Shown piece after piece: positions 1 to 64,000 of a DNA stretch of 64,000 nt; position 1 is the first letter of the stretch, and every line of letters begins with the position of its first letter. A model generated the notes under the pieces. The model worked only from the letters and a program-made list of their open reading frames with translations. It was not told the DNA's origin and did no database searches. Source of the stretch: Acidobacteriota bacterium (GTDB lineage: Bacteria; Acidobacteriota; Thermoanaerobaculia; Gp7-AA8; JAHWKK01); the NCBI GenBank assembly GCA_019347945.1, contig JAHWKK010000018.1:1-64000 (forward strand), read 5' to 3'. A program made the position numbers and the translations under genes.

Positions 1-145
1 CTCCCCGCCGCGGACACCTTTCCCGCTCTGTTTTTCCCCCCCCCGCCCCCCCGACCCCCCGGGGGTGTTTTAGGGCGGGGGGGGGGTGACTAAACTTGAA
101 ATAACCCGCGGGGGGGGGGGGGGGCCCCCCCGCTTGGGGGCCTTT
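1..145. repeat. Low-complexity poly-C/poly-G contig end
   Basis: Runs of C and G up to about 14 bases alternate with little else. No reading frame or symmetry of biological type is visible, and the composition is unlike anything else in the window. It most likely reflects sequencing or assembly error at a contig end, so the terminal bases should not be trusted. Confidence 0.7.
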
Positions 146-430
146 TTATGTACATGTTCACCCCCCGACCCCCGCAGGATTCAGGATTCAGGATTCAGGT
201 TGGGTTTCGCGCGAGCAAACATTCGTCCATGATCGTCGCTTCGCGCCAACACAACACTCGTCATTCTGAGCCCGGCGCAGCGCGGGCGAAGAATCCGGGC
301 GGGGGAACGAGAAGAGTGAAGAGTGAAAGAAGAGACGCTCGTCCTAAATGAACAGTGCGGTCGGCCTCACATCGCTGCATCCTGGATCCTGGATCCTGAA
401 TCCTGAATCCTGATCCCTAACCCCTAATCC
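146..430. repeat. Composite intergenic repeat cluster downstream of the glycosyltransferase
   Basis: The gap holds no gene. It contains a TCAGGAT heptamer array (about 175-199), a copy of an element with core GAGCAAACATTCGTCC (about 209-253), a CGTCATTCTGAGC-type dispersed repeat (about 258-305), a GAAGAGTGA 9-mer array (about 311-335), and a second heptamer array of ATCCTGA/ATCCTGG units running into CCCTAA units (about 378-440). The same modules recur in the same combinations at 2.2-2.5, 5.7-6.4 and 61.6 kb. Confidence 0.75.
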
Positions 431-1129
431 CTAACCCCTTCCCCTATACAACACCGCCAGCTCCTGCGGGTCCGCACCGAGATGCCACGCAGTGATGATC
501 CTCCAGTTGATGAACGCCGTACCGAGAACTCCCTTTTCGAGAAACCTCCGTCCTGAGGTGAGGACCCTCGCATCGAGGACCTTCGTTCTGCCCCGTTTCT
601 TCATCCGGAGGGCGAGCTCGTAGTCCTCCATGATCGGGATTTCCCGGAATCGCCCGACCTCCTCGAACACGTCACGCCGAATGAACTGCGCCTGGTCTCC
701 CCAGGGACACTTCGTGAGCGATGTCCGGAGGTTGATCATCGCCGCGGCGATCGAGAGGCGCGCCGAGCGTTCGACGAATCCGATGCGGAAGCCGCCGAAC
801 TCGACCCCCTCCTCCATCGCCTCGCCGATTGCAGCACCGGCGTCGCGAGGAAGCGTCGTGTCCGCGTGCACGAACGCGAGGACGTCCCCCTCGGCTCTGG
901 CCGCTCCTTCGTTGAGCTGCCGGCCTCTCGGGCCCGGAACGCTGACGACGATCGCACCTCTCTCCCGGGCCACCGACACGGTCGCGTCGGAGCTCCCTCC
1001 ATCGGAAACGATGACCTCCGACGCACCGGCCTCGATCGCGGAGCTGACGGCAACGCCGATTCGATTTTCCTCGTTCAGCGCGGGGATCACGATCGAGAGC
1101 CTGCCGGACATTTCGGGCGATGGTAACAT
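431..1129 (-). CDS. Family 2 glycosyltransferase (TIGR04283-like)
   Basis: A 232-aa GT-A enzyme expected to move a sugar from a nucleotide-sugar donor; the acceptor cannot be read from the sequence. The N-terminus has the family signature LSIVIPALNEENRIG, then VSDGGSSDATV and the metal/donor-binding segment FVHADTTLP. The C-terminal acceptor half has GGFRIGF, WGDQAQFIRR and MEDYELALRMKK, which match the TIGR04283 group often found near arsenosugar or carotenoid genes. An internal ATG at 1111 fits the family start better (MSGRLSIVIPA). The gene is divergent from mobA-moaC with only 7-25 bp between starts and no obvious ribosome site, so one or both messages may be leaderless. Its 3' end abuts repeats. 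Confidence 0.85.
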   Translation of the reverse strand: MLPSPEMSGRLSIVIPALNEENRIGVAVSSAIEAGASEVIVSDGGSSDATVSVARERGAIVVSVPGPRGRQLNEGAARAEGDVLAFVHADTTLPRDAGAAIGEAMEEGVEFGGFRIGFVERSARLSIAAAMINLRTSLTKCPWGDQAQFIRRDVFEEVGRFREIPIMEDYELALRMKKRGRTKVLDARVLTSGRRFLEKGVLGTAFINWRIITAWHLGADPQELAVLYRGRG

Positions 1130-1136
1130 CGGCGCG

Positions 1137-2228
1137 ATGCGCTGCTACGTCCTCACAGGGGGCGAATCGAGAAGAATGGGGACGCCGAAACAGCACCTCA
1201 TGCTCGACGGACGGTCGTTCCTCCGGCGCACGGTCGACGCGGCACGCGAAGCATTCGACGAGGTCGTCATCGTCAACCGGTCCGGCGATGAGGAAATCGC
1301 CGGGGTCCGCACGATCCGCGACGATCACGACGGAGCTGCCGCTGCGATCTTCGGCATCCGCGAAGCACTTCGCGACTCGGACGAGCTCCGCACCTGGATA
1401 CTTGCGGTCGACTACCCTCTGATGTCCTCGGAAGTTCTCGAGGATCAGCGACGGCGGTTCGAATCATCCTTCGCCGAGCTTTGGGTTCCGGCGGTCGACG
1501 GCCGCCCGCACATGCTCTGCGCCGGATGGACCCGGACGCTCATCAGAAGTATCGATCAGGCGATCCGCTCAGAACAGTACACGCTTCGCGCATTTCTCGA
1601 TCAGGGGCGGACCGAGATCTGCGAGATCACCGATCCACACTGGAGGAAAGCATTCATGAACGTCAACACACGGGACGATCTCGAGAACCTGTCCGACGAG
1701 CGCGGCGGCAATGGCGACGACGCGCCGAAGCTTTCGCATCTCGACGAATCCGGCAGCGTCCGAATGGTCGACGTCGGCGCGAAGGCCGTGACGCGACGCG
1801 AGGCGGAAGCCGAGGCCATCGTCCGCCTCGGAGAACGCGCGTTCGAAGCCGTTCGGACGAATGCTCTGCCGAAAGGCGACGCGATCGCCACCGCCCGCAT
1901 CGCGGCCATCATGGCGGCGAAAAAAACTTCCGAGCTCATTCCGATGACGCATCCCCTCGCCATCGATGGTGTCGACATCTCGATCGAGCCGGACGAGGAA
2001 TCGAGCTCGTTCGTCATCCGGGCGACCGTCCGATGCGAGGGGAAGACGGGGGTGGAGATGGAGGCTCTCACCGCGTGCGCCGTCGCAGCGCTGACCCTCG
2101 TCGACATGTGCAAGAGCGCCGACAAGGGAATCGAGATCGAACGGATCCGTCTGACCCGGAAGAGCGGCGGAAAGAGCGGCGAGTGGGTGAGAAGCAGGGA
2201 TCAGGGGAACGAGAAGAGTGAAGAGTGA
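1137..2228 (+). CDS. MobA-MoaC fusion: molybdenum cofactor guanylyltransferase + cyclic pyranopterin monophosphate synthase
   Basis: A 363-aa bifunctional protein. Residues 1-180 are MobA-like, with the nucleotide-binding loop LTGGESRRMGTPK (6-18) and the metal-site segment AVDYP (91-95); MobA attaches GMP to molybdopterin. Residues 205-350 are MoaC-like: MVDVGAKAVTRREA, KGDAIATARIAAIMAAKK, TSELIPMTHPLAI and TGVEMEALTACAVAAL, then MCKSADKG. MoaC makes cyclic pyranopterin monophosphate early in the same pathway. The two steps lie at opposite ends of Moco synthesis, so the fusion is unusual. I chose the ATG at 1137 because everything upstream in frame is antisense to the glycosyltransferase and the MobA motif starts there. 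The last residues, NEKSEE, come from a GAAGAGTGA repeat array that also supplies the stop. fdhD 2.6 kb downstream shares the Moco theme. Confidence 0.85.
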   Translation: MRCYVLTGGESRRMGTPKQHLMLDGRSFLRRTVDAAREAFDEVVIVNRSGDEEIAGVRTIRDDHDGAAAAIFGIREALRDSDELRTWILAVDYPLMSSEVLEDQRRRFESSFAELWVPAVDGRPHMLCAGWTRTLIRSIDQAIRSEQYTLRAFLDQGRTEICEITDPHWRKAFMNVNTRDDLENLSDERGGNGDDAPKLSHLDESGSVRMVDVGAKAVTRREAEAEAIVRLGERAFEAVRTNALPKGDAIATARIAAIMAAKKTSELIPMTHPLAIDGVDISIEPDEESSSFVIRATVRCEGKTGVEMEALTACAVAALTLVDMCKSADKGIEIERIRLTRKSGGKSGEWVRSRDQGNEKSEE

Positions 2229-2530
2229 AGAGTGAAAGAAGAGACGCCGCGAAGGTAACTTCTCGATCCTCTCACCCTTTTCACAAGCCCCCGCCCAGAT
2301 CCTTCGCCGTCCTTCGGCGGCTCAGGATGACGCATGTCTGAATGTGGCGAGAGCAAACATTCGTCCCATGATCGTCGCTTCGCGCAAACACCACTCGTCA
2401 TTCTGAGCCCGGCGAAGCGCGGCGAAGAATCTGGGTGGGGGATCGTGAGTCACCGTTGCCGCTCACTCGTCAACTTCTTTCACTCTTCACTCTTCACTCT
2501 TCACTCTTCTCATTCCCCCTAATCCCTACT
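2211..2530. repeat. Repeat cluster between mobA-moaC and glutamine synthetase (convergent genes)
   Basis: Two GAAGAGTGA arrays lie here: one in the plus direction at the end of mobA-moaC (about 2211-2240) and one in the opposite orientation just past the glutamine synthetase stop (about 2478-2515), so each faces its own gene's 3' end. Between them is a composite of the AGATCCTTCGCCGTCC module (2296-2330), the GAGCAAACATTCGTCC element (2345-2392) and a CGTCATTCTGAGC element (2396-2443). No gene is visible. Confidence 0.75.
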
Positions 2531-3541
2531 TCAACCGCAGACCGACTCGATCATGATCGCGCAGACTTCGTACGGATCCATGTTCGCGGCTGGCCGGCGA
2601 TCTTCGAAATAGCCCTTCCCCGCCTTGTTGACGGCCTGGGGGATCCGGATCGACGCGCCACGATCGCTCACACCTGCACGGAACTCGTTGATGTTGCAGG
2701 TCTCGTGAAGTCCGGTGAGCCGTTCCTCGTTGTGCGCCCCGTAGACGGCGATGTGCTCCTTGTGCCGCTTTTCGAGCCTGCGCGCGGCTTCGTGGATCTT
2801 TTCGATTCCGCCGTCCTCGCGCATCGCGCGCGTCGAGAAGTTCGTGTGCGCGCCCGCGCCGTTCCAGTCGCCCTTGACCGGCTTCGGGTAGAGCGTTGCG
2901 CTGACGTCGAATTCTTCTCCGATCCGGTAGAGCAGCCAGCGGCCGAGCCAGATCTGATCGGCGACCTCGAGCGGAGGGAGCGGGCCGATCTGAAACTCCC
3001 ACTGCGCCGGCATCACCTCCGAATTGATTCCGGCGATTGCGAGCCCGGCGTCGATGCACGCGTCCATGTGAGCTTCGACGACCTCGCGACCGTAGACTTC
3101 GTCGTTGCCGACACCGCAGTAGTAGCCACCCTGCGGAGCGGGAAAGCCCTTCTCCGGCCACCCGAGGGGCTGGTTGCCGTGAAAGAGCGTGTACTCCTGC
3201 TCGATGCCGAAAAGGGGCTCCTCGTCGGCGAACTTCTCCGCGACTTCACGCAGCCGTGCCCGTCGGTTGCTCTCGTGCGGAGTGCCGTCGGGATTGAAGA
3301 CCTCGCATAGCGCGAGCACGTTGTCACCTCCGTGAATCGGGTCGCGGATCAGGGCGACCGGAGTCAGCGTGAGATCGCTGAGCCTCCCCTCTGCCTGATA
3401 CGTGCTCGACCCGTCGTATCCCCACTCCGGAAGATCTTCGAGCTTGCTGATCTTTCCATCGAGAATCTTCGTCTTGGACCGCAGTTTCGCGGTCGGTTTC
3501 TGTCCATCGATCCATATGTATTCGGCTTTGATTTTTCCCAA
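2531..3541 (-). CDS. Glutamine synthetase, type II-like (GlnII/eukaryote-like)
   Basis: ATP-dependent ligation of ammonia to glutamate in the cytoplasm. The chain is about 336 aa, which fits GSII rather than the ~470-aa GSI. It begins with the GSII-type segment KIKAEYIWIDG and contains WGYDGSSTYQAEG, FGIEQEYTLF (metal-binding glutamates), GPLPPLEVADQIW, NGAGAHTNFST, HNEERLTGLHE and GASIRIP. An ATG 90 bases further upstream would add a proline- and arginine-rich tail not seen in the family. I prefer TTG at 3541, which sits 9 nt after a perfect GGAGGAG and gives the family N-terminus. No PII or other nitrogen gene is adjacent, and the gene is convergent with mobA-moaC across a repeat cluster. 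Confidence 0.88.
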   Translation of the reverse strand: MGKIKAEYIWIDGQKPTAKLRSKTKILDGKISKLEDLPEWGYDGSSTYQAEGRLSDLTLTPVALIRDPIHGGDNVLALCEVFNPDGTPHESNRRARLREVAEKFADEEPLFGIEQEYTLFHGNQPLGWPEKGFPAPQGGYYCGVGNDEVYGREVVEAHMDACIDAGLAIAGINSEVMPAQWEFQIGPLPPLEVADQIWLGRWLLYRIGEEFDVSATLYPKPVKGDWNGAGAHTNFSTRAMREDGGIEKIHEAARRLEKRHKEHIAVYGAHNEERLTGLHETCNINEFRAGVSDRGASIRIPQAVNKAGKGYFEDRRPAANMDPYEVCAIMIESVCG

Positions 3542-3550
3542 CTTCCTGAG

Positions 3551-3557
3551 CTCCTCC
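3551..3557 (-). promoter_or_regulatory. Ribosome binding site that decides the glutamine synthetase start
   Basis: GGAGGAG on the minus strand, 9 nt before TTG at 3541. No comparable site precedes the upstream ATG at 3631, so the TTG is favoured. Confidence 0.6.
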
Positions 3558-3683
3558 GGAGGGTGATTTCGAGCGTGGGTAGACGTCGGACCCGGGTTTG
3601 ATGCGGGTCGCTCTACTCTAAGCCGGAACACCGTTTTTGTCGAGAGATTCGCGGTCCGGAGAGGCCGCTTCCCGGCGGGAAAC

Positions 3684-4811
3684 CTAGGCGCGCCTCAGCC
3701 CTTCTCCGTCGTGGATCCAGGCCTGCGCCCTTCCGGCCTCCTTGGCGGCATACATCGCGCTGTCCGCCCGGCGGAGGAGGTCGTTCTTGATCGTGCCGAT
3801 CTTCCCGTCCAGCCCGTTGTTCGGATCGATCGATGCGATCCCGATCGATGCCGACAGCGCATTTCGGAGATGCAACGCAGGTACACCGAAGCCGTGGTCT
3901 TCGGTGACGTACACGTGATCCTCGATCGCTTTCCGGATCGCACCCGCCATCTCCACTCCCTCTTCGAGGGTCGAGCCCGGAGCGATCAAAACGAACTCGT
4001 CGCCTCCGTACCGGGAGATGATCACGTCGCCGGAGTCGACCGCCCGGGTGAGGAGGAACGCGACTTCACGCAGCACCTGACTTCCCGCGAGATGCCCCCA
4101 GTTGTCGTTGATCTCCTTGAAACGGTCGAGGTCGATGAACAGCGCCGTCAGCTCGCTCTGGTTGTTCAGCGCCCACTCGAGCGAGGTCTCGAGCTTCTGA
4201 TGAAGGTACCGGTCGTTGTAGAGACCGGTCAGGTCATCGCGGCGCGCCAGCTCGTGCGCGCGTCGTGCGTCGAGCGCATTCTGCAGCGTGAACGAGGTGT
4301 AGCCGGCGAAGATCTCGAGCAGTTCGCGATCCGACTCGTGAAAGCGCTGGTCCCCCTTCCGGTTGATCAGCTCGAGCACGCCGCAGACCTCCTTCCCGAT
4401 GTAGACCGGGACGGCGACGATCGACTTCGCGATGAAACCCATCTCTTTGTCGATGTCGGCCTTGAAGAGCGCATCTTTCAGTACATCCTTCGAAAGGTAG
4501 GGCTCGCCCGTGAGGTAGACGTGTCCGGCGATGCCCTCCTGAGCCTCGATCACGCGATCGAGGAGTTTTTCGCTGCCGGGGCCGAACGTGGAGATGAACC
4601 GCAGCTCGTTCAGCGCGCGATCGCGCCGCTTGCGTCGAGGGTCGTCCAGAAGGATCGACCCGGCCTCGCTCGGTACGAACTCGCTCGCCTTTCGCAGAAT
4701 CTCGACCAGGAGCGTGTCGAGTGGCGAAACCGTCCCGAGGTTCATCGCCACCCGGTAGCGTTCGAGAAAGGGACTCAGCTCCTCCGGTTGCAGAGAATGA
4801 AATGCGTGCAT
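3684..4811 (-). CDS. GAF-GGDEF diguanylate cyclase
   Basis: A 375-aa predicted c-di-GMP synthase. A GAF-type sensor occupies about residues 20-190, including the segment FISTFGPGSEKLLDRVIEAQ. A linker follows, then a GGDEF domain opening with LARRDDLTGLYNDRYL and carrying the active-site loop RYGGDEF. The Mg-binding aspartate is present in FIDLDRFKEIND, so the enzyme should be active. An RAVD lies 9 residues before GGDEF rather than the 5 of a canonical inhibitory I-site, so I see no usual product-inhibition site. There are no membrane segments. I take ATG 4811 rather than the longer frame (to 4955) because a TATAAT hexamer lies 12 nt before it and the upstream extension overlaps the promoter zone of divergent fdhD. 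Confidence 0.88.
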   Translation of the reverse strand: MHAFHSLQPEELSPFLERYRVAMNLGTVSPLDTLLVEILRKASEFVPSEAGSILLDDPRRKRRDRALNELRFISTFGPGSEKLLDRVIEAQEGIAGHVYLTGEPYLSKDVLKDALFKADIDKEMGFIAKSIVAVPVYIGKEVCGVLELINRKGDQRFHESDRELLEIFAGYTSFTLQNALDARRAHELARRDDLTGLYNDRYLHQKLETSLEWALNNQSELTALFIDLDRFKEINDNWGHLAGSQVLREVAFLLTRAVDSGDVIISRYGGDEFVLIAPGSTLEEGVEMAGAIRKAIEDHVYVTEDHGFGVPALHLRNALSASIGIASIDPNNGLDGKIGTIKNDLLRRADSAMYAAKEAGRAQAWIHDGEGLRRA

Positions 4812-4823
4812 CGCTGCGCCGAG

Positions 4824-4829
4824 ATTATA
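4824..4829 (-). promoter_or_regulatory. Putative -10 element of the GGDEF gene; near-leaderless message
   Basis: A perfect TATAAT on the minus strand ends 12 nt before the ATG at 4811, so transcription would begin about 5 nt before the start codon. No convincing -35 hexamer is visible and there is no room for a ribosome site. Confidence 0.4.
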
Positions 4830-4873
4830 TGAGCGGCTTGCCCCGTCGCGGCGGGTCGAGCGATCATGGAACC

Positions 4874-5719
4874 ATGAGCAGCCACTCGCCGAGCTCGGCC
4901 TCGCCGGATCGCGGTTCATCGAAGCGCGTGCGGCTCGAGCGCCGCTCGCCGGCATCGACCGAGATTCGAAGCGATCTCGTCGCCGTGGAAGAGCCGCTCG
5001 AGATTCGGATCGGATGGCCGGGCGACGACGCGGGACATTCGATCGTCACGATGCGGACCCCGGGCGACGACGTCGATCTCTCCATCGGGTATCTCTATTC
5101 CGAGGGTCTGATCACCGGCGCCTCGGAGGTCGTGGGTGTCGAGCGTTGTCACGGCACCGCGAACGTCGTGAGGGTCGCGCTGCGGGAGCGCCCGGCAGGG
5201 CTCGACGAGGCGCGGCGCTCGGGGATCGCGACCTCCTCCTGCGGCGTCTGCGGCAAGAGCTCGCTCGCGGCCCTCGGAGTGGCGACGATCTGGCCGGTCC
5301 GGGAGTTCGCGCCATCGGTCGACGGTGCGGTGCTCGCGGCGCTTCCGGAAGCGCTGCGTGCGGCCCAGGAGGTGTTCGACCGTACGGGCGGACTCCACGC
5401 CGCCGCTCTCTTCACGCTCGACGGAGAGCTCGTTGGACTGCGCGAGGACGTCGGCCGGCACAACGCGCTCGACAAGCTGATCGGCTGGTGCGTCCGCCGG
5501 GAAGCGGTGCCGCTGGCCGGCAACATCGTCTGTCTGAGCGGCCGGATCAGCTACGAGCTCGTGCAGAAGGCGGCCCGCGCGGGCCTTCCGGTGATCGTCG
5601 CCATCTCCGCTCCGTCATCGCTTGCGGTCGAGCTCGCGCGCGAGACCGGCATCACGCTGGCGGGCTTCACGCGCAACGGCTCGTTCAATCTCTATCACGA
5701 CGAGTCGCGCGTGAGATGA
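4874..5719 (+). CDS. fdhD: FdhD: formate dehydrogenase accessory sulfurtransferase
   Basis: FdhD binds molybdenum cofactor and passes sulfur from a cysteine desulfurase to it, a step needed for active formate dehydrogenase. The 281-aa protein has the conserved cysteine loop SSCGVCGKSS with C123 and C126, the glycine-rich RTGGLHAAALF, the signature LVGLREDVGRHNALDKLIG, and SGRISYELVQKAARAG near the C-terminus. ATG 4874 is chosen because upstream in-frame sequence is antisense to the divergent GGDEF gene; 62 bp separate the two starts. No ribosome site is clear. No formate dehydrogenase is present in the window, so its client enzyme is encoded elsewhere. With mobA-moaC it makes a loose molybdoenzyme-maturation neighbourhood. 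Confidence 0.92.
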   Translation: MSSHSPSSASPDRGSSKRVRLERRSPASTEIRSDLVAVEEPLEIRIGWPGDDAGHSIVTMRTPGDDVDLSIGYLYSEGLITGASEVVGVERCHGTANVVRVALRERPAGLDEARRSGIATSSCGVCGKSSLAALGVATIWPVREFAPSVDGAVLAALPEALRAAQEVFDRTGGLHAAALFTLDGELVGLREDVGRHNALDKLIGWCVRREAVPLAGNIVCLSGRISYELVQKAARAGLPVIVAISAPSSLAVELARETGITLAGFTRNGSFNLYHDESRVR

Positions 5720-6394
5720 GGATGTAAGGATTTAAGGATTTGAGGATTCGAGCGTCAGTCGTCGCTCACCCACCTCCTCTCCTCGCATCCTCATATCCTT
5801 ATCCTCATCATGGCTCTTCTCTCTTCAGGATCTCCCGTGCCTTGCGCTCCAGCGTGTCGATGCGTTTCACGATCGAGCTTGCGCGTGTCAGCCAGCACCG
5901 GGAGGGCGACGCGCCTGCCGAGCCGCACCGTATCGAGCTCGCGTGATGTCACCCAGCACCGGCGAGGGGCCGGCCTCCTGCCGAGGCGACGACCATTGGC
6001 GAATGTTGTCTGCGCGAAGCGACGGGCACGGACGAATGTTTGTTCTCGCGAAAACCCTCACCTCGTCATCCTGAGCGAGTGACCGGCGCCTTGCGACGGT
6101 GAATCGGAAATGACACCCGCTGAGTGCGGAAACAACCGAACTCGCGTACTCAAACCAACGTCATCCTGAGCGGGCGGTCGGCGGGCAGGCGAAGGACCTC
6201 GCAGGTTGGGACATCAGACCAAGCGAAGCGCTGCAGGAGGGCCGAAGTCCAACAATTTCGTGGTCGTTTCATTAGGAGCCGCCGAAGGACGGCGAAGGAT
6301 CTGGGGGCGGATCGTGATTCGAAGTGGCGGGTTGATGCAAGGATGACTCACGAGCCCCCGCCAACCTAAAATCCTCATATCCTGTATCCCTTCT
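5720..6394. repeat. Repeat-rich gap between fdhD and the VOC remnant
   Basis: No intact gene. It contains heptamer arrays of GGATTTA/GGATATGAGG type (5719-5760 and 5785-5810), a dispersed GGGAGGGCGACGCGCC-type palindrome (about 5895-5990), an inverted copy of the GAGCAAACATTCGTCC composite (about 6003-6075), a CGTCATCCTGAGCGGG element with a CCTCGCAGGTTGGGACA tail (about 6149-6235), and an inverted AGATCCTTCGCC module (about 6270-6305). The modules match those at 2.3, 21 and 61.6 kb. Confidence 0.7.
5808..5885 (-). pseudogene. C-terminal remnant resembling the DUF305 gene at 12.7 kb
   Basis: On the minus strand a frame reads [18 protein letters not shown] then stop. The intact DUF305 protein at 12662-13228 ends [18 protein letters not shown], so the ERKAREILK tail is shared. 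Upstream, the frame is broken by a dispersed palindromic repeat. It looks like the last ~20 codons of a lost paralogue; recombination of the intact gene's tail into the repeat is the alternative. Confidence 0.4.
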
Positions 6395-6842
6395 CTCTTC
6401 ACTCTTCGGAAAGAGCCCTGCTGCCCGCTTCGCCTCGCGCGCCTCTTCCCACCGGCAATGCTCTTCATCGCCCCAATGCCCGATGAGGATCACATAGTCG
6501 TCCGGGTCTCTGAAGCACAGCTCGCCGCTCGGCATGTAGACGGGATGATTGATCGGACCGGGATCGACGCCGGCCGCCTGGAGTGGGTGCGGAGCGCGAC
6601 GAGATCGGGGGTGTAGAGATACAGAAGGATCCGGTCGTTCGGTTTCTGCGCGGGTTCCTCGTCCTCGTCGGAGAGAAGAAACATGACCGCCCCTCCCTCG
6701 CAGTGGGCCCGCCCCAGACGATCGTGTCGCCATCGAGCTCGACGTCGATCGTCTCGAAACCGAGCAACGCGTAGAAGCGGAGCGAGCGCCAGACGTCGCC
6801 GACGTGCAGAAGCGGTGTGGACCATCCAGCCTTCACGGCCAT
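6395..6842 (-). pseudogene. VOC/glyoxalase-family gene broken by two frameshifts
   Basis: Three consecutive minus-strand frames join into one glyoxalase/bleomycin-resistance-type protein. The first holds MAVKAGWSTPLLHVGDVWRS and FYALLGFETIDVELDGDTI (from 6842). The second holds GAVMFLLSDEDEEPAQKP and RILLYLYTPDLVALR. The third holds GPINHPVYMPSGELCFRDPD and YVILIGHWGD. VOC proteins are ~120-140 aa and this span fits once two indels are corrected. The tail reads LFPKSEERRD: the usual repeat-derived KSEE is present, but the stop is lost because GAAGAGTGA has become GAAGAGAGA. Sequencing errors could explain the frameshifts; otherwise it is a pseudogene. Confidence 0.65.
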
Positions 6843-6964
6843 GCCCGGGCGATCTTTACACTCGCCGCGATTACGCCAACCCCAATACCGCCAGCCGTTT
6901 GCCCGCCTCCGGGCCTTCTTTCTCCGACCAGCATTCAGAAAAAGCTTGCAATCTGATTTGGTGT

Positions 6965-6978
6965 TGTAGTTCACTACA
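6965..6978. promoter_or_regulatory. Palindromic operator upstream of the GntR/ABC operon
   Basis: TGTAGTTCACTACA is a perfect 6-bp inverted repeat with a 2-bp spacer, 56 bp before the GntR start. GntR repressors of the YtrA type usually bind dyads of this kind and control their own ABC operons, so autoregulation is the natural reading. Confidence 0.5.
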
Positions 6979-7034
6979 TCACTACGTCTGGCGGGGACAC
7001 ACTTCCTGCCCCCGCAAGAGCGACGGAACCGAGG

Positions 7035-7424
7035 ATGGACAGCGATTGGAACGACAGCCAGCCGATTTACCGACAGATTCGCGGCCGTGTCGTCGCGCTC
7101 ATCCTCGACGGCGTGCTCAACGAGGGGGACGCACTCCCCTCGGTGCGCAACGTCGCCGCCGAATACCGGGTCAATCCGCACACGGTGCTGAAGGGTTATC
7201 AGCAGCTGGCCGACGAGGGTTTGGTCGAGACGAAGCGAGGTCTCGGGATGTTCGTCAAGCCTGGCGCACGCACCGCTCTGCTCGAGGGGGAACGCCAGAA
7301 GTTCCTCGTCGAGGAATGGCCGAGGATCGCGGAAACGATCCGGCGGCTCGGGCTGACACCGGAAGAGCTGCTCGATGCCGCGCCCGAGCCGGTTTCGCCG
7401 AACGTCGCAGAGGAGGAAGACTGA
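7035..7424 (+). CDS. GntR-family transcriptional regulator, YtrA-like
   Basis: A 129-aa protein with an N-terminal winged helix: QPIYRQIRGRVVALILDGVL, then EGDALPSVRNVAAEYRVNPH, TVLKGYQQLADEGLVETKRG and LGMFV. The remaining ~45 residues form a short helical tail rather than a large effector domain, which is the YtrA subgroup feature. The gene starts an operon with the ABC ATPase (5-bp gap) and permease. YtrA-type regulators commonly repress such transporter operons in response to envelope stress or antibiotics. A dyad that could be its operator lies upstream. Confidence 0.85.
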   Translation: MDSDWNDSQPIYRQIRGRVVALILDGVLNEGDALPSVRNVAAEYRVNPHTVLKGYQQLADEGLVETKRGLGMFVKPGARTALLEGERQKFLVEEWPRIAETIRRLGLTPEELLDAAPEPVSPNVAEEED

Positions 7425-7428
7425 CGCC

Positions 7429-8304
7429 ATGGCATGCATAGACGCACGCGGCCTCCGAAAGACCTATGGTGCGACCGTCGCGGTGGACGGAATCGATCTC
7501 CGCGTCGAGGAAGGCCGCATTCTCGGGCTGATCGGCCCGAACGGCGCGGGAAAGACCACCACGCTCAATGCGATTCTCGGCCTCACGCCTTTCGAGGGTG
7601 AGCTGACCGTACTCGGCCGTGATCCCTGGACTGAGCGCGATCAGCTCATGCGTGACGTCTCGTTCATCGCCGACGTCGCGGTGCTGCCGCGCTGGATCCG
7701 AGTTTCTCAGCTGCTCGATTACGCGGCCGGCGTCCATCCCCGCTTCGACCGGGCGAAGGCGGAAGCATTTCTCGCGAAGACGGACATCAGACGCACCAGC
7801 AAGGTCCGGGAGCTTTCCAAAGGGATGGTGGCGCAGCTTCACCTCGCTCTGGTGATGGCAATCGATGCGAAACTCCTCGTCCTCGACGAACCGACGCTCG
7901 GTCTCGACATCCTTTACTCCAGGGCTTTTTACGATTCGCTGCTCAACGATTATTTCGATCGGAGTCGCACCATTGTCGTGACGACTCATCAGGTCGCCGA
8001 GATCCAGGACATCCTGACCGACCTCGCATTCATCAGCCGCGGCCGCATCGTGCTCGAGTGCAGCATGGAGGACTTCGATTCACGCTACACCGAGGTGAGG
8101 GTGCATCCCGATAACGTCGACGCGGCACGGGCACTGGGGCCGATACACGAGCGCGAGGTGTTCGGCCGCAGCGTCCTTCTGTTCGATCGCGCCGACCGGG
8201 CTCAGCTCGCCGCGCTCGGGGAAGTTCGCACGCCGGGCATAGCCGATCTTTTCGTCGCGGTGGTTGGAAAACAGAACGGCGAGACGGAAGGAGCGACTCG
8301 ATGA
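7429..8304 (+). CDS. ABC transporter ATP-binding protein
   Basis: A 291-aa nucleotide-binding subunit. Walker A is GPNGAGKTT (36-44), the signature loop is the variant RELSKGMVAQLHLAL, and Walker B is LLVLDEPTLGLD, followed by the switch histidine in VVTTHQVAEIQD. The ~60-residue C-terminal extension is typical of YtrB/CcmA-like exporters. It begins 5 bp after the gntR stop and overlaps the permease start by 4 bp (ATGA), so the three are translationally coupled. An internal-membrane exporter with the next protein is the likely complex; substrate unknown. Confidence 0.88.
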   Translation: MACIDARGLRKTYGATVAVDGIDLRVEEGRILGLIGPNGAGKTTTLNAILGLTPFEGELTVLGRDPWTERDQLMRDVSFIADVAVLPRWIRVSQLLDYAAGVHPRFDRAKAEAFLAKTDIRRTSKVRELSKGMVAQLHLALVMAIDAKLLVLDEPTLGLDILYSRAFYDSLLNDYFDRSRTIVVTTHQVAEIQDILTDLAFISRGRIVLECSMEDFDSRYTEVRVHPDNVDAARALGPIHEREVFGRSVLLFDRADRAQLAALGEVRTPGIADLFVAVVGKQNGETEGATR

Positions 8305-9233
8305 ACGAGCAGTCGCACACCCCTGTCGAGACCATTCCCGTCGACGAGAGCGCCGCGGAGGGTTCCACCTTGACGCGACCGCTGTACTGGTCGATGCGGC
8401 GAGAATTGTGGGAGAACCGCTCCATCACCCTCGCTCCGCTGGCCGTGTCTGCTTTCGTCCTCCTCGGGTCGCTGATCAGCGTCGTCATGATGCGAGGGAA
8501 GATCGAGAGTCATCCCACGCAGGACCCGGCAGAGATGCTCGCGATGGTCGTTCGTCCGTTCAGCATGGCTCCTGCTCCGATCATGCTGGCCTCGTTCATC
8601 GTCGGCGTCTTCTACTGTCTCGACGCGCTCTACGGAGAACGTCGCGACCGGAGCATCCTCTTCTGGAAGTCGCTGCCGGTCTCGGACCGCACCACCGGAA
8701 TCTCGAAGATTCTCGTTCCGCTCGTGGTCCTGCCGCTCATAGCCTTCGTCCTGAGCGTGATCACGCAGAGTGTCATGCTCGCCGTCAGCGTACCCGTTCT
8801 GCTGAACAGTGCGGTGAGCCCGTGGGCATTGTGGACCGAGCTTCGATTCTTTCAGGGACTGGTGATCATGTTGTACGGCCTGACCGTTCACGCGCTGTGG
8901 TTTGCGCCGATCTACGGCTGGTTGGTGCTGGTCTCCGCATGGGCGCGGCGCGCTCCGTTTCTATGGGCCGTCCTGCCGCTTTTCGCAATGTCCGCGGTCG
9001 AAAGGATCGCCTTCAGCAGCTCCTGGTTCTCGTCGATGCTGCGGTACCGGGTGCTGGGGGCGATGAAGACCGCTTTCACGTTCGAGCCCGGCTCCGAGGG
9101 TGACGTACACCGGCTCTCGCAACTGACGCCGGCGGAATTTCTGAGCTCCGCCGGACTGTGGGTCGGGCTCGCGTTCGCCGTGGCGTTTGTGGCCGCCGCA
9201 ATCCGCCTGCGTCGGCATCGGGAGCCGATTTGA
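8301..9233 (+). CDS. ABC-2-type transporter permease
   Basis: A 310-aa membrane protein. After a ~40-residue cytoplasmic start (ending YWSMRRELWENRS) come about six hydrophobic segments: LAPLAVSAFVLLGSLISVV, PIMLASFIVGVFYCLDAL, ILVPLVVLPLIAFVLSVI, FQGLVIMLYGLTVHALWF, FLWAVLPLFAMSAV and LWVGLAFAVAFVAAAIRL. The YGERRDRSILFWKSLPVSD segment between helices is typical of ABC-2 permeases. It overlaps the ATPase stop by ATGA. Confidence 0.82.
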   Translation: MNEQSHTPVETIPVDESAAEGSTLTRPLYWSMRRELWENRSITLAPLAVSAFVLLGSLISVVMMRGKIESHPTQDPAEMLAMVVRPFSMAPAPIMLASFIVGVFYCLDALYGERRDRSILFWKSLPVSDRTTGISKILVPLVVLPLIAFVLSVITQSVMLAVSVPVLLNSAVSPWALWTELRFFQGLVIMLYGLTVHALWFAPIYGWLVLVSAWARRAPFLWAVLPLFAMSAVERIAFSSSWFSSMLRYRVLGAMKTAFTFEPGSEGDVHRLSQLTPAEFLSSAGLWVGLAFAVAFVAAAIRLRRHREPI

Positions 9234-9279
9234 TGATGAATTACCTACGACTCGAGGAGTTCGCCCAGGAGGGTTTTCG

Positions 9280-10008
9280 ATGTCAGTTTCGACAATGCTG
9301 TTGATGATCCATATCTGCGGTGCAGTCGTCGGCCTGCTTTCCGGATTCCTGGCGATGGTTCTCCGCAAGGGCTCCGGCCTCCATCGCGTGGCTGGAACCT
9401 TCTTTTTCGTGTCGATGCTCGGCATGTCTGCGAGTGCGGCCTATCTCGCCGCGCTGGTAAGACCGAATATGCTCAACCTGACCGTCGGCCTTCTGACGTT
9501 CTATCTCGTCGCGACGGCGTGGTGGGCGGCCAGACGCAGAGAAGGCGGCACCGGACCCTTCGACCTCGGCGCCCTTCTGTTCGTATTGATGGTCGCCATG
9601 GCGGGGTTCTCTTTCGGGCTCGAGGCGGCAAACAGTCCAGGCGGCACAAAGAACGGAATGCCCGCTCCCATCTACTTCGTCTTCGGCAGCATCGCTTTCC
9701 TCTGTGCCATCTCGGACGTTCGCATGTTGATCCGTCGCGGTCTCGGAGGTGGACGACGAATCAGCCGACATCTGTGGCGGATGTGCCTCGCTTTGCTGAT
9801 CGCCACCGTCTCGCTGTATCCCGGCCAGGGCCAGCTTTTCCCCGATTGGCTGCGTGAAACGAATCTCCTGTTCGTGCCTCACGTACTGCTAATCGGGTCG
9901 ATGATTTTCTGGAGGTTGCGCGTGAGATCCGCCACACGCCTACGACACGATACAACACCCCCTTCCCCGCTCAATGCGGCGGCGCTCACAGAAGGAGCGC
10001 GCGCATGA
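9280..10008 (+). CDS. DUF2306-like integral membrane protein
   Basis: A 242-aa protein with about seven transmembrane helices, starting STMLLMIHICGAVVGLLSGF. The segment MVLRKGSGLHRVAGTFFFVS has the (G)xxHRxxG pattern seen in DUF2306 membrane proteins. Function unknown; some homologues are heme- or copper-associated but nothing here proves that. CAGGAGG lies 7 nt before the start. It is the fourth gene of the GntR/ABC operon, 46 bp after the permease. Confidence 0.65.
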   Translation: MSVSTMLLMIHICGAVVGLLSGFLAMVLRKGSGLHRVAGTFFFVSMLGMSASAAYLAALVRPNMLNLTVGLLTFYLVATAWWAARRREGGTGPFDLGALLFVLMVAMAGFSFGLEAANSPGGTKNGMPAPIYFVFGSIAFLCAISDVRMLIRRGLGGGRRISRHLWRMCLALLIATVSLYPGQGQLFPDWLRETNLLFVPHVLLIGSMIFWRLRVRSATRLRHDTTPPSPLNAAALTEGARA

Positions 10009-10100
10009 CGGAGACGAAACCCATTCATTGCAGGACCGAGTCACGAGAAACGTCACCCCTGTCCGTCATTCAAGAAAAGGATCAACTCGAATACCGGTAG
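10005..10100 (+). CDS. Possible 31-aa peptide overlapping the preceding stop
   Basis: An ATG overlaps the DUF2306-like stop (ATGA) and has AAGGAG 8 nt upstream, the same coupling as the other genes of this operon. The peptide is hydrophilic (MTETKPIHCRTESRE...) and ends at 10100. No family is recognised; it may be a truncated gene or a chance frame. Confidence 0.3.
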   Translation: MTETKPIHCRTESRETSPLSVIQEKDQLEYR

Positions 10101-10170
10101 CCACCTCTGACCACGACCCGCGTCCCATCTTGTCGTTGACACCAGTCAAGATCGTTCAAAAGGAGAATCA

Positions 10171-10749
10171 ATGCGAACACTAGTACAAGCAATTCTGATC
10201 TGCTTTGTTGCACCGCCCCTCGTCGCATTTGCCCAGCAGCAGACTACTGTCGCCCCCGCGTCGCAGGTGAGCCCGCTGATCGAGGATAGTGCGGAGCGCT
10301 ATGACGGAGTGAAAAAGATCCTGCGCCGCACCGCCGAGATCATGCCCGAGGAGAATTACGGCTTCAAGTCAGCCAACGACGTCCGCAGCTTCGGCCAGAT
10401 CGTGGGACACGTCGCAGACGCACAATATGTGTTCTGTTCACGCGTTCTGGGAGAACAGAATCCATCCCCCGGAGTAGAAAAGAACATCACCTCGAAAGGC
10501 GAGTTGATCACAGCCCTCGACGCAGCGTTTGCCTACTGCGAGCGAGCTTATGACGGGATGACAGATGCGTCCGCGATCGAGACGGTCAGGTTCATGGGAG
10601 GCGACAACCCGAAGTTCGGCGTACTGTCGGTCAACCAGATTCACACGATCGAACACTATGGAAATCTCGTTACTTATCTGCGGATGAACGATCTCGTCCC
10701 GCCAACCAGTGACCCCGACTTCATGAAGCAGCTCCAGAAGAAGAAGTGA
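10171..10749 (+). CDS. Secreted DinB-superfamily protein
   Basis: A 192-aa protein with a signal peptide (LVQAILICFVAPPLVAFAQQ, likely cut after FAQ). The rest fits the DinB/YfiT four-helix fold: RYDGVKKILRRTAEIMPEEN, SFGQIVGHVADAQYVFCSRV and the C-terminal VNQIHTIEHYGNLVTYLRM. Histidines in GHVAD and IHTIEH sit where the family binds a metal ion. DinB-like proteins include thiol-dependent transferases, but the substrate is unknown. AAAGGAG precedes the ATG. A 160-bp gap upstream may hold a separate promoter. Confidence 0.8.
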   Translation: MRTLVQAILICFVAPPLVAFAQQQTTVAPASQVSPLIEDSAERYDGVKKILRRTAEIMPEENYGFKSANDVRSFGQIVGHVADAQYVFCSRVLGEQNPSPGVEKNITSKGELITALDAAFAYCERAYDGMTDASAIETVRFMGGDNPKFGVLSVNQIHTIEHYGNLVTYLRMNDLVPPTSDPDFMKQLQKKK

Positions 10750-10753
10750 GGAC

Positions 10754-11527
10754 GTGAGTACGGCATCCATGACCGAACTTTCCGGAGAGCGACCACTTCT
10801 CGAGGCGAGGCTCGCGGGTGTGTTCTACCTGACCACCATCGTCGCCGGCATCTTCGCGCTTTTCTTCGTCGGCGGTAGCCTGGTCGTACGAGGGGATGCT
10901 GCGGCAACGGCGAATAATGTTCTCGCAAACGAGTCATTGTTTCGGCTCGGTTTTGCTGCCGAGCTGATCTCGATCGCGGCCTATGTCGCCGTGGTGTCTT
11001 TTCTCTATCGGCTGCTCCGCCCCGTTAGCCGACATCTTTCGTTCACGGCGGCCCTTTTCGGGCTGATGGGCAACGCCGTTCTGGCCGTCAATTCTCTGAA
11101 CCTGATCGTCCCGATGTTTCTCCTGCGTCGACCGGAGCACCTGAGCGGCTTCAGCACGGAACAGGTCCAGTCGCTGGCGCTCACGCTCATCCGGGTTCAC
11201 GACAGCCTCGGATACAACATCAGCATTGTCTTTTTCGGATTTTATTGTTTGCTGATCGGCATCCTCATTTTCAGATCGACCTTCCTCCCCCGTTTCATTG
11301 GTCTGTTGATGCTGCTGGGAGGTCTCGGCTGGCTCATCCACAGCTTCGCAGGCTTTCTGAGCCCGGCGCTCTCGAGCGAGTTGTACCCGTACAGTCTGAT
11401 TCCGGGCACTGTCGGAGAAGCCGCTCTGACTCTGTGGCTACTCGTGTTCGGTCTGAACCTCGATCGCTGGAGAGTGCAGTCCGGACTGGTGAATGACGCT
11501 TCGAATCGAGCGGGAGATAAAGAATGA
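10754..11527 (+). CDS. DUF4386-domain membrane protein
   Basis: A 257-aa protein with six or more membrane helices. The N-terminus, EARLAGVFYLTTIVAGIFAL, is the DUF4386 opening; later blocks are LFRLGFAAELISIAAYVAVV, SFLYRLLRPV and GYNISIVFFGFYCLLIGILI. The start is GTG at 10754 (or ATG at 10769), 4 bp after the DinB stop, and the end overlaps the next gene by ATGA. Function unknown; the family often travels with DinB and small stress regulators. Confidence 0.78.
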   Translation: MSTASMTELSGERPLLEARLAGVFYLTTIVAGIFALFFVGGSLVVRGDAAATANNVLANESLFRLGFAAELISIAAYVAVVSFLYRLLRPVSRHLSFTAALFGLMGNAVLAVNSLNLIVPMFLLRRPEHLSGFSTEQVQSLALTLIRVHDSLGYNISIVFFGFYCLLIGILIFRSTFLPRFIGLLMLLGGLGWLIHSFAGFLSPALSSELYPYSLIPGTVGEAALTLWLLVFGLNLDRWRVQSGLVNDASNRAGDKE

Positions 11528-11979
11528 AACCAGACAGGAGCAGCGCCGGCGCATTGCAGGACGTGAAGATTCACGTGAAGATTAAAATCTCGGCCCTCTG
11601 GGTAACCCTGATGCTCTGTTACATCTATGGAGATTACTTCGGTCTCTACAAGCCGAGAACGCTCGAAGCGATGCTCGAAGGAAGAATGGGACCGCTGGGG
11701 CCAGTGACGCAGGGGATGCTGCTGGGGACTTCCGTCATGATGGCAATCCCCGCTCTCATGGTTTTTCTGTCCCTGGTGCTGCCACCGGTCGTCAATCGAT
11801 GGTCGAATATCGTGCTGGGCGTGATCTATACGATCATTATGTTGATCACCATGCCGGGTGCCTGGCTCTTCTATCTCTTTCTGGGAATCGTGGAGATCGT
11901 TCTTTCTCTACTCATCGTCTGGTACGCGTGGAACTGGCCCCGGCATGAAACGACGAGCGACGATAGCATCGAGGCGTAA
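11524..11979 (+). CDS. DUF6326-like small membrane protein
   Basis: A 151-aa protein with four membrane helices. The segment ISALWVTLMLCYIYGDYFGL followed by YKPRTLEAM is the feature I associate with DUF6326. Later helices include LGTSVMMAIPALMVFLSLVL and LFYLFLGIVEIVLSLLIVWY. It is coupled to the DUF4386 gene by a 4-bp overlap. No biochemical role is known to me. Confidence 0.65.
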   Translation: MKPDRSSAGALQDVKIHVKIKISALWVTLMLCYIYGDYFGLYKPRTLEAMLEGRMGPLGPVTQGMLLGTSVMMAIPALMVFLSLVLPPVVNRWSNIVLGVIYTIIMLITMPGAWLFYLFLGIVEIVLSLLIVWYAWNWPRHETTSDDSIEA

Positions 11980-12021
11980 CTCGAGATTCTGATTGATATT
12001 GCACTCACAGGAACCAACGAC

Positions 12022-12456
12022 ATGAATGACGTCAGCACTCTTCGGCTTTATCTGCTGCGCGGAATGTACCTGCTCATTGCGGTCGGCCTTGCAGCAACCA
12101 TCTGGCCGCACATCCTCTCACCCTCGAGCCTGGTGGCAGGCCCGAGCTCGGTCATACGAGCGCTGCTGGGAGCACTGGCCGTGATGTGCCTGCTCGGTCT
12201 TCGCTATCCCCTGCAGATGCTGCCGCTCCTTCTGTTCGAGCTCCTATGGAAGGTCATCTGGGTCACGGCATCGGCCATACCGATGTGGCTCGGGCCAGGC
12301 CTCGACGCATACGCTTCCGAGACGCTGTTTGCCTGTCTCATGGGTGTCGTCCTGGTCCCGATCGTCATTCCCTGGGGCTACGTGATCAGACGCTATGTGA
12401 GATCCCCGGGCGAGCCGTGGAGCAGCGCACCCGATCGCGCCCCGAGGAAGATGTGA
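12022..12456 (+). CDS. Small four-helix membrane protein, unknown
   Basis: A 144-aa protein with hydrophobic segments LLRGMYLLIAVGLAATIWPH, VIRALLGALAVMCLLGL, MLPLLLFELLWKVIWVTASA and TLFACLMGVVLVPIVIPWGY, and a short basic tail. I do not recognise the family. It is the last gene of the run that begins with gntR at 7035, 42 bp after its neighbour. Confidence 0.6.
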   Translation: MNDVSTLRLYLLRGMYLLIAVGLAATIWPHILSPSSLVAGPSSVIRALLGALAVMCLLGLRYPLQMLPLLLFELLWKVIWVTASAIPMWLGPGLDAYASETLFACLMGVVLVPIVIPWGYVIRRYVRSPGEPWSSAPDRAPRKM

Positions 12457-12661
12457 TCTAGCGCGCGATTGAAACAGGAAACCGCTGGCGAGCCGCGCTG
12501 CGTGCTTCACGCGCCATCATTAAGGTAGACATTACGCAAGCTCGTGGGCGCAGGGTGCGCCGCAGTCAATAAGAGCACCGCCACGCGATCCGCGAACCTC
12601 CAACCTCAAACCTCCAACGTTCCTCTTCTCTTTACACTCTTCACTCTTCACTCTTCACTCT
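12457..12661. repeat. Repeat cluster: GCGCAGGGTGCGCC hairpin, ACCTCCA heptamers, TCACTCTTC array
   Basis: From left to right: a GGCGCAGGGTGCGCCGCAGTC element (about 12547-12567), heptamers of ACCTCCA/ACCTCAA type (about 12597-12620), and a GAAGAGTGA array in minus orientation running into the DUF305 stop (about 12640-12680). No gene. Confidence 0.7.
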
Positions 12662-13228
12662 TCACTCTTCACTCTTCAGAATCTCGCGTGCCTTGCGCTC
12701 CATCTCGGGCGTCAGTTCCGCTGAGCGCGGCGGCAGCTCCGTCGTTCCCCGCTCTCCGCTCTGCTCGATGTCCTCGATGAGGAGTTTCATCTCGGCGATC
12801 TCACGGACCTGCGCCTCGATGATCTTGTCCGCCAGTTCGCGAACCCGAGGATCGCTGATACTCGCCTTGCGCCCGTTGTTGATGGCGATCGAGTGGTGCG
12901 GGATCATCGACTCCATGAACCGGATGTCGTCGATCACGGCCTGTGACCGGTTCGCCCACAGCAGGATGACTGCGAGCACCCCGGCTACGACCACGACCGC
13001 GACCTTCGTCCCGATCCCTTTGTACATCGGCCACATGAACGCGAGCATCACGACGGCCATGATGCATCCCATGGCCAGCGACGCGATCAATCGATTCAGA
13101 CTGAACGTCGCGTGATCGGCTGAATATACGAGCTGGTACATCAGAAAGAACATGATGACCGTCGAGGTGATGATCATCCCGGCGAATCGGCCCCAGCTCA
13201 TTCCCGTCTTTTCATTCTTCTGATCCAT
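12662..13228 (-). CDS. DUF305 membrane protein
   Basis: A 188-aa protein. Three hydrophobic helices ([54 protein letters not shown]) are followed by a DUF305 domain with the motif [14 protein letters not shown], and [23 protein letters not shown]305 proteins are often copper- or metal-associated ferritin-like four-helix bundles; the HH pair is the likely metal site. ATG 13228 is chosen over the longer frame because GGGAG lies 6-7 nt upstream and the extension runs into repeat DNA. The last codons (ILKSEE-stop) are formed by the GAAGAGTGA array. Confidence 0.85.
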
Positions 13229-13564
13229 GTCGGCTCCCTGATCTCTGGCGAATTGAATTTGAGAGGCACGGCAGCAAGAACATCGCCAGTGACGGGTCGC
13301 GGAGTCGTCCGAGACAGAATGTTCGTCGAGGGACATTCTGGTGGAATGCAACGGGGCGGCTCGGCAGGAGCCTCGCCCTCCCAGTGATAGTGGACATCGC
13401 GCAAGCGCGTGGCGGTGCGGCGCACGGATGCGGCGCTTTCACCCTGGTCACGTAAAGGCGGCGCAGGGGTGCGCCGCAGTCCATGGGGCCGTAACCTCAA
13501 ACCTCCAACTTCCAACCTCCCACCCTCTTCTCTCACTCTTCACCCTTCCGTTCGCGACTCGGAT
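13229..13564. repeat. Repeat cluster between DUF305 and kinase genes
   Basis: Contains a GGCGGCTCGGCAGGAGCC-type palindrome (about 13355-13390) followed by GCGCAAGCGCGTGGC, a GGCGCAGGGGTGCGCC hairpin (about 13460-13480), ACCTCCA heptamers (about 13495-13522) and a TCACTCTTC array (about 13528-13550) just past the kinase stop. Between about 13230 and 13340 I see nothing beyond the DUF305 leader. Confidence 0.65.
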
Positions 13565-15703
13565 CTACGTAAGACCCTCGAGGAGCTTCTGGAACCGCGG
13601 ATCGTCCCGGAGCGGATCGAGATCGGAATCGTTGATCATCCACTCTTTCGAGACGAATCCCATGCTCGTCGCCTTTTCCAGGCACTGCATCGCTTCCTCG
13701 ACCTTTCCGAGTCCCGCGTACGTGCACGCCGCGTTGTACTGGATCACCGGTTCATCGGAGTCGATTGCGAGAGCCCGGCCGATCCATTCTGCCGCCTTGT
13801 CCGGCTCTCCGAGGTCGGCGAGCGCGGCGGCGCCCATTGTCCAGGCTCGGGTTTCGTCCGGATGAGACGCGAGACGACGCTTGGCAGCTTCCACGGTCTC
13901 GAGCGTCGCCGTACGGACCTTGCCCGTCTCACCCAGTGAGCGATAACAGGACGCAAGGAAATACCAGGAATCGTAAGCCTCGGGTGAGATGTCACGTGCT
14001 TTTGCAAAGTGGCGCGCAGCATCCTCGTATCGCCCTTGCGCGAAGTACACCCTCGCTGCAATGTAGTGCGCCTCGAACAGCGAGGGGTTCAGCTCGATCG
14101 CCTTTTGAAGCTCTCGTTCCGCCTCTTCATATTCCTTCGTCAGCGACAGCGCGAATCCTCGAGACACCCGAGCCTCGGCGAGATCGGGGTCGAGCTCGAG
14201 AGCTTTCCGACTGGCGCTTTTCGCCTCCTCGACCGCCCCCTCACCCGCACCGAAGTAAAGCCGCAGGTAGGAGCTGCAGTCCGCGATCCCAGCGTATGCA
14301 CGGGCGTACTCGGGGTCGATCTCGATCGCTCGCGAAAACATCTGGCGCGCGACCTCGAGAGGTTTTCGGCGCAACTGATGAAAGAGCTGTCGCCCCTGGA
14401 GATAGTAATCGTACGCCTCGACGTCCTTCGGTTTCGCCTTTTCGATCGGCGACTTCTCTTCGGTTCCGAGAGCAACTTCGAGTGCATGCGCAATGCTCTG
14501 TGCAATCTCGTCCTGGATCGCGAAGATATCCTTCATGTCGCGGTCGTACTGTTCGGCCCAGAGCCGGTATCCGTCAGAGACGTTCACGAGACGGGCGGTT
14601 ACGCGAACGCGATCACCTGCTTTCCGGACACTCCCCTCGAGCACGGTTCCGACGTTCAGCTTTTCTCCGATGTCGCGCACGTCCATCGCTGTTCCCTTGA
14701 ACTGGAACGCCGAGGTTCGTGAGGCGACATGCAACTCGCGGATCTGGCTCAGGGCACTCAGAAGCTCCTCCGCGATACCATCGCAGAAGTACTCCTGATC
14801 TTTCTGAGGACTCATGTCGACGAACGGCAGGACGGCGACGGAGCTTCGCTTCGGCTCTGCCGCTCGCTGAACCGTCACCTCACCTGAACCGACCCCGGAG
14901 CTCATCTCCTGAAGATCCGCGATGAGATCAGCCATCTTCTCGTAGCGACGCTTGGGATCTTTGGCGAGTGCCTTCTGAATGACGTTGTCGATCCTGGGCG
15001 GTAGCCCCGATCTGAGCGAGCTCGCGCGATACGGCTCCTCACTCAGAATCGAGTGAATCATCGACTCGGTGCGCTCCCCCTTGAACGGCAGCCGGCCAGT
15101 GAGCATCTCGAACAACACCACGCCCAGAGCCCAGATGTCGGTTCTGTGATCGACGTTGTCGCTTCGAATCTGCTCGGGAGACATGTAAGCTGGCGTACCC
15201 AGCGTCGAGTTCGGTCGCGTGAGACCGGAATGGCGCGCGAGCTTCGCAAGTCCGAAATCGAGAATCTTCACGGTGTCCTTCTCGGTCACCATGATGTTGC
15301 CCGGCTTGATGTCGCGGTGAATGATCAATTCGTCGTGTGCGGCGGCGAGCCCTCGGGCGACCTGCAGCGCAATCGTCATTGCCTTGTCTGCCGGGAGTGG
15401 TCCTTTCTGAATGATGCTGTTGAGAGTCTCCCCCGGATAAAACGCCATCGCGATGAACATTTCGCCATCGCCGGTCTCGTCGATCTCGAAGATCGTGCAG
15501 ATATTCGGATGGTCGAGCGACGAGGCTGCTCGGGCTTCCTGCATGAAGCGCTGGCGGACCGACTCGTCATCTCCGAGAGCATCCGAGAGAAACTTCAGTG
15601 CAACGCGACGTCCCAGTCGCCGGTCGGTCGCCTGGTACACGACTCCCATACCCCCCACCCCGAGTTTCTCTCCGAGATCGTAATGCGAGATCTGTCTGGA
15701 CAT
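13565..15703 (-). CDS. Ser/Thr protein kinase with TolB-like and TPR domains
   Basis: A 712-aa Hanks-type kinase with glycine loop GVGGMGVVY (15-23), catalytic lysine K37 (VALKFL), HRDIKPGNIMV (129-139), DFGLAKL (149-155) and GTPAYMSPEQ (169-178), so all key residues are present. Residues ~295-420 are a TolB amino-terminal-like domain (SVAVLPFVDMSPQKDQEYFC, NVGTVLEGSVRKAGDRVRV, WAEQYDRDMKDIF), and the C-terminal ~260 residues are TPRs with repeated AIEIDPEYARAYAGIA-type helices. I see no membrane helix between kinase and TPRs. Kinase-TolB-TPR proteins are frequent in Acidobacteriota. The substrate is unknown. The stop lies ~15 bp from a GAAGAGTGA array. Confidence 0.9.
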   Translation of the reverse strand: MSRQISHYDLGEKLGVGGMGVVYQATDRRLGRRVALKFLSDALGDDESVRQRFMQEARAASSLDHPNICTIFEIDETGDGEMFIAMAFYPGETLNSIIQKGPLPADKAMTIALQVARGLAAAHDELIIHRDIKPGNIMVTEKDTVKILDFGLAKLARHSGLTRPNSTLGTPAYMSPEQIRSDNVDHRTDIWALGVVLFEMLTGRLPFKGERTESMIHSILSEEPYRASSLRSGLPPRIDNVIQKALAKDPKRRYEKMADLIADLQEMSSGVGSGEVTVQRAAEPKRSSVAVLPFVDMSPQKDQEYFCDGIAEELLSALSQIRELHVASRTSAFQFKGTAMDVRDIGEKLNVGTVLEGSVRKAGDRVRVTARLVNVSDGYRLWAEQYDRDMKDIFAIQDEIAQSIAHALEVALGTEEKSPIEKAKPKDVEAYDYYLQGRQLFHQLRRKPLEVARQMFSRAIEIDPEYARAYAGIADCSSYLRLYFGAGEGAVEEAKSASRKALELDPDLAEARVSRGFALSLTKEYEEAERELQKAIELNPSLFEAHYIAARVYFAQGRYEDAARHFAKARDISPEAYDSWYFLASCYRSLGETGKVRTATLETVEAAKRRLASHPDETRAWTMGAAALADLGEPDKAAEWIGRALAIDSDEPVIQYNAACTYAGLGKVEEAMQCLEKATSMGFVSKEWMINDSDLDPLRDDPRFQKLLEGLT

Positions 15704-16153
15704 CTGGTCAGGAGACTATAAGGCGGGAGTTGCAACGACACAATGCTCACTCCAACATCCTCGAACGCCGCTTCGACGGATCGATCATATACTTTGGCGT
15801 CTCCTGATGTACGCTCCCGACCTCTCCGGGGCGAGCCTCTGGCGAGCCGCGAGCTGGCGGGACTGAACATCCCGGACCGGGAGGGCGAGGCTCCTGCCGA
15901 GCCGCACGGTCACGAGATGGCGCAATGTCCCCATCACCGCGACGGCGACCGCGGATCGCCACGTGCCGGTTGGAAACCGGCGGAACGGCCGGTTGAAAAC
16001 CGGCGCTACAAAGGGCGATCTCTGGCGAGCCGGCGATCCTCCAACCTCCAACCTCCAACCTCCAACCCTCTTCTTCACTCTTCACTCTTCACTCTTCACT
16101 CTTCTCTTCTCCCGGCTATACTTCCGATCGACACTTCACGACGGAGGACAACC
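15704..16153. repeat. Divergent intergenic region packed with repeats
   Basis: Between the kinase and the S9 peptidase. Holds three variants of the GGGCGAGGCTCCTGCCGAGCC family (about 15815-15920), a GTTGGAAACCGGCGGAACGG motif with a second GTTGAAAACCGGCGCTAC copy (about 15970-16010), ACCTCCA heptamers (about 16035-16070) and a TCACTCTTC array (about 16073-16106). The array here is upstream of a gene, not at a 3' end, unlike most others. Confidence 0.7.
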
Positions 16154-18082
16154 ATGCGCCAGGTCATTTTCGGAGCTTTGCTGACGCTCACGAGCCTCAT
16201 CGCAGGCGCGTGCGCGACCCACGACCCGATCCCCGCCGCGTCCACTCCAGCCCCGGCACCCGAACCGGTGCGCTACACCGCGGAACAATTCTTCGCAACG
16301 ACCAGCTACGCGATGGCAGCGTCCGACGGGATCGCCTTTTCACGGGATGGAGAGAACATTCTCATCAGCAATGACGCGAGCGGAGTATTCAACGCCTACC
16401 TCCTGCCGGTGGACGGCGGCGAGCCGGTGCCTTTGACGCGATCGGACGACGACGCCACGTTCGGCGCCAGCTTCTTCCCCGCGGACGACCGGGTGCTCTT
16501 CACCGCCGACCAGGGTGGCAACGAGCTCCACCACGTCTATGTTCGTGAGGCAGACGGCTCCGTGCGCGATCTCACACCGGGTGAACGGCTGAAGGCGAGC
16601 TTCCTCGGGTGGAGCGCGGACGGCCGGACCTTCTGGGTTTCGACCAACGAGCGAAATCCCCAGATGTTCGATGTCTACGCGTACGACGCCGATGATTACG
16701 AGCGTCGGATGATCTTCGAAAATGAAGGCTACTCAATCGGCGACATCTCGAGCGACGGCCAGCAGATCGCTCTGGTCAAGCGACACAGCAGTGCCGACAG
16801 CGACATCTATCTCGCGCGGACGGGCGATGAGAGCGAGCCGCGACTGATCACCGAGCACGACGGGAACGTCGCCTACTCAGTGCACGGATTCACGCCGGAC
16901 GGGCGGTCTCTGATCTACGCGACGAACGAGACCAGCGAGTTCTCGGAAGCCTGGGCCTACGATCTGGCGACGGGCGAGAAACGCCGCGCCATTGCGGCCG
17001 ACTGGGACGTGATGTACGTCCTGCGCTCGTCGTCCGGCCGTTACCGGGTCCACGCGCTCAACGAAGACGCCTCGACCAGGCTCACCATCATCGATACGAC
17101 GACGGGCCGGCCCGTGCAACTGCGGGGCGTCCCGGAGGGCAACCTCGGCACCGTCCGGTTCAACCGCGACGAATCCGCGATCGCCTTCACGGTCGCCTCC
17201 GACACCTCTCCGAGCGACATATTCGTCGCCGATCTCGCCAGCGGAGCGGCGCGGCGGCTGACCAACGCCCTGAACCCGGCGATCGACGAAGATCAGCTCG
17301 TCGAGGCCACAGTTGCCCGTTTCCGCAGCTACGACGGCCTCGAAATCCCCGGCATTCTCTACCGCCCGCGTAAAGCGAGCGCGGCGAATCCGGTACCGGG
17401 CATCGTCCTCGTTCACGGTGGACCGGGAGGGCAGAGCCGGCGCGGGTACTCGCCGATGATCCAGCACCTCGTCAACAACGGATACGCGGTGTATGCGATC
17501 AACAATCGCGGCTCGTCCGGATACGGCAAGACCTTCTATCATCTCGACGATCGCAGACATGGCGACGTCGATCTGAAGGATGTGGTCGCCTCGCGCGACT
17601 GGCTCGCCTCGAAGGACTGGATCTCCGACCGGATTGCCGTGATGGGCGGCTCCTACGGCGGGTACATGACCGCGGCGGCGCTGGCGTTCCACCCGGAAGT
17701 CTTCGACGCCGGCGTCAACATCTTCGGTGTCACCAACTGGGTGCGTACACTCGAGTCGATCCCGGCGTGGTGGGGTGCCAATCGCGACGCGCTGTTCGAT
17801 GAGATGGGGGATCCCGCGGTCGACGCCGAGCGGCACCGGACGATCTCGCCGCTGTTCCACGCGACGAGAATCCGCCGGCCGATGCTGGTCGTCCAGGGAG
17901 CGAACGATCCGCGCGTGCTTCAGGTGGAGAGCGACGAGATCGTCGCGGCGGTGCGGGCGAACGACGTGCCGGTCGAGTACGTTCTGTTCCCGGACGAAGG
18001 GCACGGCTTCCAGAAAAAGCAGAACCGGATCGAGGCGTCCGAAGCGTACCTGAGATTCCTCGACCAGCACCTGCGACGCTGA
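16154..18082 (+). CDS. S9-family prolyl oligopeptidase-like lipoprotein
   Basis: A 642-aa serine peptidase. The signal peptide ends with a lipobox, TSLIAGAC, making a lipoprotein facing the periplasm or surface. Residues ~45-380 are a WD40/TolB-like beta-propeller (repeated strands such as SFLGWSADGRTFWVSTNERN). The C-terminal alpha/beta hydrolase has the oxyanion segment LVHGGPGGQSRRGYSP, the nucleophile elbow MGGSYGGYMTAA, the acid region VVQGANDPRVLQVES and the histidine in FPDEGHGFQKKQN. It should cleave short peptides. GGAGG lies before ATG 16154. Confidence 0.9.
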   Translation: MRQVIFGALLTLTSLIAGACATHDPIPAASTPAPAPEPVRYTAEQFFATTSYAMAASDGIAFSRDGENILISNDASGVFNAYLLPVDGGEPVPLTRSDDDATFGASFFPADDRVLFTADQGGNELHHVYVREADGSVRDLTPGERLKASFLGWSADGRTFWVSTNERNPQMFDVYAYDADDYERRMIFENEGYSIGDISSDGQQIALVKRHSSADSDIYLARTGDESEPRLITEHDGNVAYSVHGFTPDGRSLIYATNETSEFSEAWAYDLATGEKRRAIAADWDVMYVLRSSSGRYRVHALNEDASTRLTIIDTTTGRPVQLRGVPEGNLGTVRFNRDESAIAFTVASDTSPSDIFVADLASGAARRLTNALNPAIDEDQLVEATVARFRSYDGLEIPGILYRPRKASAANPVPGIVLVHGGPGGQSRRGYSPMIQHLVNNGYAVYAINNRGSSGYGKTFYHLDDRRHGDVDLKDVVASRDWLASKDWISDRIAVMGGSYGGYMTAAALAFHPEVFDAGVNIFGVTNWVRTLESIPAWWGANRDALFDEMGDPAVDAERHRTISPLFHATRIRRPMLVVQGANDPRVLQVESDEIVAAVRANDVPVEYVLFPDEGHGFQKKQNRIEASEAYLRFLDQHLRR

Positions 18083-18347
18083 AACGCGCCCGGATCGTAC
18101 CGCAGGCTTCGCCGACGAACGCAGGCTTCCAGCCCGCGCATGTAGCGCCGGTGCTCGTCTCTCCGATCAGCCCGCGTCAGCGGGCGACAGATCTTAGCCC
18201 CGGCTTCAGCCGGGGGACAGGAGCTCGTTCCCAAAAATCAGTCTCGAGCCCGCGTCAGCGGGCGACAGAGCACCGTCACGAACTTGCGCAATTTTCCCTA
18301 CCACCACGCCTCAAACCTCCAACCATCTTCCTTTCACTCTTCACTCT
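18083..18347. repeat. Repeat cluster between convergent S9 peptidase and DUF5694 genes
   Basis: Contains a CGCAGGCTTCCAGCCCGC-type palindrome (about 18100-18140), two copies of an AGCCCGCGTCAGCGGGCGACAGA hairpin-like element (about 18168-18192 and 18248-18272) with a CCCGGCTTCAGCCGGGG hairpin between, ACCTCCAA heptamers and a TCACTCTTC array ending in the DUF5694 stop. No gene. Confidence 0.65.
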
Positions 18348-19193
18348 TCACTCTTCACTCTTCCCACTGAGCTCCGCGAGCTTGCGCAACCGAACCCCGG
18401 GGTTGCTCTCGAACGCGTATTGCAGCCATCCCAGATGCCCCGCACCGTAGATGACGAGCACGCGCTCGTTCGGAGAGTCGACGAGCTGCACGATATTGCT
18501 GTAGATACGCATGTTGCGTCTGAACCAGTCGGAAACCAGATCGGCGCCGGCCCAGTCCCATGGTTCCCCGAGCTCCGCGAGCCGGAAATACGGGCCCACG
18601 TCCTCGGCGACCCGCTCGTCTGAATTCATGTAGAGCAGGGTCTCGAGGACCGTATGGGAGGCGAGATACGCGCTGAATGCCTCGACTCTCCCGCCCGTCT
18701 CTTCCTGCAATGCGTCGAGCTCGTCTGTTCTGCCGGTCGCCTGTGCGAACTTGACGAGACGGGGGAATGGGAACTCGCCGTCGACATCCACCGGGTATAT
18801 GGTCTCGTGCCCGAGCTCCTTCGCGAGGCGGAAACCGAGTTGCTCGACCTCGTTTCGCGTGAGCTCGCGCTCACCGGCAACGTAGTCGGCGTACGCCTCC
18901 TGGACGGTGCCCCGGCTGAAACGGGCCTCCACCGCGATCTTCGTCGGCCGGAACTTCTCGAGCACGTCAATGACCTCCCTGATCTCGGCCTGACGCCTGG
19001 GCGAAAGCACGTCATCGGCCTCGGTGTTGAAGACGTCGCGTCCGGGATTGTCCATGTGGTAGACACCGAGCACCAGCACCTCGGGTTTCTGTTCGGGTGC
19101 CGGTTGTGCGAAGAGAGAGAGTGAGACGAAAGCCGCCAGACCGATCGCGGCCATGGTGGCCGCAGGTCGCATTTCGAGGATTTTCTGCACCAT
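18348..19193 (-). CDS. DUF5694-domain secreted protein (TraB/ChaN-like fold suspected)
   Basis: A 281-aa protein with an N-terminal signal-like helix (AATMAAIGLAAFVSLSLFAQ). The mature part begins VLVLGVYHMDNPGRDVFN and continues with RPTKIAVEARFSRGTVQEAY, a D/E-rich region, and ends VLVIYGAGHLGWLQYAFESN. The GxxHxxNPG and GAGHLGWL motifs are features of DUF5694 and resemble TraB/GumN-type proteins; the function is not established. I moved the start to ATG 19193 because GGGAGGAG sits 6 nt upstream. The end LSGKSEE-stop is formed by the GAAGAGTGA array. Confidence 0.75.
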   Translation of the reverse strand: MVQKILEMRPAATMAAIGLAAFVSLSLFAQPAPEQKPEVLVLGVYHMDNPGRDVFNTEADDVLSPRRQAEIREVIDVLEKFRPTKIAVEARFSRGTVQEAYADYVAGERELTRNEVEQLGFRLAKELGHETIYPVDVDGEFPFPRLVKFAQATGRTDELDALQEETGGRVEAFSAYLASHTVLETLLYMNSDERVAEDVGPYFRLAELGEPWDWAGADLVSDWFRRNMRIYSNIVQLVDSPNERVLVIYGAGHLGWLQYAFESNPGVRLRKLAELSGKSEE

Positions 19194-19444
19194 GCACGCT
19201 CCTCCCTGGATCAGTATGGACAAAACTTTCATCCCTGCGCCGCATTCACCCCTTCACCTTCACTACGCCTGCCGCGCCGCCCAGTTACGACTTGCGCGCC
19301 TGCCGGGACGGCGAGCCTCTGGCGAGCCGCGGTCCTCGAACCTCAAACCTCCAACCTTTTACCATCACCGGGAGGGCGAGGCGCCTGCCGAGCCCGCGAC
19401 CTCCAACCTCCAACCTCAAACCCTCTTCTTTCACTCTTCCCTCT
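19194..19444. repeat. Repeat cluster between DUF5694 and fic
   Basis: Alternating units: GGCGAGCCTCTGGCGAGCC (about 19300-19330), ACCTCAAACCTCCAACC heptamers, GGGAGGGCGAGGCGCC palindrome (about 19370-19395), heptamers again, then a TCACTCTTC array entering the fic stop. This is the clearest example of the composite order palindrome-heptamer-9-mer. Confidence 0.7.
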
Positions 19445-20497
19445 TCACTCTTCACTCTTCTTTCGCCACCGTGCGCCCCTTCCCCTCCCGATCACCTCCA
19501 GCACTCCCTGGTCGCGAAGGCTCTGGAGCACGTTACGGATCGTCTCACGGCTGACGTCGGGGCACTCGGTCTCGATCTCGCTGATTCCGAACGGGATCAT
19601 CTTTCGCTCGACTGCCTCACGGACCCGTTGCGACTTCGAGCCTTTGAATGATTCGACCGAGCCAACGCGCTCTTCGAAGATCGTGTACGCACGGTTCAGA
19701 ACACCCCAGAAGTAATCATTCCACGGACGCCAGTCGTGTTTTCCCTCATGCCATGCCCGCGAGCTCATCTCCAGAGTCTCGTAGTACGACTCACGCGATT
19801 CCTCGAAAAGCCGCTCGAGGCTGACGTAGCGCCCCACGTCGTAGCCGGCGTGGTAGAGGAGAAGCAGCGTCAGAAGTCTGGCCACGCGACCGTTCCCGTC
19901 GCGGAACGGATGAATGCACAGAAAGTCGAGGACCGTCAGCGGAATCAGCACGAGAGGATCGTGAGCGCGAGCGAGCGCATCGCGATAGCGTCGAACCATC
20001 TCCTCCATCGTCTCGGGAGTCATCGCCGCGGCTACGGCTCGAAATCGAATCCGGGTAATCTCACCCCTCGGGTTCCGCTCGACGATCTCGTTGTCGACAT
20101 TCTTCCATTTCCCCCCCTCCTCGGGAAGGTAGGAGTAAATCGTCTGGTGAAGCTGACGGATGATGTTCACGGAGAACGGCATGTCGCGCCGCGCCTGATG
20201 AATCAGCTCGAGCGCGTCGCGGTACCCCGCGATCTCCTGCTCGGAACGGTTGCGCGGCGTCGTGGAGTGCCCGACCAGCGCTTCGAGCCGCGCCTTCGGT
20301 GCCGTGATCCCCTCCAGGCGGTTGGATGAATCCGTCGACTCGACGATCGCAACAGTCCGCAGCGCCTCGAGCGTCTCCGGCCGCTGCTTCTCATACAGCT
20401 CCTGCTTTCCTCGGTATTCGCCGAGCGCACGAAGGGTCGACACCTGTGCCGGCGTGAAAGAGAGGTCCTGGAGATACCCGGGGCTGAGTGAGTGCAT
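19445..20497 (-). CDS. Fic-family protein (predicted AMP transferase) with C-terminal winged helix
   Basis: A 350-aa protein. The Fic core carries HPFRDGNGRVAR (196-207), so the catalytic histidine and the nucleotide-binding loop are intact. Upstream, SNRLEG (58-63) fits the inhibitory (S/T)xxxE(G/N) helix, so this is a self-inhibited class II type. The C-terminal ~80 residues (SQRVREAVERKMIPFG, VSRETIRNVLQSLRDQGVLE) form a winged helix as in many Fic proteins thought to bind their own promoters. A 27-bp dyad lies just upstream. Target proteins unknown. The tail ...WRKKSEE-stop comes from the 9-mer repeat. Confidence 0.88.
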   Translation of the reverse strand: MHSLSPGYLQDLSFTPAQVSTLRALGEYRGKQELYEKQRPETLEALRTVAIVESTDSSNRLEGITAPKARLEALVGHSTTPRNRSEQEIAGYRDALELIHQARRDMPFSVNIIRQLHQTIYSYLPEEGGKWKNVDNEIVERNPRGEITRIRFRAVAAAMTPETMEEMVRRYRDALARAHDPLVLIPLTVLDFLCIHPFRDGNGRVARLLTLLLLYHAGYDVGRYVSLERLFEESRESYYETLEMSSRAWHEGKHDWRPWNDYFWGVLNRAYTIFEERVGSVESFKGSKSQRVREAVERKMIPFGISEIETECPDVSRETIRNVLQSLRDQGVLEVIGRGRGARWRKKSEE

Positions 20498-20507
20498 GGG
20501 GCTAAAA

Positions 20508-20534
20508 GTGGTATTTCTTTAGCCATAATACCAC
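20508..20534. promoter_or_regulatory. Dyad operator upstream of fic
   Basis: GTGGTATT and AATACCAC are perfect 8-bp inverted arms with an 11-bp spacer, centred 24 bp before the fic start. The arms are AT-richer than the surroundings. A helix-turn-helix protein, plausibly Fic's own C-terminal domain, could bind here. Confidence 0.55.
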
Positions 20535-20595
20535 CTATCAGAAACGATTACCCTCTTTTCTGCTGCTGCGGCAAGTAGTTTCAGGAGAGAAAGTA

Positions 20596-20687
20596 CCAAC
20601 CTGTGAGGTCCCTTCGGTTTCCCCCACCCATCACCCCTCAGGGCAGGCTCCTCGCTTACCCGCCCGACCGCCCGCTCGGGATGACGT
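20596..20687 (-). repeat. Left inverted-repeat arm flanking the GIY-YIG gene
   Basis: A 92-bp segment that, read on the minus strand, begins ACGTCATCCCGAGCGGG and ends CACAGGTTGG. It matches 21227-21318 on the plus strand at about 85 of 92 positions by eye, with the mismatches clustered in a G-rich stretch near one end. Confidence 0.8.
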
Positions 20688-20717
20688 GGGAAAAGGAATA
20701 GCGAGTGTGAAAACTCT

Positions 20718-21041
20718 TCAGAGCACTCGAAACTCCATCCCGGCACTTGCATGAGCCGCCTGACCCGAAAGGTCCCGCAACCCGGGGTTGATCGATCGAA
20801 CGAGAGCTTCCTTGCGTGAGCGCCGCCAGCCCTTGATTTGCTTTTCGCGTTCGATCGCCCGCCTGACGCTCGAATGGCACTCGAACCAGACGAGCTTCGA
20901 GACGCGATACCTTGCGGTGAACCCATCAGCCTCTCCGGCACGATGTTCAGCAAGCCGACGGCACAGATCGTTGGTGACGCCTGTATAGAGGGCCACCCCG
21001 CTTTCGCTCATCAGAATGTATACGATGAACATGCGTTGCAT
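20718..21041 (-). CDS. GIY-YIG nuclease-superfamily protein (COG2827-like)
   Basis: A 107-aa protein. The GIY-YIG core reads FIVYILMSESGVALYTGVTN, followed by DLCRRLAEHRAGEADGFTAR, VWFECHSSVRRAIEREKQIK and GWRRSRKEALVRSINP. Tyrosines, arginine R28 and the glutamate in AIEREK are in the expected places. Such single-domain members are presumed endonucleases but few have been tested. The gene is bracketed by 92-bp inverted repeats of a family that also occurs singly at 6.15 kb and in direct repeats downstream. ATG 21032 is an alternative start. Confidence 0.85.
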   Translation of the reverse strand: MQRMFIVYILMSESGVALYTGVTNDLCRRLAEHRAGEADGFTARYRVSKLVWFECHSSVRRAIEREKQIKGWRRSRKEALVRSINPGLRDLSGQAAHASAGMEFRVL

Positions 21042-21047
21042 CCGACG

Positions 21048-21250
21048 ACGATACCTCGGCGGTGTGTTGCTCTACAGTACGTAGAACGCACACTTCCGCC
21101 CTCGCATGCTCAAACCGACGTCATCCCGAGCGGGCGGGTGGTTGGGCAAGCGAGGGACGATACCGCGGCGGTGTGTTGCTCTACAGTACTCAGAACGCAC
21201 ACTTCCGCCCTCGCATACTCAAACCGACGTCATCCCGAGCGGGTGGGTGG
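21048..21250 (+). repeat. Tandem duplication of the GIY-YIG upstream region
   Basis: Two adjacent ~100-bp units, each starting GACGATACC and containing CGGCGGTGTGTTGCTCTACA and GAACGCACACTTCCGCCCTC, and ending in the first part of the CGTCATCCCGAGCGGG repeat. The first unit stops at GCAAGCGAGG and is followed directly by the second. Confidence 0.75.
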
Positions 21251-21620
21251 TTGGGCAAGCGAGGAGCCTGCCCTGAGGGGTGATGGGTGGGGGAAACCGA
21301 AGGGACCTCGCAGGTTGGGACAGCCAGACCAGCGTAGCGCTGAGAAATTGCGACACTCGTCATCCTGCACGCCGGTTGAATGCAGAAATGACAACCGGAG
21401 CCCAGAACACTCCGGATCCGCATACTCAAACCGACGTCATCCCGAGCGGGTGGGTGGTTGGGCAAGCGAGGAGCCTGCCCTGAGGGGTGAGGGTGGGGGA
21501 CACCGAAGGGACCTCGCAGGTTGGGACAGCCAGACCAGGCGTAGCCCTGAGAAATTGCGACAGTCGTCATCCTGCACGCCGGTTGAATGCAGAAAATGAC
21601 AACCGGAGCCCAGAACACTC
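21215..21620 (+). repeat. Two ~200-bp direct repeats of the CGTCATCCCGAGCGGG element
   Basis: Units at about 21215-21412 and 21418-21617 are nearly identical. Each runs from ACTCAAACCGACGTCATCCC through CTGCCCTGAGGGGTGA, GACCTCGCAGGTTGGGACAG and CTGAGAAATTGCGACA to CCGGAGCCCAGAACACTCC. The first contains the right arm (21227-21318) of the inverted repeat around the GIY-YIG gene. The second ends ~40 bp before the UPF0158 gene. Confidence 0.8.
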
Positions 21621-21656
21621 CAACCTCCAAGCTGCTAAAGTCTCGCAACGAACGCC

Positions 21657-22181
21657 ATGTCCGACCCGAGAAACCCGGAAAAGCGCCCTCCTCGCGAAGA
21701 AGACCCTTACACCCCGGACGCGAAGGTCTCGCTCTCCCGGGTCGTCGGAGAGATGGGCGTGGTCAACGAACACATCACTCTCTATCTGAACCGCAGCACC
21801 GGCGAGACTTTCTTCGTCAGCGACGAAATCGACGTCGACGCGGAGGACTTCGATGACGACGAGCTTTCGTCACTGCCGGATTGGGAGCGGGAAACGATCG
21901 AGAAATCGAAAGAAGTTCTCGAAAGCGACGACTGGATCGAGCTCCCGAGTCAGTTCGATCTCGATGAGTATCGAGCGATGACGGAGTTCGCGCAAGGGCA
22001 GCACCCGGGCGTGAGCCGGACGCTCGGCGACGCCCTGCACGGCAGCGGCGCCTTCCGCCGTTTCAAGCGCGCGATCGACGAGTTCGGCGTGAGGGAGGAG
22101 TGGTTCGAGTTTCGGGAAGGATGGATCGCCGACGCGGTTCGCCGCGTTCTCGAGAGGCACCGAATCCCGTTCCGCCGCTAA
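21657..22181 (+). CDS. UPF0158-family protein
   Basis: A 174-aa acidic cytoplasmic protein. Recognisable blocks are YLNRSTGETFFVSDEI, LPSQFDLDEYRAMTEFA, the central GSGAFRRFKRAIDEFGVREE and the C-terminal WFEFREGWIADAVRRVLERH. The GxFRRFKxxI..WxxF pattern is the UPF0158 hallmark. Function unknown. The stop is 2 bp before the next start, so the two genes are co-transcribed and probably coupled. Confidence 0.8.
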   Translation: MSDPRNPEKRPPREEDPYTPDAKVSLSRVVGEMGVVNEHITLYLNRSTGETFFVSDEIDVDAEDFDDDELSSLPDWERETIEKSKEVLESDDWIELPSQFDLDEYRAMTEFAQGQHPGVSRTLGDALHGSGAFRRFKRAIDEFGVREEWFEFREGWIADAVRRVLERHRIPFRR

Positions 22182-22183
22182 CG

Positions 22184-22681
22184 ATGGTGAACCTCCGCTG
22201 CACAGCGAAGCTCGCGAAACGTCTGAAGCTCGGCAAGCTCGAAAAGGTTCCGTCGTCGGGCGAGCTCTTCGCCGAGTGGCACGCGAACGTGATCTGGGTG
22301 GATCGGAAGCCGCTCATTCTGGCGGTCGAGGATCGCACGAGGCTCCCGCTTCTCGTCAGGGCGCGCGATCTCGACCGGCTTCCTCAGCATCTGGCGGGCG
22401 CGCTGAGCGAGATCCTCGCAGAGATCGGAATCGAGCCTGAAGTCGCGGATGGCTATGCGTCGCAGCTGGCAAGCGGCGTCCGGTATAGCGCGTCGGTCGA
22501 CAAGAGCGTGCTCGGGACGATCAATGACTGTGCGAACACGGTGAGCTATCACTACGCGGCTGGCAGCTCGCTGTTCGAGTGCATGAAACTTCTTTCCACC
22601 ATGCCGATGGGCCCCCTCGGGTACAACTCCCCCGGCCCCGTCGTCCGAGCCGTGATCCGGTTCGATCCCACGGTGAACTGA
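22184..22681 (+). CDS. DUF6933-like protein
   Basis: A 165-aa protein. The start LRCTAKLAKRLKLGKLEKV and the block LFAEWHANVIWVDRKPLILA followed by LPLLVRARDLDRLP resemble DUF6933 proteins. The C-terminal part contains SVLGTINDCANTVSYHYAAG. No catalytic motif is clear. The longer upstream frame is antisense or out of frame with UPF0158; ATG 22184 immediately after its stop is the natural start. Confidence 0.6.
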   Translation: MVNLRCTAKLAKRLKLGKLEKVPSSGELFAEWHANVIWVDRKPLILAVEDRTRLPLLVRARDLDRLPQHLAGALSEILAEIGIEPEVADGYASQLASGVRYSASVDKSVLGTINDCANTVSYHYAAGSSLFECMKLLSTMPMGPLGYNSPGPVVRAVIRFDPTVN

Positions 22682-23240
22682 CAGGATCCCACCCAGGATC
22701 GCCACGCGCCGGCCGTAACGTGGGCTTCAGCCTGCCGTGTCACGGACGAAATGCGGGGCGCGGGACGCGGGACAAGCTTGCGCGATGAAACATTTCACCG
22801 GGAGGGCGAGGCTCCTGCCGAGCCGCACGGTCACGAGATGGCGCAATGTCTCCCATCACCGGGAGGGCGAGCCTCTGGCGAGCCGCGAGCTGGCGGAACC
22901 AAACATCCCCGACCGGGAGGGCGAAGCTCCTGCTGAGCCGCACCCTCGCCGGATGGCAGAAAGCTCGTTTTTAGTGCAAAGATCGAGAGTTTGACCGAAA
23001 CAGAATGGTTTTAGGTGACATTCAGGTGGAACGCAACGGGGCGGCTCGGCAGGAGCCTCGCCCTCCCGGCAATCGCGGACATCGCGCAAGCTCGTGGCAC
23101 TAGGCGGGCACGAGGCGGCCGTATCGCCGGCTTCCAGCCCGCACCAAACTTCACGCGCGACAGTGCGACCTCCCGGGTTCTCCACGCGACCCGGCCCGCC
23201 TTCGCCATCCCTTCACCCACGACCGGTTTAAACTTCCCTC
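22682..23240. repeat. Long repeat-only gap
   Basis: No gene. It carries five or more copies of the GGGCGAGGCTCCTGCCGAGCC / GGGCGAGCCTCTGGCGAGCC family (about 22798-22825, 22858-22890, 22912-22945, 23035-23070 reversed), a GGCTTCAGCCTGCCGTGTC palindrome (about 22722-22742), a GGCTTCCAGCCCGC copy (about 23130), and a segment CATTCAGGTGGAACGCAACG (about 23020) that also occurs beside DUF305 at about 13335. Confidence 0.7.
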
Positions 23241-24068
23241 ATGCGCATCGCCTGGGCCACCGATGTCCATCTCGACTTTCTCGATCGCGATGGCCTGCGC
23301 CAGTTCGCGCATCGGCTGCTTGAGCCCGAGCCCGACGCGATCATCCTCTCGGGGGACATCAGCGTCGCACCTTCTCTCGTCGACCATCTCGAGATCGTTG
23401 CCGAAGCCATCAGACGCCCGGTCTACTTCGTTCTCGGCAATCACGACTTCTATCGCGATGGCATTTCAGAGGTCCGGAGCCGGATGCGCGAGCTCAGCGC
23501 TCGATCGAACTTACTCCGCTGGCTTCCCGCGGCTCAGGTCGTCCCCCTCGGGGATGGTGTCTGCCTGGCGGGAGTCGACGGCTGGGGGGATGGCCGGGCG
23601 GGACGTCCGTGGGACAGCGAGATCCTGCTGAATGATTTCTTTCTGATCCGGGAGTTGATTGGACTTTCGCGTGAAGATCTCGTCTCGCGGCTACGGGATC
23701 TCGGCGATCGCGAAGCCGGGCTCGCACGCGAGCTGCTGGGCGAGCTGCCCGGCGATGTCCGCGAAGTCGTGTTCGTGACGCACGTCCCTCCGTTCGTCGA
23801 AGCGTGCTGGCACGAGGGGGCGGTCAGCGGCGAGGATTGGCAGCCCTGGTTCACCTGTGTCGCGCTCGGCGGGGCACTGCTCGAGGTTTCCAGCCGCAAC
23901 CCGGATCGCGAGTTCACGGTTTTGTGCGGCCACACGCACAGTTCCGGATTCGCACGGCTCGCGCCGAACCTTCGTGTCTACACCGGCGCCGCGGAATACG
24001 GCTCTCCGACGATTGCCGGGCTCATCGAAATTGAGCCGGACGGTGTAACGGTGACGACCCGAGCCTGA
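23241..24068 (+). CDS. Metallophosphoesterase (calcineurin-like)
   Basis: A 275-aa cytoplasmic phosphoesterase. Metal-binding motifs are in order: ATDVHLDF (DxH), ILSGDIS (GDxx), VLGNHDFY (GNHD), VFVTHVPPF (H) and CGHTHSSGF (GHxH). The set is complete, so it should be a dinuclear metal enzyme, but the substrate cannot be told. ATG 23241 starts the domain directly; no ribosome site is visible. Confidence 0.87.
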   Translation: MRIAWATDVHLDFLDRDGLRQFAHRLLEPEPDAIILSGDISVAPSLVDHLEIVAEAIRRPVYFVLGNHDFYRDGISEVRSRMRELSARSNLLRWLPAAQVVPLGDGVCLAGVDGWGDGRAGRPWDSEILLNDFFLIRELIGLSREDLVSRLRDLGDREAGLARELLGELPGDVREVVFVTHVPPFVEACWHEGAVSGEDWQPWFTCVALGGALLEVSSRNPDREFTVLCGHTHSSGFARLAPNLRVYTGAAEYGSPTIAGLIEIEPDGVTVTTRA

Positions 24069-24074
24069 AGCCAT

Positions 24075-24247
24075 ACTGATTCGCAGGAAGCCTGCCGAGC
24101 ATGTCGATGGAGCTGAGCAGCGGCTCGAGCTCATGCTCACGAAGGGCCGAGCTCAATAGCATCCGCATCGGGCGGCTGGAGATCTATCCCGGTTCTGAAA
24201 TTACCCTTCCCTATCGCGCCGGTTGAAAATCCGATGCTTATCGTCAT
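24075..24247 (-). pseudogene. Truncated duplicate of the 5' end of the sugar isomerase gene
   Basis: On the minus strand the frame reads MTISIGFSTGAIGKGNFRTG then IDLQPPDADAIEL, and after a one-base frameshift ALREHELEPLLSSIDM. The gene at 24620-25305 reads MTRNIGFSTGALAKGNFREG and ALREHELEPLLAALDQ. The flanking 60 bp upstream of both starts are also nearly identical (24248-24310 versus 25306-25370). The copy breaks off against the metallophosphoesterase stop. Confidence 0.7.
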
Positions 24248-24619
24248 GCGGCCGCTTCAGAATATCCCATATCGGAGCATCAGTTCCTTCATCTTTCATC
24301 CTCTGAATTCGCCACGCTCCGAACGTACCGCAGGCTTCCAGCCTGCCGTGTCGCGGGCTTCCAGCCCCCGCTTCTCGACCACTCCCTGAAACCGGCACCC
24401 TTTCCAGACCGGCCGGGAGGGCGAGGCGCCTGCCGAGCCGCACCGTCACGAACCTTGCGCGATGTCCTCCGAGCGGCTTCGTGCTCTTTGGACTGCGGCG
24501 CACCCTGCGCCGCCTTCACCACGTCTCGAACTTGCGCGCCTGCCGTACCGCAGGCTTCCAGCCTGCCGTGTCGCGGGCTGCCAGCCCGCACAACCTCGGC
24601 CCTCCGCCGACATCCGTCG
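24248..24619. repeat. Duplicated leader plus dispersed palindromes
   Basis: After the duplicated isomerase leader (to about 24310) come ACCGCAGGCTTCCAGCCTGC palindromes (about 24330-24370 and 24547-24595), a GGGAGGGCGAGGCGCC element (about 24415-24445), and a GGACTGCGGCGCACCCTGCG hairpin (about 24490-24512). No gene. Confidence 0.7.
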
Positions 24620-25305
24620 TCAGGCGGCGAAGGCGAGTTTCACCTGATCGACCTCGTGCTTCGCTCGGTCGGGCGAGACGATCGACTCGATGATGATCGG
24701 GGTGTCGGCGGGGATCAACTTTGCCACGCGCTCGAACGAGAGCCGCGTCAGATAGCCGATCGGCCTGTGCTCGCCAAACGTACCCACGTCGCTCACGTGC
24801 AACTGACGCAGTCTCGCCCCGAAGCGCCTCAACAACTCCAGACCGACGCCCATGGTGGGATCGATCTGGCGCGCATGCCCGGCGTCGAAGCAGAACCCGG
24901 CCTCGGGTAGCATCTCGAACAGACTCTCCATTTCGTCAGCCGTTCTGCCCGTGGTCTTGCGATATCCATGTTTTCCAGGCAGAGGCGCGAGCCGACCTCG
25001 ACCCATCGCGATGGCTCTCGGATCAGGTCGGGATGGACCACGATCGGCCACTCGGCTGGGAACGAACGCAGCTTTTTGATCAGCCAGTCCTCGTCATGTT
25101 CGATCAGTTTGCTCGGTGCGTGGACCGATACGTACTGGTACCGTTCGATACGAAGCTGATCGAGGGCAGCGAGCAGCGGCTCGAGCTCGTGCTCTCGGAG
25201 AGCCGAAAGCTCCACGGCAGCGCAGGAGTCCGGCTGCAATTTGAGACCTTCACGGAAGTTCCCCTTCGCGAGGGCTCCCGTGGAAAATCCGATGTTTCTC
25301 GTCAT
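24620..25305 (-). pseudogene. Xylose isomerase-like TIM-barrel protein with a frameshift
   Basis: Two minus-strand frames join into one sugar phosphate isomerase/epimerase-type protein. The first part has NIGFSTGALAKGNFREG, YVSVHAPSK, WPIVVHPDLI and LCLENMD. The second continues RKTTGRTADEMESLFE, FCFDAGHARQIDPT, QLHVSDVGTFGEHRP and IIIESIV. At the junction (about 24958-24965) GATATCGCAAG stands where GATCGCAAG would give the family sequence ENMDRKTTGRT, so an extra AT dinucleotide explains the break. It is either a recent pseudogene or a sequence error. A truncated copy lies 370 bp downstream. Confidence 0.75.
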
Positions 25306-25432
25306 GCGGCCGCCTCAGAATACCCCATATCGGAGCATCAGTTCCTTCAGCCTTTCATCTTCTGAATTCGCCACGCGCCCCCCGTACCTCCGGCTTCCAG
25401 TCTGCCGTGTCGCGGGCTTCCAGCCCGCCCGA
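25306..25432. repeat. Isomerase leader and GCTTCCAGCCCGCC palindromes
   Basis: The isomerase upstream segment (to about 25370) is the parent of the copy at 24248-24310. A pair of GGCTTCCAGTCTGCC and GGCTTCCAGCCCGCC elements (about 25390-25428) follows and reaches the abiEii stop. Confidence 0.6.
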
Positions 25433-26350
25433 TCATTCACCCTGATCCCAACCCTCAGTGCTCCAGGCCCCACGGGCAGTCTTGCCGCTCGCGGCGGCGG
25501 CGAGTACCGGAGTCAGGAATGTCCTCAGCCGCGCGCCGACGGATTCAAAGTCCAATATCTCAACTGCACCGATCTTTTTCAGAAAGGCCACCCATTGCTG
25601 CCTCTTGCGAACATCCGAGAAGAATTCAGGCGACAGCCCGACTGGCTCGTCGAGAGGAAGATCGGTTCGTCGCCGCGCGAATGTTTTCTTTACCGCCTCC
25701 TGCAGGACGCCTAAGTCGAACTTCACGTCTGATGAGAGAGTGTAGAGATCGAAGAAATCCTTCATCCGGCTGTTCCCCATTCCCAGATGAACGATGGCGT
25801 GAAGCTTCTCCGCCACGATCGTCTCGGTCGGGTAGACCTGCAGCTGCGGAGATTCCATGTCCAGCAACGTCGGAAAACTCACTACCTCCGGCCCAGGCGT
25901 GATGACGTCGCCAACGCCGATGTCGACCTGGAGACGGATCAGCGCGCTGTCGAGATGCGCCGAGAAACGAGCCCTCACTCCCTTATATTCGTCCGCGCTG
26001 CGTATCACCTCTGCGCTGATCGAGCTCCTGTCGAATCGAAGGCCATCGTCTGGGACCTGAGCTTCACAGACCTCTCCGAGTATTCGGCTAACGTCCTCCG
26101 GTGCCAGTTCTCCATAGCCGAGAAAATCCAGATCGCGCGTCGTGCGATGGAGCTCCTCCACCCAGAGCGAGAGAACCATCGCACCCTTCAGTACAAGCCT
26201 CTCACGATAGGCCGATTTGCTCAGCCGAAACAGAAATCGCTCCCGCCCGTAGAGCGAGAGGACGTAGTCGTACGACTCATTTCGTTCGGCGGCGATCCTG
26301 GAAATGCGCTCACGTACCGAGGCTGCAACGTTCCGCAGAGGACGTTTCAA
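25433..26350 (-). CDS. AbiEii/AbiGii-family nucleotidyltransferase toxin
   Basis: The toxin of a type IV toxin-antitoxin/abortive infection pair. The 305-aa chain has a nucleotidyltransferase core with LVLKGAMVLSLW and TTRDLDFLGYGE (the G[S/A]xxLxxx...RxTxDLDF pattern), then TETIVAEKLHAIVHLGMGNS and RMKDFFDLYTL, which are characteristic of AbiEii. I place the start at TTG 26350, which overlaps the antitoxin stop (TTGA); a longer frame to ATG 26416 lies inside the antitoxin gene and adds no family sequence. The toxin is expected to modify nucleotides or tRNA; the target here is unknown. Confidence 0.85.
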   Translation of the reverse strand: MKRPLRNVAASVRERISRIAAERNESYDYVLSLYGRERFLFRLSKSAYRERLVLKGAMVLSLWVEELHRTTRDLDFLGYGELAPEDVSRILGEVCEAQVPDDGLRFDRSSISAEVIRSADEYKGVRARFSAHLDSALIRLQVDIGVGDVITPGPEVVSFPTLLDMESPQLQVYPTETIVAEKLHAIVHLGMGNSRMKDFFDLYTLSSDVKFDLGVLQEAVKKTFARRRTDLPLDEPVGLSPEFFSDVRKRQQWVAFLKKIGAVEILDFESVGARLRTFLTPVLAAAASGKTARGAWSTEGWDQGE

Positions 26351-26946
26351 TGAGTCAGTGCCTCCATGTAAGGCCGTATCACGGTTGCAACCCGGCAGAT
26401 CCTGGCAAATCGCCAAATCTCATCCATGGTGAACCGCCGGTCGTTCCAGCCTTCCGACAGAGCGGCGATGGCTACGTCGAGCCCGACTCTGCTCCGAAAT
26501 TTGAAGCAATCCGCGACCGTGCGGGCGGGAGAAGTGACCTGAATCGTCACACCCTCGTGCTCATGTCGCTCGACTCCGTCTCGAAGAAGATCAGGCGAAA
26601 GTCGAACGAGATTGATCGGCGGCTGACCCTGACGTGGAGCCCGATCCTTGAGACCGATCCCCAGCCACACTTCGTGCGGCATCTCCGTCGTGAGGCCGTG
26701 GTATGCCAGTGCGGAAAGGAGACAGATGACGCCTTGAGAAACCCGGCCTGACACAATCAGCAGATCGCGATGAGGGGACTTCGCCACTTCGTTGCTGATG
26801 TAAATCCCCCGGGCGACACGATGAAGCTTCTCCTGCCTTGCGAGCCGGTGAAGTGTCTCTCGAGCATATCCACGGTCCGTGAGCTCCTTGCTCGTGACGA
26901 CGCCCCGCCGCGCGATGTACTGGCTCAGTTCAGGTTTTGACTTCAT
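26347..26946 (-). CDS. AbiEi-family antitoxin / transcriptional regulator
   Basis: A 199-aa protein. The N-terminal winged helix reads LSQYIARRGVVTSKELTDRG and RETLHRLARQEKLHRVARGI, followed by YISNE. The C-terminal antitoxin domain contains ICLLSALAYHGLTTEMPHEV and TIQVTSPARTVADCFKFRSR. AbiEi proteins neutralise AbiEii without binding it directly and repress their own operon through inverted repeats. A 46-bp nested dyad lies immediately upstream of this start. The stop overlaps the toxin start by 4 bp. Confidence 0.87.
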   Translation of the reverse strand: MKSKPELSQYIARRGVVTSKELTDRGYARETLHRLARQEKLHRVARGIYISNEVAKSPHRDLLIVSGRVSQGVICLLSALAYHGLTTEMPHEVWLGIGLKDRAPRQGQPPINLVRLSPDLLRDGVERHEHEGVTIQVTSPARTVADCFKFRSRVGLDVAIAALSEGWNDRRFTMDEIWRFARICRVATVIRPYMEALTH

Positions 26947-26992
26947 GTGACAATCCGTCGGACATTATCGCCAATGTCAGACGTTTTGTCAC
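26947..26992. promoter_or_regulatory. Extended nested dyad operator of the abiE pair
   Basis: Three pairs of inverted arms share one centre at 26969.5: GTGACA (26947-26952)/TGTCAC (26987-26992), CGTC (26956-26959)/GACG (26980-26983) and GACATT (26961-26966)/AATGTC (26973-26978). The dyad touches the antitoxin start codon, so a bound regulator or an RNA hairpin would cover both promoter and ribosome site. Confidence 0.65.
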
Positions 26993-27046
26993 GTCCATCC
27001 CGGCCCTGTTCCTTAGACCGTTACCGAAAAGGAAGCTCCCTGGACT

Positions 27047-27069
27047 GCGGCGCACCCCTGCGCCGCTTT
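27047..27069. terminator. GC-rich hairpin of the dispersed GGCGCACCCCTGCGCC family
   Basis: GCGGCGCA and TGCGCCGC form a perfect 8-bp stem with a 4-base loop, followed by TTT, at the convergent-free end of the PLD/helicase operon. It may terminate that operon, but the same hairpin occurs in many other gaps, so it may only be a repeat. Confidence 0.4.
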
Positions 27070-27073
27070 CGCA

Positions 27074-27430
27074 TCAATAGACGTCCCGGCCAGTGAGCAC
27101 ATACTCCAGACGATCACACGACGTGGCGAGCGTCTCCACATACACCGACCACTCATCCTCCGTCAGCCCGGCTGCAGGGACGAAGGCTTCGCCGATGATT
27201 CTCCCGCGACGATCGACCGTGAACCCGATCAGCTCGCGAAACCGATTCGCCTCCCACAGACGCAGATCGAGGTCGTCAATCTCTCTCGCTACCCGAGGCG
27301 GCACCACGACAGACCAGATCCTCAGGTGGTCCTCTTCGCGCTCGACGTGAACGACCTGGTTCCGCTGATCACCTGTCTCGCACGAGATCTTCGATCCAGG
27401 CGGAAGACGAAATGGTGCATTACCGCTCAA
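27074..27430 (-). CDS. 118-aa unknown protein, last gene of the helicase/PLD operon
   Basis: I set the start at TTG 27430: GGGAGG lies 6 nt upstream, inside the last codons of the helicase gene, giving an 11-bp overlap. The longer frame to 27526 is antisense-like inside the helicase. The acidic protein contains NQVVHVEREEDHLRIWSVVV, ANRFRELIGFTVDRRGRIIG and ATSCDRLEYVLTGRDVY. I recognise no family. Its tight coupling suggests it works with the helicase and nuclease. Confidence 0.6.
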   Translation of the reverse strand: MSGNAPFRLPPGSKISCETGDQRNQVVHVEREEDHLRIWSVVVPPRVAREIDDLDLRLWEANRFRELIGFTVDRRGRIIGEAFVPAAGLTEDEWSVYVETLATSCDRLEYVLTGRDVY

Positions 27431-30400
27431 CGAACGCCTCCCTTCCGAGATCCTCGCGAAACGTCTCGAGCGTCTCGTCCCGATCGAGCAGAACATGCTC
27501 GAGCTCGTCCGCGGCACGGGCAACACTCGCGATCAGCCACCGCACCCTCTCCGCGTCACTCGCTGGATCCCCCAACAGCACGTCGCCCTCTGCCGTCAGA
27601 TCGTACTTCCGGAATCTGTTGTCGAAGACCGCACCGATTCTCACGGGAGAGCGCGCAGCATGCTCCGTGATCGTGAGCGCCTCCTCCCGTCGATCCACCA
27701 TTCCGATCGGACTGACGCAACGTACGTTCGGCCGGCCGTGAATCGAATGAAGGAGGAGCGTGAACGGCTGCTGCCTGTCGCCCAGCGGGAAGACACCCAC
27801 CATCGCGTTCGTCCCTCCGCCCGGTTCCCACCGAATCTCCATGCCGCTCGAGGACTCCTGTAGCTTCGCAAATCGCTCCCGCAGCAGTCCGGCCATCCGC
27901 TCGTCCACAGCCGGCTTCTTTCTGGTTCCTCTCACGAAGTCGTCGCGTACGGGAAAGGCACTCTCCAGCGGCTCCGACTGCAGCCGTCTCGTCCTCGGTG
28001 CCCGATGAATCTCTCTCGCGATGTTGATTTGGCGCTCATCACGCTCCTCGTTCGATGCCAGGCTCTGATGCATCAGCTCGATGAAGCTCTCCATCCGCTC
28101 GAGCACCCGGTTCACTTGGAGCCGCTCGACCGAATCGAGCAGGTGAGGGAAGTAGACCTGAAGAAGCTCCTCCCCCTCCGGCTTCCTGTCGAGCACCGTC
28201 AGTCGCCTCTCCGTCTGAGAGCTCACCCGGTCGATGCGCCCGATCCGTTGTTCCATCGAAGACGGCATCCAGGAGATCCCATAGTGATAAACACTCGAGC
28301 AGAACGGATGCAGATCCTCTCCTTCCTGGAGCAGATCCGTCGATATCAGGACGAATGGGTAACCCGGTAATCTGAACTGCCGGACCATCGTCTGATTCAC
28401 ACTGCCGAACATCCCGCCAATCGGCTGCTGCTCTCTCAGGAGCCGGCCGAACTCCGTCCCCGCCTTCTGAAGCGCTGCCTCCCAGGCATCCGGAAGATTC
28501 ACGTCCAGGATCAGATCGAAATTTGCGGCAGCTTCCGCGAGCTCCTGGTATGCCCTGAACCGCCCCTCACCCTTCTGCCGTTCGAGCAGGTCCAGAAACT
28601 CGACGATCAACGACTCTTCATCATCTTCGGAAGATGCTTCCCTCGTCCCCAGCTCGAGATTGCGCAATCGATTCGCGACGAGCACGTAGAGATCTATGAG
28701 CGGGTGTCCCAACCTCACCATCGACGCCAGCAGTTCCCGTCGCAGTTCCTCGCGTCGAAACGTCTTGACGAATGTGTCCCGCTTTTCTTCCGGCCAGAGA
28801 TCCTGCCGAAGCGCCGTTCGTTCTCGCAGTTCGGTAAAGAAGGTTCTGGTCTCGAGCCACGAACCGAGCGAGGGCACCTCCTTCGTTCCTTCCAGGTCCC
28901 GCCCGGTCGAATACTGCTCGAGCAGAATTGTCGCGGCATCATCCCGCAGCTCATCGCTGTGAGCCAGAAGCTCGAGTGCAGCAGCCTGAAAGGCGTGGAA
29001 CAGATTCGAGCGACTCTGCTTCTTCACGCTGGGGAGACGTCGCGCAGCAAATCGCCCGAGCGACGGCTCGAGATCCTCAGGATTGAGCCCCACCTCTCGG
29101 GTCAGCGCCTGCATCACATTTCCAGGACTGACCCCGAGCAGGCGGGCGACGTAGTTGTCCTCGAAGAAGGTCGAGTAGAAGCCGCCGGCCTGGCTCAGCC
29201 GTCGAGAGAGCGTGGCCCCGCTGAAAACCTCACCCGGTCCTCCTCCCCGGAAGAACCAGGCGAAGAAAGTGTCATGGCCTCCACGATCGACTTCCTTGCC
29301 CTCTGCAGGCGGAAGCTCATTCTCGAGCTCCAGTGGAATCTCTGCAGGACTGGTCAGTCGATCGTGCCTTCGCTGCTCGCGATAATTCTCAAACACGTGC
29401 CCAATGCGCTCCCGTAATTCCTTATCCAGCTCATCCATCAGCCGCTCGAAGAGCCACGAGTCGTAACGCTCTTCCAGCTTGCGCTCGAGCTCACTCACCG
29501 AAGCGGTTCGCCGGACGAAAACCAATGCTTTTCTTCCCGTGTCGAAGGAGCCTGCCAGCTCGTCCACGAGCGCATCCATCTTCGGATGCGGCAGCTCTTC
29601 TCCAAATTTTCTCCGGTAACTGGCAGCCATACGGTTCACGATGCCCACGTCGATCCCGGCACGCTCTTCCGGATTTTCAGTCTGTTCCGCATCATCGAAC
29701 GTCGACTCGGCACCAGACTCGAGTGCGCGGCTGGCGGTCTGAAAGAAACTCTCGAACGATGCGAGCATCCCGATCTGAAAGGAGTTGTTGAATTTCTCGC
29801 TGCCGATCAGTTCGTTCACCTTCTTCTGCATCAGCGCGACGACCAGTCGCTGACGGTCGTCCGGGACTCCGAGTGGATCGTCGTGCGTCTCGACCCCACC
29901 CTGCTCCCACGAGCGCCGGTAGAGGTTCTTGGTGTATCGGTTGCCGCCGGTCTGGATACTCGTGACTCTCCGGACCAGAAACTCAGCGGTAGCACGCTTC
30001 TGCGCCTCGCTCGTCGCGTTCCTGTCGGCCAGTTCCGGCGCCAGACTTCCGAAGCCGAACAGATCGAGCTGATTCCACAGTTGGCGGTAGTCATCCTCGA
30101 GGGGAGTGGCGGAGAGAAACAGGACACGTCGAGCTCGTCTGCCATAGCCGGGGAAATCGCGCGGATCCGTTTCCTCATCGAGCCCCATCACCAGACGAAG
30201 CAATTCGTTTCGCTGCGACTTAGATGCTCGCCCATGCTTTAGGACGTGCGCCTCGTCGACGATTACCAGGTCGAATGGAGGAATCGCCCGGTTGATTGCA
30301 CGGGCGTAATTTCTCCTGAAGGAATCATGACTCCGGAGATCGAGCAAATGCCGGTCGAGCGACGGCAGGAGCTTCAGGAGCTCGTCTCGTTTCCGCCGCC

Positions 30401-30872
30401 CGGTTTCCTCTCCGCCCCCGATTCCCATGCTGAAGCTGGTCATCCTCGTGAAAAAGTCGCGGTCGGGATCGAGCATCGTCTCGCGCGCCAGCTCGTAGAG
30501 ATTTCTGCAGAAGACAGGCGGACGGGCAGGCGCGCCATGAATCGCCTTCACCCGAAGATCCGGATACGTCACGCGGCTCTTCACGAAGGTCTTCAACTCC
30601 CTGATCCACTTCTGCTGAATGTTCTCGCGCGGAGCGATGACGAGCATCCTGAACTCGGGATTGAAGTGGCGGAACAGGGCAAACGCCCCCAGGGCGACGT
30701 ACGTCTTGCCCATCCCGACCTCGTCAGCGAGGTAAGCCACCCGCTGCTTCGCGAGCAGGTTGTGGATTGCGACGGCGCCACGCAACTGCTCCTCGGCGGC
30801 CGCGTCGCTGATACGCCCGCGGAAATCCAGCAACTGCCGCGCGCAATCGAGGCTGACGGTTGGGTCGCTCAC
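27420..30872 (-). CDS. Large SNF2-like DEAD/DEAH helicase (defence-type)
   Basis: An 1150-aa superfamily 2 ATPase. Walker A is ADEVGMGKTYVAL (50-62), motif Ia LVIAPRENIQQKW, the DEAH box VIVDEAHVLK (203-212) and motif III LFLSATPLEDDY. A long middle region precedes the second RecA lobe, with FVLISTDLLQEGEDL and MEQRIGRIDRVSS (motifs V and VI). The layout matches DNA translocases of restriction-like and DISARM-type defence loci. It overlaps the PLD gene by 4 bp (ATGA). A role in recognising or tracking foreign DNA for the PLD nuclease is inference. Confidence 0.85.
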   Translation of the reverse strand: MSDPTVSLDCARQLLDFRGRISDAAAEEQLRGAVAIHNLLAKQRVAYLADEVGMGKTYVALGAFALFRHFNPEFRMLVIAPRENIQQKWIRELKTFVKSRVTYPDLRVKAIHGAPARPPVFCRNLYELARETMLDPDRDFFTRMTSFSMGIGGGEETGRRKRDELLKLLPSLDRHLLDLRSHDSFRRNYARAINRAIPPFDLVIVDEAHVLKHGRASKSQRNELLRLVMGLDEETDPRDFPGYGRRARRVLFLSATPLEDDYRQLWNQLDLFGFGSLAPELADRNATSEAQKRATAEFLVRRVTSIQTGGNRYTKNLYRRSWEQGGVETHDDPLGVPDDRQRLVVALMQKKVNELIGSEKFNNSFQIGMLASFESFFQTASRALESGAESTFDDAEQTENPEERAGIDVGIVNRMAASYRRKFGEELPHPKMDALVDELAGSFDTGRKALVFVRRTASVSELERKLEERYDSWLFERLMDELDKELRERIGHVFENYREQRRHDRLTSPAEIPLELENELPPAEGKEVDRGGHDTFFAWFFRGGGPGEVFSGATLSRRLSQAGGFYSTFFEDNYVARLLGVSPGNVMQALTREVGLNPEDLEPSLGRFAARRLPSVKKQSRSNLFHAFQAAALELLAHSDELRDDAATILLEQYSTGRDLEGTKEVPSLGSWLETRTFFTELRERTALRQDLWPEEKRDTFVKTFRREELRRELLASMVRLGHPLIDLYVLVANRLRNLELGTREASSEDDEESLIVEFLDLLERQKGEGRFRAYQELAEAAANFDLILDVNLPDAWEAALQKAGTEFGRLLREQQPIGGMFGSVNQTMVRQFRLPGYPFVLISTDLLQEGEDLHPFCSSVYHYGISWMPSSMEQRIGRIDRVSSQTERRLTVLDRKPEGEELLQVYFPHLLDSVERLQVNRVLERMESFIELMHQSLASNEERDERQINIAREIHRAPRTRRLQSEPLESAFPVRDDFVRGTRKKPAVDERMAGLLRERFAKLQESSSGMEIRWEPGGGTNAMVGVFPLGDRQQPFTLLLHSIHGRPNVRCVSPIGMVDRREEALTITEHAARSPVRIGAVFDNRFRKYDLTAEGDVLLGDPASDAERVRWLIASVARAADELEHVLLDRDETLETFREDLGREAFVER

Positions 30873-32908
30873 GCGCCCACTCGGTCAAGAAACTGCCGCT
30901 CGAACCAGTCGATGAATGCTCTGCTCTCTGAAGCTTTACCGAGCGTGAGCGACGACCTCAACTTACGGACCCGCTTCAGGTCGTTCTCCAGTGCCACCAC
31001 ATTGCCGCGACGGCTTCGACAGAATTCGCGCTGCTCCTTTTTCAGCCGTTTGAGAAGCTGCATTGCGCAAAGCAGCATGACGTAGCGATTCACCGCGTCG
31101 CCCTCCTCCTCGGCGATCACCTTGCCCACGAGGTGAGCCAGCGAGTCGAATGAGCGGCCGAAAAGTCGTCCCACCGCTTCCTTCTCCCGCCCTTCCTCCA
31201 GAGCATCGAAGACCGCGCGCTCCAGATTGCCGAACGAGTGATAGATGCCCGCGAACTTGTCGAAGAACGTCTCGGTCTCCTGCGACTTCGTCTTCGAAGC
31301 GAGCCAGCGGATCGCTTCGGCGTCATCGACGTCGAACGCGCGTGCCTCCAGGAACTGCTTTCTCTGCTCGGAACTGAGGAGTGACCAGTACCGAAGGATC
31401 TCGGTGACCGTTAGCCTTGCCATCAGAGATGGCTTCTGCGTCATCTCCTCTTCCTCGACCAGAATCGTGGCCGGGCTTTCTCCCTCGATCTCGACTCGAA
31501 GAAAAGAGGTGCTCTGCAGTACAGCCTCCAGTTTCGCCGCCTGGTCGTCGTCCAGAGGACTCCACTCCCTTGACGGAAGCGGGGCAATGGTAAAGAGATC
31601 GACGCCGTTCGCCGATAGCTTCAGCTCGGGAGAACCGGAGGAAGCATCCCAGTAGACGGAGGCCGCACCGCGATTCCAGTCATAGCGAACCGACAGATTT
31701 CTCCCCCGCCCTACGTCCTCCTCATCGAGCTCGCTCTCGGGGAGGAAGACCTCCTCCTCCTGCTCGTCGGGTTGCAGCCACCAGTCCGGGCGCCTCTTCA
31801 CCTCCGGCTCGAGCAGGAAGCCGGTCTCGAAATTACTTTCGCCTGTGAATGCCGCGTTCGTCAGATTTGCCGAACCGATGAACAACGCCTCGTAGCGTCC
31901 CCGGGGATCGAAAAACCGATAAACCTTCGCGTGCAGCCGTCGCGGAGGTGCTCCCGGAGATTGCTTCATCACCTCGTCCGGCAGGGAGCTCCAGACGAGC
32001 CCAAGCTCCCGGATCCGTTCGTAATAGACCGGCCCGCACAGTGCCTCACCGGCGATCCCGCGTGGCAGGGCGATCTTCGTCTCGACTGGATCGAATGCGT
32101 CGACGAGCTCCTCGACAGGCCCCGCGGACTCCTGCTCGTCGAAATACGGAGAGATGATCTCCAGGCGACAACCCTCGAGCTGCCGTCGGGTGTGAGCCTT
32201 CAGAAAATCGACGAGCCGTTCGCCGCCGCGATACAGCCTCGTCTGCAGAGGCTGACTCGGCCGTTGCCGCGCCTGCGAAAGACCGAGCACGAAACTTCGT
32301 ATTGCGTCCAGTCCCTGGTGCTCCGTTTGCTGTCGCGCATCGCGCTTGACGCGGCGGATCAGGTCGAGGAGGTCATCTCTGAAACTGCATTCTTCTCGCT
32401 CGGCAACTTCCTCGAAATGTGCTACTTCGACGTTCTCCCACCAGCCGGCGCGGGTGAGATTCGCGGAGAGCGTGCCGAGGATCAGAGACCGTGCCGGAGC
32501 GGCAGCCCCTGATCCGTTCTTTGTGGTTCCCTCTCCGTCCTCCGTCTTCTCGACCAGCAGAAGAACATTCTTCGGATGGAAGAAGCCGGTCGATCGTGAC
32601 ACGGGGATGCGGCGGGTATCAAGCTGAGCAGACTGCGATCCCGCCTCCAGTCCCCGGCGATCGTAATAAATGGCGACATCATCAACAGTCCGGAGCGTAT
32701 GCTCGAGATTCAGCAGACGGATCTTCGGTACATGGCTGAGAGATTCGTCGAAGAGAACCGGCAGGACTTCCTGCTCGAAGAAGCCGGGATCGAAGCGGAA
32801 CGTGAGGAAGACGGCGGTCTGGACTTTTCTGGCACCGATCGCGTCACGCAGGGCGTCCGAGAGAACCTTTGTCTCGATCGTGCCGCCGTTCTTCCGGCGT
32901 TTGGCCAT
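30869..32908 (-). CDS. Phospholipase D-like nuclease protein
   Basis: A 679-aa protein with two PLD-type half-sites: HPK (111-113) with LSANLTRAG (147-155), and HAK (326-328) with GSANLTNAAF (345-354). Two HxK...N halves make one catalytic site in this superfamily, and in this context DNA cleavage is likelier than lipid cleavage. The C-terminal half is helical and unassigned. ATG 32908 (MAKRRKNGGTIETK) is chosen because it overlaps the upstream stop by one base (TGATG) and the longer frame is antisense-like. Partners are the helicase and the upstream unknown protein. Confidence 0.8.
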   Translation of the reverse strand: MAKRRKNGGTIETKVLSDALRDAIGARKVQTAVFLTFRFDPGFFEQEVLPVLFDESLSHVPKIRLLNLEHTLRTVDDVAIYYDRRGLEAGSQSAQLDTRRIPVSRSTGFFHPKNVLLLVEKTEDGEGTTKNGSGAAAPARSLILGTLSANLTRAGWWENVEVAHFEEVAEREECSFRDDLLDLIRRVKRDARQQTEHQGLDAIRSFVLGLSQARQRPSQPLQTRLYRGGERLVDFLKAHTRRQLEGCRLEIISPYFDEQESAGPVEELVDAFDPVETKIALPRGIAGEALCGPVYYERIRELGLVWSSLPDEVMKQSPGAPPRRLHAKVYRFFDPRGRYEALFIGSANLTNAAFTGESNFETGFLLEPEVKRRPDWWLQPDEQEEEVFLPESELDEEDVGRGRNLSVRYDWNRGAASVYWDASSGSPELKLSANGVDLFTIAPLPSREWSPLDDDQAAKLEAVLQSTSFLRVEIEGESPATILVEEEEMTQKPSLMARLTVTEILRYWSLLSSEQRKQFLEARAFDVDDAEAIRWLASKTKSQETETFFDKFAGIYHSFGNLERAVFDALEEGREKEAVGRLFGRSFDSLAHLVGKVIAEEEGDAVNRYVMLLCAMQLLKRLKKEQREFCRSRRGNVVALENDLKRVRKLRSSLTLGKASESRAFIDWFERQFLDRVGA

Positions 32909-34182
32909 CAGTCCAGCTCCCTTACGATCTTGTTCAGTGCGTTGATGAAGTAGGTGCTTCGCCACGTATGCCGCAGCTCCGATCCTCGAGAGAGCTCTCC
33001 CGCCTCGTCTGGCTGCCGCACGCGCAGTCGTCCACTCGACAGCTCGACCCACGGAGCCGATTGGTTGCGGTTCTGCATCACGGCCGCGTTCAGCTCGATC
33101 AACTGATGGATCAGCTTCTCCCACGCTCCGTCGCGTAAAGAATCCGAGATGCCGAACCATCTGTCGGTCAGTCCCTCGTCACGCAGCGCCTCGACGAAGT
33201 CCCGGCGGAGGACACGCACGGAGTCGGGCTCGACGATACGTAATCCGCTTTTCCTCCAGTTGCTCTCGATCTTCCGCGCGACGTCGGCAACAGCCTGGTT
33301 GTTCTGGGTCTGGAGAAAAGAGAATGCGGAGGTCGCCGGAACAATCAGATGCTCGACCACCTCGATCTGGCCCAGACGTCGCGCCAGGTCATCGCATCCG
33401 CGCTTCTCCGCGCCACGACGCACTTGCTCGAATTGCTCGAAGTCGAACTCGGGAGCATCGAGCTCCCCGATCAGTGTGGCGAGTTGTTTCTGGAGTCCCC
33501 TCGTCGGATCCTCCGCACCTCCCCATGCGAGATGCTCCCGGTACACTCCCCTTTCTCCCGGGGAGAGCGTCGGCCCCAGCATGTTCGCAAGCCCCTTCGC
33601 CAGATCATGATCACGACCGTGAAGGTCGAACCGGAACTGCGGGCGGGAGAGCCGGCTCACGAGTTGAGCACGCAACGCCGGGGTCATCCGCGGGAGCGTG
33701 TCCTTTTCCAGCAGATCGATCCCTTCCGCCGAAGGCCTCGGAGCATTCGGATCGAGCAGTCCGCTCGACCGGGAGGTTCTCGTGTAGAGTCCCCACAGCC
33801 CGTACACCTTCATGTTCGACAGAATCTGATCTTCGGAGCGGACCGAGATCATCAGTGGCTTCCGCCCGCTCGTCCTTGTCGCGACCCTCCGGTAGCCCCG
33901 AATCGCACGGTCGTCGTTGATGGCGTAGCGGGTGTAACCGGCCATCTCTTCGAACTTCAGAAAGATCTCGAGCTCGGTCTCCCCATTGTCTCGAGACCGC
34001 TCCATGATCTGGTCAGCGAAGTAGTACCCGAGAAGCGTCGTCGTGAAGCTGCGAACGTTGTCGGTGACCGTGGTGAGATTACCGACGACGTTGCGCCCGA
34101 ACCGCGACCAGAGCGGCACCACACCGAGGGGATCTCTCGATCCCTTTACTCTCGCCCGCTCGTCCAGCTCCGTCAGAAACAT
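32908..34182 (-). CDS. Unknown defence-associated protein, first gene of the helicase/PLD operon
   Basis: A 424-aa protein beginning MFLTELDERARVKGSRDPLG, with SFTTTLLGYYFADQIMER, ILSNMKVYGLWGLYTR and TWRSTYFINALNKIVRELD. I recognise no catalytic motif and cannot name a Pfam family. It is co-encoded with a PLD-like nuclease and an SNF2-like helicase, each junction overlapping, which implies a single complex. The conserved-looking N-terminus and helical make-up suggest a scaffold or sensor. Confidence 0.7.
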   Translation of the reverse strand: MFLTELDERARVKGSRDPLGVVPLWSRFGRNVVGNLTTVTDNVRSFTTTLLGYYFADQIMERSRDNGETELEIFLKFEEMAGYTRYAINDDRAIRGYRRVATRTSGRKPLMISVRSEDQILSNMKVYGLWGLYTRTSRSSGLLDPNAPRPSAEGIDLLEKDTLPRMTPALRAQLVSRLSRPQFRFDLHGRDHDLAKGLANMLGPTLSPGERGVYREHLAWGGAEDPTRGLQKQLATLIGELDAPEFDFEQFEQVRRGAEKRGCDDLARRLGQIEVVEHLIVPATSAFSFLQTQNNQAVADVARKIESNWRKSGLRIVEPDSVRVLRRDFVEALRDEGLTDRWFGISDSLRDGAWEKLIHQLIELNAAVMQNRNQSAPWVELSSGRLRVRQPDEAGELSRGSELRHTWRSTYFINALNKIVRELD

Positions 34183-34625
34183 GTAAACGTGAATCTAGCA
34201 GAACGACAGACGCAGAAGTTCATGCGCGAACCGACCAAAACAGGAACCTTGCCCTGAGAGTCATGGTCTTTGGACTGCGGCGCACCCTTGCGCCGCTTTG
34301 AAGACTGCCGTGCATCCCTGCGCCGCTCTCACCCATCACCCTGATTCGCCATGCGCCGCCCGTACCGCAGGCTTCCAGCCTGCCGTAGCGCAGGCTTCCA
34401 GCCTGCCGTGTCGCGGGCGTCCCGCCCGCGCATGTAGCGCCGGTTTCATTAGCCTGCCCTGAGCGAGCGCAGCGAGCCGAAGGGGCACGTTGCGATCCGC
34501 CATCCTTGGACTGCGGCGCACCCTTGCGCCGCCTTGGACTGCGGCGCACCCCTGCGCCGCTTTCACATAGGGCTTTTCTCGTAAGGATCGAATCGAAGAT
34601 GACCAGGTCGCCCTGCCCGACTCCC
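34183..34625. repeat. Repeat cluster at the island edge
   Basis: No gene. Contains three copies of the GGACTGCGGCGCACCCTTGC hairpin (about 34267-34300, 34507-34535, 34536-34562), three ACCGCAGGCTTCCAGCCTGC-type units (about 34362-34425) and a GCCTGCCCTGAGCGAGCGCA element (about 34452-34480). Dispersed repeats are not seen again until about 61.0 kb. Confidence 0.7.
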
Positions 34626-35249
34626 CTAAGCCCTGATCACCAGACAAGACCTGGCGAGAAGCTCCGGATCCTTAGACCAGCCCGTCCGCAGCATCGCCGC
34701 ACCGACGAGCGAGACGACGTCGACCTCCCGGATCGCGTTCGCTGCGTCCGGATGGGGCAGCGCTCGAATGAATGCGTCTACCGCGATTGCCGCGTCGCCC
34801 TCGTGGGTGTCCGCCTTCGCGTCCCGTGACACGAAGGCTTCCCAGAGGAACAGCCCGGTCTCGCTCTCCCGAAACTCCGTCCACGACAGGAACGCATCGA
34901 CCCTGGGGCCGATCCGCTGCCGGATCGCGCGTAGTGCCCAGCTGACCTGGACGATGCCGGTGGCCAGCGCGCCCGAACCCGCGCCCGCGCACCATGCCCG
35001 GTTGCCCTCGCCGTTCCGGGCCCGGTTGAGCATCATCGGATCGTCACGCAATGGAATGAACAGCGGACATTCGAAACCGAGCGCAACCTTACGCTCTCGA
35101 TCGAGCGCCTCCGCCACCGCGCCGGCCATCGCGCCGATCGATCCGTGCTCGACCTCACGCACGGAATCGCTCTCGATGTCGCGGATGGCCCATCCGAAAT
35201 TGCCGGCCTTAACCGACCCGACGTCCGCACAGACGACCGTGAGCTTCAT
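34626..35249 (-). CDS. Conserved protein, DUF429-like (uncertain)
   Basis: A 207-aa protein starting MKLTVVCADVGSVKAGNFGW, with VALGFECPLFIPLRDDP, MMLNRARNGEGNRAWCAGAG and HEGDAAIAVDAFIRALPHP. The opening D-x-G and the later acidic residues resemble RNase H-fold proteins of the DUF429 kind, but the match is from memory and weak. A 168-bp fragment of this gene (codons ~54-110) is repeated at 36895-37062. Confidence 0.5.
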   Translation of the reverse strand: MKLTVVCADVGSVKAGNFGWAIRDIESDSVREVEHGSIGAMAGAVAEALDRERKVALGFECPLFIPLRDDPMMLNRARNGEGNRAWCAGAGSGALATGIVQVSWALRAIRQRIGPRVDAFLSWTEFRESETGLFLWEAFVSRDAKADTHEGDAAIAVDAFIRALPHPDAANAIREVDVVSLVGAAMLRTGWSKDPELLARSCLVIRA

Positions 35250-35592
35250 CCTGAAGATTGTCTCATTCTCGTCAGCGCCAGCAGGGGAGTACCGCGTCGA
35301 AGGCGTGGAAAACTGTCACAACGTTTCATGTCCCCAGGACGGATCTTCCTTCCGGCCCGCGAAAGCGGAAGCCTGCGGTGCGTAGCCCGAAGGGCGAGGG
35401 GCGGGCGCGACGGTTGCCCGGAGCAGTCGAACGCGCTCGTGATCCCGTAATCACCGTGGCCGGGAGGACGTCGCGATGGTCCTAAACGCTATGCCGCCCC
35501 TTGCCCAACCCCTCGACGGTTTTCTTTGTCATCCCCGAAACGCGGCCGAGTTTCGTGCTATCATCAGCCCACAATTTAGATGTGAATTCAGG
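35250..35592. other. Gap with a short hairpin; no gene seen
   Basis: A CGAAAC...GTTTCG hairpin (35536-35555, 8-nt loop) is the only structure I can see. No frame is convincing and no dispersed repeat is present. Confidence 0.4.
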
Positions 35593-35955
35593 AGGTTGCC
35601 CTTGCGGCTCTCGCGTGTTACTGCATATCGCTCCCGTTGGCCGTGCTCTGCGCTCAGCCCTCCGTCGCGAAGGACCAGTCTGCATTCGGCTCTGCCAAGC
35701 TCACACATGGACCCGGGCATGGAGATCCCTTCGATTTCGAGCCGGCTGTATCACCGAGCCACTTCCTTGCGACATCCCGTTTTTCTGCCGGCCCAAGCTC
35801 CCCACACGGCCCGCGATCCAGGCCTGGTGGGACGATGGAGACGCGTGCAATAAAGAGGACGATCGCGAGAAGTTCATGCGGTCGGCTGATGCTAGTTCAA
35901 CATGGAGGTTAACAAATGCGATACATATTACCAGCGCTGATGATTCTCCTGTTGC
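35593..35955 (+). pseudogene. Possible frameshifted small secreted protein
   Basis: One frame reads VALAALACYCISLPLAVLCA then QPSVAKDQSAFGSAKLTHG and GDPFDFEPAVSPSHFLATSR, like a signal peptide plus mature start, but lacks a normal start codon after the GGAGG at about 35590. From about 35815 a neighbouring frame looks better (AIQAWWDDGDACNKEDDREK). Together they suggest a gene with an indel. It ends over the start of the next lipoprotein gene. Weak evidence. Confidence 0.3.
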
Positions 35956-36116
35956 TTGTAGGATGCGACGTTGAGCAAACCGGAGAGGACTCATACGAAG
36001 TGGAAGCAGAACAGGAGGAAGTACCTCCCGATCCAGGCGAGGATCCTCCAGAGGAATTACCGAATCCTGATCCCCCAAAGAATCCGCCTGAAGAATCGAC
36101 TCCCCCACCTCAATAG
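35916..36116 (+). CDS. Small proline/glutamate-rich lipoprotein
   Basis: 66 aa. The signal peptide MRYILPALMILLLLVGC ends in a lipobox (LLVGC). The mature part is acidic and then proline-rich (PPDPGEDPPEELPNPDPPKN), suggesting an extended linker at the membrane. GGAGG lies 7 nt before ATG. It is 9 bp upstream of the next gene. Confidence 0.65.
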   Translation: MRYILPALMILLLLVGCDVEQTGEDSYEVEAEQEEVPPDPGEDPPEELPNPDPPKNPPEESTPPPQ

Positions 36117-36125
36117 GTGGTATCC

Positions 36126-36860
36126 ATGGAAGGCCATCCCACACTGAAATCCGGTCTAGCGTCTACTCTTGTTGCAGTGCTAATCACAGGTGGACTCGGC
36201 GGCTGGATCACACAGTGCTACCAGGATAGGGCGGCAAAAGCCGAATTCGAACGCCAAATCCTGGGGCAGGAACACGAGCTGAACAAAATCTGGCTGCAGA
36301 AGCGAGGTGACGAGGCGCTAGACTCCAGAAAGAAGTACCTGGACGCTCGACAACTGTTCGTGGAGCAGATCTTCGAAGAAATAGCGTCGACCGTACTCGC
36401 CACAGATCAAATCATCGATGTAACCACGGAACGCTGGAAGTTGGCGGGGCTCACGGGGCACGTGCTGGAGGAGAAACGAACGAGACGTAAAGCGTTAGTC
36501 GACGAGTTCAACAACGCAGAAACAACATGGCGCATGAATCTCGGAAAGAATGGAATCAAGGTCATCTACTTTTCTACAGGGGCTCCCGGCATTTCCGACC
36601 GGTGGTCCGACCTCTCCGGGTCACTCGACGTCTTGCTGGAGTGCGCGAACACTACCTACACTCAATGGAATACCGCTGTGGTTCAGAGAGCATCCTACAA
36701 GTACACTGCTGACGCCTGCAGGAGCGAAAAACTCGCGGTGACTGCAGCATCCGACGAGCTGGCACATGTCATGATGTCGGATGTCAACTATGGGTGGGTC
36801 GGATGGGAGAGTCCGCAGAGAATGAGGCAAGAGCTGGGAATCGCTGTTTCCTCCGAGTAG
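36126..36860 (+). CDS. Single-pass membrane-anchored protein, unknown
   Basis: A 244-aa protein with one N-terminal membrane helix (SGLASTLVAVLITGGLGGWI) followed by a long helical, probably coiled-coil, region (ERQILGQEHELNKIWLQKRG) and a conserved-looking core. ATG 36126 is preferred over GTG 36117 because AGGTGG is correctly spaced. It forms a two-gene unit with the lipoprotein. Codon use is more AT-rich than the core genes. Family not recognised. Confidence 0.6.
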   Translation: MEGHPTLKSGLASTLVAVLITGGLGGWITQCYQDRAAKAEFERQILGQEHELNKIWLQKRGDEALDSRKKYLDARQLFVEQIFEEIASTVLATDQIIDVTTERWKLAGLTGHVLEEKRTRRKALVDEFNNAETTWRMNLGKNGIKVIYFSTGAPGISDRWSDLSGSLDVLLECANTTYTQWNTAVVQRASYKYTADACRSEKLAVTAASDELAHVMMSDVNYGWVGWESPQRMRQELGIAVSSE

Positions 36861-36894
36861 ACGTAAGGAGGTCAGGAGTTCCCACAGTCGGCTG

Positions 36895-37062
36895 ACGGAT
36901 CGCGCGTAGTGCCCAGCTGACCTGGACGAGGCCGGTGGCCAGCGCGCCCGAACCTCCACCCTGCCCGGTTGCCCTCGCCGTTCCGGGCCCGGTTGAGCAT
37001 CATCGGATCGTCCCGCAACGGAATGAATAGCGGACATTCGAAACCGAGCGCGACCTTATTCT
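36895..37062 (-). pseudogene. Fragment duplicated from the gene at 34626-35249
   Basis: On the minus strand it reads KVALGFECPLFIPLRDDPMM then LNRARNGEGNRA and loses frame. About 92% of bases match 34917-35090 by eye. It is flanked by unrelated sequence on both sides. The parent and the fragment are in the same orientation and bracket the lipoprotein/membrane pair. Confidence 0.75.
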
Positions 37063-37139
37063 GGCCCCCCTTCTCGTGAAGCTCACCCGATTGCACATCG
37101 AGTGCGACGTCGCCACGCCTCCTCAACCTCAGCGCTCCC

Positions 37140-37532
37140 TTAACTCTCAGTCTCCTCTCGTACGGCCGCTTCTTTACTACGGGTTCCCCTGTCCCATACA
37201 GCCACCAAACCATACGCGACCATCGCGAACATCCCCAAAAAGAATCCAACCACCTGAAGACAAGCCATTACTCGAGCATTATCAAGAATGCCGGTTGGCG
37301 GCGTTTCTCCAGCCAACGCGCCAGTTAGTGCCATCAAATGTAACACACCGCCGCCGATTGAGAAAAGAAGGAAAATCCACACGCTTACAAGCAAAGCGTT
37401 ACGAGCCGGTGATGAGGTTACGAATTCTTTAGTGAATGTAACACTGAGCGCTATGATACCGGTGGATAGCGTCAACAGTTGTTTCGTAAGTTCTTGAGCA
37501 AACTGGTACGCTGCGAGCACCGATGAATCCAT
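37140..37532 (-). CDS. Small three-helix membrane protein, unknown
   Basis: 130 aa with helices LTLSTGIIALSVTFTKEFV, ALLVSVWIFLLFSIGGGVLH and ACLQVVGFFLGMFAMVAYGL, and a charged C-terminus. GAAGGAG lies 5 nt before ATG 37532. It starts 10 bp after the lipoprotein gene upstream, so the two form an operon, possibly with the protease fusion before them. Family unknown. Confidence 0.6.
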   Translation of the reverse strand: MDSSVLAAYQFAQELTKQLLTLSTGIIALSVTFTKEFVTSSPARNALLVSVWIFLLFSIGGGVLHLMALTGALAGETPPTGILDNARVMACLQVVGFFLGMFAMVAYGLVAVWDRGTRSKEAAVREETES

Positions 37533-37542
37533 GACGACTCCT

Positions 37543-37956
37543 TCATCTGCATATGGGGTAGAGTGGGCACAGCTTGAGAGCTGCTTTCACATTTTCCTCG
37601 GTAACATGTTCGGACCTAAGGTCTTGCTGAGCTTCGTTCGAAATCGCCTCAGCGAAACTCCTTATATTTTGTAACGCCTCCCGTCGCCGTTGACGTGGAA
37701 CAGGATCGATATCCAGCCTTTCAATCTCGTTCTTCGCATCGGCAGAGAGACGGAGGCCAAAATCCTCCTCTAGGCTGTGAATTATGTCCTGCTTCACCTG
37801 ACTTGCCGATAAGCCGGCTTCCATCACTGCAGCGTCTACATGTCCAATCGGCTGACTATTACTAGCGCAACTAAGCACGGTGCAGAAAGCTAAGAACCAA
37901 ACAGAAATGGCACGGGACATCCAAGACCTCCAAACAGATAGCTGCCGCTCTCTCAT
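37543..37956 (-). CDS. Small lipoprotein, unknown
   Basis: 137 aa. The signal sequence AISVWFLAFCTVLSCAS carries a lipobox (VLSC). The mature part is helical and charged (QVKQDIIHSLEEDFGLRLSA, RQRRREALQNIRSFAEAISN) and ends KLCPLYPICR, with two cysteines. AAAGGAG precedes ATG 37956. It lies 88 bp after the S8-zincin gene on the same strand. Confidence 0.6.
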   Translation of the reverse strand: MRERQLSVWRSWMSRAISVWFLAFCTVLSCASNSQPIGHVDAAVMEAGLSASQVKQDIIHSLEEDFGLRLSADAKNEIERLDIDPVPRQRRREALQNIRSFAEAISNEAQQDLRSEHVTEENVKAALKLCPLYPICR

Positions 37957-38044
37957 AATGGGCTCCTTTAAAATCCATTCTTGTCCAAATTAGGTTCTGA
38001 GTCCCGGACGCGACGGGTTCAGAACTACAAACCCCCGATCAGGC

Positions 38045-41000
38045 TCAGAAACCCTCCTCCGCTACTGAGTGCAGCGCGGCGAACGGCTCGTCGCGGCCGG
38101 CGCCGAACAGCAGGGCGCGGAGCGGGTCGGCGGCGGCATCCTGCACAAACGTGGTCGTACTCGCCTCGCGCTCGGCGTTGCCGATGCTCTTGCTGATTCG
38201 ATATTTGATCTCAGGGATCGTCAGGTCGATGATGAGAGTCGAGCCGCCGCGAAAGCGCGGCAGCCGCGTTTCGTCGCCGTCCACCGCACCGATTTTCCTC
38301 GACTGGGTCAGCATCATGACCACCTGAGGCACGTGCTTCCCTTCGGAGGTCAGCCGCATCGACGAACGGAGCGCGTGCACCTCGAAACGGTCTGCGACTG
38401 GATCGAAGTCGAGCCCAAGCTCACTCGCAAAAGCCGGGATCTTTCTGAAAGTTTCCTGAAGCGCCCCGTGAAGCCTTCCTCGCTCGGTGTATGTGTACTC
38501 GAACAACTCCTGACGGTCACGGATGTAGAGCGCACGATCGGCGTACTTCTTGAGCGACTTGACCAAATTGCGAATCTCGCTCAGTTCCTTCTTGCTGAAC
38601 TTCGACCGATCGATCCCTCCCTTCCACCGTAGCGTGTCAACCGAGAGCGTGCGCGGCGCGTCGCCATCGGCGCGCGCGGCGTTGTGCGGGTAAATGCCGC
38701 GGCGACGGAACGCCTCGACGAACGCGACACGATATTCGTGCCCGTTACCGACTAGGTCCGCGTCGGCGGTGATCAGCGCGCGGAGGTACTCGAAGAACGT
38801 GACGTCCATCGGTGGCAGATAGTCGAGCGCGCGGATGCACATCTCGAGGACGTGGCTCGCTGCTTTCGTCGCCTCGCTCGTGAGCCGACGAACGAGATCG
38901 GGATGGATCGCGCCTGTGGGCAGCACGCCGGTTCCGCCGGTGTAGATGCGGAAGAGATCGGCAGTACGAAGTTTGTAGATCGCGAGGAAGGCGTCGAAGA
39001 CCGCGGCGACGAGGATTGCGCCGCGCGCGTGTGGCGAGCGGACTTTCTGCAGCTCGGCAGGATCGGCGATGTTACGTTTCCAGACGCCGTCCTCGATGCG
39101 GCCGATCGCGCTCCGAAGCGCGCCGCGGCCGCCCATCGCCTGCCCGAACTGCACGGCGAGCATGCCGAGCATCGACTCCGACTCAATGTCGCCGCGCGTT
39201 CTCGCGATCTCGCTTTCGAGCACTTCCTCGATCATGAAGTGCTGGAGCAGCGCGACCATGTCTGCGAACGCTTCGTGAAACGCTAGAACGTCGGGGTTCG
39301 TCGCCTCAGTGAAGCGGCGGTGCATGCCGTCGAGGATGGCGTGCGTCGTCTCGTGCGCGATGATGTCGTGCGAGAGGCAGGTGTAGACACGGCTTCCCGG
39401 CATGTGCTCGCCGGGATGGTCGGCCTGCGCCTCGAAGTAGCCGAACTTCAGCGACACCTCGGTCGGGCTGTAGAACGCGTTAGCCTGCCGCAGCGCATGC
39501 GGACGGATCGTGAGTCGCGGGATGGGCTGGCTGTCGTCGTACTCGTCCTGGGGGTTCGGCTTCGGACGCCAGAGCACCGGTCGGCCGAGTGCCTTTTCGA
39601 AGTGGGTGATGGTCTTCATCGAGACGGCGTAGACCATCTGCTGATGAAACTGGGCGTTGCCTTCCGCCGGCGCCCAGCCGTCCTGCGCGAGGAGCGCTGG
39701 AGCGTTCAGATCGACCGGATCGTACCGCTGCCCCTTGGGATCGACGTCGTCGAATTCCAGATACTCGCCGCGGCCATTCTCGAACGTCTCCCACGGCACA
39801 CGGAGCGTGACTTCGTTGATCGAGGCGGTCGCGAGGCGGGTAGAAAGGCTCGGATCGACGGCATAGACGCGGAGGCGGCGCTGTAAGGGCACCCGCGGCT
39901 GGGCCTGCTGGTCGCACGCGCGCAGCACGGGCGGCAGTACGTCGTTCGGCGGCGCTGGCGCGCCGCCCGCGCCCGCGGGATACCGCGAAGCGATCTGCAT
40001 CCGGAGCGCTCGCGACGCTTCTTTGTCCTCGATGATGATCTCCATCACCTTGCGCAGCTTCTCGCCTTCGAGGCGCGACAAATTCTCCGGATCGGGGACG
40101 ACGTCCTGAAGATCTTCGTTCATCAGCCAGCGCTGCGCGAGCTCGAGATTGAACATCTCCTCGCGTCGAGTCGGCTCGACGATTCCAAGGCCGGTGAGGA
40201 GGCGGAGGAATGCGAACGAATTCGTCGACTTCTTACTTATCTTCAATGCGGCGAAGTCGGGCGTGGCCGTGAGCGCGTCGAGAGCGCGGACGACGCCGTT
40301 GCCGAAATGCTCAGCGTCGGTATTCGCCGCGGTCGAGAAGAGGGCTCTCCGCACCGCCTCGACCCGGCGCCAGTCGCGGGGTAACATCTTCTTGTACTTT
40401 TCGATCCAGAGAGCTGCAGCGGCGGCGACCTGCGGCGTCGCGGACGACGTCCCCTCACCGTTGAGCCGCACGATGTCGTCGCAGCCGAATCGTGCCCACG
40501 GGATGTTCGGTGTGTATGCGGCAAGGGCTGTCTTCATTGCCGAGGCGGGACCGAACGATCCCTCGAGCGCATTTTTAAGGTTCTTGTACGGCCTCCCATC
40601 GGACATCGCGCCGACCACGGCGATCACGCGCGGATAACGCGCCGGATAAACGAGCACCCGCGGCGGTGCCGGCCGCGTACGGTTTCCGCCCGCGGCGCAG
40701 AATACGATTCCAGCGTCGTAGACTCGATCGACCGCCTCTGCCCACGCCTGCATCGGAAGCCCGCCCATGCTCATCGTGATGACATCGCACTGCACGGTGA
40801 CGGCGTAATTAAGCGCGCGGACGAGAGCACTCGTCCGGAGCAGAACCACGCTGTCGGCGACGCGCAGCGGAACGACCTCCGCGTCGGGCGCGCCCCCAAG
40901 AATTACGTCGAACGGCTTGAACGCACCGCCGGCGAGGATACTCAGCGTGCCGGTACCGTGGCCGGAGTTGTCGAGCAGCCATCGCTCTTTGTTCGGATCG

Positions 41001-41563
41001 ATCGCACTGCTCTGGTCCTCTCCCTCGACGAACGTCCGCTCGAGATTCTTTTCCACGTTCGCCGGCGTCGTCACATGCGAGGGGTAGTAGCCTGTGTCGA
41101 TGTGTGCGATGCGCGTGCGGGGATCGCTGAACTGCACGGCTTCGCGGGCGCTCGCGAGCTGCGTGAACTCGTCGCGTAGGTGCCAGATCTCGTCCCCTCC
41201 GACTGCTTTGCCGCGCGTGCCGTCCTGCTGATCCTGGACGCATTCGATTTTCGTCGCGCCCAAGCCCTCCGGCGTCCGCTCTTCGTTGGTGTCCTCGTAG
41301 ATGCCATGAATAAGGTCGGGCTCGGCGAAGACGACGTCCGATTCTGCGACGCCGAGCTGGTCGGCGACGCGCGCGTGTGCGAGATCCCACGGCGATGCCG
41401 CCCCCTCTGCCATTTCCGCGATGAACCACCTTGGCGTCGTGTCGAGCGCGAACGCGCCTGGCGCCATATCGTCCAGCGGCCGGAGGCTCGCGCGCGATTC
41501 CGCGGAGCGCAGGGCGGCCGATGGACGGAGTTTGAGGAGCAGCCGGTTATTTTCGGTCGCCAT
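38045..41563 (-). CDS. Intracellular double-protease fusion: S8 subtilase + HExxH zincin
   Basis: An 1172-aa protein without a signal peptide. The S8 domain has the full triad: D156 in AHIDTGYYPSH, H202 in NSGHGTGTLS, the oxyanion N294 in AAGGNRTRP, and S373 in GEGTSSATPQVAAAA. After a linker (~450-690) comes a zinc protease-like region with HETTH (737-741) and the downstream EAFAD (764-768), the arrangement of M4/M36-type gluzincins. The last ~300 residues (SKKELSEIRNLVKSLKKYAD and STLIIDLTIPEIKYR) are unassigned. Two peptidase classes in one cytoplasmic chain is rare. The lack of a secretion signal and the island context suggest a regulated intracellular role, possibly as a protease effector. 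That is inference. Confidence 0.8.
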   Translation of the reverse strand: MATENNRLLLKLRPSAALRSAESRASLRPLDDMAPGAFALDTTPRWFIAEMAEGAASPWDLAHARVADQLGVAESDVVFAEPDLIHGIYEDTNEERTPEGLGATKIECVQDQQDGTRGKAVGGDEIWHLRDEFTQLASAREAVQFSDPRTRIAHIDTGYYPSHVTTPANVEKNLERTFVEGEDQSSAIDPNKERWLLDNSGHGTGTLSILAGGAFKPFDVILGGAPDAEVVPLRVADSVVLLRTSALVRALNYAVTVQCDVITMSMGGLPMQAWAEAVDRVYDAGIVFCAAGGNRTRPAPPRVLVYPARYPRVIAVVGAMSDGRPYKNLKNALEGSFGPASAMKTALAAYTPNIPWARFGCDDIVRLNGEGTSSATPQVAAAAALWIEKYKKMLPRDWRRVEAVRRALFSTAANTDAEHFGNGVVRALDALTATPDFAALKISKKSTNSFAFLRLLTGLGIVEPTRREEMFNLELAQRWLMNEDLQDVVPDPENLSRLEGEKLRKVMEIIIEDKEASRALRMQIASRYPAGAGGAPAPPNDVLPPVLRACDQQAQPRVPLQRRLRVYAVDPSLSTRLATASINEVTLRVPWETFENGRGEYLEFDDVDPKGQRYDPVDLNAPALLAQDGWAPAEGNAQFHQQMVYAVSMKTITHFEKALGRPVLWRPKPNPQDEYDDSQPIPRLTIRPHALRQANAFYSPTEVSLKFGYFEAQADHPGEHMPGSRVYTCLSHDIIAHETTHAILDGMHRRFTEATNPDVLAFHEAFADMVALLQHFMIEEVLESEIARTRGDIESESMLGMLAVQFGQAMGGRGALRSAIGRIEDGVWKRNIADPAELQKVRSPHARGAILVAAVFDAFLAIYKLRTADLFRIYTGGTGVLPTGAIHPDLVRRLTSEATKAASHVLEMCIRALDYLPPMDVTFFEYLRALITADADLVGNGHEYRVAFVEAFRRRGIYPHNAARADGDAPRTLSVDTLRWKGGIDRSKFSKKELSEIRNLVKSLKKYADRALYIRDRQELFEYTYTERGRLHGALQETFRKIPAFASELGLDFDPVADRFEVHALRSSMRLTSEGKHVPQVVMMLTQSRKIGAVDGDETRLPRFRGGSTLIIDLTIPEIKYRISKSIGNAEREASTTTFVQDAAADPLRALLFGAGRDEPFAALHSVAEEGF

Positions 41564-41895
41564 ACCATTCTCTTTTCGTTTGTGACGGTAACTCTAACAT
41601 GTATGATAGCGACGCCACACATTGCAGTCGTCCAAGCTCCTACTCGCTCACTGGAACGCTTTGAGGGAATCGGACGAGACCCGCAAACTCTGCTAAACCC
41701 CTCCCCGCCGTGACCTCTGCGCCCTGATAGCGTCGGAAACGCCAATTCTAGCCGATATCGTCGATCCGTGTCGTCGAGGAGCTGGCGTCAACTTCTTCGG
41801 CTTAGCCTTATCCTGCGATCGCGAACCTCCGCTGCCGAGTCTGCTCACCTATACCGACCCTCCAGTGCCTGCCCAATTATTCGCGATCCGTGTCG
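41564..41895. other. Gap between protease fusion and helicase; 14-bp direct repeat
   Basis: No gene. CGATCCGTGTCGTC occurs at 41762-41775 and again at 41884-41897, the second copy touching the helicase stop. Otherwise nothing is seen; dispersed repeats are absent. Confidence 0.45.
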
Positions 41896-44064
41896 TCAGG
41901 TAGGAGGCTCGGGTGGTGGACGCTCCCAGCGCCGATTCCCCAGATCCTCCAGAAACTCGCTTCCCGCTCCCACCCCTGTCACCAGGAGATGCTCCCTCGC
42001 ACGCGTACACGCCACGTAGAGCAGGTGGCGCTCGGTCTGGTAGACGTCTTCCAGGTCCGACTCATCCGATACGGACTCGATTCGCTCCTGTAGGGGGAGC
42101 ACTTCGTCGTCGCAGGCGATGACGGCGACGGCTCGGTATTCGAGGCCTTTGGCGAGGTGCATCGTGGTGATGGAGATGTGGTCGTCGCGGGTACGCATCT
42201 TCTCGTCGAGGATGATGTGCGGAGCATCGGCGGCCTTTGCCGCCGCCTCGGCTCGCGGTAGCTGAGCGTCGGAGCGAACGAAGACGGCGATCTCCTCGGC
42301 CGGGACGCCTTCGTCCAGGCGCGCGCGGATCCACTCGCCCACTGCCTCGCTCTCCTCTTCCTCGCTGTCGAAGAGCCGCACTGCGGGAGGCGGGCCGTTG
42401 AAGACGCTGATCGTTCCTCGGCGGTCTTCGACGACGCCGTCGACGTCGGCGATCTCGGGGTCGAGGAGGCGGTCGGCGTGGTGGCGGATCTGGTGCGAGG
42501 TGCGGTAGTTGATGCGGAGGCCGTGGGAACGGCCGCGGATCTCGACTCCGAGGCTGCTCCAGGAGAAGGGCTGCTGAAAGATGCGCTGCCCGAGGTCGCC
42601 GGTGAAGAAGAGACCGTTGGCGCGGCCGCCAGCGAGGGCGGCGAGGAAGCGGAGCTGGGGGACGCTCATGTCCTGTGCTTCGTCGATCACGGCGAAATCG
42701 AAGGGAGAACGGCCGCTCTCATGGAGCTTCTCCGCGAGACGTGAGAAGAGCGTTGCTTCGGTGATGAAATTCTCCCGATCGAGCTCCTCCCTCACTTTTT
42801 CGAAGATGGACCAGAGGATTTCGCGCCGGGCCTCGGGGAGCCGCGTGCGCCTGCCGAGGCGTTTGACGTCGCGGTACTCCTCCCACGTCCCGAGCTGCCA
42901 CGCATCGACGACGCTCGCCCATTCGGTCCAGAGAAAGTGCGGGGTGAAACGCTCCTCCCCGATCTCAGACGCCGCCTCCGCAATCAACCGGCGGATCTCC
43001 TGATCGTCAGCGAGCTTCGCCGGACCGATCTGGGCGGCATAAAGTCGCCGCCCGATCGTCCCCATCGCAGACACCTCGAGCCGCTCCATGACCCGAGGCT
43101 CGTTGCCGATGAGCTGCTGCAGACGATGACGCAGCGCGTTCGCCAGGGTCTCGGAGAACGTCGTCAGAAGGATGCGCGTGTCGGGATGCGTCCGCGCGAG
43201 ATGGACGGCGCGATGGAGCGCGACGATGGTCTTGCCGGTCCCGGCCGAGCCGGAGATGCGCGCGGGGCCGGCGTACTCCCGCTCGACGAGCTCCCGCTGC
43301 GACGGATGGAGGAACACCATCCACCGCTCCCACGGGTAGTCGAGAGCCCGCTCGAGCTCCTCGACGTTCGTGATGACGCGGAAGCGCCGCTGCGCGTCGG
43401 GGTGCTCGAACGGATCGGCGTGCTCCTCGATCTCCTCCGCCACCCGCGGCGACGACCCCACTGCCAGGTCGAGCAGCGCCTCGGCCGCTTCGTTCGGCAG
43501 GTGCTCGGCGAGATCGAACAGCGTGTCCTCGGTGGCCCCCCGCACCTCCTTCACCCACTCCGGCGGCACACCGTAGCTCAGCAGCTCCTCCTCGGGGACG
43601 TCCGGAAACAACAACGGTTTCGGCGGCTCCTCGGGGGCGACGTACTGCGGGATCTCGATCTCGCGGACGGTCTCGCGGATCTCGACGAGCTGCGCCGCCC
43701 CGGTCTTCGGATGCCGCTCGATCTTCCGCCGCTCTGCCCACCGGTACGCATCGTCGTGATGCCCTGTGTAGCAGAGCAGCAGGCTCGACGAGGTCCGATG
43801 CACGATGATCCGGACGCCGCGGTTGACCCGCACCGACCAGAAGTTTTCGTCCTTCACCCGATCGAGCCGATGAAACTGCATCCCCGGATTCGATGGATCC
43901 ATCTGCAGATCGAACGCAGTCGTCTTCACCGCCTTCTGCTCCTCGGCGGTCAGAGCCGTAAGGCTGTCAGTGAACGTGTCTGCGATCCGGAAATCCATGA
44001 GAGATTTCCGAAACTCTAGCAATCTTTCGCGAGCGACGGTAGTTCTACCGTACGGCTCGCTCAT
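41896..44064 (-). CDS. UvrD/PcrA-like helicase with an N-terminal RelE-like domain
   Basis: A 722-aa protein. Residues ~23-115 look like a RelE/ParE toxin fold: MDFRIADTFTDSLTALT, HRLDRVKDENFWSVRVNRG and LLLCYTGHHDDAYRWAERRK. A linker leads to a superfamily 1 helicase: ISGSAGTGKTIVALHRA (Walker A ~272-279), FAVIDEAQDMSVPQLRF, FFTGDLGQRIF, ITTMHLAKGLEYRAVAVI and YVACTRAREHLLVTG. All helicase motifs are intact. Start ATG 44064 has AGGAG 13 nt upstream; ATG 43998, directly before the RelE-like domain, is equally possible. Whether the toxin fold still cleaves RNA is unknown; it may bind RNA or ribosomes for the helicase. Confidence 0.8.
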   Translation of the reverse strand: MSEPYGRTTVARERLLEFRKSLMDFRIADTFTDSLTALTAEEQKAVKTTAFDLQMDPSNPGMQFHRLDRVKDENFWSVRVNRGVRIIVHRTSSSLLLCYTGHHDDAYRWAERRKIERHPKTGAAQLVEIRETVREIEIPQYVAPEEPPKPLLFPDVPEEELLSYGVPPEWVKEVRGATEDTLFDLAEHLPNEAAEALLDLAVGSSPRVAEEIEEHADPFEHPDAQRRFRVITNVEELERALDYPWERWMVFLHPSQRELVEREYAGPARISGSAGTGKTIVALHRAVHLARTHPDTRILLTTFSETLANALRHRLQQLIGNEPRVMERLEVSAMGTIGRRLYAAQIGPAKLADDQEIRRLIAEAASEIGEERFTPHFLWTEWASVVDAWQLGTWEEYRDVKRLGRRTRLPEARREILWSIFEKVREELDRENFITEATLFSRLAEKLHESGRSPFDFAVIDEAQDMSVPQLRFLAALAGGRANGLFFTGDLGQRIFQQPFSWSSLGVEIRGRSHGLRINYRTSHQIRHHADRLLDPEIADVDGVVEDRRGTISVFNGPPPAVRLFDSEEEESEAVGEWIRARLDEGVPAEEIAVFVRSDAQLPRAEAAAKAADAPHIILDEKMRTRDDHISITTMHLAKGLEYRAVAVIACDDEVLPLQERIESVSDESDLEDVYQTERHLLYVACTRAREHLLVTGVGAGSEFLEDLGNRRWERPPPEPPT

Positions 44065-44224
44065 GCTTGATTCAACGCTCCTAATCGGGCATCCCGCCCC
44101 TTCGTCTCCATCACTTTCGGCTTCATTATTCGAGGCGAACCGCACCACCACACTTATTATGAGGTATACTTGAGCACCCAAGACGGGTCATTAGATAGAC
44201 AAGACGATTCAAAGGAGCCGAGAA

Positions 44225-44770
44225 ATGCTACAGCTACAGCACTTACAGGATCATCACGGCGCGAGGGTCCGTGGTTTCATGACAGAAGAGGTCCTGCTTG
44301 ATCAGCAGGAGAACCGCCTCTATTTGAGTCCCCGGCTGTCCAGCAAGGGAAGGGGTGAATACATATCGCTGCTCACCGGAGCCATTAGTCGTGGAGACGA
44401 CAGCGAACTGGCTTATGTTCTTCGCAACGGTGGATGCATCGCTGAAACCGAGGTCTCTCATCGGAAGGGCAAGCAATACACCAAAAAGGTCCCCGTGAAT
44501 GCGCACGAGACATTGGCAGAAGGTGAGTTCAACCGGTTTTACCTGCGCGCCCTGTGTCGCATCGCGATTGAAGAGGGAATGAGTATCGAGGTGTGCAGAG
44601 CCAGAGTGTCGACGAATCCTCGTCCGGAGTCAGAGGAACTGATCGGACGAGAGTTTGATCCTCAACAGCTCCTCCAAGACCTCCGGAGCAACATTGGTAT
44701 TGACACAGTTCTCGGTCTTCCACCGGGACCAAACTCGGGGCTGAGCGGTCGGCTCAAGATACGAAGCTAG
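44225..44770 (+). CDS. 181-aa unknown protein
   Basis: Begins MLQLQHLQDHHGARVRGFMT; includes LSPRLSSKGRGEYISLLTGA, GEFNRFYLRALCRIAIEEGM and SIEVCRARVST. AAAGGAG lies 7 nt before ATG. It is the only plus-strand gene between 37 and 59 kb, divergent from the RelE-UvrD gene, and its codon use is AT-richer. No family recognised; the block FNRFYLRALCRIAIEEG could be a helical recognition segment. Confidence 0.6.
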   Translation: MLQLQHLQDHHGARVRGFMTEEVLLDQQENRLYLSPRLSSKGRGEYISLLTGAISRGDDSELAYVLRNGGCIAETEVSHRKGKQYTKKVPVNAHETLAEGEFNRFYLRALCRIAIEEGMSIEVCRARVSTNPRPESEELIGREFDPQQLLQDLRSNIGIDTVLGLPPGPNSGLSGRLKIRS

Positions 44771-44929
44771 TCTCGATCAGTTATGCAGTTCTGCCGATCA
44801 CGGCCTTCGCGATGCCTCGACTGTCTCAGGCACATTCGAATCGAACGTGAGTGCCGAACCCCCGGACCTATTGGCTTCGGCTTCCGATGACCCGCCGACA
44901 CCTACGAGATGGCATTTGACGGCTGTTCG

Positions 44930-46102
44930 CTACGACTCTTGCGACGACTCGATAGCTCGGATCCTCATGCTCGATAGTGTTGGTCGGCCCTCGATCAAAT
45001 TCGGCCCCCTCCGATATGGAACCTGCATTCGAGCAGTCATCTGATCGGCCACGCTCCGTCTCGCTTCCTCAGGAAGAGCCTCCCACCATTCTGGGGCGAA
45101 GAATATGTTGTCCACATAGTCCAGCACGAAACGAAAAATCAGCTGTGGCAACATCGGCTCCGGCACCGCTGTGATTGACTGGCATAATTGCGTTGCCGCT
45201 CGATTCTCGCCAATCCACGAAAAGACGACTTGCTGACCATCAGAAGTAGCGATGGAATGCAGACACAAATGTTCGGGGACAAAGACAGGAGGAAGCGGTC
45301 TCTCGAGCAGATCAAACTCCGGAGTGAGTAGATCTGAAGCGACGAACTCGGCCGGACCCTCGAACTGGACGATCAAGTAGTTCATGGGCGCTGAACTCTT
45401 CTGAAGAACGTACTCATCGTACATCGACTTGAGGCGCTCAAGATTTGTGCGCGCCTCTTCTGCCCTTCTTCTCTCGATATATCCGGCAACGAAAATCATT
45501 CGCTGCTGATCTTTCGACGCTCCTCGATCCATGTCCGCCCAGCGCCGGCCTGCCCGGAGATGCGCCGCGTTACGGTGATATCGCTTCGCGATGATCCTGA
45601 AATTAGATAGAAAGAGCTGCTGCGGTTCGAATACAACTGCGGTATCGAGCGGCTTGAACAGTGAGTCATCGTGAGTGGCGCAGAAACCTGCGAACACAGA
45701 CGAGTCGACCACTCCCACCAGTTCAGGAACCACCCGCCGATCACGTTTCAAAAAGAACATCGGATGCGACTTAAAGCCATAGATCTTTCCGTCACGCGCG
45801 ATCGAGGCCAGACCGGTACCTCTCCGTTGCACGGAATGAGCGCGCGCGATCTTCTTCGAGCAACCGCTCGGTGCCGCGGGGTGAAGACAAATGCGGAGGT
45901 CCGGCTCAGACCACTTTCCGGCCCGCTCCGTGTCCGACAACGGTTCGGCCAAGTGTCGGTTGAGATGACAGGACTCGAACTTCTTTTCAGATTCGCACCA
46001 GCATGGATCAGATGGTTCAGGGTCCGGTGGGTACAGAAATCGTCCATTCGAGTCGAAGATCCACTCGACACCATTAATTACAATCATCCGTGGCGATGAC
46101 AA
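44930..46102 (-). CDS. SEC-C motif protein with an extra zinc-knuckle-like region
   Basis: A 390-aa protein. Near the start PCWCESEKKFESCHLNRH is a SEC-C zinc-binding motif (CxC...CH). Next comes CLHPAAPSGCSKKIARAHSV with QRRG, a Cys/His arrangement seen in several defence-associated proteins with an HNH-like or treble-clef start. The remainder, containing VVFEPQQLFLSNFRIIAKRY, is unassigned. The start is TTG 46102 with GAGGAG 6 nt upstream; the first ATG is five codons later. Same strand as the beta-propeller gene above it. Confidence 0.6.
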   Translation of the reverse strand: MSSPRMIVINGVEWIFDSNGRFLYPPDPEPSDPCWCESEKKFESCHLNRHLAEPLSDTERAGKWSEPDLRICLHPAAPSGCSKKIARAHSVQRRGTGLASIARDGKIYGFKSHPMFFLKRDRRVVPELVGVVDSSVFAGFCATHDDSLFKPLDTAVVFEPQQLFLSNFRIIAKRYHRNAAHLRAGRRWADMDRGASKDQQRMIFVAGYIERRRAEEARTNLERLKSMYDEYVLQKSSAPMNYLIVQFEGPAEFVASDLLTPEFDLLERPLPPVFVPEHLCLHSIATSDGQQVVFSWIGENRAATQLCQSITAVPEPMLPQLIFRFVLDYVDNIFFAPEWWEALPEEARRSVADQMTARMQVPYRRGPNLIEGRPTLSSMRIRAIESSQES

Positions 46103-46225
46103 GATCGGCTCCTCACAGACATTTGTTGATTTCTTCCTTGATACTACGACTTTCAGATGGCAACTCTCGACCGAAACCCGAACCCCGACAGATCCCTGGG
46201 TGGGAGATCGGGCCAGCAGTGCCCC

Positions 46226-47176
46226 TCAAGAAGTGACTGACTTCTGAAGCTTCGCCAGCCGACGTTTCACGCCGCAGTTCGAATCAATCGCGAGAGCTGA
46301 TTTGTAGCGACTGATCGCTCCGGCGATATCACCCGCATCTTCGAGTACCTCACCGGCCAGTCGCTCGACTGAGGCAGAGTCGTGCTGGTCGTATCTGTCC
46401 AGCGCAATGTCCAAAAGTTCCAGAAGAGCTGTCACGGTCGCGTCATCCAGCGGTCGAGGGGCTGAGCTGAAACGGCTCCTCGCGATCTCTAAGACCTCGT
46501 AGCCCGCCCCCTTTTCGATCTGAGCTCGCTCCCACCTCTCATGGTCGAGGAATTCGCCGCTCATCGAATAGGCAAACTCGCCTCTATCACGGTAACCGAG
46601 ATAGAGGAGATCTCGGGAGCCATCGAACCGGTAGCTATCCGCCCAACCGGTGTCCGGGTGAATCTGCCACTTCAGCTGACGGCCGGGAACGTCGAACAGG
46701 GCCAGTGTTCCGCCGTCATCTGAGTCGCTATTGCAGAGCTGGCAAATCGCGTGGCGCCCATCATCAGAAATACCAACATTGAAGAGATTTGCCTCAAAGC
46801 GATGCTGTATCAACGATCGGCCCTCCCGGGAGAAGACATGCACCTCGCTCTTCACACCTTCCCCTAACAACCAGTCGGCGAGAACAAAGGTGCCGTCGTT
46901 GGCCACATGACCGTCGTTCGGCCGCTCCAGCGATCCGGTTGCGATGTAACTTCCTTCTATCAGCGCGAATCGACCACGGCCCGAGCTTCTAAAACCTCCA
47001 CGAGAGCCGGACGGATCTGCATCCGACCAGACGAGGACGAAGCGCTGATCTGGTGACTTTGCGAAAGGACCCACCATATTCAGAGAAGGCACGGTGGCAA
47101 TATCTCCCGTAATGAACCTCACAACGCCACCGGAATAAACATCATCTGTGCGCTTTGCTCGGCCGAATGGCCACAT
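46226..47176 (-). CDS. Beta-propeller-like protein with C-terminal TPR
   Basis: A 316-aa cytoplasmic protein. Repeated strand patterns such as FAKSPDQRFVLVWSDADPSG, ISDDGRHAICQLCNSDSDDG and RFDGSRDLLYLGYRDRG suggest a propeller. The end (AGEVLEDAGDIAGAISRYKS, ALAIDSNCGVKRRLAKLQK) is a TPR-like pair. No enzyme motif. It is 58 bp downstream of the SMC-like ATPase gene, possibly the same operon. AT-rich codon use. Confidence 0.55.
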   Translation of the reverse strand: MWPFGRAKRTDDVYSGGVVRFITGDIATVPSLNMVGPFAKSPDQRFVLVWSDADPSGSRGGFRSSGRGRFALIEGSYIATGSLERPNDGHVANDGTFVLADWLLGEGVKSEVHVFSREGRSLIQHRFEANLFNVGISDDGRHAICQLCNSDSDDGGTLALFDVPGRQLKWQIHPDTGWADSYRFDGSRDLLYLGYRDRGEFAYSMSGEFLDHERWERAQIEKGAGYEVLEIARSRFSSAPRPLDDATVTALLELLDIALDRYDQHDSASVERLAGEVLEDAGDIAGAISRYKSALAIDSNCGVKRRLAKLQKSVTS

Positions 47177-47234
47177 CGATTTCTTCCCCTCTCATCGGGC
47201 ATTCTTTCCCGCAGTTCCCTAAATGCTTTGATCG

Positions 47235-49673
47235 CTACTTTTTCCGAAGATTCAGCCGAAATTCTCCACATACACATCGAAGATCCTCTGCATTTACGCG
47301 TGAGGACAAGTGAACCCAGGAATCGCAACGACTACATCGGAACTGCTGCAGTAGCCTTCGAAACACCGACACGACTGGACGGAAATCTTCTCTCGAAAGG
47401 TCGGCCCATTCATTGTAATGAAGGGCCTTGTTAATCACCCAGTCCTCGCCGTTCACCTCTGTCAGTATTTCAGATCGCTCCTGTTGAAGGTCATTAACCC
47501 TCTTCACTTCAGCCTCATTTTTCCACGATTTGGCGGCCTTTTCGGCCTTGCCCAACAATTCTCCCTGTCGGCGCACGACCGCACTTAGCAGTTCCCCTTT
47601 GTCATAGCCCCCATCAGCTCGAAAGTGAACCTTTGCTCCGAGCTCGTTGGCAAGATCCGTGGCAACAAACTCCAGGTGTCGTCGCAACCGCGCTGCTGCG
47701 GCCGGTACCTCATTCTTGGCAAGGTCCTCGTCTATTCGCTCCCATACCTCCTTGACCTCGTCGATGACTGGTCCTGAATCAACACTCCAGCCCTGGAAGG
47801 CCACGGTTGTTTTCGCCGTCACCAATCCCTCGCTTCGCATCTGGTGCGACCAGACCTGGTCGTGAGTGGTAATTACGAACTGCGTAGAAGGGAACTCGGA
47901 CTTCAGGAGGCGGCAGAACTGCTTTCGGTGCTGGGAGTCGACCGACATAACTACGTCATCCAGCACAGCGACGCAAAGGTCGGATCCAAACACCCGTTTC
48001 ATAAGCGCCAAGTACAAACAGACGCCCATACCATCCTGGTGACCTTCGCTGTGATAGGCGGCAGGTGGGAACATTCCGCGTTCGTAGAAATCGACCGATA
48101 GCCCGAGCTTTCCCTGTGCCGGTTCGAACTTCGCTTTGAACTTCGTTTCATCTCCCGAGTTCAGTAGCCGGTAGTACCGTGCGAAGTCACTCTCGACCGA
48201 ATCGTACAGGGTCGTCAGTGCTTCTTCTGACACTTCGCAGTAGGTCTTATAGGCAAGCCTTGCCCGTTTCGCCGCAACCCCACTCTCTGCCGTGGTCCGG
48301 CGAGCTCGGTTCAACATTGTCCATCGCTCCTCCGCAAGCACCAGGAAGTCCCGCGCAGCACCCGCGATGTTTTCGTCGGGTCTGGATGCCACAGCATTTC
48401 GAACTTCCCCCAACCTCTGAGCGACGCCGGGATTCAAACGGGCCCAGCGGGAAAGGAGCCTGTCCTTCGAGCCGACTACACCTTCTACTGTACTAACGGA
48501 ATCTGCGAAGGATGAAAGTTCGCCATACCATGTTGATATCTCTGAGACTAGCTCTCGTGATACTTCGGGAAGCCTCAATGCGGGCACGATCGCCGCATTC
48601 AATGAACGAACGGCGACACCGACTGCGACACCGGCCGATTCCAGCAGCTCCCGAGCTTCCTGTGCTTCTCGCGAGGCCTTGAGCTTCTTTTCTAGGTGCT
48701 CACGCAGCTCAGCAATGCTCCACTCACGGTTACACAATGGGCATTCCGGACTGTCAACGAATGTGAGCCCGGTCTCGATGAAGGGGCGTTTCCTTATGAT
48801 TTCGAAGAACGTGGGCTCTTGTTCCAGTTTAGTGAGTGCAGCGGAAGCGGCACGGATCTCATCCTCGACACCCTTCTCAATACCTCGATTCATCACCTCC
48901 AAAAGAGCATCGAGATCCTTGAGGGCCGAATCTTTCCCTTGAGTGGAGATCTTCGCCTGTAGCTGCAGGCCTTCTGAAAGTGAAGTGGTTGCCTCGATGT
49001 GCTCAATTGCTGTCAGGCCCAAAACTTCACGGTTCTCATTCACCACCTCTAGTACATCTCCATCTCGAAGCTCCGGTAGGTCGAGATGGCGTTTCAGGCT
49101 TTGCTCGGCTGCCTCCTCCTGCGACTTGGACGCAGACAAAGCTGCGAGCAATTTCGTTTCCGTCGTCTTCAGAGCAGACCTCAGTTGATCTATCTCGTTT
49201 AGCTTCAGGAGAGACTGCACTTCGCGTGAGCGATTTGTTGGTTCAGCAAGTATGAACTTGATAATTTCTCGCCGAGAGAGCGTGAGTTCGGGATGACTTG
49301 CGATCTCATCCAGCACCGCCCTCACGTCTGGCTCGTCGGGCTCGATAACAGGCTTACCCGGGTTCTTGATCGTACGGGTGATCCTCGCCGACGTCCCGAG
49401 GCTCGGAATCAACACGCGCAGTGAAACCACAGCAGCCGCTGGATCATCACGTTTGTCGACATGAGGCCCGTGATCCTTCAGCTTCAGCTCTCCGCTGCCT
49501 GCGCCCGTCAACCGACCTATTTCGCCCGTAAGTGCAAACTGAATCGCATCCACGACGCCACTTTTCCCTGAGCCATTTGGACCGCAGATAACAAAGGTGG
49601 AGCTATTCATCTCGAGAGTCAAGTCTCTGATGCCACGGAGTTCCTGGATCTCCAGAGATTCAACTTTAATCAT
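47235..49673 (-). CDS. SMC/Rad50-like AAA ATPase with zinc hook
   Basis: An 812-aa protein. Walker A is CGPNGSGKSGVVDAI (30-44), directly after the MIKVESLEIQELRGIRDLTL strand typical of RecF/SMC heads. A CPLC at 311-314 lies within coiled coil, like a Rad50 zinc hook. The C-terminal head has SEGHQDGMGVCLYLAL (signature), VAVLDDVVMSVDSQHR (Walker B/D-loop) and FVITTHDQVW. The tail adds a zinc ribbon (CSRCDSW... and RCVCG). The ATG at 49673 overlaps the 59-aa ORF by 8 bp. Such ATPases serve DNA-end sensing in several defence systems. Here it is downstream of a type III modification gene. Confidence 0.8.
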   Translation of the reverse strand: MIKVESLEIQELRGIRDLTLEMNSSTFVICGPNGSGKSGVVDAIQFALTGEIGRLTGAGSGELKLKDHGPHVDKRDDPAAAVVSLRVLIPSLGTSARITRTIKNPGKPVIEPDEPDVRAVLDEIASHPELTLSRREIIKFILAEPTNRSREVQSLLKLNEIDQLRSALKTTETKLLAALSASKSQEEAAEQSLKRHLDLPELRDGDVLEVVNENREVLGLTAIEHIEATTSLSEGLQLQAKISTQGKDSALKDLDALLEVMNRGIEKGVEDEIRAASAALTKLEQEPTFFEIIRKRPFIETGLTFVDSPECPLCNREWSIAELREHLEKKLKASREAQEARELLESAGVAVGVAVRSLNAAIVPALRLPEVSRELVSEISTWYGELSSFADSVSTVEGVVGSKDRLLSRWARLNPGVAQRLGEVRNAVASRPDENIAGAARDFLVLAEERWTMLNRARRTTAESGVAAKRARLAYKTYCEVSEEALTTLYDSVESDFARYYRLLNSGDETKFKAKFEPAQGKLGLSVDFYERGMFPPAAYHSEGHQDGMGVCLYLALMKRVFGSDLCVAVLDDVVMSVDSQHRKQFCRLLKSEFPSTQFVITTHDQVWSHQMRSEGLVTAKTTVAFQGWSVDSGPVIDEVKEVWERIDEDLAKNEVPAAAARLRRHLEFVATDLANELGAKVHFRADGGYDKGELLSAVVRRQGELLGKAEKAAKSWKNEAEVKRVNDLQQERSEILTEVNGEDWVINKALHYNEWADLSREDFRPVVSVFRRLLQQFRCSRCDSWVHLSSRVNAEDLRCVCGEFRLNLRKK

Positions 49674-49845
49674 CCGACTTCTCCTTCGGCTTGGCCGAGA
49701 TAATGTCGATGATTCTCTCCGCCTTTGGTTTCTCGCCAGTCGCAAGCAGCGATCGCAATTCCTCCACATCTTTCGATGAGAAAATCTCCGATTCCCTCAG
49801 CTTCTCAAGGAACGTATCGGTGATCTCCTGTTGGATGCCAGCCAT
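49666..49845 (-). CDS. 59-aa protein between Mod and the SMC-like ATPase
   Basis: A short frame with AAGGAG 6-7 nt before ATG 49845, reading MAGIQQEITDTFLEKLRESE, then IFSSKDVEELRSLLATGEKP and ending KEKSDD. It overlaps the ATPase start by 8 bp and lies 24 bp after the mod stop, so it is very probably translated. It is helical and acidic, without a known motif. Its place resembles that of the small middle component in ATPase-based multi-gene defence systems, where it bridges the ATPase to an effector. That role is inference. Confidence 0.7.
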   Translation of the reverse strand: MAGIQQEITDTFLEKLRESEIFSSKDVEELRSLLATGEKPKAERIIDIISAKPKEKSDD

Positions 49846-49869
49846 GCCCGCTCCTTCCTAAGGAATCGT

Positions 49870-52674
49870 CTACTCGACCCTGAACACCTTCATGACCTCG
49901 TCGCCGAGGTGGTTGATGACCTTGACGGCGATACGGCCGGATCTGGGTTTGTCGAAGGGGCGGGAGGTGTCGCTGTGGAGGGTTTCCCAGGCCTCTTTGT
50001 TGATCTCGGCTTTGAGGGTGCTCTTCAGAGATTTGTACGGATCGTTCGCGCCGAGGAAGTAGGCGTGACGGACGAAAAAGCTCTCCTCGTTGTATTCGGT
50101 GTCGATGAACCAGCAGGCGATGCCGTCGACGTCGTCGCTCCGGACTTCGCCGGTGCGGGGATCGAAGACATCGACGCCGTTGATCTTCACCTGGATCTGA
50201 CCGTCCTCGGCGTCCAGGATGTCGATGTCCGGCTCGCCGAAGATGACGAAGAGGTTCCCCTTGCCGGTGCTCTTGAGGTCTTCGGCCATATGGAGGTCGG
50301 CATTCATCCGCGCCTTGAGGATCGAGATCCGCCCTAGCTGGGAGATCTCGGAGGCCTGCGCGGCGTAGCTGAACGCGCAAGCGATCACGACGTCGAAGCC
50401 TGCCTCCCCCGCTTCCTTCGCTGCCTTGACGAGGTCAGGTCGTGAGACGGTTCCGAATTCCGGTCCGATCATGATCCCGGCGCGCTTCTCGGTTCCATCG
50501 CCATCGACGTATCGTCCCTCGGCGGCGATCATGTCCCCCGGCCACGGCGTGAGGGAGGTGAACTCGATCTTGTCTTCCTTGTGCGCCTGCTGGACGCCGG
50601 ACATCTTCAGGTTCTCGAGAATCATCGACGGGAAGTCCTGCGCGGGCCGATAGCCGATCTTACCGTCGGCGATGCTGTCGATCAGCTCGTCGTCCTCGTC
50701 GACGCCAGGGACGCGGTGGGGAGAAAGGCTCTCGACGGTGAAGGGGCCGGCGACGCGAACTTTGCCGCTCTCGATGTATGGCGAGTCGTAAAGATACTCC
50801 GCTTCCGTTTTCGCAGCGATCGACGCATCAATCTCCTCTTGTCTTCGTCGTCTCAGCCCTGACCACTCCTCGTGTATGCTCTTTGCTGTTGACGGCCAAT
50901 CTTTGTCTGCTTCAAGTGGAACACACCATTCATCCCACTGTTGTCCCAGTATGGAGTTGAGCTCTCTCAGTAATGGAGCTGATCTGGCACCGAACTTCTC
51001 CCAGATCACATCGATCTCCGCATCGTTGGCGATAGATTTCAGGGTGACGTGGGGCGCCCGCTCATAGACAAACCCGTGTCGGATATCGCCGCGAGTAGGG
51101 GAATCCGAGAAACCGGAACGGGTGATTTCTGCTAGCTTCCTCTGACCCTCCCTGCTATCCGACAGCAGGTAGTAGCTATATCGTGAGCCCATAATTCGCG
51201 CTCTTGTCAGCGCCAGCGCCACCCGAGATGTATCGATCGTAATCCAGCGGCGCCCCCATTTTTCAGCAACGAACGCGGTCGTCCCTGATCCGCAAGTGGG
51301 ATCCAAGACCAGATCGCCAGGATCTGTAGTCATGAGGACGCAGCGCTGAATTACTCGGTTCGATGTCTGCACTACGTATTGCTTTTGGGAGGGTGCAGAG
51401 GTGTCCTGCCAAACGTTAGACAACGGGGTCACTGGATAGTCCGAATGTTTCAGTACGTATCGCAGCGTACTTCCGCCTGCATATGGCTGAAGCCGATTAG
51501 CCATCGCCAGTCGATTCATTCCTTCTCGTGGACTCTTCCACGATTTGCCAGGAGGGAGTTTGAACGTGGTTCCGTTGAATTCAAATTCGTAAATGCCAGT
51601 CGCGAAGGCGCCAGCAGGGTAAAGACCGATTAACTGATAGACTTCCGCGCCTTCCGGCAAGAGCCTGTGACTCGCGATCTCGTCAGAGCTCATTTTTCGA
51701 CGATGCCCTGACGGCAACTCCACATAATTCCAGTGCGTATCTCCTTCAACGACGCTGAACTGGTAAAGAGGCCTGTACTTTGCCTGCTCCCTGTCCTTTG
51801 CGTACCACAGCAGATAGTCGCAATTCCCCTCGAGAAGTTGCCCGCCGAGGGGCATCGTCTTCTTCCGGAAAGAAATCAACTCGATTTTGTTGTGGGCGCC
51901 GAACACCTCGTCCAGCACTGCTGCGACGAATTCGATGTTTTCAGTACCGATTTGGACAAAAAGTGAACCCGATTCTGTGAGTAGATCTCTGGCAACGCTC
52001 AATCGATCCCGTATGTAGCTCAGATAGGAATGGATTCCATCGCGCCACGTGTCACGGAAAGCTCTTACCTGCTCGGGTTCGCGCGTGATGTGGTCGACAG
52101 CACCATCCTTAACGTCTTTTGTCGTCGTCGACCACTGAAAGTTGGAATTGAATCTAATCCCGTAAGGTGGGTCGAAATAGATGCACTGAACTTTGCCGCG
52201 GAGCCCTTCGCGTTCCGCGAGTGACGCCATGACCTGGAGGCTGTCGCCTAGGATCATGCGGTTGGTCCAGTTCGCGTCGTGCTGGTAGAACTCGGTCTTC
52301 TTCGCCTCCTCCGAGATGCCGTTGAAGTCGGCGAAGAGGTCGAACTGGCCCTCGTCGTCCGCTCCACCGCTGCTCTCCTTCGTGCGGCGCATCAGGTCGT
52401 CGATCAGGACCTTCGGGTGAACCTTCTCCTGGATGAAGAGCGGCGGCGCCTGCACGACGAGATCGGACCAGTCCTGCTGGTCCTTCCCTCGCCACACGAG
52501 CTGCGGGTCGACGTCGCGGTTCCGCCGCTCGTAGGCGACCTGGACGGGTGAGAGATCGTCCGAGTCCATGATGGACTGGTATTCCGCCGTAGGGAGGTTG
52601 CGGCGCTTCGCCTCGTCGTGGGTGAGCGCTTCGACCTGCTTGGGTAATTTCTTCTTTGATCTACGGGTTGACAT
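49870..52674 (-). CDS. Type III restriction-modification adenine methyltransferase (Mod)
   Basis: A 934-aa N6-adenine DNA methyltransferase. The catalytic DPPY (168-171, in YFDPPYGIRF) comes before the AdoMet-binding motif DPTCGSGTTAF (~470), the beta-class order of type III Mod proteins. The central section would hold the target-recognition region, and the long C-terminal half (LDAEDGQIQVKINGVDVFDP, GRIAVKVINHLGDEVMKVF) is shared with Mod proteins paired to Res of this kind. It overlaps the DUF4145 gene by 14 bp. Methylation should protect the host from the Res nuclease encoded upstream. Confidence 0.9.
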   Translation of the reverse strand: MSTRRSKKKLPKQVEALTHDEAKRRNLPTAEYQSIMDSDDLSPVQVAYERRNRDVDPQLVWRGKDQQDWSDLVVQAPPLFIQEKVHPKVLIDDLMRRTKESSGGADDEGQFDLFADFNGISEEAKKTEFYQHDANWTNRMILGDSLQVMASLAEREGLRGKVQCIYFDPPYGIRFNSNFQWSTTTKDVKDGAVDHITREPEQVRAFRDTWRDGIHSYLSYIRDRLSVARDLLTESGSLFVQIGTENIEFVAAVLDEVFGAHNKIELISFRKKTMPLGGQLLEGNCDYLLWYAKDREQAKYRPLYQFSVVEGDTHWNYVELPSGHRRKMSSDEIASHRLLPEGAEVYQLIGLYPAGAFATGIYEFEFNGTTFKLPPGKSWKSPREGMNRLAMANRLQPYAGGSTLRYVLKHSDYPVTPLSNVWQDTSAPSQKQYVVQTSNRVIQRCVLMTTDPGDLVLDPTCGSGTTAFVAEKWGRRWITIDTSRVALALTRARIMGSRYSYYLLSDSREGQRKLAEITRSGFSDSPTRGDIRHGFVYERAPHVTLKSIANDAEIDVIWEKFGARSAPLLRELNSILGQQWDEWCVPLEADKDWPSTAKSIHEEWSGLRRRRQEEIDASIAAKTEAEYLYDSPYIESGKVRVAGPFTVESLSPHRVPGVDEDDELIDSIADGKIGYRPAQDFPSMILENLKMSGVQQAHKEDKIEFTSLTPWPGDMIAAEGRYVDGDGTEKRAGIMIGPEFGTVSRPDLVKAAKEAGEAGFDVVIACAFSYAAQASEISQLGRISILKARMNADLHMAEDLKSTGKGNLFVIFGEPDIDILDAEDGQIQVKINGVDVFDPRTGEVRSDDVDGIACWFIDTEYNEESFFVRHAYFLGANDPYKSLKSTLKAEINKEAWETLHSDTSRPFDKPRSGRIAVKVINHLGDEVMKVFRVE

Positions 52675-53311
52675 CAGTTTTCTTTAGGCTCCGCAACCTG
52701 TTCAGCAGTGCTGAGTACTGATACACGGCCTTCAAAATCTCCTTCGCGAATTCGATTCCGACCTCGACTTCATCTTTGCCAATCTTATTGAACTCCTGGG
52801 ATTCAATGTGCGCCGCATCGTTTCCGAGAAGTCGAAGATCATCCAAGCCTTCTAGAAGCTCCGTCGGCAGGACAATCTTAGTTCCAAGGTCCTTGATCCG
52901 CTCCTTGAGATTCTTTCCATTAGCACCACGATCACGGCAAAGTTCTTCAAGGGTTTTACGGACCATGATCGCAGCGGCTGTATAACATTGAATTGCGTGG
53001 CACTTTACCGCTTCTTCGATAGCATCTCTTACATTGTTCGGTATGTTTGTTAAGTCGAGATCTATGCTCTCAGGTGGATACGTGGTCAGTAGCTTCCCCT
53101 CGGGGTTGGAGAAGAAAAATACCACTGCCCAACATTGCGGGTTTGGGCACCTTCTGATCCCAGCGATCACATACGGAGTTTCTGACGTAATTACCAGATC
53201 ACTCGACTTTGGTATCGCCCAGAATACTCCCTGCTGAAGACAGCCCGGACACCGGAGACTGATCGAAAGAATCGGGTTATTAACTGCAACTTCTGATGCT
53301 TTGATAATCAC
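52661..53311 (-). CDS. DUF4145 zinc-ribbon protein inside the type III RM operon
   Basis: A 216-aa protein. N-terminal zinc ribbon: SLRCPGCLQQG and RRCPNPQCWAVV. The C-terminal DUF4145 part has CHAIQCYTAAAIMVRKTLEE and DDLRLLGNDAAHIESQ; the R...N-x3-H pattern recalls HEPN-type helical domains. Start is GTG 53311 with AGGAGG 5 nt upstream. It sits between res and mod, overlapping mod by 14 bp. DUF4145 proteins occur beside restriction systems and may bind RNA or tRNA or regulate the nuclease; the role here is inferred. Confidence 0.75.
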   Translation of the reverse strand: MIIKASEVAVNNPILSISLRCPGCLQQGVFWAIPKSSDLVITSETPYVIAGIRRCPNPQCWAVVFFFSNPEGKLLTTYPPESIDLDLTNIPNNVRDAIEEAVKCHAIQCYTAAAIMVRKTLEELCRDRGANGKNLKERIKDLGTKIVLPTELLEGLDDLRLLGNDAAHIESQEFNKIGKDEVEVGIEFAKEILKAVYQYSALLNRLRSLKKTDVNP

Positions 53312-53381
53312 CCCGGCCTCCTATGTGCTAATAATCGCGTGCCTAGGGGATGTCCCGAAGCGGGTGGACTATTGGTCGCAA

Positions 53382-56300
53382 TCATTCCGCCTCCGCCATC
53401 TCTGGCTCGGCTGCCTGGTCGATGATCTGGGTGAGCTGTTGCTGGATCTTTTCCTCGAAGCCGGACTCGATCTCCCAGATGTCGGTGAGCTCGGAGAAGG
53501 CCCAGCGGCCGAAGGTCTGGAGATGGTTCACGCCGGGGATCCAGTAAGTGTCCATCGTGGACTTTTTCTCCTTCGCGTCTTCGCCGCGGTATCCCTTGAT
53601 CTCGATGACGAGATGGAGCAGATCCTCTATGCCTCGGCCGTCGTCGATGAGGACGATGAAGTCGGGGCGGTAGCGGCGGGCTTCGGAGCCGTGGCGGTAC
53701 GGGACCTCGAACCCGAGGTTGTGATTCTTGACGTAGGCGTGGACGCGGGGGTGGGACTCGACGACGCGGCAAAGCTCGGCTTCCCAGCCGCTGTCGAGAA
53801 TGCACCAGTTGATGTGGCACTTCCGCGGATCGGTCTGCCATCGGTCGGTCTTCGAGGTGTTGAAGTTCACGTGGATCGTCGAGCCGGTCGGGTTGTAGGG
53901 GTCGAGGATCGCGCGAATCGGCGTCTCCTCCGAGTGATGTGCGACGATCGCGTTCGTGATGCGCTCGCACGCTTCGTCACCGAGCTGGCGGTAGATGAGC
54001 TGAGCGGGATACGTCCCGCCCTTGCACTCGAGGTAGTTGTCGAGCCATTCGCGGGTGATGCTCTTCAGCTGGTTGAAGAGGTGGTACTTCGGCTCCTGCC
54101 CCTGCTCGCGCCACTTGGTCGTAAGGAGCCGCTCGGTGAGATGGTAGAGGAGCGTCGTGTAGCGGACCTTGTCGAGGTGCTTGAGGTCGAGGTCGACTCC
54201 CTCCCCCACGACCGCTTCGTTGCGTGTCGACGACGGCCCGACGATCTCCGGCGTCAGCACATATCGCGAGTCCTCGGTGAACTTCGCCTGCAGCCGTTCC
54301 GCCGGAAGCTCGACACGATAGCCGGCAACACGGGGGAAGCGGATCTCGAGATGATCGCGCTGCGGTGAAACCGCCTTCACTTGGATCGTCTCGCGCGGTG
54401 GCTGCGGCGGGGCCACGACCGGTTTTGCGGTGAAGTCGAACGGAATCCCGAGGATGTCGGCGTACTCGACGTTGAAGAGGCCGGCGTCGTTGAGGTCGTA
54501 GGACTGGCGGCGGAGTGCGCGGCCGATGACCTGCTCGCAGAGTAGCTGCGTACCGAACGCACGCACTCCGAGGATGTGCGTGACGTTGTTCGCGTCCCAC
54601 CCCTCGGTGAGCATCGAAACGGAGACGACACAGCGAATCGACTCGCCGAGCTGGTCCTTCTTGCCGACGGTGTTCATGACTTCGCGTAGGAGGTCCTGAT
54701 CGCTGATGTTCTCGACGCGCTGGCGGTCGCCGGTGCGCTCGAGCTCCTCGCGCTTGAAGCGCTCGATCTCGTCGGCCGCGGCGTCTCGGAAGTTTTTGTC
54801 GAGAGCGTCCCCCGACTCGAGCTGTTCGCTGTCGATCAGCAGCGTACGGGGGCGGGGAATCGCATTGCCGTGCTCATCGAAGTTCTGGAACAGAGTGTGA
54901 CGTCCGGGAACAACTTTGCTCGTGCCATCCTCGTTCTCCTGGATGAAGCCGGAGACGAAATCGTAGACGAGCTTCGAGGTCGACGTGTTGTTGCAAACGA
55001 TGATGAAGCAGGGAGGAACATCGATCCCCTCCTCCTCCCACAGCTCGAAAGTTTCCTCGTAGTGGCCGTAGAGTGCTTCGAGCGCGGTCTGGAGTGTTGC
55101 CGGAAGATCGCGAGGATCGAGATTCTTCGCCTTGCCCCGACCCTTTTTCGGCATTTCGCTCCGGATGTTCTCCCACAGGTGGCGGAAGATCGGGCCCGTG
55201 CCTTCGTGAACGTTGTCGGAGACCGGGACGCGCGGGAGCTTGACGATGCCGCACTCTATCGCGTCCATCAGGCCGAAGTCGCTCATCGTCCAGGGAAAGA
55301 GCGTCCCCTCAGCGTAGCCTGAGCCGCGCAGGAAGAAGGGCGTCGCGGAGAGATCAAGGATCTGGTTGAGGCCGAGCTTGCGGTTGACCGCTTCGATTCC
55401 GTTGATCCAGAGGCGTGCGGCTTCCTTGTTCTTCTCCGCTTCCTTCCGATCGTCCCCCTTCAGAACCTCTTCCTCGTCTTCGCCCGGCTTCTCGCGGTAG
55501 CAGTGATGCGCCTCGTCGTTGAGGACCATCACGTTCTTCATTCCCATCAGCTCCGGCATCACCCGCTGGAGCATCTGCCCCTCGGTCTCGAGCGTCTGGA
55601 GGTCTTCGCCGACGCGTCCCTTGAGGAGTGCACGGGTACCACTGGCGAGCTGCATCGTCTCGCGCAGCTTGAAGGAGTGGTAGTTGGTGATGACGATCTT
55701 CGCGCGCCCGAGGTCGCGGAGCATGTCGGATGGGACGAGCTCACGGGACTGGTAGTAGCTGTCGGGGTCGTTCGGCTGGAGGACGCGGAGCCGGTCCTTG
55801 ATCGTGATGCCGGGGGTTACTATGAGGAAGCCGCGGGTGAATCGCTTCGCGTTCGGGTGGCGGACGGCGTTGATCGTCTGCCAGGCGATCGTCATCGCCA
55901 TGACGGTTGTCTTGCCGGCGCCGGTCGCGAGCTTGAGCGCGAGACGCGGGAGGCCGGGGTTGGCCTGGTCGTTCGCCTGCTCGAGGTGCTCGAGGAACTT
56001 CTTGCCTTCTTTAGTCTTCGGCGCGACCTCGGTGAGCCAGATCAGCGTCTCGACAGCTTCGACCTGACAGAAGAACGGGCGGAACGTGCTGAACTCGTGG
56101 TGGCGCCAGTGCTCGAGTAGCCGTGCGGTTTCGGGTGTGACGTTCCATTCGTTCGGATTCGGAAGCGCCCGCCAGCGGTCGACCTGATCGCGCAGCACGT
56201 TGATCATGCTGGCCGTCGCATCGTACTGCTGCCGCTCGTCGGAGATGCCGGCGCCTTCGTCGAAGACGAGGTCCTTCTGTTCCTTCTTTCGTCGCTTCGG

Positions 56301-56468
56301 CTTCGGGATGGGCGTGATGAACTCGGCCTTTCGCCGCCGTTCCATGACGTTGCCGGTCGGCTGTCCGTTCTCGTCGAGCTGCCAGTGCCTAGCCGGGTAC
56401 TTGTACGGCGAGTTGAGGATCGGTCGTTCGAAGAAGGATTCAGTGACGGAAGTCGTGCCTTCAGCCAT
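53382..56468 (-). CDS. Type III restriction enzyme Res subunit
   Basis: A 1028-aa helicase-nuclease. Walker A is LATGAGKTTVMAM, the DEAH box VLNDEAHHCY, motif III LDLSATPFFLRGSG, and the later motifs WDANNVTHILGVRAFGTQL and CEQVIGRALRRQSYDL. The C-terminal PD-(D/E)xK nuclease has RYRPDFIVLID and LVIEIKGYRGEDAKEKK. All motifs look intact. ATG 56468 has GGAG 8 nt upstream. It heads a minus-strand series res-DUF4145-mod-59aa-ATPase. Confidence 0.9.
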   Translation of the reverse strand: MAEGTTSVTESFFERPILNSPYKYPARHWQLDENGQPTGNVMERRRKAEFITPIPKPKRRKKEQKDLVFDEGAGISDERQQYDATASMINVLRDQVDRWRALPNPNEWNVTPETARLLEHWRHHEFSTFRPFFCQVEAVETLIWLTEVAPKTKEGKKFLEHLEQANDQANPGLPRLALKLATGAGKTTVMAMTIAWQTINAVRHPNAKRFTRGFLIVTPGITIKDRLRVLQPNDPDSYYQSRELVPSDMLRDLGRAKIVITNYHSFKLRETMQLASGTRALLKGRVGEDLQTLETEGQMLQRVMPELMGMKNVMVLNDEAHHCYREKPGEDEEEVLKGDDRKEAEKNKEAARLWINGIEAVNRKLGLNQILDLSATPFFLRGSGYAEGTLFPWTMSDFGLMDAIECGIVKLPRVPVSDNVHEGTGPIFRHLWENIRSEMPKKGRGKAKNLDPRDLPATLQTALEALYGHYEETFELWEEEGIDVPPCFIIVCNNTSTSKLVYDFVSGFIQENEDGTSKVVPGRHTLFQNFDEHGNAIPRPRTLLIDSEQLESGDALDKNFRDAAADEIERFKREELERTGDRQRVENISDQDLLREVMNTVGKKDQLGESIRCVVSVSMLTEGWDANNVTHILGVRAFGTQLLCEQVIGRALRRQSYDLNDAGLFNVEYADILGIPFDFTAKPVVAPPQPPRETIQVKAVSPQRDHLEIRFPRVAGYRVELPAERLQAKFTEDSRYVLTPEIVGPSSTRNEAVVGEGVDLDLKHLDKVRYTTLLYHLTERLLTTKWREQGQEPKYHLFNQLKSITREWLDNYLECKGGTYPAQLIYRQLGDEACERITNAIVAHHSEETPIRAILDPYNPTGSTIHVNFNTSKTDRWQTDPRKCHINWCILDSGWEAELCRVVESHPRVHAYVKNHNLGFEVPYRHGSEARRYRPDFIVLIDDGRGIEDLLHLVIEIKGYRGEDAKEKKSTMDTYWIPGVNHLQTFGRWAFSELTDIWEIESGFEEKIQQQLTQIIDQAAEPEMAEAE

Positions 56469-56542
56469 CAAAGGTGCTCCAGCGGCTGAAACGGCTCGAT
56501 CTCAACTTCGTTACCTCCCTCGCGGATTTTCGGGTCGGGAGC

Positions 56543-56572
56543 ATTCTACATGGAGAGATGGAGGGACGTCAG
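56543..56572 (-). promoter_or_regulatory. Putative sigma70-type promoter of the type III RM operon
   Basis: CTGACG (56567-56572) and TAGAAT (56543-56548) on the minus strand, with an 18-bp spacer, about 75 bp before res. A similar TAGAATCGGCG segment with the same downstream GTCGAGCC block occurs again at about 57150-57235. Confidence 0.3.
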
Positions 56573-56603
56573 ATTCTTCCCATGAGCGGACCAGCGCGAT
56601 ATC

Positions 56604-56849
56604 TCAGGCCTTCGGGCTGTTCCCCGAACTCCGGAGAAGATCCCGGATCTCTTCCATCACCTCGAGCTTCGTCAGATCGCGCGCCGCCGATCCCGAGCTC
56701 GCTCTGACTAGTTCTTCGATTCGAGTCAATAACTCGACCTGTTCCTTCGCGTAGAGCCAGATCCGGCCGAGTGCAACTAGCGCAAAGATCGCCAGCAACG
56801 AACCAATGGTTACCGCGAGACATCCCGCAGATGCGACGCTTTCTTCCAT
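56604..56849 (-). CDS. 81-aa single-pass membrane protein
   Basis: A membrane helix (AGCLAVTIGSLLAIFALVAL) is followed by a charged, helical cytoplasmic tail (KLEVMEEIRDLLRSSGN). AAGGAGG lies 8 nt before ATG 56849. It is the last small gene before res, with 135 bp between. No family recognised. Confidence 0.55.
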   Translation of the reverse strand: MEESVASAGCLAVTIGSLLAIFALVALGRIWLYAKEQVELLTRIEELVRASSGSAARDLTKLEVMEEIRDLLRSSGNSPKA

Positions 56850-57294
56850 TAAACATCCTCCTTAATCGCACGAGCGCTCCCTGACCGATGGAAAGAACTA
56901 CTTCCGCTTCTGGTTGGTGTCTTATTGTAAGAAACGCCGCGGCGAATCATGCCGACGAGCTCATGGACGGTGGCTTCCTGTCTACCCAACCCAGAATCTC
57001 TCCTGGATCAATGATCGCGGCTGGGTTCCAGACAGCGGGCCGCTGAATTTCGGGAATCGTGATCGAGTTGGAGTGTACCCGAAACGGTGCGTTCGGCTCC
57101 GTTAGACAACGTAGCCCTGTCATTCCGGAGAGTTCCCTTCCGGGATGCCGTCATGACTCGTCTGGTGGAATCGGCTCGACCTCAACTGAACTCCCCGCTC
57201 GTTGATGAACATCGCCGATTCTACACTGACTTTAGAAGGATTCAGGGAGACCGCCTTACTCGCGCTGGAACCAAATCGGGCCAATATGGGCGAA
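56850..57294. other. Gap with no gene seen
   Basis: No convincing frame. The part at about 57150-57235 resembles the res leader at 56485-56550: GGCTCGACCTCAACT versus GGCTCGATCTCAACT, and GATTCTACA versus CATTCTACA in the same order. It may be a decayed copy of that promoter. Confidence 0.4.
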
Positions 57295-58848
57295 TCACTC
57301 GCCTTCAGACCTATTCGTTCCTCCCATGTTCTCCTTGATCTTCGCGAAGCTCAACCCGACGAAGAAGTAGTCGCGATCCTCTGTAACGTTAAGATTCAGG
57401 CCGTAGCCGATCTGTACCTGATTACGAAACAAACCTAGGATGGCGGCGACGCCGAGCTCAATTTCCTTGACATTCGAAAAGTCGAGGTATGACAGGTTGA
57501 CGCCAAGGGAGGGGTCCAGCGACCGCAGAAGCCACGCCTTGTGAGGCCTCGCATCCTTACTGAAGAAGAGCGATACCCCACCTGCGCCCTTGAAGTTCGA
57601 CGACGAACGATCCTCATCGTCTGAATCAGAGTCGTTAATCCTCTTGATAAGGAGAAAACTGTCGGTAATGTCTGTACGCCAGTCAAAGTCCTGAACTTCA
57701 ATTCGTGCAATCGTATATTGCTTCTGTGCTGTCGCTCCTGCGCTGGATTGGACATACAGCGGTGGGCCGGGATCGTGGACGAGATAGATCTTCACAATAT
57801 CACCGGGACGCGCGCCTTGCTCGGCCAAGGACACCTGGCCCTCGGCAACGTCGAAAAGCAAGCTCTCGAGGATCTCGTCCATTTTGACTGATGATCGCGC
57901 ACTTTCCTGTCTAAGATTCGTCGCTAGCCATGTTAACTGCTGCGAGATCTTCTTTTCCAATTCCTCAAGCTGACTGTCGACATCAGCTGCCTCATCCAAT
58001 GACCGTTGAACACTTTCCTTTCTGCTCAGGAGTAGTTCGGCGGCATCTCTAGCAAAAGCTCCTGCGTCGCCGACGGCACTCAGGGCATATTGCGCTGCCG
58101 AATTGAGCATATGGTCAATACGTCGTTCGAGAGCAGCGAGTTCTTCATTTAGGGCATCCCTACGCCGCTTTTCTCCGAACTCTGGTGAGAGAGCCTGGCG
58201 CTGCTTCAACAGCGACCGAACAAGGTCGAGATGCAGAGTAAGCTGATTTGCTGAAGAAGACGTGACGTTCGACAAGAGCCGAATCCTGTCGATGTCACCC
58301 TCGTTTGGAGCAACGAGAAACCAGGTAGCTGCATGTAGAAGCGCGGCTTCATCGCAGTTTTCCGAAGCGATGCAAATACTGACCTGTTCTTGCAGTTGAG
58401 AAAATTCTCGGGCGAATTCTCGCCTGTCGAGTTGTGTCATCACAAACATCTTTACGGGCTTTCCAACCTCAGAATACCCTTCAACCTCGACATCTCTATC
58501 ATTGATCGCTGCTCGTATCGTATAGCTGCCTCTACTGAAAGGGCCTGTATCGGGAATGTTCTTAAACCTCAATAGAATCGTGCTTTGATCGTCTGCTCTC
58601 AGGAGCGGCTGGTCCTCCCACCACCCTTCTTGGACCGCCGACTGGGCTTCCCAAAAGCGAGAGACGTCAACGATTCCCTTGTACTCGCGGATCTCCACGA
58701 AGTCGAAAGGCTCGTACAACTGAAGCCCTTGATCTGAGGAGCTTGTGGCTGCTCTAGTCAGTCCCTTCCCGTCGTCTGTTCTCGGGGTTGGCTGGTGAGT
58801 GCAGCTCATGAGGACGGCCAGAACACAACCTAATAGGAACACTCTCAT
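57295..58848 (-). CDS. Large lipoprotein with coiled-coil middle, unknown
   Basis: A 517-aa protein. Signal peptide MRVFLLGCVLAVLMSCTHQ with lipobox (VLMSC). The first third looks beta-rich (STILLRFKNIPDTGPFSRGS); the middle is helical coiled coil (LNEELAALERRIDHMLNSAA, VDSQLEELEKKISQQL); the end, with ELGVAAILGLFRNQVQIGYG and RDYFFVGLSFAKI, resembles an outer-membrane-like beta segment. GAAGGAGA is placed before ATG. Family unknown. AT-rich codon use fits the rest of the island. Confidence 0.65.
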   Translation of the reverse strand: MRVFLLGCVLAVLMSCTHQPTPRTDDGKGLTRAATSSSDQGLQLYEPFDFVEIREYKGIVDVSRFWEAQSAVQEGWWEDQPLLRADDQSTILLRFKNIPDTGPFSRGSYTIRAAINDRDVEVEGYSEVGKPVKMFVMTQLDRREFAREFSQLQEQVSICIASENCDEAALLHAATWFLVAPNEGDIDRIRLLSNVTSSSANQLTLHLDLVRSLLKQRQALSPEFGEKRRRDALNEELAALERRIDHMLNSAAQYALSAVGDAGAFARDAAELLLSRKESVQRSLDEAADVDSQLEELEKKISQQLTWLATNLRQESARSSVKMDEILESLLFDVAEGQVSLAEQGARPGDIVKIYLVHDPGPPLYVQSSAGATAQKQYTIARIEVQDFDWRTDITDSFLLIKRINDSDSDDEDRSSSNFKGAGGVSLFFSKDARPHKAWLLRSLDPSLGVNLSYLDFSNVKEIELGVAAILGLFRNQVQIGYGLNLNVTEDRDYFFVGLSFAKIKENMGGTNRSEGE

Positions 58849-59089
58849 TCTGTCTCCTTCTCGCCTTCAGCGACTCAAGCTTCCTTGATGCACAAAAGAC
58901 ATCACCGCGAGGACACCACTACTCCTCGTCGATATGAAACGGATCGCAGAAAGACGACCGGACTCATGCGTCCTCCACCTGCTACCTTGCTTCGGTTGTC
59001 TGCTACGGGAACGGGGAATTTATAGCACATCGAGGACTTCACAGACAAGAATTTTCTGCATCCCGATGGAGCACGGGGACGGCTTCCGC
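58849..59089. other. Gap with no gene seen
   Basis: Only short broken frames; a 67-codon frame from 58934 has no ribosome site. No dispersed repeats. Confidence 0.4.
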
Positions 59090-59302
59090 GGACGCGGACG
59101 TCGGCGTACCCGTCGAGGACGATGCGATCACCGGTGATGGTCAGAGCTCGTGCCCCGTATGCGGATCGGAATCATTCGTGCCCACCGGGACGCGACGGCG
59201 CCTCAAGGCGATCACGCTCCTCTTCCGTACTCTGATCCTGCTCTGGCCGGTGACGTGGGGTTTTCACGGTGGCGGTGCGAGGCGTGTGGGCATCGGTGGT
59301 AG
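59090..59302 (+). pseudogene. Frameshifted zinc-ribbon membrane protein
   Basis: One frame reads DVGVPVEDDAITGDGQSS then CPVCGSESFVPTG and a hydrophobic stretch AITLLFRTLILLWPVTW. At about 59260, shifting one base gives FSRWRCEACGHRW and a stop at 59300-59302. CPVCG plus CEACG make a complete zinc ribbon, so a one-base loss in the GGGG or TTTT run is the simplest explanation. The start of the gene is not clear. Confidence 0.5.
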
Positions 59303-59877
59303 GGACGCGGGGCGCATGGGTTCAGGTACGCCATACCCAAGTAACTCCCGTCGACTCATGCCATCGGGCGTTCTGATGAACTCTCGGAGCTCCGAAGACT
59401 TCGGAAAGAGAGGAATTCGGACACGCTCCTTGGAGTCGAGCTCGGCGCCCTGGTTCTTCGCGCTATCTTCTTATGAAGATGCGTGGTTCTGTCTCAGCGC
59501 AAAAACACCTCGACGCGGCGGAATGAAGGCGCTCGCCGGGCCGTGCTTTTTGATGTCCATCGAGATGACCGCATTGATCGTCGCCTGGGGAGTCCGTGAC
59601 TCTGAGGACGCGAGCCCCGGTTTCTGAATCGCCTCGGTCAGATCTCAGTAATGCATCGGCCCGCGTTCGGAGAGGATGCGGAGAGCGGCATCTTTGAGGG
59701 AACCGCTGTCGGTCGGATTCCGGGCCGAAGCCTTCTCATTCATCTCATCAGGCATTTTCTGGTCTCGTACTCTCGAGTTTTCGGAACTGGCCGATTTTAC
59801 ATGGACGGCGAAGAATTTCGCTCAGATCTCGCAGGTGATAATCTGACCGCCTTAGTTCAACGTTCAGGGGGCTAGGT
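59303..59877. other. Gap with no gene seen
   Basis: Frames here are short and lack ribosome sites; the longest plus-strand frame (59651-59875) is not protein-like. A GATTTTACATGGA segment at about 59790 resembles the res promoter region. Confidence 0.35.
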
Positions 59878-60117
59878 TTGGAAGGAATCGGTTGCATTTT
59901 GCTCCTGGCCGGGATCCTCGCGGCCGCTGTCGTCGTCCTACAAGGCTTCGATCAAGTTGCTGGCCGAGGTCGGAAGCAAGTCAGCGACGGGATTCGAGAC
60001 GCTGAAAGTCACCCACGCGGCACGAGCGACGACCGCGTTCCATGCCCGGAATGTGCTGAACAGATTATGCGCGAAGCGAAGAAATGTAGATTCTGCGGCC
60101 ACACATTGAACGCTTAG
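59878..60117 (+). CDS. 79-aa membrane protein with C-terminal zinc ribbon
   Basis: A TTG start (59878) leads into a membrane helix (GCILLLAGILAAAVVVLQGF), a charged linker, then PCPECAEQIMREAKKCRFCG, a CxxC...CxxC zinc ribbon of the double-zinc type. No ribosome site is obvious, so the start is uncertain. It may be a small membrane sensor. Convergent with the nuclease gene. Confidence 0.55.
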   Translation: MEGIGCILLLAGILAAAVVVLQGFDQVAGRGRKQVSDGIRDAESHPRGTSDDRVPCPECAEQIMREAKKCRFCGHTLNA

Positions 60118-60181
60118 AGCCGCTCCGGCCCATCCCGCTCGTCGGTTTCGAGAGTCGTGACGGCGTAGCGTCTGTCGGCGC

Positions 60182-60985
60182 TCAGGACCCGGTCGGCCTC
60201 GAAGCCGCCTGACCTGTGATCGCGCCCTCCGTGGAATCGATCGATCGAAGCTTTCGATCCGCCGACTTTTTCACCGCTTTCTTCGCTTCGGCTGATTTGT
60301 CGCCTTCGAGCACTTCGCGCTTCAGGACGTCCTGGGCGAGCATGTCGCGGATCTCGGCGGTCTCGATGCGGACGCCGGGAGATGAGCGGCGGAGCTCGCG
60401 GCGGATGACCGAGAGAACCGGCTCGCTCAGGACGATCGCTCCGAGCAAATATTTGTTCGTCGCCTGCTGGAAGTCGTGGTACTCGTCGAGCGCCGACTTC
60501 TGCATGCTCTCCTTCGTCAGGAGGAAGAGTTTCTCGAGATCCTGTTGAGACCGGCTGTTCATCTCGAGCAGGTCGAGCTGGATCACGAGCTCCTTGTCGA
60601 TCGGCTTCCCGAAGATCACACGGTAGACCTGCCACTCCACGCCGTTCGTCAGCGATACCCACTCGACGCCCTGATTCGCAGCGTAGTCGACCGCCTGCTT
60701 GACGTGCGAATCCTTGAGAGTGGTATCGATCGCCTTCACCTCGATGATGATCTGGACTTTTTCGTCGAGCCGGATCGCCAGATCGCAATAGGTGTTGCGA
60801 ATGCAGAGCTCACGGGTGATCTCGGTGTACTTGTCGAAGCCGAACACATCCGCGAGCATGTCCGCAATGATCATCGAGGTGTCGGACTCGTTGACGTCGC
60901 GAGACCGGGCGCCGCTCAGGATCGGCTGAAATCGCTTGAGTCCATCGGTCAGCCGCTTCGATACGGATTTCGTCAGGGTTGCCAT
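60182..60985 (-). CDS. Stand-alone type I restriction HsdR_N-like nuclease domain protein
   Basis: A 267-aa protein. NTYCDLAIRLDEKVQIIIEV with KAID supplies D68 and E82-V-K84 of a PD-(D/E)xK nuclease, preceded by MIIADMLADVFGFDKYTEIT. This is the N-terminal nuclease module of HsdR or DUF4268-like proteins, without a helicase. The lysine-rich tail (AEAKKAVKKSADRK) may bind nucleic acid. No methylase or specificity subunit is adjacent. GGGGAAGAGA lies upstream of ATG 60985. Confidence 0.75.
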   Translation of the reverse strand: MATLTKSVSKRLTDGLKRFQPILSGARSRDVNESDTSMIIADMLADVFGFDKYTEITRELCIRNTYCDLAIRLDEKVQIIIEVKAIDTTLKDSHVKQAVDYAANQGVEWVSLTNGVEWQVYRVIFGKPIDKELVIQLDLLEMNSRSQQDLEKLFLLTKESMQKSALDEYHDFQQATNKYLLGAIVLSEPVLSVIRRELRRSSPGVRIETAEIRDMLAQDVLKREVLEGDKSAEAKKAVKKSADRKLRSIDSTEGAITGQAASRPTGS

Positions 60986-61500
60986 GGATCTCTTCCCCTC
61001 GAGGCGTTGGTCTTTTTTGAATGCGAATCAGAGCCGGCGCCTCAACCGGTCTCCGTCTCCGCTTGGTGAATGCCGAGATTGTAGTACATCGGGTGTGGTG
61101 GGAGCGGGGACATCGCGCAAGTTCGTGAGGGGGCTCGGCGTGGGGAAAGGTTGGAGGTTTGAGGTTGGAGGTTGGAGGAACGCGGCTCGCCGAAGGTGAA
61201 GCCATGCCAGTGATAGGAGACAGTGCGCAAGTTCGTGACGGGGCGGCTCGGCAGGCGCCTCGCCCTCCCGCTGGCGGCGAGGCATCGCGCGAGTTCGTAA
61301 CGGGGCGCGGGCTGGAAGCCCGCCACACGGCAGGCTGGAAGCCTGCGCTACGGTGCGAGGTGCGAAGGATGAGCGGGCGAGTCGTCGGCTCGGCCCCGAG
61401 CGTGAAGCGTGACGAGAGGGAAGCGATGGCGGGAGAATTTCGAGATGCGATCCGGGGGATCGACGCGGTGGCGTCCGGTCATGTGTGAGATGAAATGGGT
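60986..61500. repeat. Repeat cluster returning after the island
   Basis: ACCTCCA heptamers in reverse orientation (about 61150-61182), GGGGCGGCTCGGCAGGCGCC palindrome (about 61238-61270), GCGCGGGCTGGAAGCCCGCC and GGCAGGCTGGAAGCCTGCGC (about 61302-61350). No gene. Confidence 0.65.
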
Positions 61501-61539
61501 ATTTTAACTAATTAACAGATCATTTTAATTGATGAATTG

Positions 61540-61780
61540 GTTGGAGGTATGAGGTTGAGGAGACAGGAGCCAGGATGCAGGAGCCAGGATGCAGGATTCA
61601 GGATTCGGATTTTGAGAGTCCTCGAGCGCAAAACGTCTGAGCACGAGCCGCCGCCAGATCCTTCGCCGTCCTTCGGCGGCTCCAGGATGACGAAGGGTGA
61701 GTTTTCGCGAGAGTAGACATTCGAGCACGATCGTCACGGCACGCAAACAGATCAGTCGTCATTGTGCGGATCGCACATGC
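61540..61780. repeat. Heptamer array and composite repeat
   Basis: TCAGGAT/CAGGAGC heptamers (about 61562-61612), the AGATCCTTCGCCGTCC module (61656-61690), a GCGAGAGTAGACATTCG version of the 45-bp element (about 61697-61745) and GTCATTGTGCGG. The same order of modules occurs at 2296-2443. Confidence 0.65.
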
Positions 61781-61799
61781 TTGTTGAAAACCGGCGCTA

Positions 61800-61867
61800 C
61801 GGCGGCGCAGATGATCGTCGAAGAACATCCTGATCACGATGCCATAGAACCGGCTGATCTCAGGCAT
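61800..61867 (-). pseudogene. DUF4160 N-terminal remnant
   Basis: The frame opens MPEISRFYGIVIRMFFDDH, the start of DUF4160 proteins, but then runs into a CGCCGTAGCGCCGGTTTTCA repeat where the family would continue PHFHxxYGE. It overlaps the DUF2442 remnant by 8 bp, so the two were once coupled. Confidence 0.65.
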
Positions 61868-62022
61868 GTATCGTTCGCTGCAATGCTGGAAAGAGCTCTT
61901 CCGGGCGTTTGCCTGTCAGCTCCAGATACAAGGAATCACCGGAAATATCGATGTCGCTCCCCCACACGAGATCTCCGCGCTCGACTCGGACTTCGCGAAA
62001 GGCTGCTTCGTCGCGCCATTCG
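61860..62022 (-). pseudogene. DUF2442 C-terminal remnant
   Basis: About 53 codons reading EWRDEAAFREVRVERGDLVW, GSDIDISGDSLYLELTG and ending at 61860. This is the C-terminal part of DUF2442; the N-terminus is replaced by GGGACGCGGGATGCGAGACG repeat DNA. DUF4160 and DUF2442 are often paired in toxin-antitoxin-like modules. Confidence 0.65.
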
Positions 62023-62300
62023 GGACACGGGCTCGGGACGCGGGATGCGAGACGCGGGGGAAGAGGAGGGATTCGTCGGAAGCGGGATGGGGGACATTGC
62101 GCAAGCTCGAGACGGGGCGGCTCGGCAGGCGCCTTGCCCTCCCGGTGAGGCAGGTTGCCGGTGGCCGGTGGCCGGTTGCCGGTTCGAGAGTCTGCGACGC
62201 CACCCACAGCGATCCGGTGAAGCGCGTCCCTCGCCCCGCATTTCCTCGCCGAGCGCGAGACGGATCGCCGGTTTGACCTGGCTCGTCCGGCGCATCTATC
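62023..62300. repeat. Repeat cluster upstream of the SEC-C gene
   Basis: GGGACGCGGGATGCGAGACG tandem-like units (about 62030-62060), a GGGGCGGCTCGGCAGGCGCC palindrome (about 62113-62140), and a GTTGCCGGTGGCCGGTGGCC heptamer-like array (about 62154-62182). No gene. Confidence 0.6.
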
Positions 62301-62309
62301 GTGACGGTC

Positions 62310-64000
62310 ATGAAACGAGCGAAGAGCCTGCCGCCGGTCGCGAAAGGTACCGAGTGGGTCGGCGGTCGCACGACCTTCCCCGACGAAGTCATGTTCGAAG
62401 GGGAACAGCCGGAAGTCATCGTCTGGTACGAGCTCCCGTCCGGCTTCATCCTCGGTCTTACCGCGATCGACATCGAGCACCCCCTCTCCTTCAGCCAGTC
62501 GTTCCACGATGCCGTGTGGAGTCCAGGAAAGGGAGAGCCTCGTAGCCCCGAGACGATCCGCGTCGCCACCGAGGAGCTGGCGGACACGCTACGCGCAATC
62601 GGCGCCGCGAAAAAAATCGTCGTCGCTCCAACCCCCGAGGTCGACCGCGTCGTCGCGGAGCTCGCCGCAGCGATCAGCCGAGATCCGGAACCGCTGGACT
62701 GGAGCTACTTCGGAGACGGCTCGATTCCGCTCCCCGTTGTCGTCGAGTTCTTCGAGACCGCCCTTGCATTCGCCCGCAAAAAGCCGTGGAAGGTCATTCA
62801 GCCGCACCAGATTCTCGGGTTCGATTCCGAACAGCTCGACGCCCAGGAGAGTCTTCTCTCAGTCGGAGGTGCCGCAGGCGCGCCGGCGATCTTCGTCTTC
62901 GATTCAATCGAAGCGTTCGCCCTCTTCTCGTCGGATGACGAAGTGTTCGAGCAGGGCGACCAGGAATGCGACCCGGCCGAGCCGCCGGGGATGTTGCTCA
63001 TGTCGCTGCAGCCGAGACGAAACGTCCCCCCTCCTCTTCTCGAAGAGCTCGACCAGTTCGGGTGGCCCGTCGCCCGAGGAAAGATTCCGGTGGTCTCGGC
63101 TTACGACATGGCGGGGCATGAAGTGACCCTGTCCGAGCGCGAGCTCCGAATCGTCTCGCTCGCGATGGCCGGTGCGATCGATCTCGCCGGCCGTCACGCG
63201 CGACTGTTCCGCGAACCCGATCCCGACCGGGTCGAGGTGAGACGAACCGATTCCGCCGGCTTCACCGCAAAGATCACCGCTCCGTTCGAGCCCCCCGAAG
63301 ACTTCGACGAGGAGCAGGACGATGACGATGACGCGCTCATCGACCATCCGTCCGGGCTTTTGACCCGCTCTTCCGGACCGCGTCGCGTTCCGGAACCGGT
63401 CGGGCGGAACGAACCGTGCCCCTGCGGAAGCGGAAAGAAGTACAAGAAGTGCCACCTCGGTGCGCCACCCCCGGCACGCCGCCCGCGCCTTCAGAACACC
63501 GACGGAGACCCGATTCTGTTCATCACCGATGCGTTCTGGTTCGATCCCGCGGACCGGGACGAGGTCATACGGCGAATCGGCGAGATCGAAGGCGCCGTCC
63601 CGCCCGTCTCCGAAGACGGCGAAACGCGCATCGTCATCCTCCGCCCGGATCACCCCGGGAATCCCGACAGCGACACGACCGTGATCGGGACGATCTTCGT
63701 GAGGGAAACTGCCGTTCTCGCGGAAGCCAATTCCCACAAGCGCGCGGATGCGCTGAGACGCTGGATCGAAGAAGCCTGCGGCGAGACGGTTCACTTCACC
63801 CACCGCGACGAGAACGACGCGCTCGCGGATATCGGCATCCTTCCTCCTGATCCGTCCGGCCCGGTGGTCGGGCCGGATCCCGCATTCCTCCGAGCGTACA
63901 AAGAAAAGCATTACGGGACCTGGGCCGACGAGCCTCTGCCGGCCCTCGGAGGACGGACACCCCGGGAGGCCGCCGCGACGTCGAACGGCCGGAAACAGGT
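62310..64000 (+). CDS. SEC-C motif protein (3' end beyond the window)
   Basis: At least 563 residues, open to the window edge. The N-terminal half is a globular domain of unknown function ([40 protein letters not shown]). An acidic linker (EEQDDDDD) leads to the SEC-C zinc motif [20 protein letters not shown], then a further domain with [14 protein letters not shown]. Near the edge, [20 protein letters not shown] is a conserved tail seen in other SEC-C proteins. The start is ATG 62310 or GTG 62301; no ribosome site is seen. SEC-C binds zinc and often contacts proteins; the specific role is unknown. Confidence 0.75.

Follow-up and report, generated by a model that had tools for sequence, protein, structure and literature searches.

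A small gene for a GIY-YIG nuclease that stands between inverted copies of a dispersed repeat raises the question of whether enzyme and repeat belong together, and whether the one moves the other. We analyzed this locus within a window of 64,000 nucleotides, by which we mean the whole stretch of DNA presented here. The gene occupies positions 20718–21041 on the minus strand and encodes an orphan single-domain protein of 107 amino acids, which matches PF01541 over residues 5–77 with 58 bits. It lies between two inverted arms, as the preliminary description of this DNA had recognized. The arms had been given as 92 bp long with about 85 of 92 positions identical; the inverted arrangement stands, but this length is slightly short, and the arms (inverted repeat I1) measure 98 nt each, are 91% complementary and enclose 533 nt. 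The left arm (20593–20690, minus strand) is located downstream of the gene, and its CGTC tag at 20683–20686, read on the minus strand, faces the gene. The right arm (21224–21321, plus strand) is located upstream of the gene with its CGTC tag at 21228.

The described tandem duplication of the leader was also recovered. A first 109-nt copy with a truncated REP head (21047–21155, plus strand; CGTC at 21119) is followed, at 95% identity, by a second copy (21156–21264, plus strand; direct repeat D1) that continues into the full right arm. Direct repeats of about 200 bp had been noted downstream of the gene along the window, and we found them with a period of 206–208: the segment 21332–21388 recurs at 21539–21595 and the segment 21285–21332 at 21491–21538. 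This region contains a second full downstream REP copy (21419–21537, plus strand), which is a 207-nt direct repeat of the right arm and 98% identical to our 120-nt query. It also contains two copies (21332–21388 and 21539–21595, plus strand; direct repeat D2, 96% identity) of a 57-nt spacer module with GTCATCCTGCA..TGCAGAAATGAC, a GTCAT/ATGAC palindrome. A 174-aa acidic ORF (21657–22181) without a Pfam or NCBIfam match adjoins the repeat cluster.

The repeat is not confined to the vicinity of the gene. A gene-less copy at 6064–6235 (plus strand) consists of a GTCATCCTGAGC hairpin module (tag at 6065) followed by a CGTC-REP at 6159–6235 with its tag at 6159, where a lone copy had previously been placed near 6149–6235. 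Related hairpin copies are located on the minus strand at 2289–2331 (CGTCATCCTGAGCCGCCGAAGGACGGCGAAGGATCTGG; tag end 2331, inverted pair I21) and at 61633–61691 (CGTCATCCTGGAGCCGCCGAAGGACGGCGAAGGATCTGG; tag end 61691, inverted pair I14). The source genome comprises 3.72 Mb in 49 contigs, and its GIY-YIG genes are the one orphan and UvrC. A BLAST search with the 120-nt repeat unit (query 21212–21331) gave at least 50 genomic matches. Repeat copy numbers were obtained by sequence-pattern searches, in which exact CGTCATCCYGAGC occurred 148 times in the source genome (79+69), compared with 0 for a reversed-pattern control. Many of the genomic copies are embedded in a longer composite with additional GTCATCCTGAGC and GAAGGATC modules.

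To which family does the repeat belong? A survey published in 2013 (Di Nocera 2013, PMC3733652) took an unpaired CGTC end (also TGTC or CCTC) and a stem beginning with AT as the definition of CGTC repeats, and found most of their doublets to be head-to-head. The superfamily takes in dRS3 of Neisseria as well as RPE-4 and RPE-6 of Rickettsia. According to the same survey, CGTC-REPs 'apparently lack a dedicated transposase', and no tyrosine transposase was found flanked by CGTC units. Judged by the match of tag and stem, the window repeat is a CGTC-tagged REP. The terminal CGTC tag is present in the window arms (CGTCATCCCGAGC), and the flanking repeats of other taxa carry CGTC, TGTC or CCTC. The AT-starting stem of 8–9 bp holds family-wide, with extra stem pairs, i.e. 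those beyond the pairs that the detector itself requires, in 77, 86 and 106 of 139 cases compared with shuffled means of 37, 45 and 56. The window arms themselves are a poor example of this stem (ATCCC/GGGAC with a long loop), and as single-stranded DNA they fold no better than shuffles (z 0.43 and 0.54). The locus thus shares with the superfamily the tag, the AT-first stem and the outward-tag doublets, and exact classic forms (e.g. CGTCATTCCCGCGAAAGCGGGAATCCA) stand beside many homologues, whereas the window repeat is a long-loop variant ending in GGGACCT where the superfamily has GGGATCCA. A short loop of 4–5 nt and a CCA tail are present in most flanking REPs of Proteobacteria and Nitrospirota; the window repeat has neither, its loop being long and its tail CCT. 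A further difference is the GIY-YIG gene adjoining the repeats here, whereas PMC3733652 reported no dedicated enzyme. In four species from the 2013 CGTC list, the gene adjoins its own CGTC-type repeat. As a side observation, the 2.17-Mb sequence NZ_CP119140.1 is catalogued as a plasmid of Neisseria gonorrhoeae, but judging by its size it appears to be a chromosome.

A pairing reminiscent of REPs and their RAYTs, with a GIY-YIG enzyme instead, had been proposed from the window. To test this link, we applied a strict REP detector to 182 loci of many phyla; it requires GTCAT and three further bases, then a loop of up to 70, the complement, and A(T/C)C. A looser detector scored 178 of the 182 loci as flanked with more background, and the strict figures are preferred here. 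In the phylum of the source genome, 42 of 46 homologues have a strict REP hairpin within 350 bp, 33 of them on both sides. REP density there is 2.8–3.5 per kb beside the gene, compared with mostly 0.03–0.4 per kb at a distance of 0.5 to 4 kb. We then turned to 80 homologues that were picked by protein alone from named genomes of other phyla (Proteobacteria, Nitrospirota, Omnitrophota, Patescibacteria, Planctomycetota, Calditrichota, Cyanobacteria, Chloroflexi and others). Here 74 genes are flanked, 55 of them on both sides and 52 with outward tags, and GTCGT variants are present at several of the unflanked loci. A motif-free de novo search for inverted repeats agrees with the picture given by the strict detector.

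Since REPs occupy intergenic DNA of these genomes at high density, they might gather in any intergenic space, and a small gene would then look flanked by coincidence. Indeed, at least one side is REP-flanked in 47 of 252 control ORFs, taken as the other large ORFs of the same loci. However, a strict CGTC-REP within 250 bp on both sides was found for 113 of 176 GIY-YIG genes (64%) and for only 2 of the 252 control ORFs (0.8%; OR 224, p-value of 2e-54). Left and right REP types moreover match within a gene and not between paralogs, the REPs are biased in orientation at 101 of 117 loci, and other small nuclease genes of the same genomes are unflanked by CGTC-REPs. Coincidence was rejected on the basis of the same-locus controls and is hardly credible. 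Inverted flanking beyond chance, which had been suggested as a check, is thus found inside and outside the phylum, and across the sequences compared the pairing of gene and REP is almost certainly real and general.

Is the pairing a property of small nuclease genes at large? Among genes of other GIY-YIG subfamilies in the same phylum, a CGTC-REP is present on either side of 3 of 25 and on both sides of 0 of 25 (0/5; 3/20 and 0/20), and in alphaproteobacteria it stands beside only 1 of 28 DUF559 nuclease genes. A different candidate for the moving enzyme is an HUH Y1 (RAYT/IS200) transposase, which would mobilize the CGTC-REPs with the GIY-YIG gene as a passenger. The source genome does have eight Y1_Tnp genes, but inspection of all eight revealed no CGTC-REP within 1.5 kb, and on this ground RAYT/Y1 mobilization was rejected; the survey result on tyrosine transposases also speaks against it, and we consider it very improbable. 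Two of the eight Y1_Tnp genes (L273, C8; and L274, C5) have inverted repeats of their own, GTCGAGCCCGC..GCGGGCGACAG, which are unrelated to the CGTC repeat. Given the same-locus ORF, other-subfamily, DUF559 and Y1 controls, the link holds specifically for the GIY-YIG subfamily considered here. We found no earlier report of a REP pairing with a GIY-YIG nuclease in the open-access literature: a search for GIY-YIG with 'repetitive extragenic palindromic' returned no open-access text, preprints and most subscription journals lying outside its scope, and none of the papers citing PMC3733652 appears, by title and abstract, to concern such a pairing.

Next, we analyzed how gene and REPs are arranged. 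An outward REP upstream of the gene and its inverse downstream were found at 101 of the 117 loci flanked on both sides, with a median unit of 425 bp. As in an insertion sequence or MITE, the ends of the unit are terminal inverted repeats, here formed by the REPs. Away from the gene, gene-less pairs were FR in 29 cases, RF in 7 and of the same orientation in 12, and among the close opposite REP pairs listed for Afipia 28 of 28 are head-to-head with outward tags (hand count). The orientation of REP, gene and inverted REP therefore matches that of the gene-less REP doublets. Ten loci have a full doublet on either side of the gene (FR|FR), and so do Azospirillum lipoferum and the L211 gene of Afipia. 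In the window, the arm tags face the gene, which is the minority layout and would fit the form with a doublet on each side minus the outer halves.

Empty sites in close strains had been named as a further check, and one was found for the gene and repeat unit. In A. lipoferum 4B (L165), a unit of REPs and gene of about 530 bp is located between sufB and sufC. In A. oryzae, A. ramasamyi and strain B510, sufB and sufC are adjacent, with no gene and no REP, and the flanks are 94–95% identical. In Shinella sp. PSBB067 (L177), a unit with a REP type of its own has entered this gap independently. Based on the empty site in the relatives and the Shinella insertion, insertion of the gene and REP unit is well supported. 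No target-site duplication is evident at the sufB/sufC insertion, where the flanks have diverged, and the unit contains no known transposase domain. Two different GIY-YIG units and a DUF559 gene (Sphingomonas parapaucimobilis, L178) have thus been inserted in the sufB/sufC gap by independent events, which makes it look like a hot spot for insertions.

Comparisons for REPs alone gave no comparable case. In the collinear Azospirillum comparison, which spans 50 kb, the REPs at the gene are the only ones of the A. lipoferum type, and no clean REP-only empty site emerged from 200 kb compared between two genomes of 89% identity. Genomes G155 and G233 (L253–L272) differ by REP-bearing intergenic indels of about 70–460 bp, among which tandem arrays (e.g. 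CTCGTCGTTGCAGTGGCC) also occur. As tandem repeats obscure the indel boundaries in this pair, we do not claim REP-only empty sites. Between S. meliloti and Sinorhizobium K101, the gene is present in both and the REP block alone differs.

These arrangements bear on the possibility of a homing-like selfish gene, in which the nuclease would cut REP sites and have its own gene copied in, the REPs being landing sites that spread by other means. In favor of this reading, a GIY-YIG domain is a typical feature of homing endonucleases, the usual place of the gene is between an outward REP and an inverted REP, as if inserted in a doublet, and a genome can have several paralogs (10 in G441). Yet genes are few and REPs many, and ten loci have a complete doublet on each side. 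The A. lipoferum unit came with two doublets into a site that is free of REPs in the relatives, so there was no homing into a resident REP there. The protein shares the catalytic core residues with homing endonucleases of the I-TevI type but consists of the core domain only; there is no intron and no separate DNA-binding domain, and a multicopy inverted repeat stands at the flanks. Altogether, we regard homing as unlikely.

We also compared the numbers of genes and repeats, which the preliminary description had expected to track each other. Gene presence and repeat abundance are associated, but the relation is not strict. The source genome has 1 gene and 148 repeats, and Afipia has 5 genes and at least 135 repeats. 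In the source phylum, the gene is present in 13 of 18 repeat-rich genomes compared with 43 of 297 overall (OR 21.6, p-value of 1e-8, genome size uncontrolled). Similarly, at least three pattern copies occur in 20 of 68 gene-bearing and 9 of 172 gene-less alphaproteobacterial genomes (OR 7.5, p-value of 1.3e-6, genome size uncontrolled); the pattern searches detect some REP types only. With a more sensitive search, two of nine nominally gene-less alphaproteobacteria (G399 and G502) turned out to have the orphan gene. After renewed searches of REP-bearing genomes in both groups, 12 of 15 have UvrC only (e.g. G067 with 31 copies, G163 with 24, and G094 and G554 with 23 each), and REPs therefore exist without a present-day gene. 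Some of these gene-less genomes are congeneric with gene bearers (G094 and G163 belong to the genus of G155, G202 and G233), which is consistent with loss of the gene and survival of the repeats.

If the protein acts on the repeat, the two might be expected to match each other. In genomes with several paralogs, such as Afipia with five genes and G441 with ten, a separate REP type surrounds each gene. Upstream and downstream REPs have a similarity of 0.66 when they flank one and the same gene, and of 0.26 when they belong to different paralogs within a genome (permutation p-value of 2e-4). Protein and REP distances are concordant, with a Spearman coefficient of 0.34 against a permutation sd of 0.03, and the concordance holds at a constant genome pair (p-value of 5e-4). 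REP stem identity rises with protein identity, from 0.56 at 35–45% to 0.88 above 65%. At a protein identity of at least 60%, the nearest protein also has the nearest REP in 14 of 19 cases, compared with 5.2 by chance. Protein and repeat thus diverge together.

What could the enzyme do? The catalytic residues Y8, Y19, G21, R29, H33, E66 and N85 (window numbering) are 99–100% conserved among 177 homologues, from which an active nuclease is predicted. The protein is a bare catalytic domain of about 95–107 aa without a separate DNA-binding domain, and the window protein matches no NCBIfam family. The AlphaFold model (pLDDT 88, pTM 0.82) has as its nearest PDB structure the UPF0213 protein BH0048 (1zg2), followed by Slx1. 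The UPF0213/YhbQ proteins, with BH0048 and EF2693 (1ywl) as the closest solved structures, share the small single-domain fold. They differ in that UPF0213-like genes of the same phylum are flanked by REPs on both sides in 0 of 25 cases, and that most REP-associated members share NPxWxDL near the C-terminus, the window protein having L for W. Slx1 is a structure-specific nuclease for branched DNA. The window protein shares its predicted fold (TM 0.52–0.57, normalized to the query) but lacks the zinc-binding/RING domain and the Slx4 partner, and it is bacterial and linked to repeats. Because of the Slx1-like predicted fold, a REP in hairpin or cruciform form is a plausible substrate.

The same likeness would suit a domesticated enzyme, which resolves REP cruciforms or hairpins in a role like that of Slx1 and is retained beside REPs without mobilizing them. 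The conserved catalytic residues agree with this as well, and the co-specificity of gene and repeat suits any direct relation between enzyme and substrate. Several results point the other way. The gene is patchily present, in 87 of 297 genomes of the phylum (E ≤ 1e-5) and 68 of 240 alphaproteobacteria, and the unit has inserted into an operon. Five loci (L036, L084, L091, L097 and L133) have in-frame stops in the GIY-YIG match, and some gene copies thus look decayed. Together with the separate REP types of separate paralogs, these features look selfish, and a housekeeping enzyme acting in trans has no need of a position between REPs of its own type. We consider such a role improbable.

Instead, we somewhat favor the view that the GIY-YIG nuclease mobilizes CGTC-REPs in trans and is the putative partner enzyme of the family. 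The orphan nuclease and the surrounding CGTC-REPs would then form one two-part genetic element, by analogy with the REPtrons of RAYTs. In the simplest reading, the gene-bearing unit would be the autonomous form, and the scattered REPs and doublets its non-autonomous derivatives. The nuclease would recognize the REP hairpin or cruciform in a structure-selective manner and place a nick in or close to the CGTC tag, after which the repair or replication machinery of the host would copy the REP to other sites. GIY-YIG enzymes cut by hydrolysis and form no covalent intermediate, unlike the HUH RAYTs, and rejoining must therefore rely on the host. A wider reading, that the CGTC-REPs found across bacteria derive as non-autonomous forms from an unrecognized minimal mobile element whose sole gene is a GIY-YIG nuclease, seems to us evenly balanced between right and wrong.

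The likeness to RAYT (TnpA_REP) and its GTAG-REPs, known as REPtrons and REPINs, extends to a low-copy gene inside inverted REPs, many gene-less REPs or doublets, and one gene type per REP type. The differences are an enzyme of the GIY-YIG type (PF01541 only) where RAYT is a Y1 HUH transposase, and a CGTC-type tag with an AT-starting stem in place of GTAG. The system is REPtron-like but no REPtron, because an HUH transposase and a GTAG tag were looked for and are lacking. Which enzyme mobilizes the widespread CGTC-REPs, Neisseria dRS3 and Rickettsia RPEs included, was left open by PMC3733652, and a co-varying nuclease partner makes this question testable with one small protein and one oligonucleotide. 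Should the proposal hold, a GIY-YIG enzyme would act like a transposase through a chemistry that is not known to serve this end, with a hydrolytic, structure-selective nuclease and host repair filling the role that HUH RAYTs have for GTAG-REPs. A common gene, annotated only as 'GIY-YIG nuclease family protein', would gain a function as well.

Other repeats were observed in the course of the analysis. Alphaproteobacterial genes for DUF559 (PF04480) nuclease-like proteins (L281–L310 and L178) have a palindrome of another kind, CCCTCTCCC..GGGAGAGGG (TTGGGGTGAGGG), in inverted copies at their flanks, and palindrome flanking exceeds the 95% control in 16 of 28 of them. DUF559 with CCCTCTCCC..GGGAGAGGG is possibly a second nuclease-REP pairing, and DUF559 with this third palindrome family may be a further case of the nuclease-repeat principle. 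The window itself contains another dispersed family around CCGGGAGGGCGAGGCTCCTGCCGAGCCGC (5896–5962, 13325–13386, 15829–15941, 22796–22957, 23010–23071, 61212–61273 and 62086–62147). A dispersed repeat with paired GGCTTCCAGCCTGCC palindromes, starting with GTAG in some copies, is found at 24293–24367, 24513–24587, 25352–25426, 34330–34427 and 61305–61359. Finally, arrays of the 7-mer TTCACTC occupy several intergenic sites (2479–2532, 12619–12686, 16060–16127, 18319–18386 and 19416–19483).
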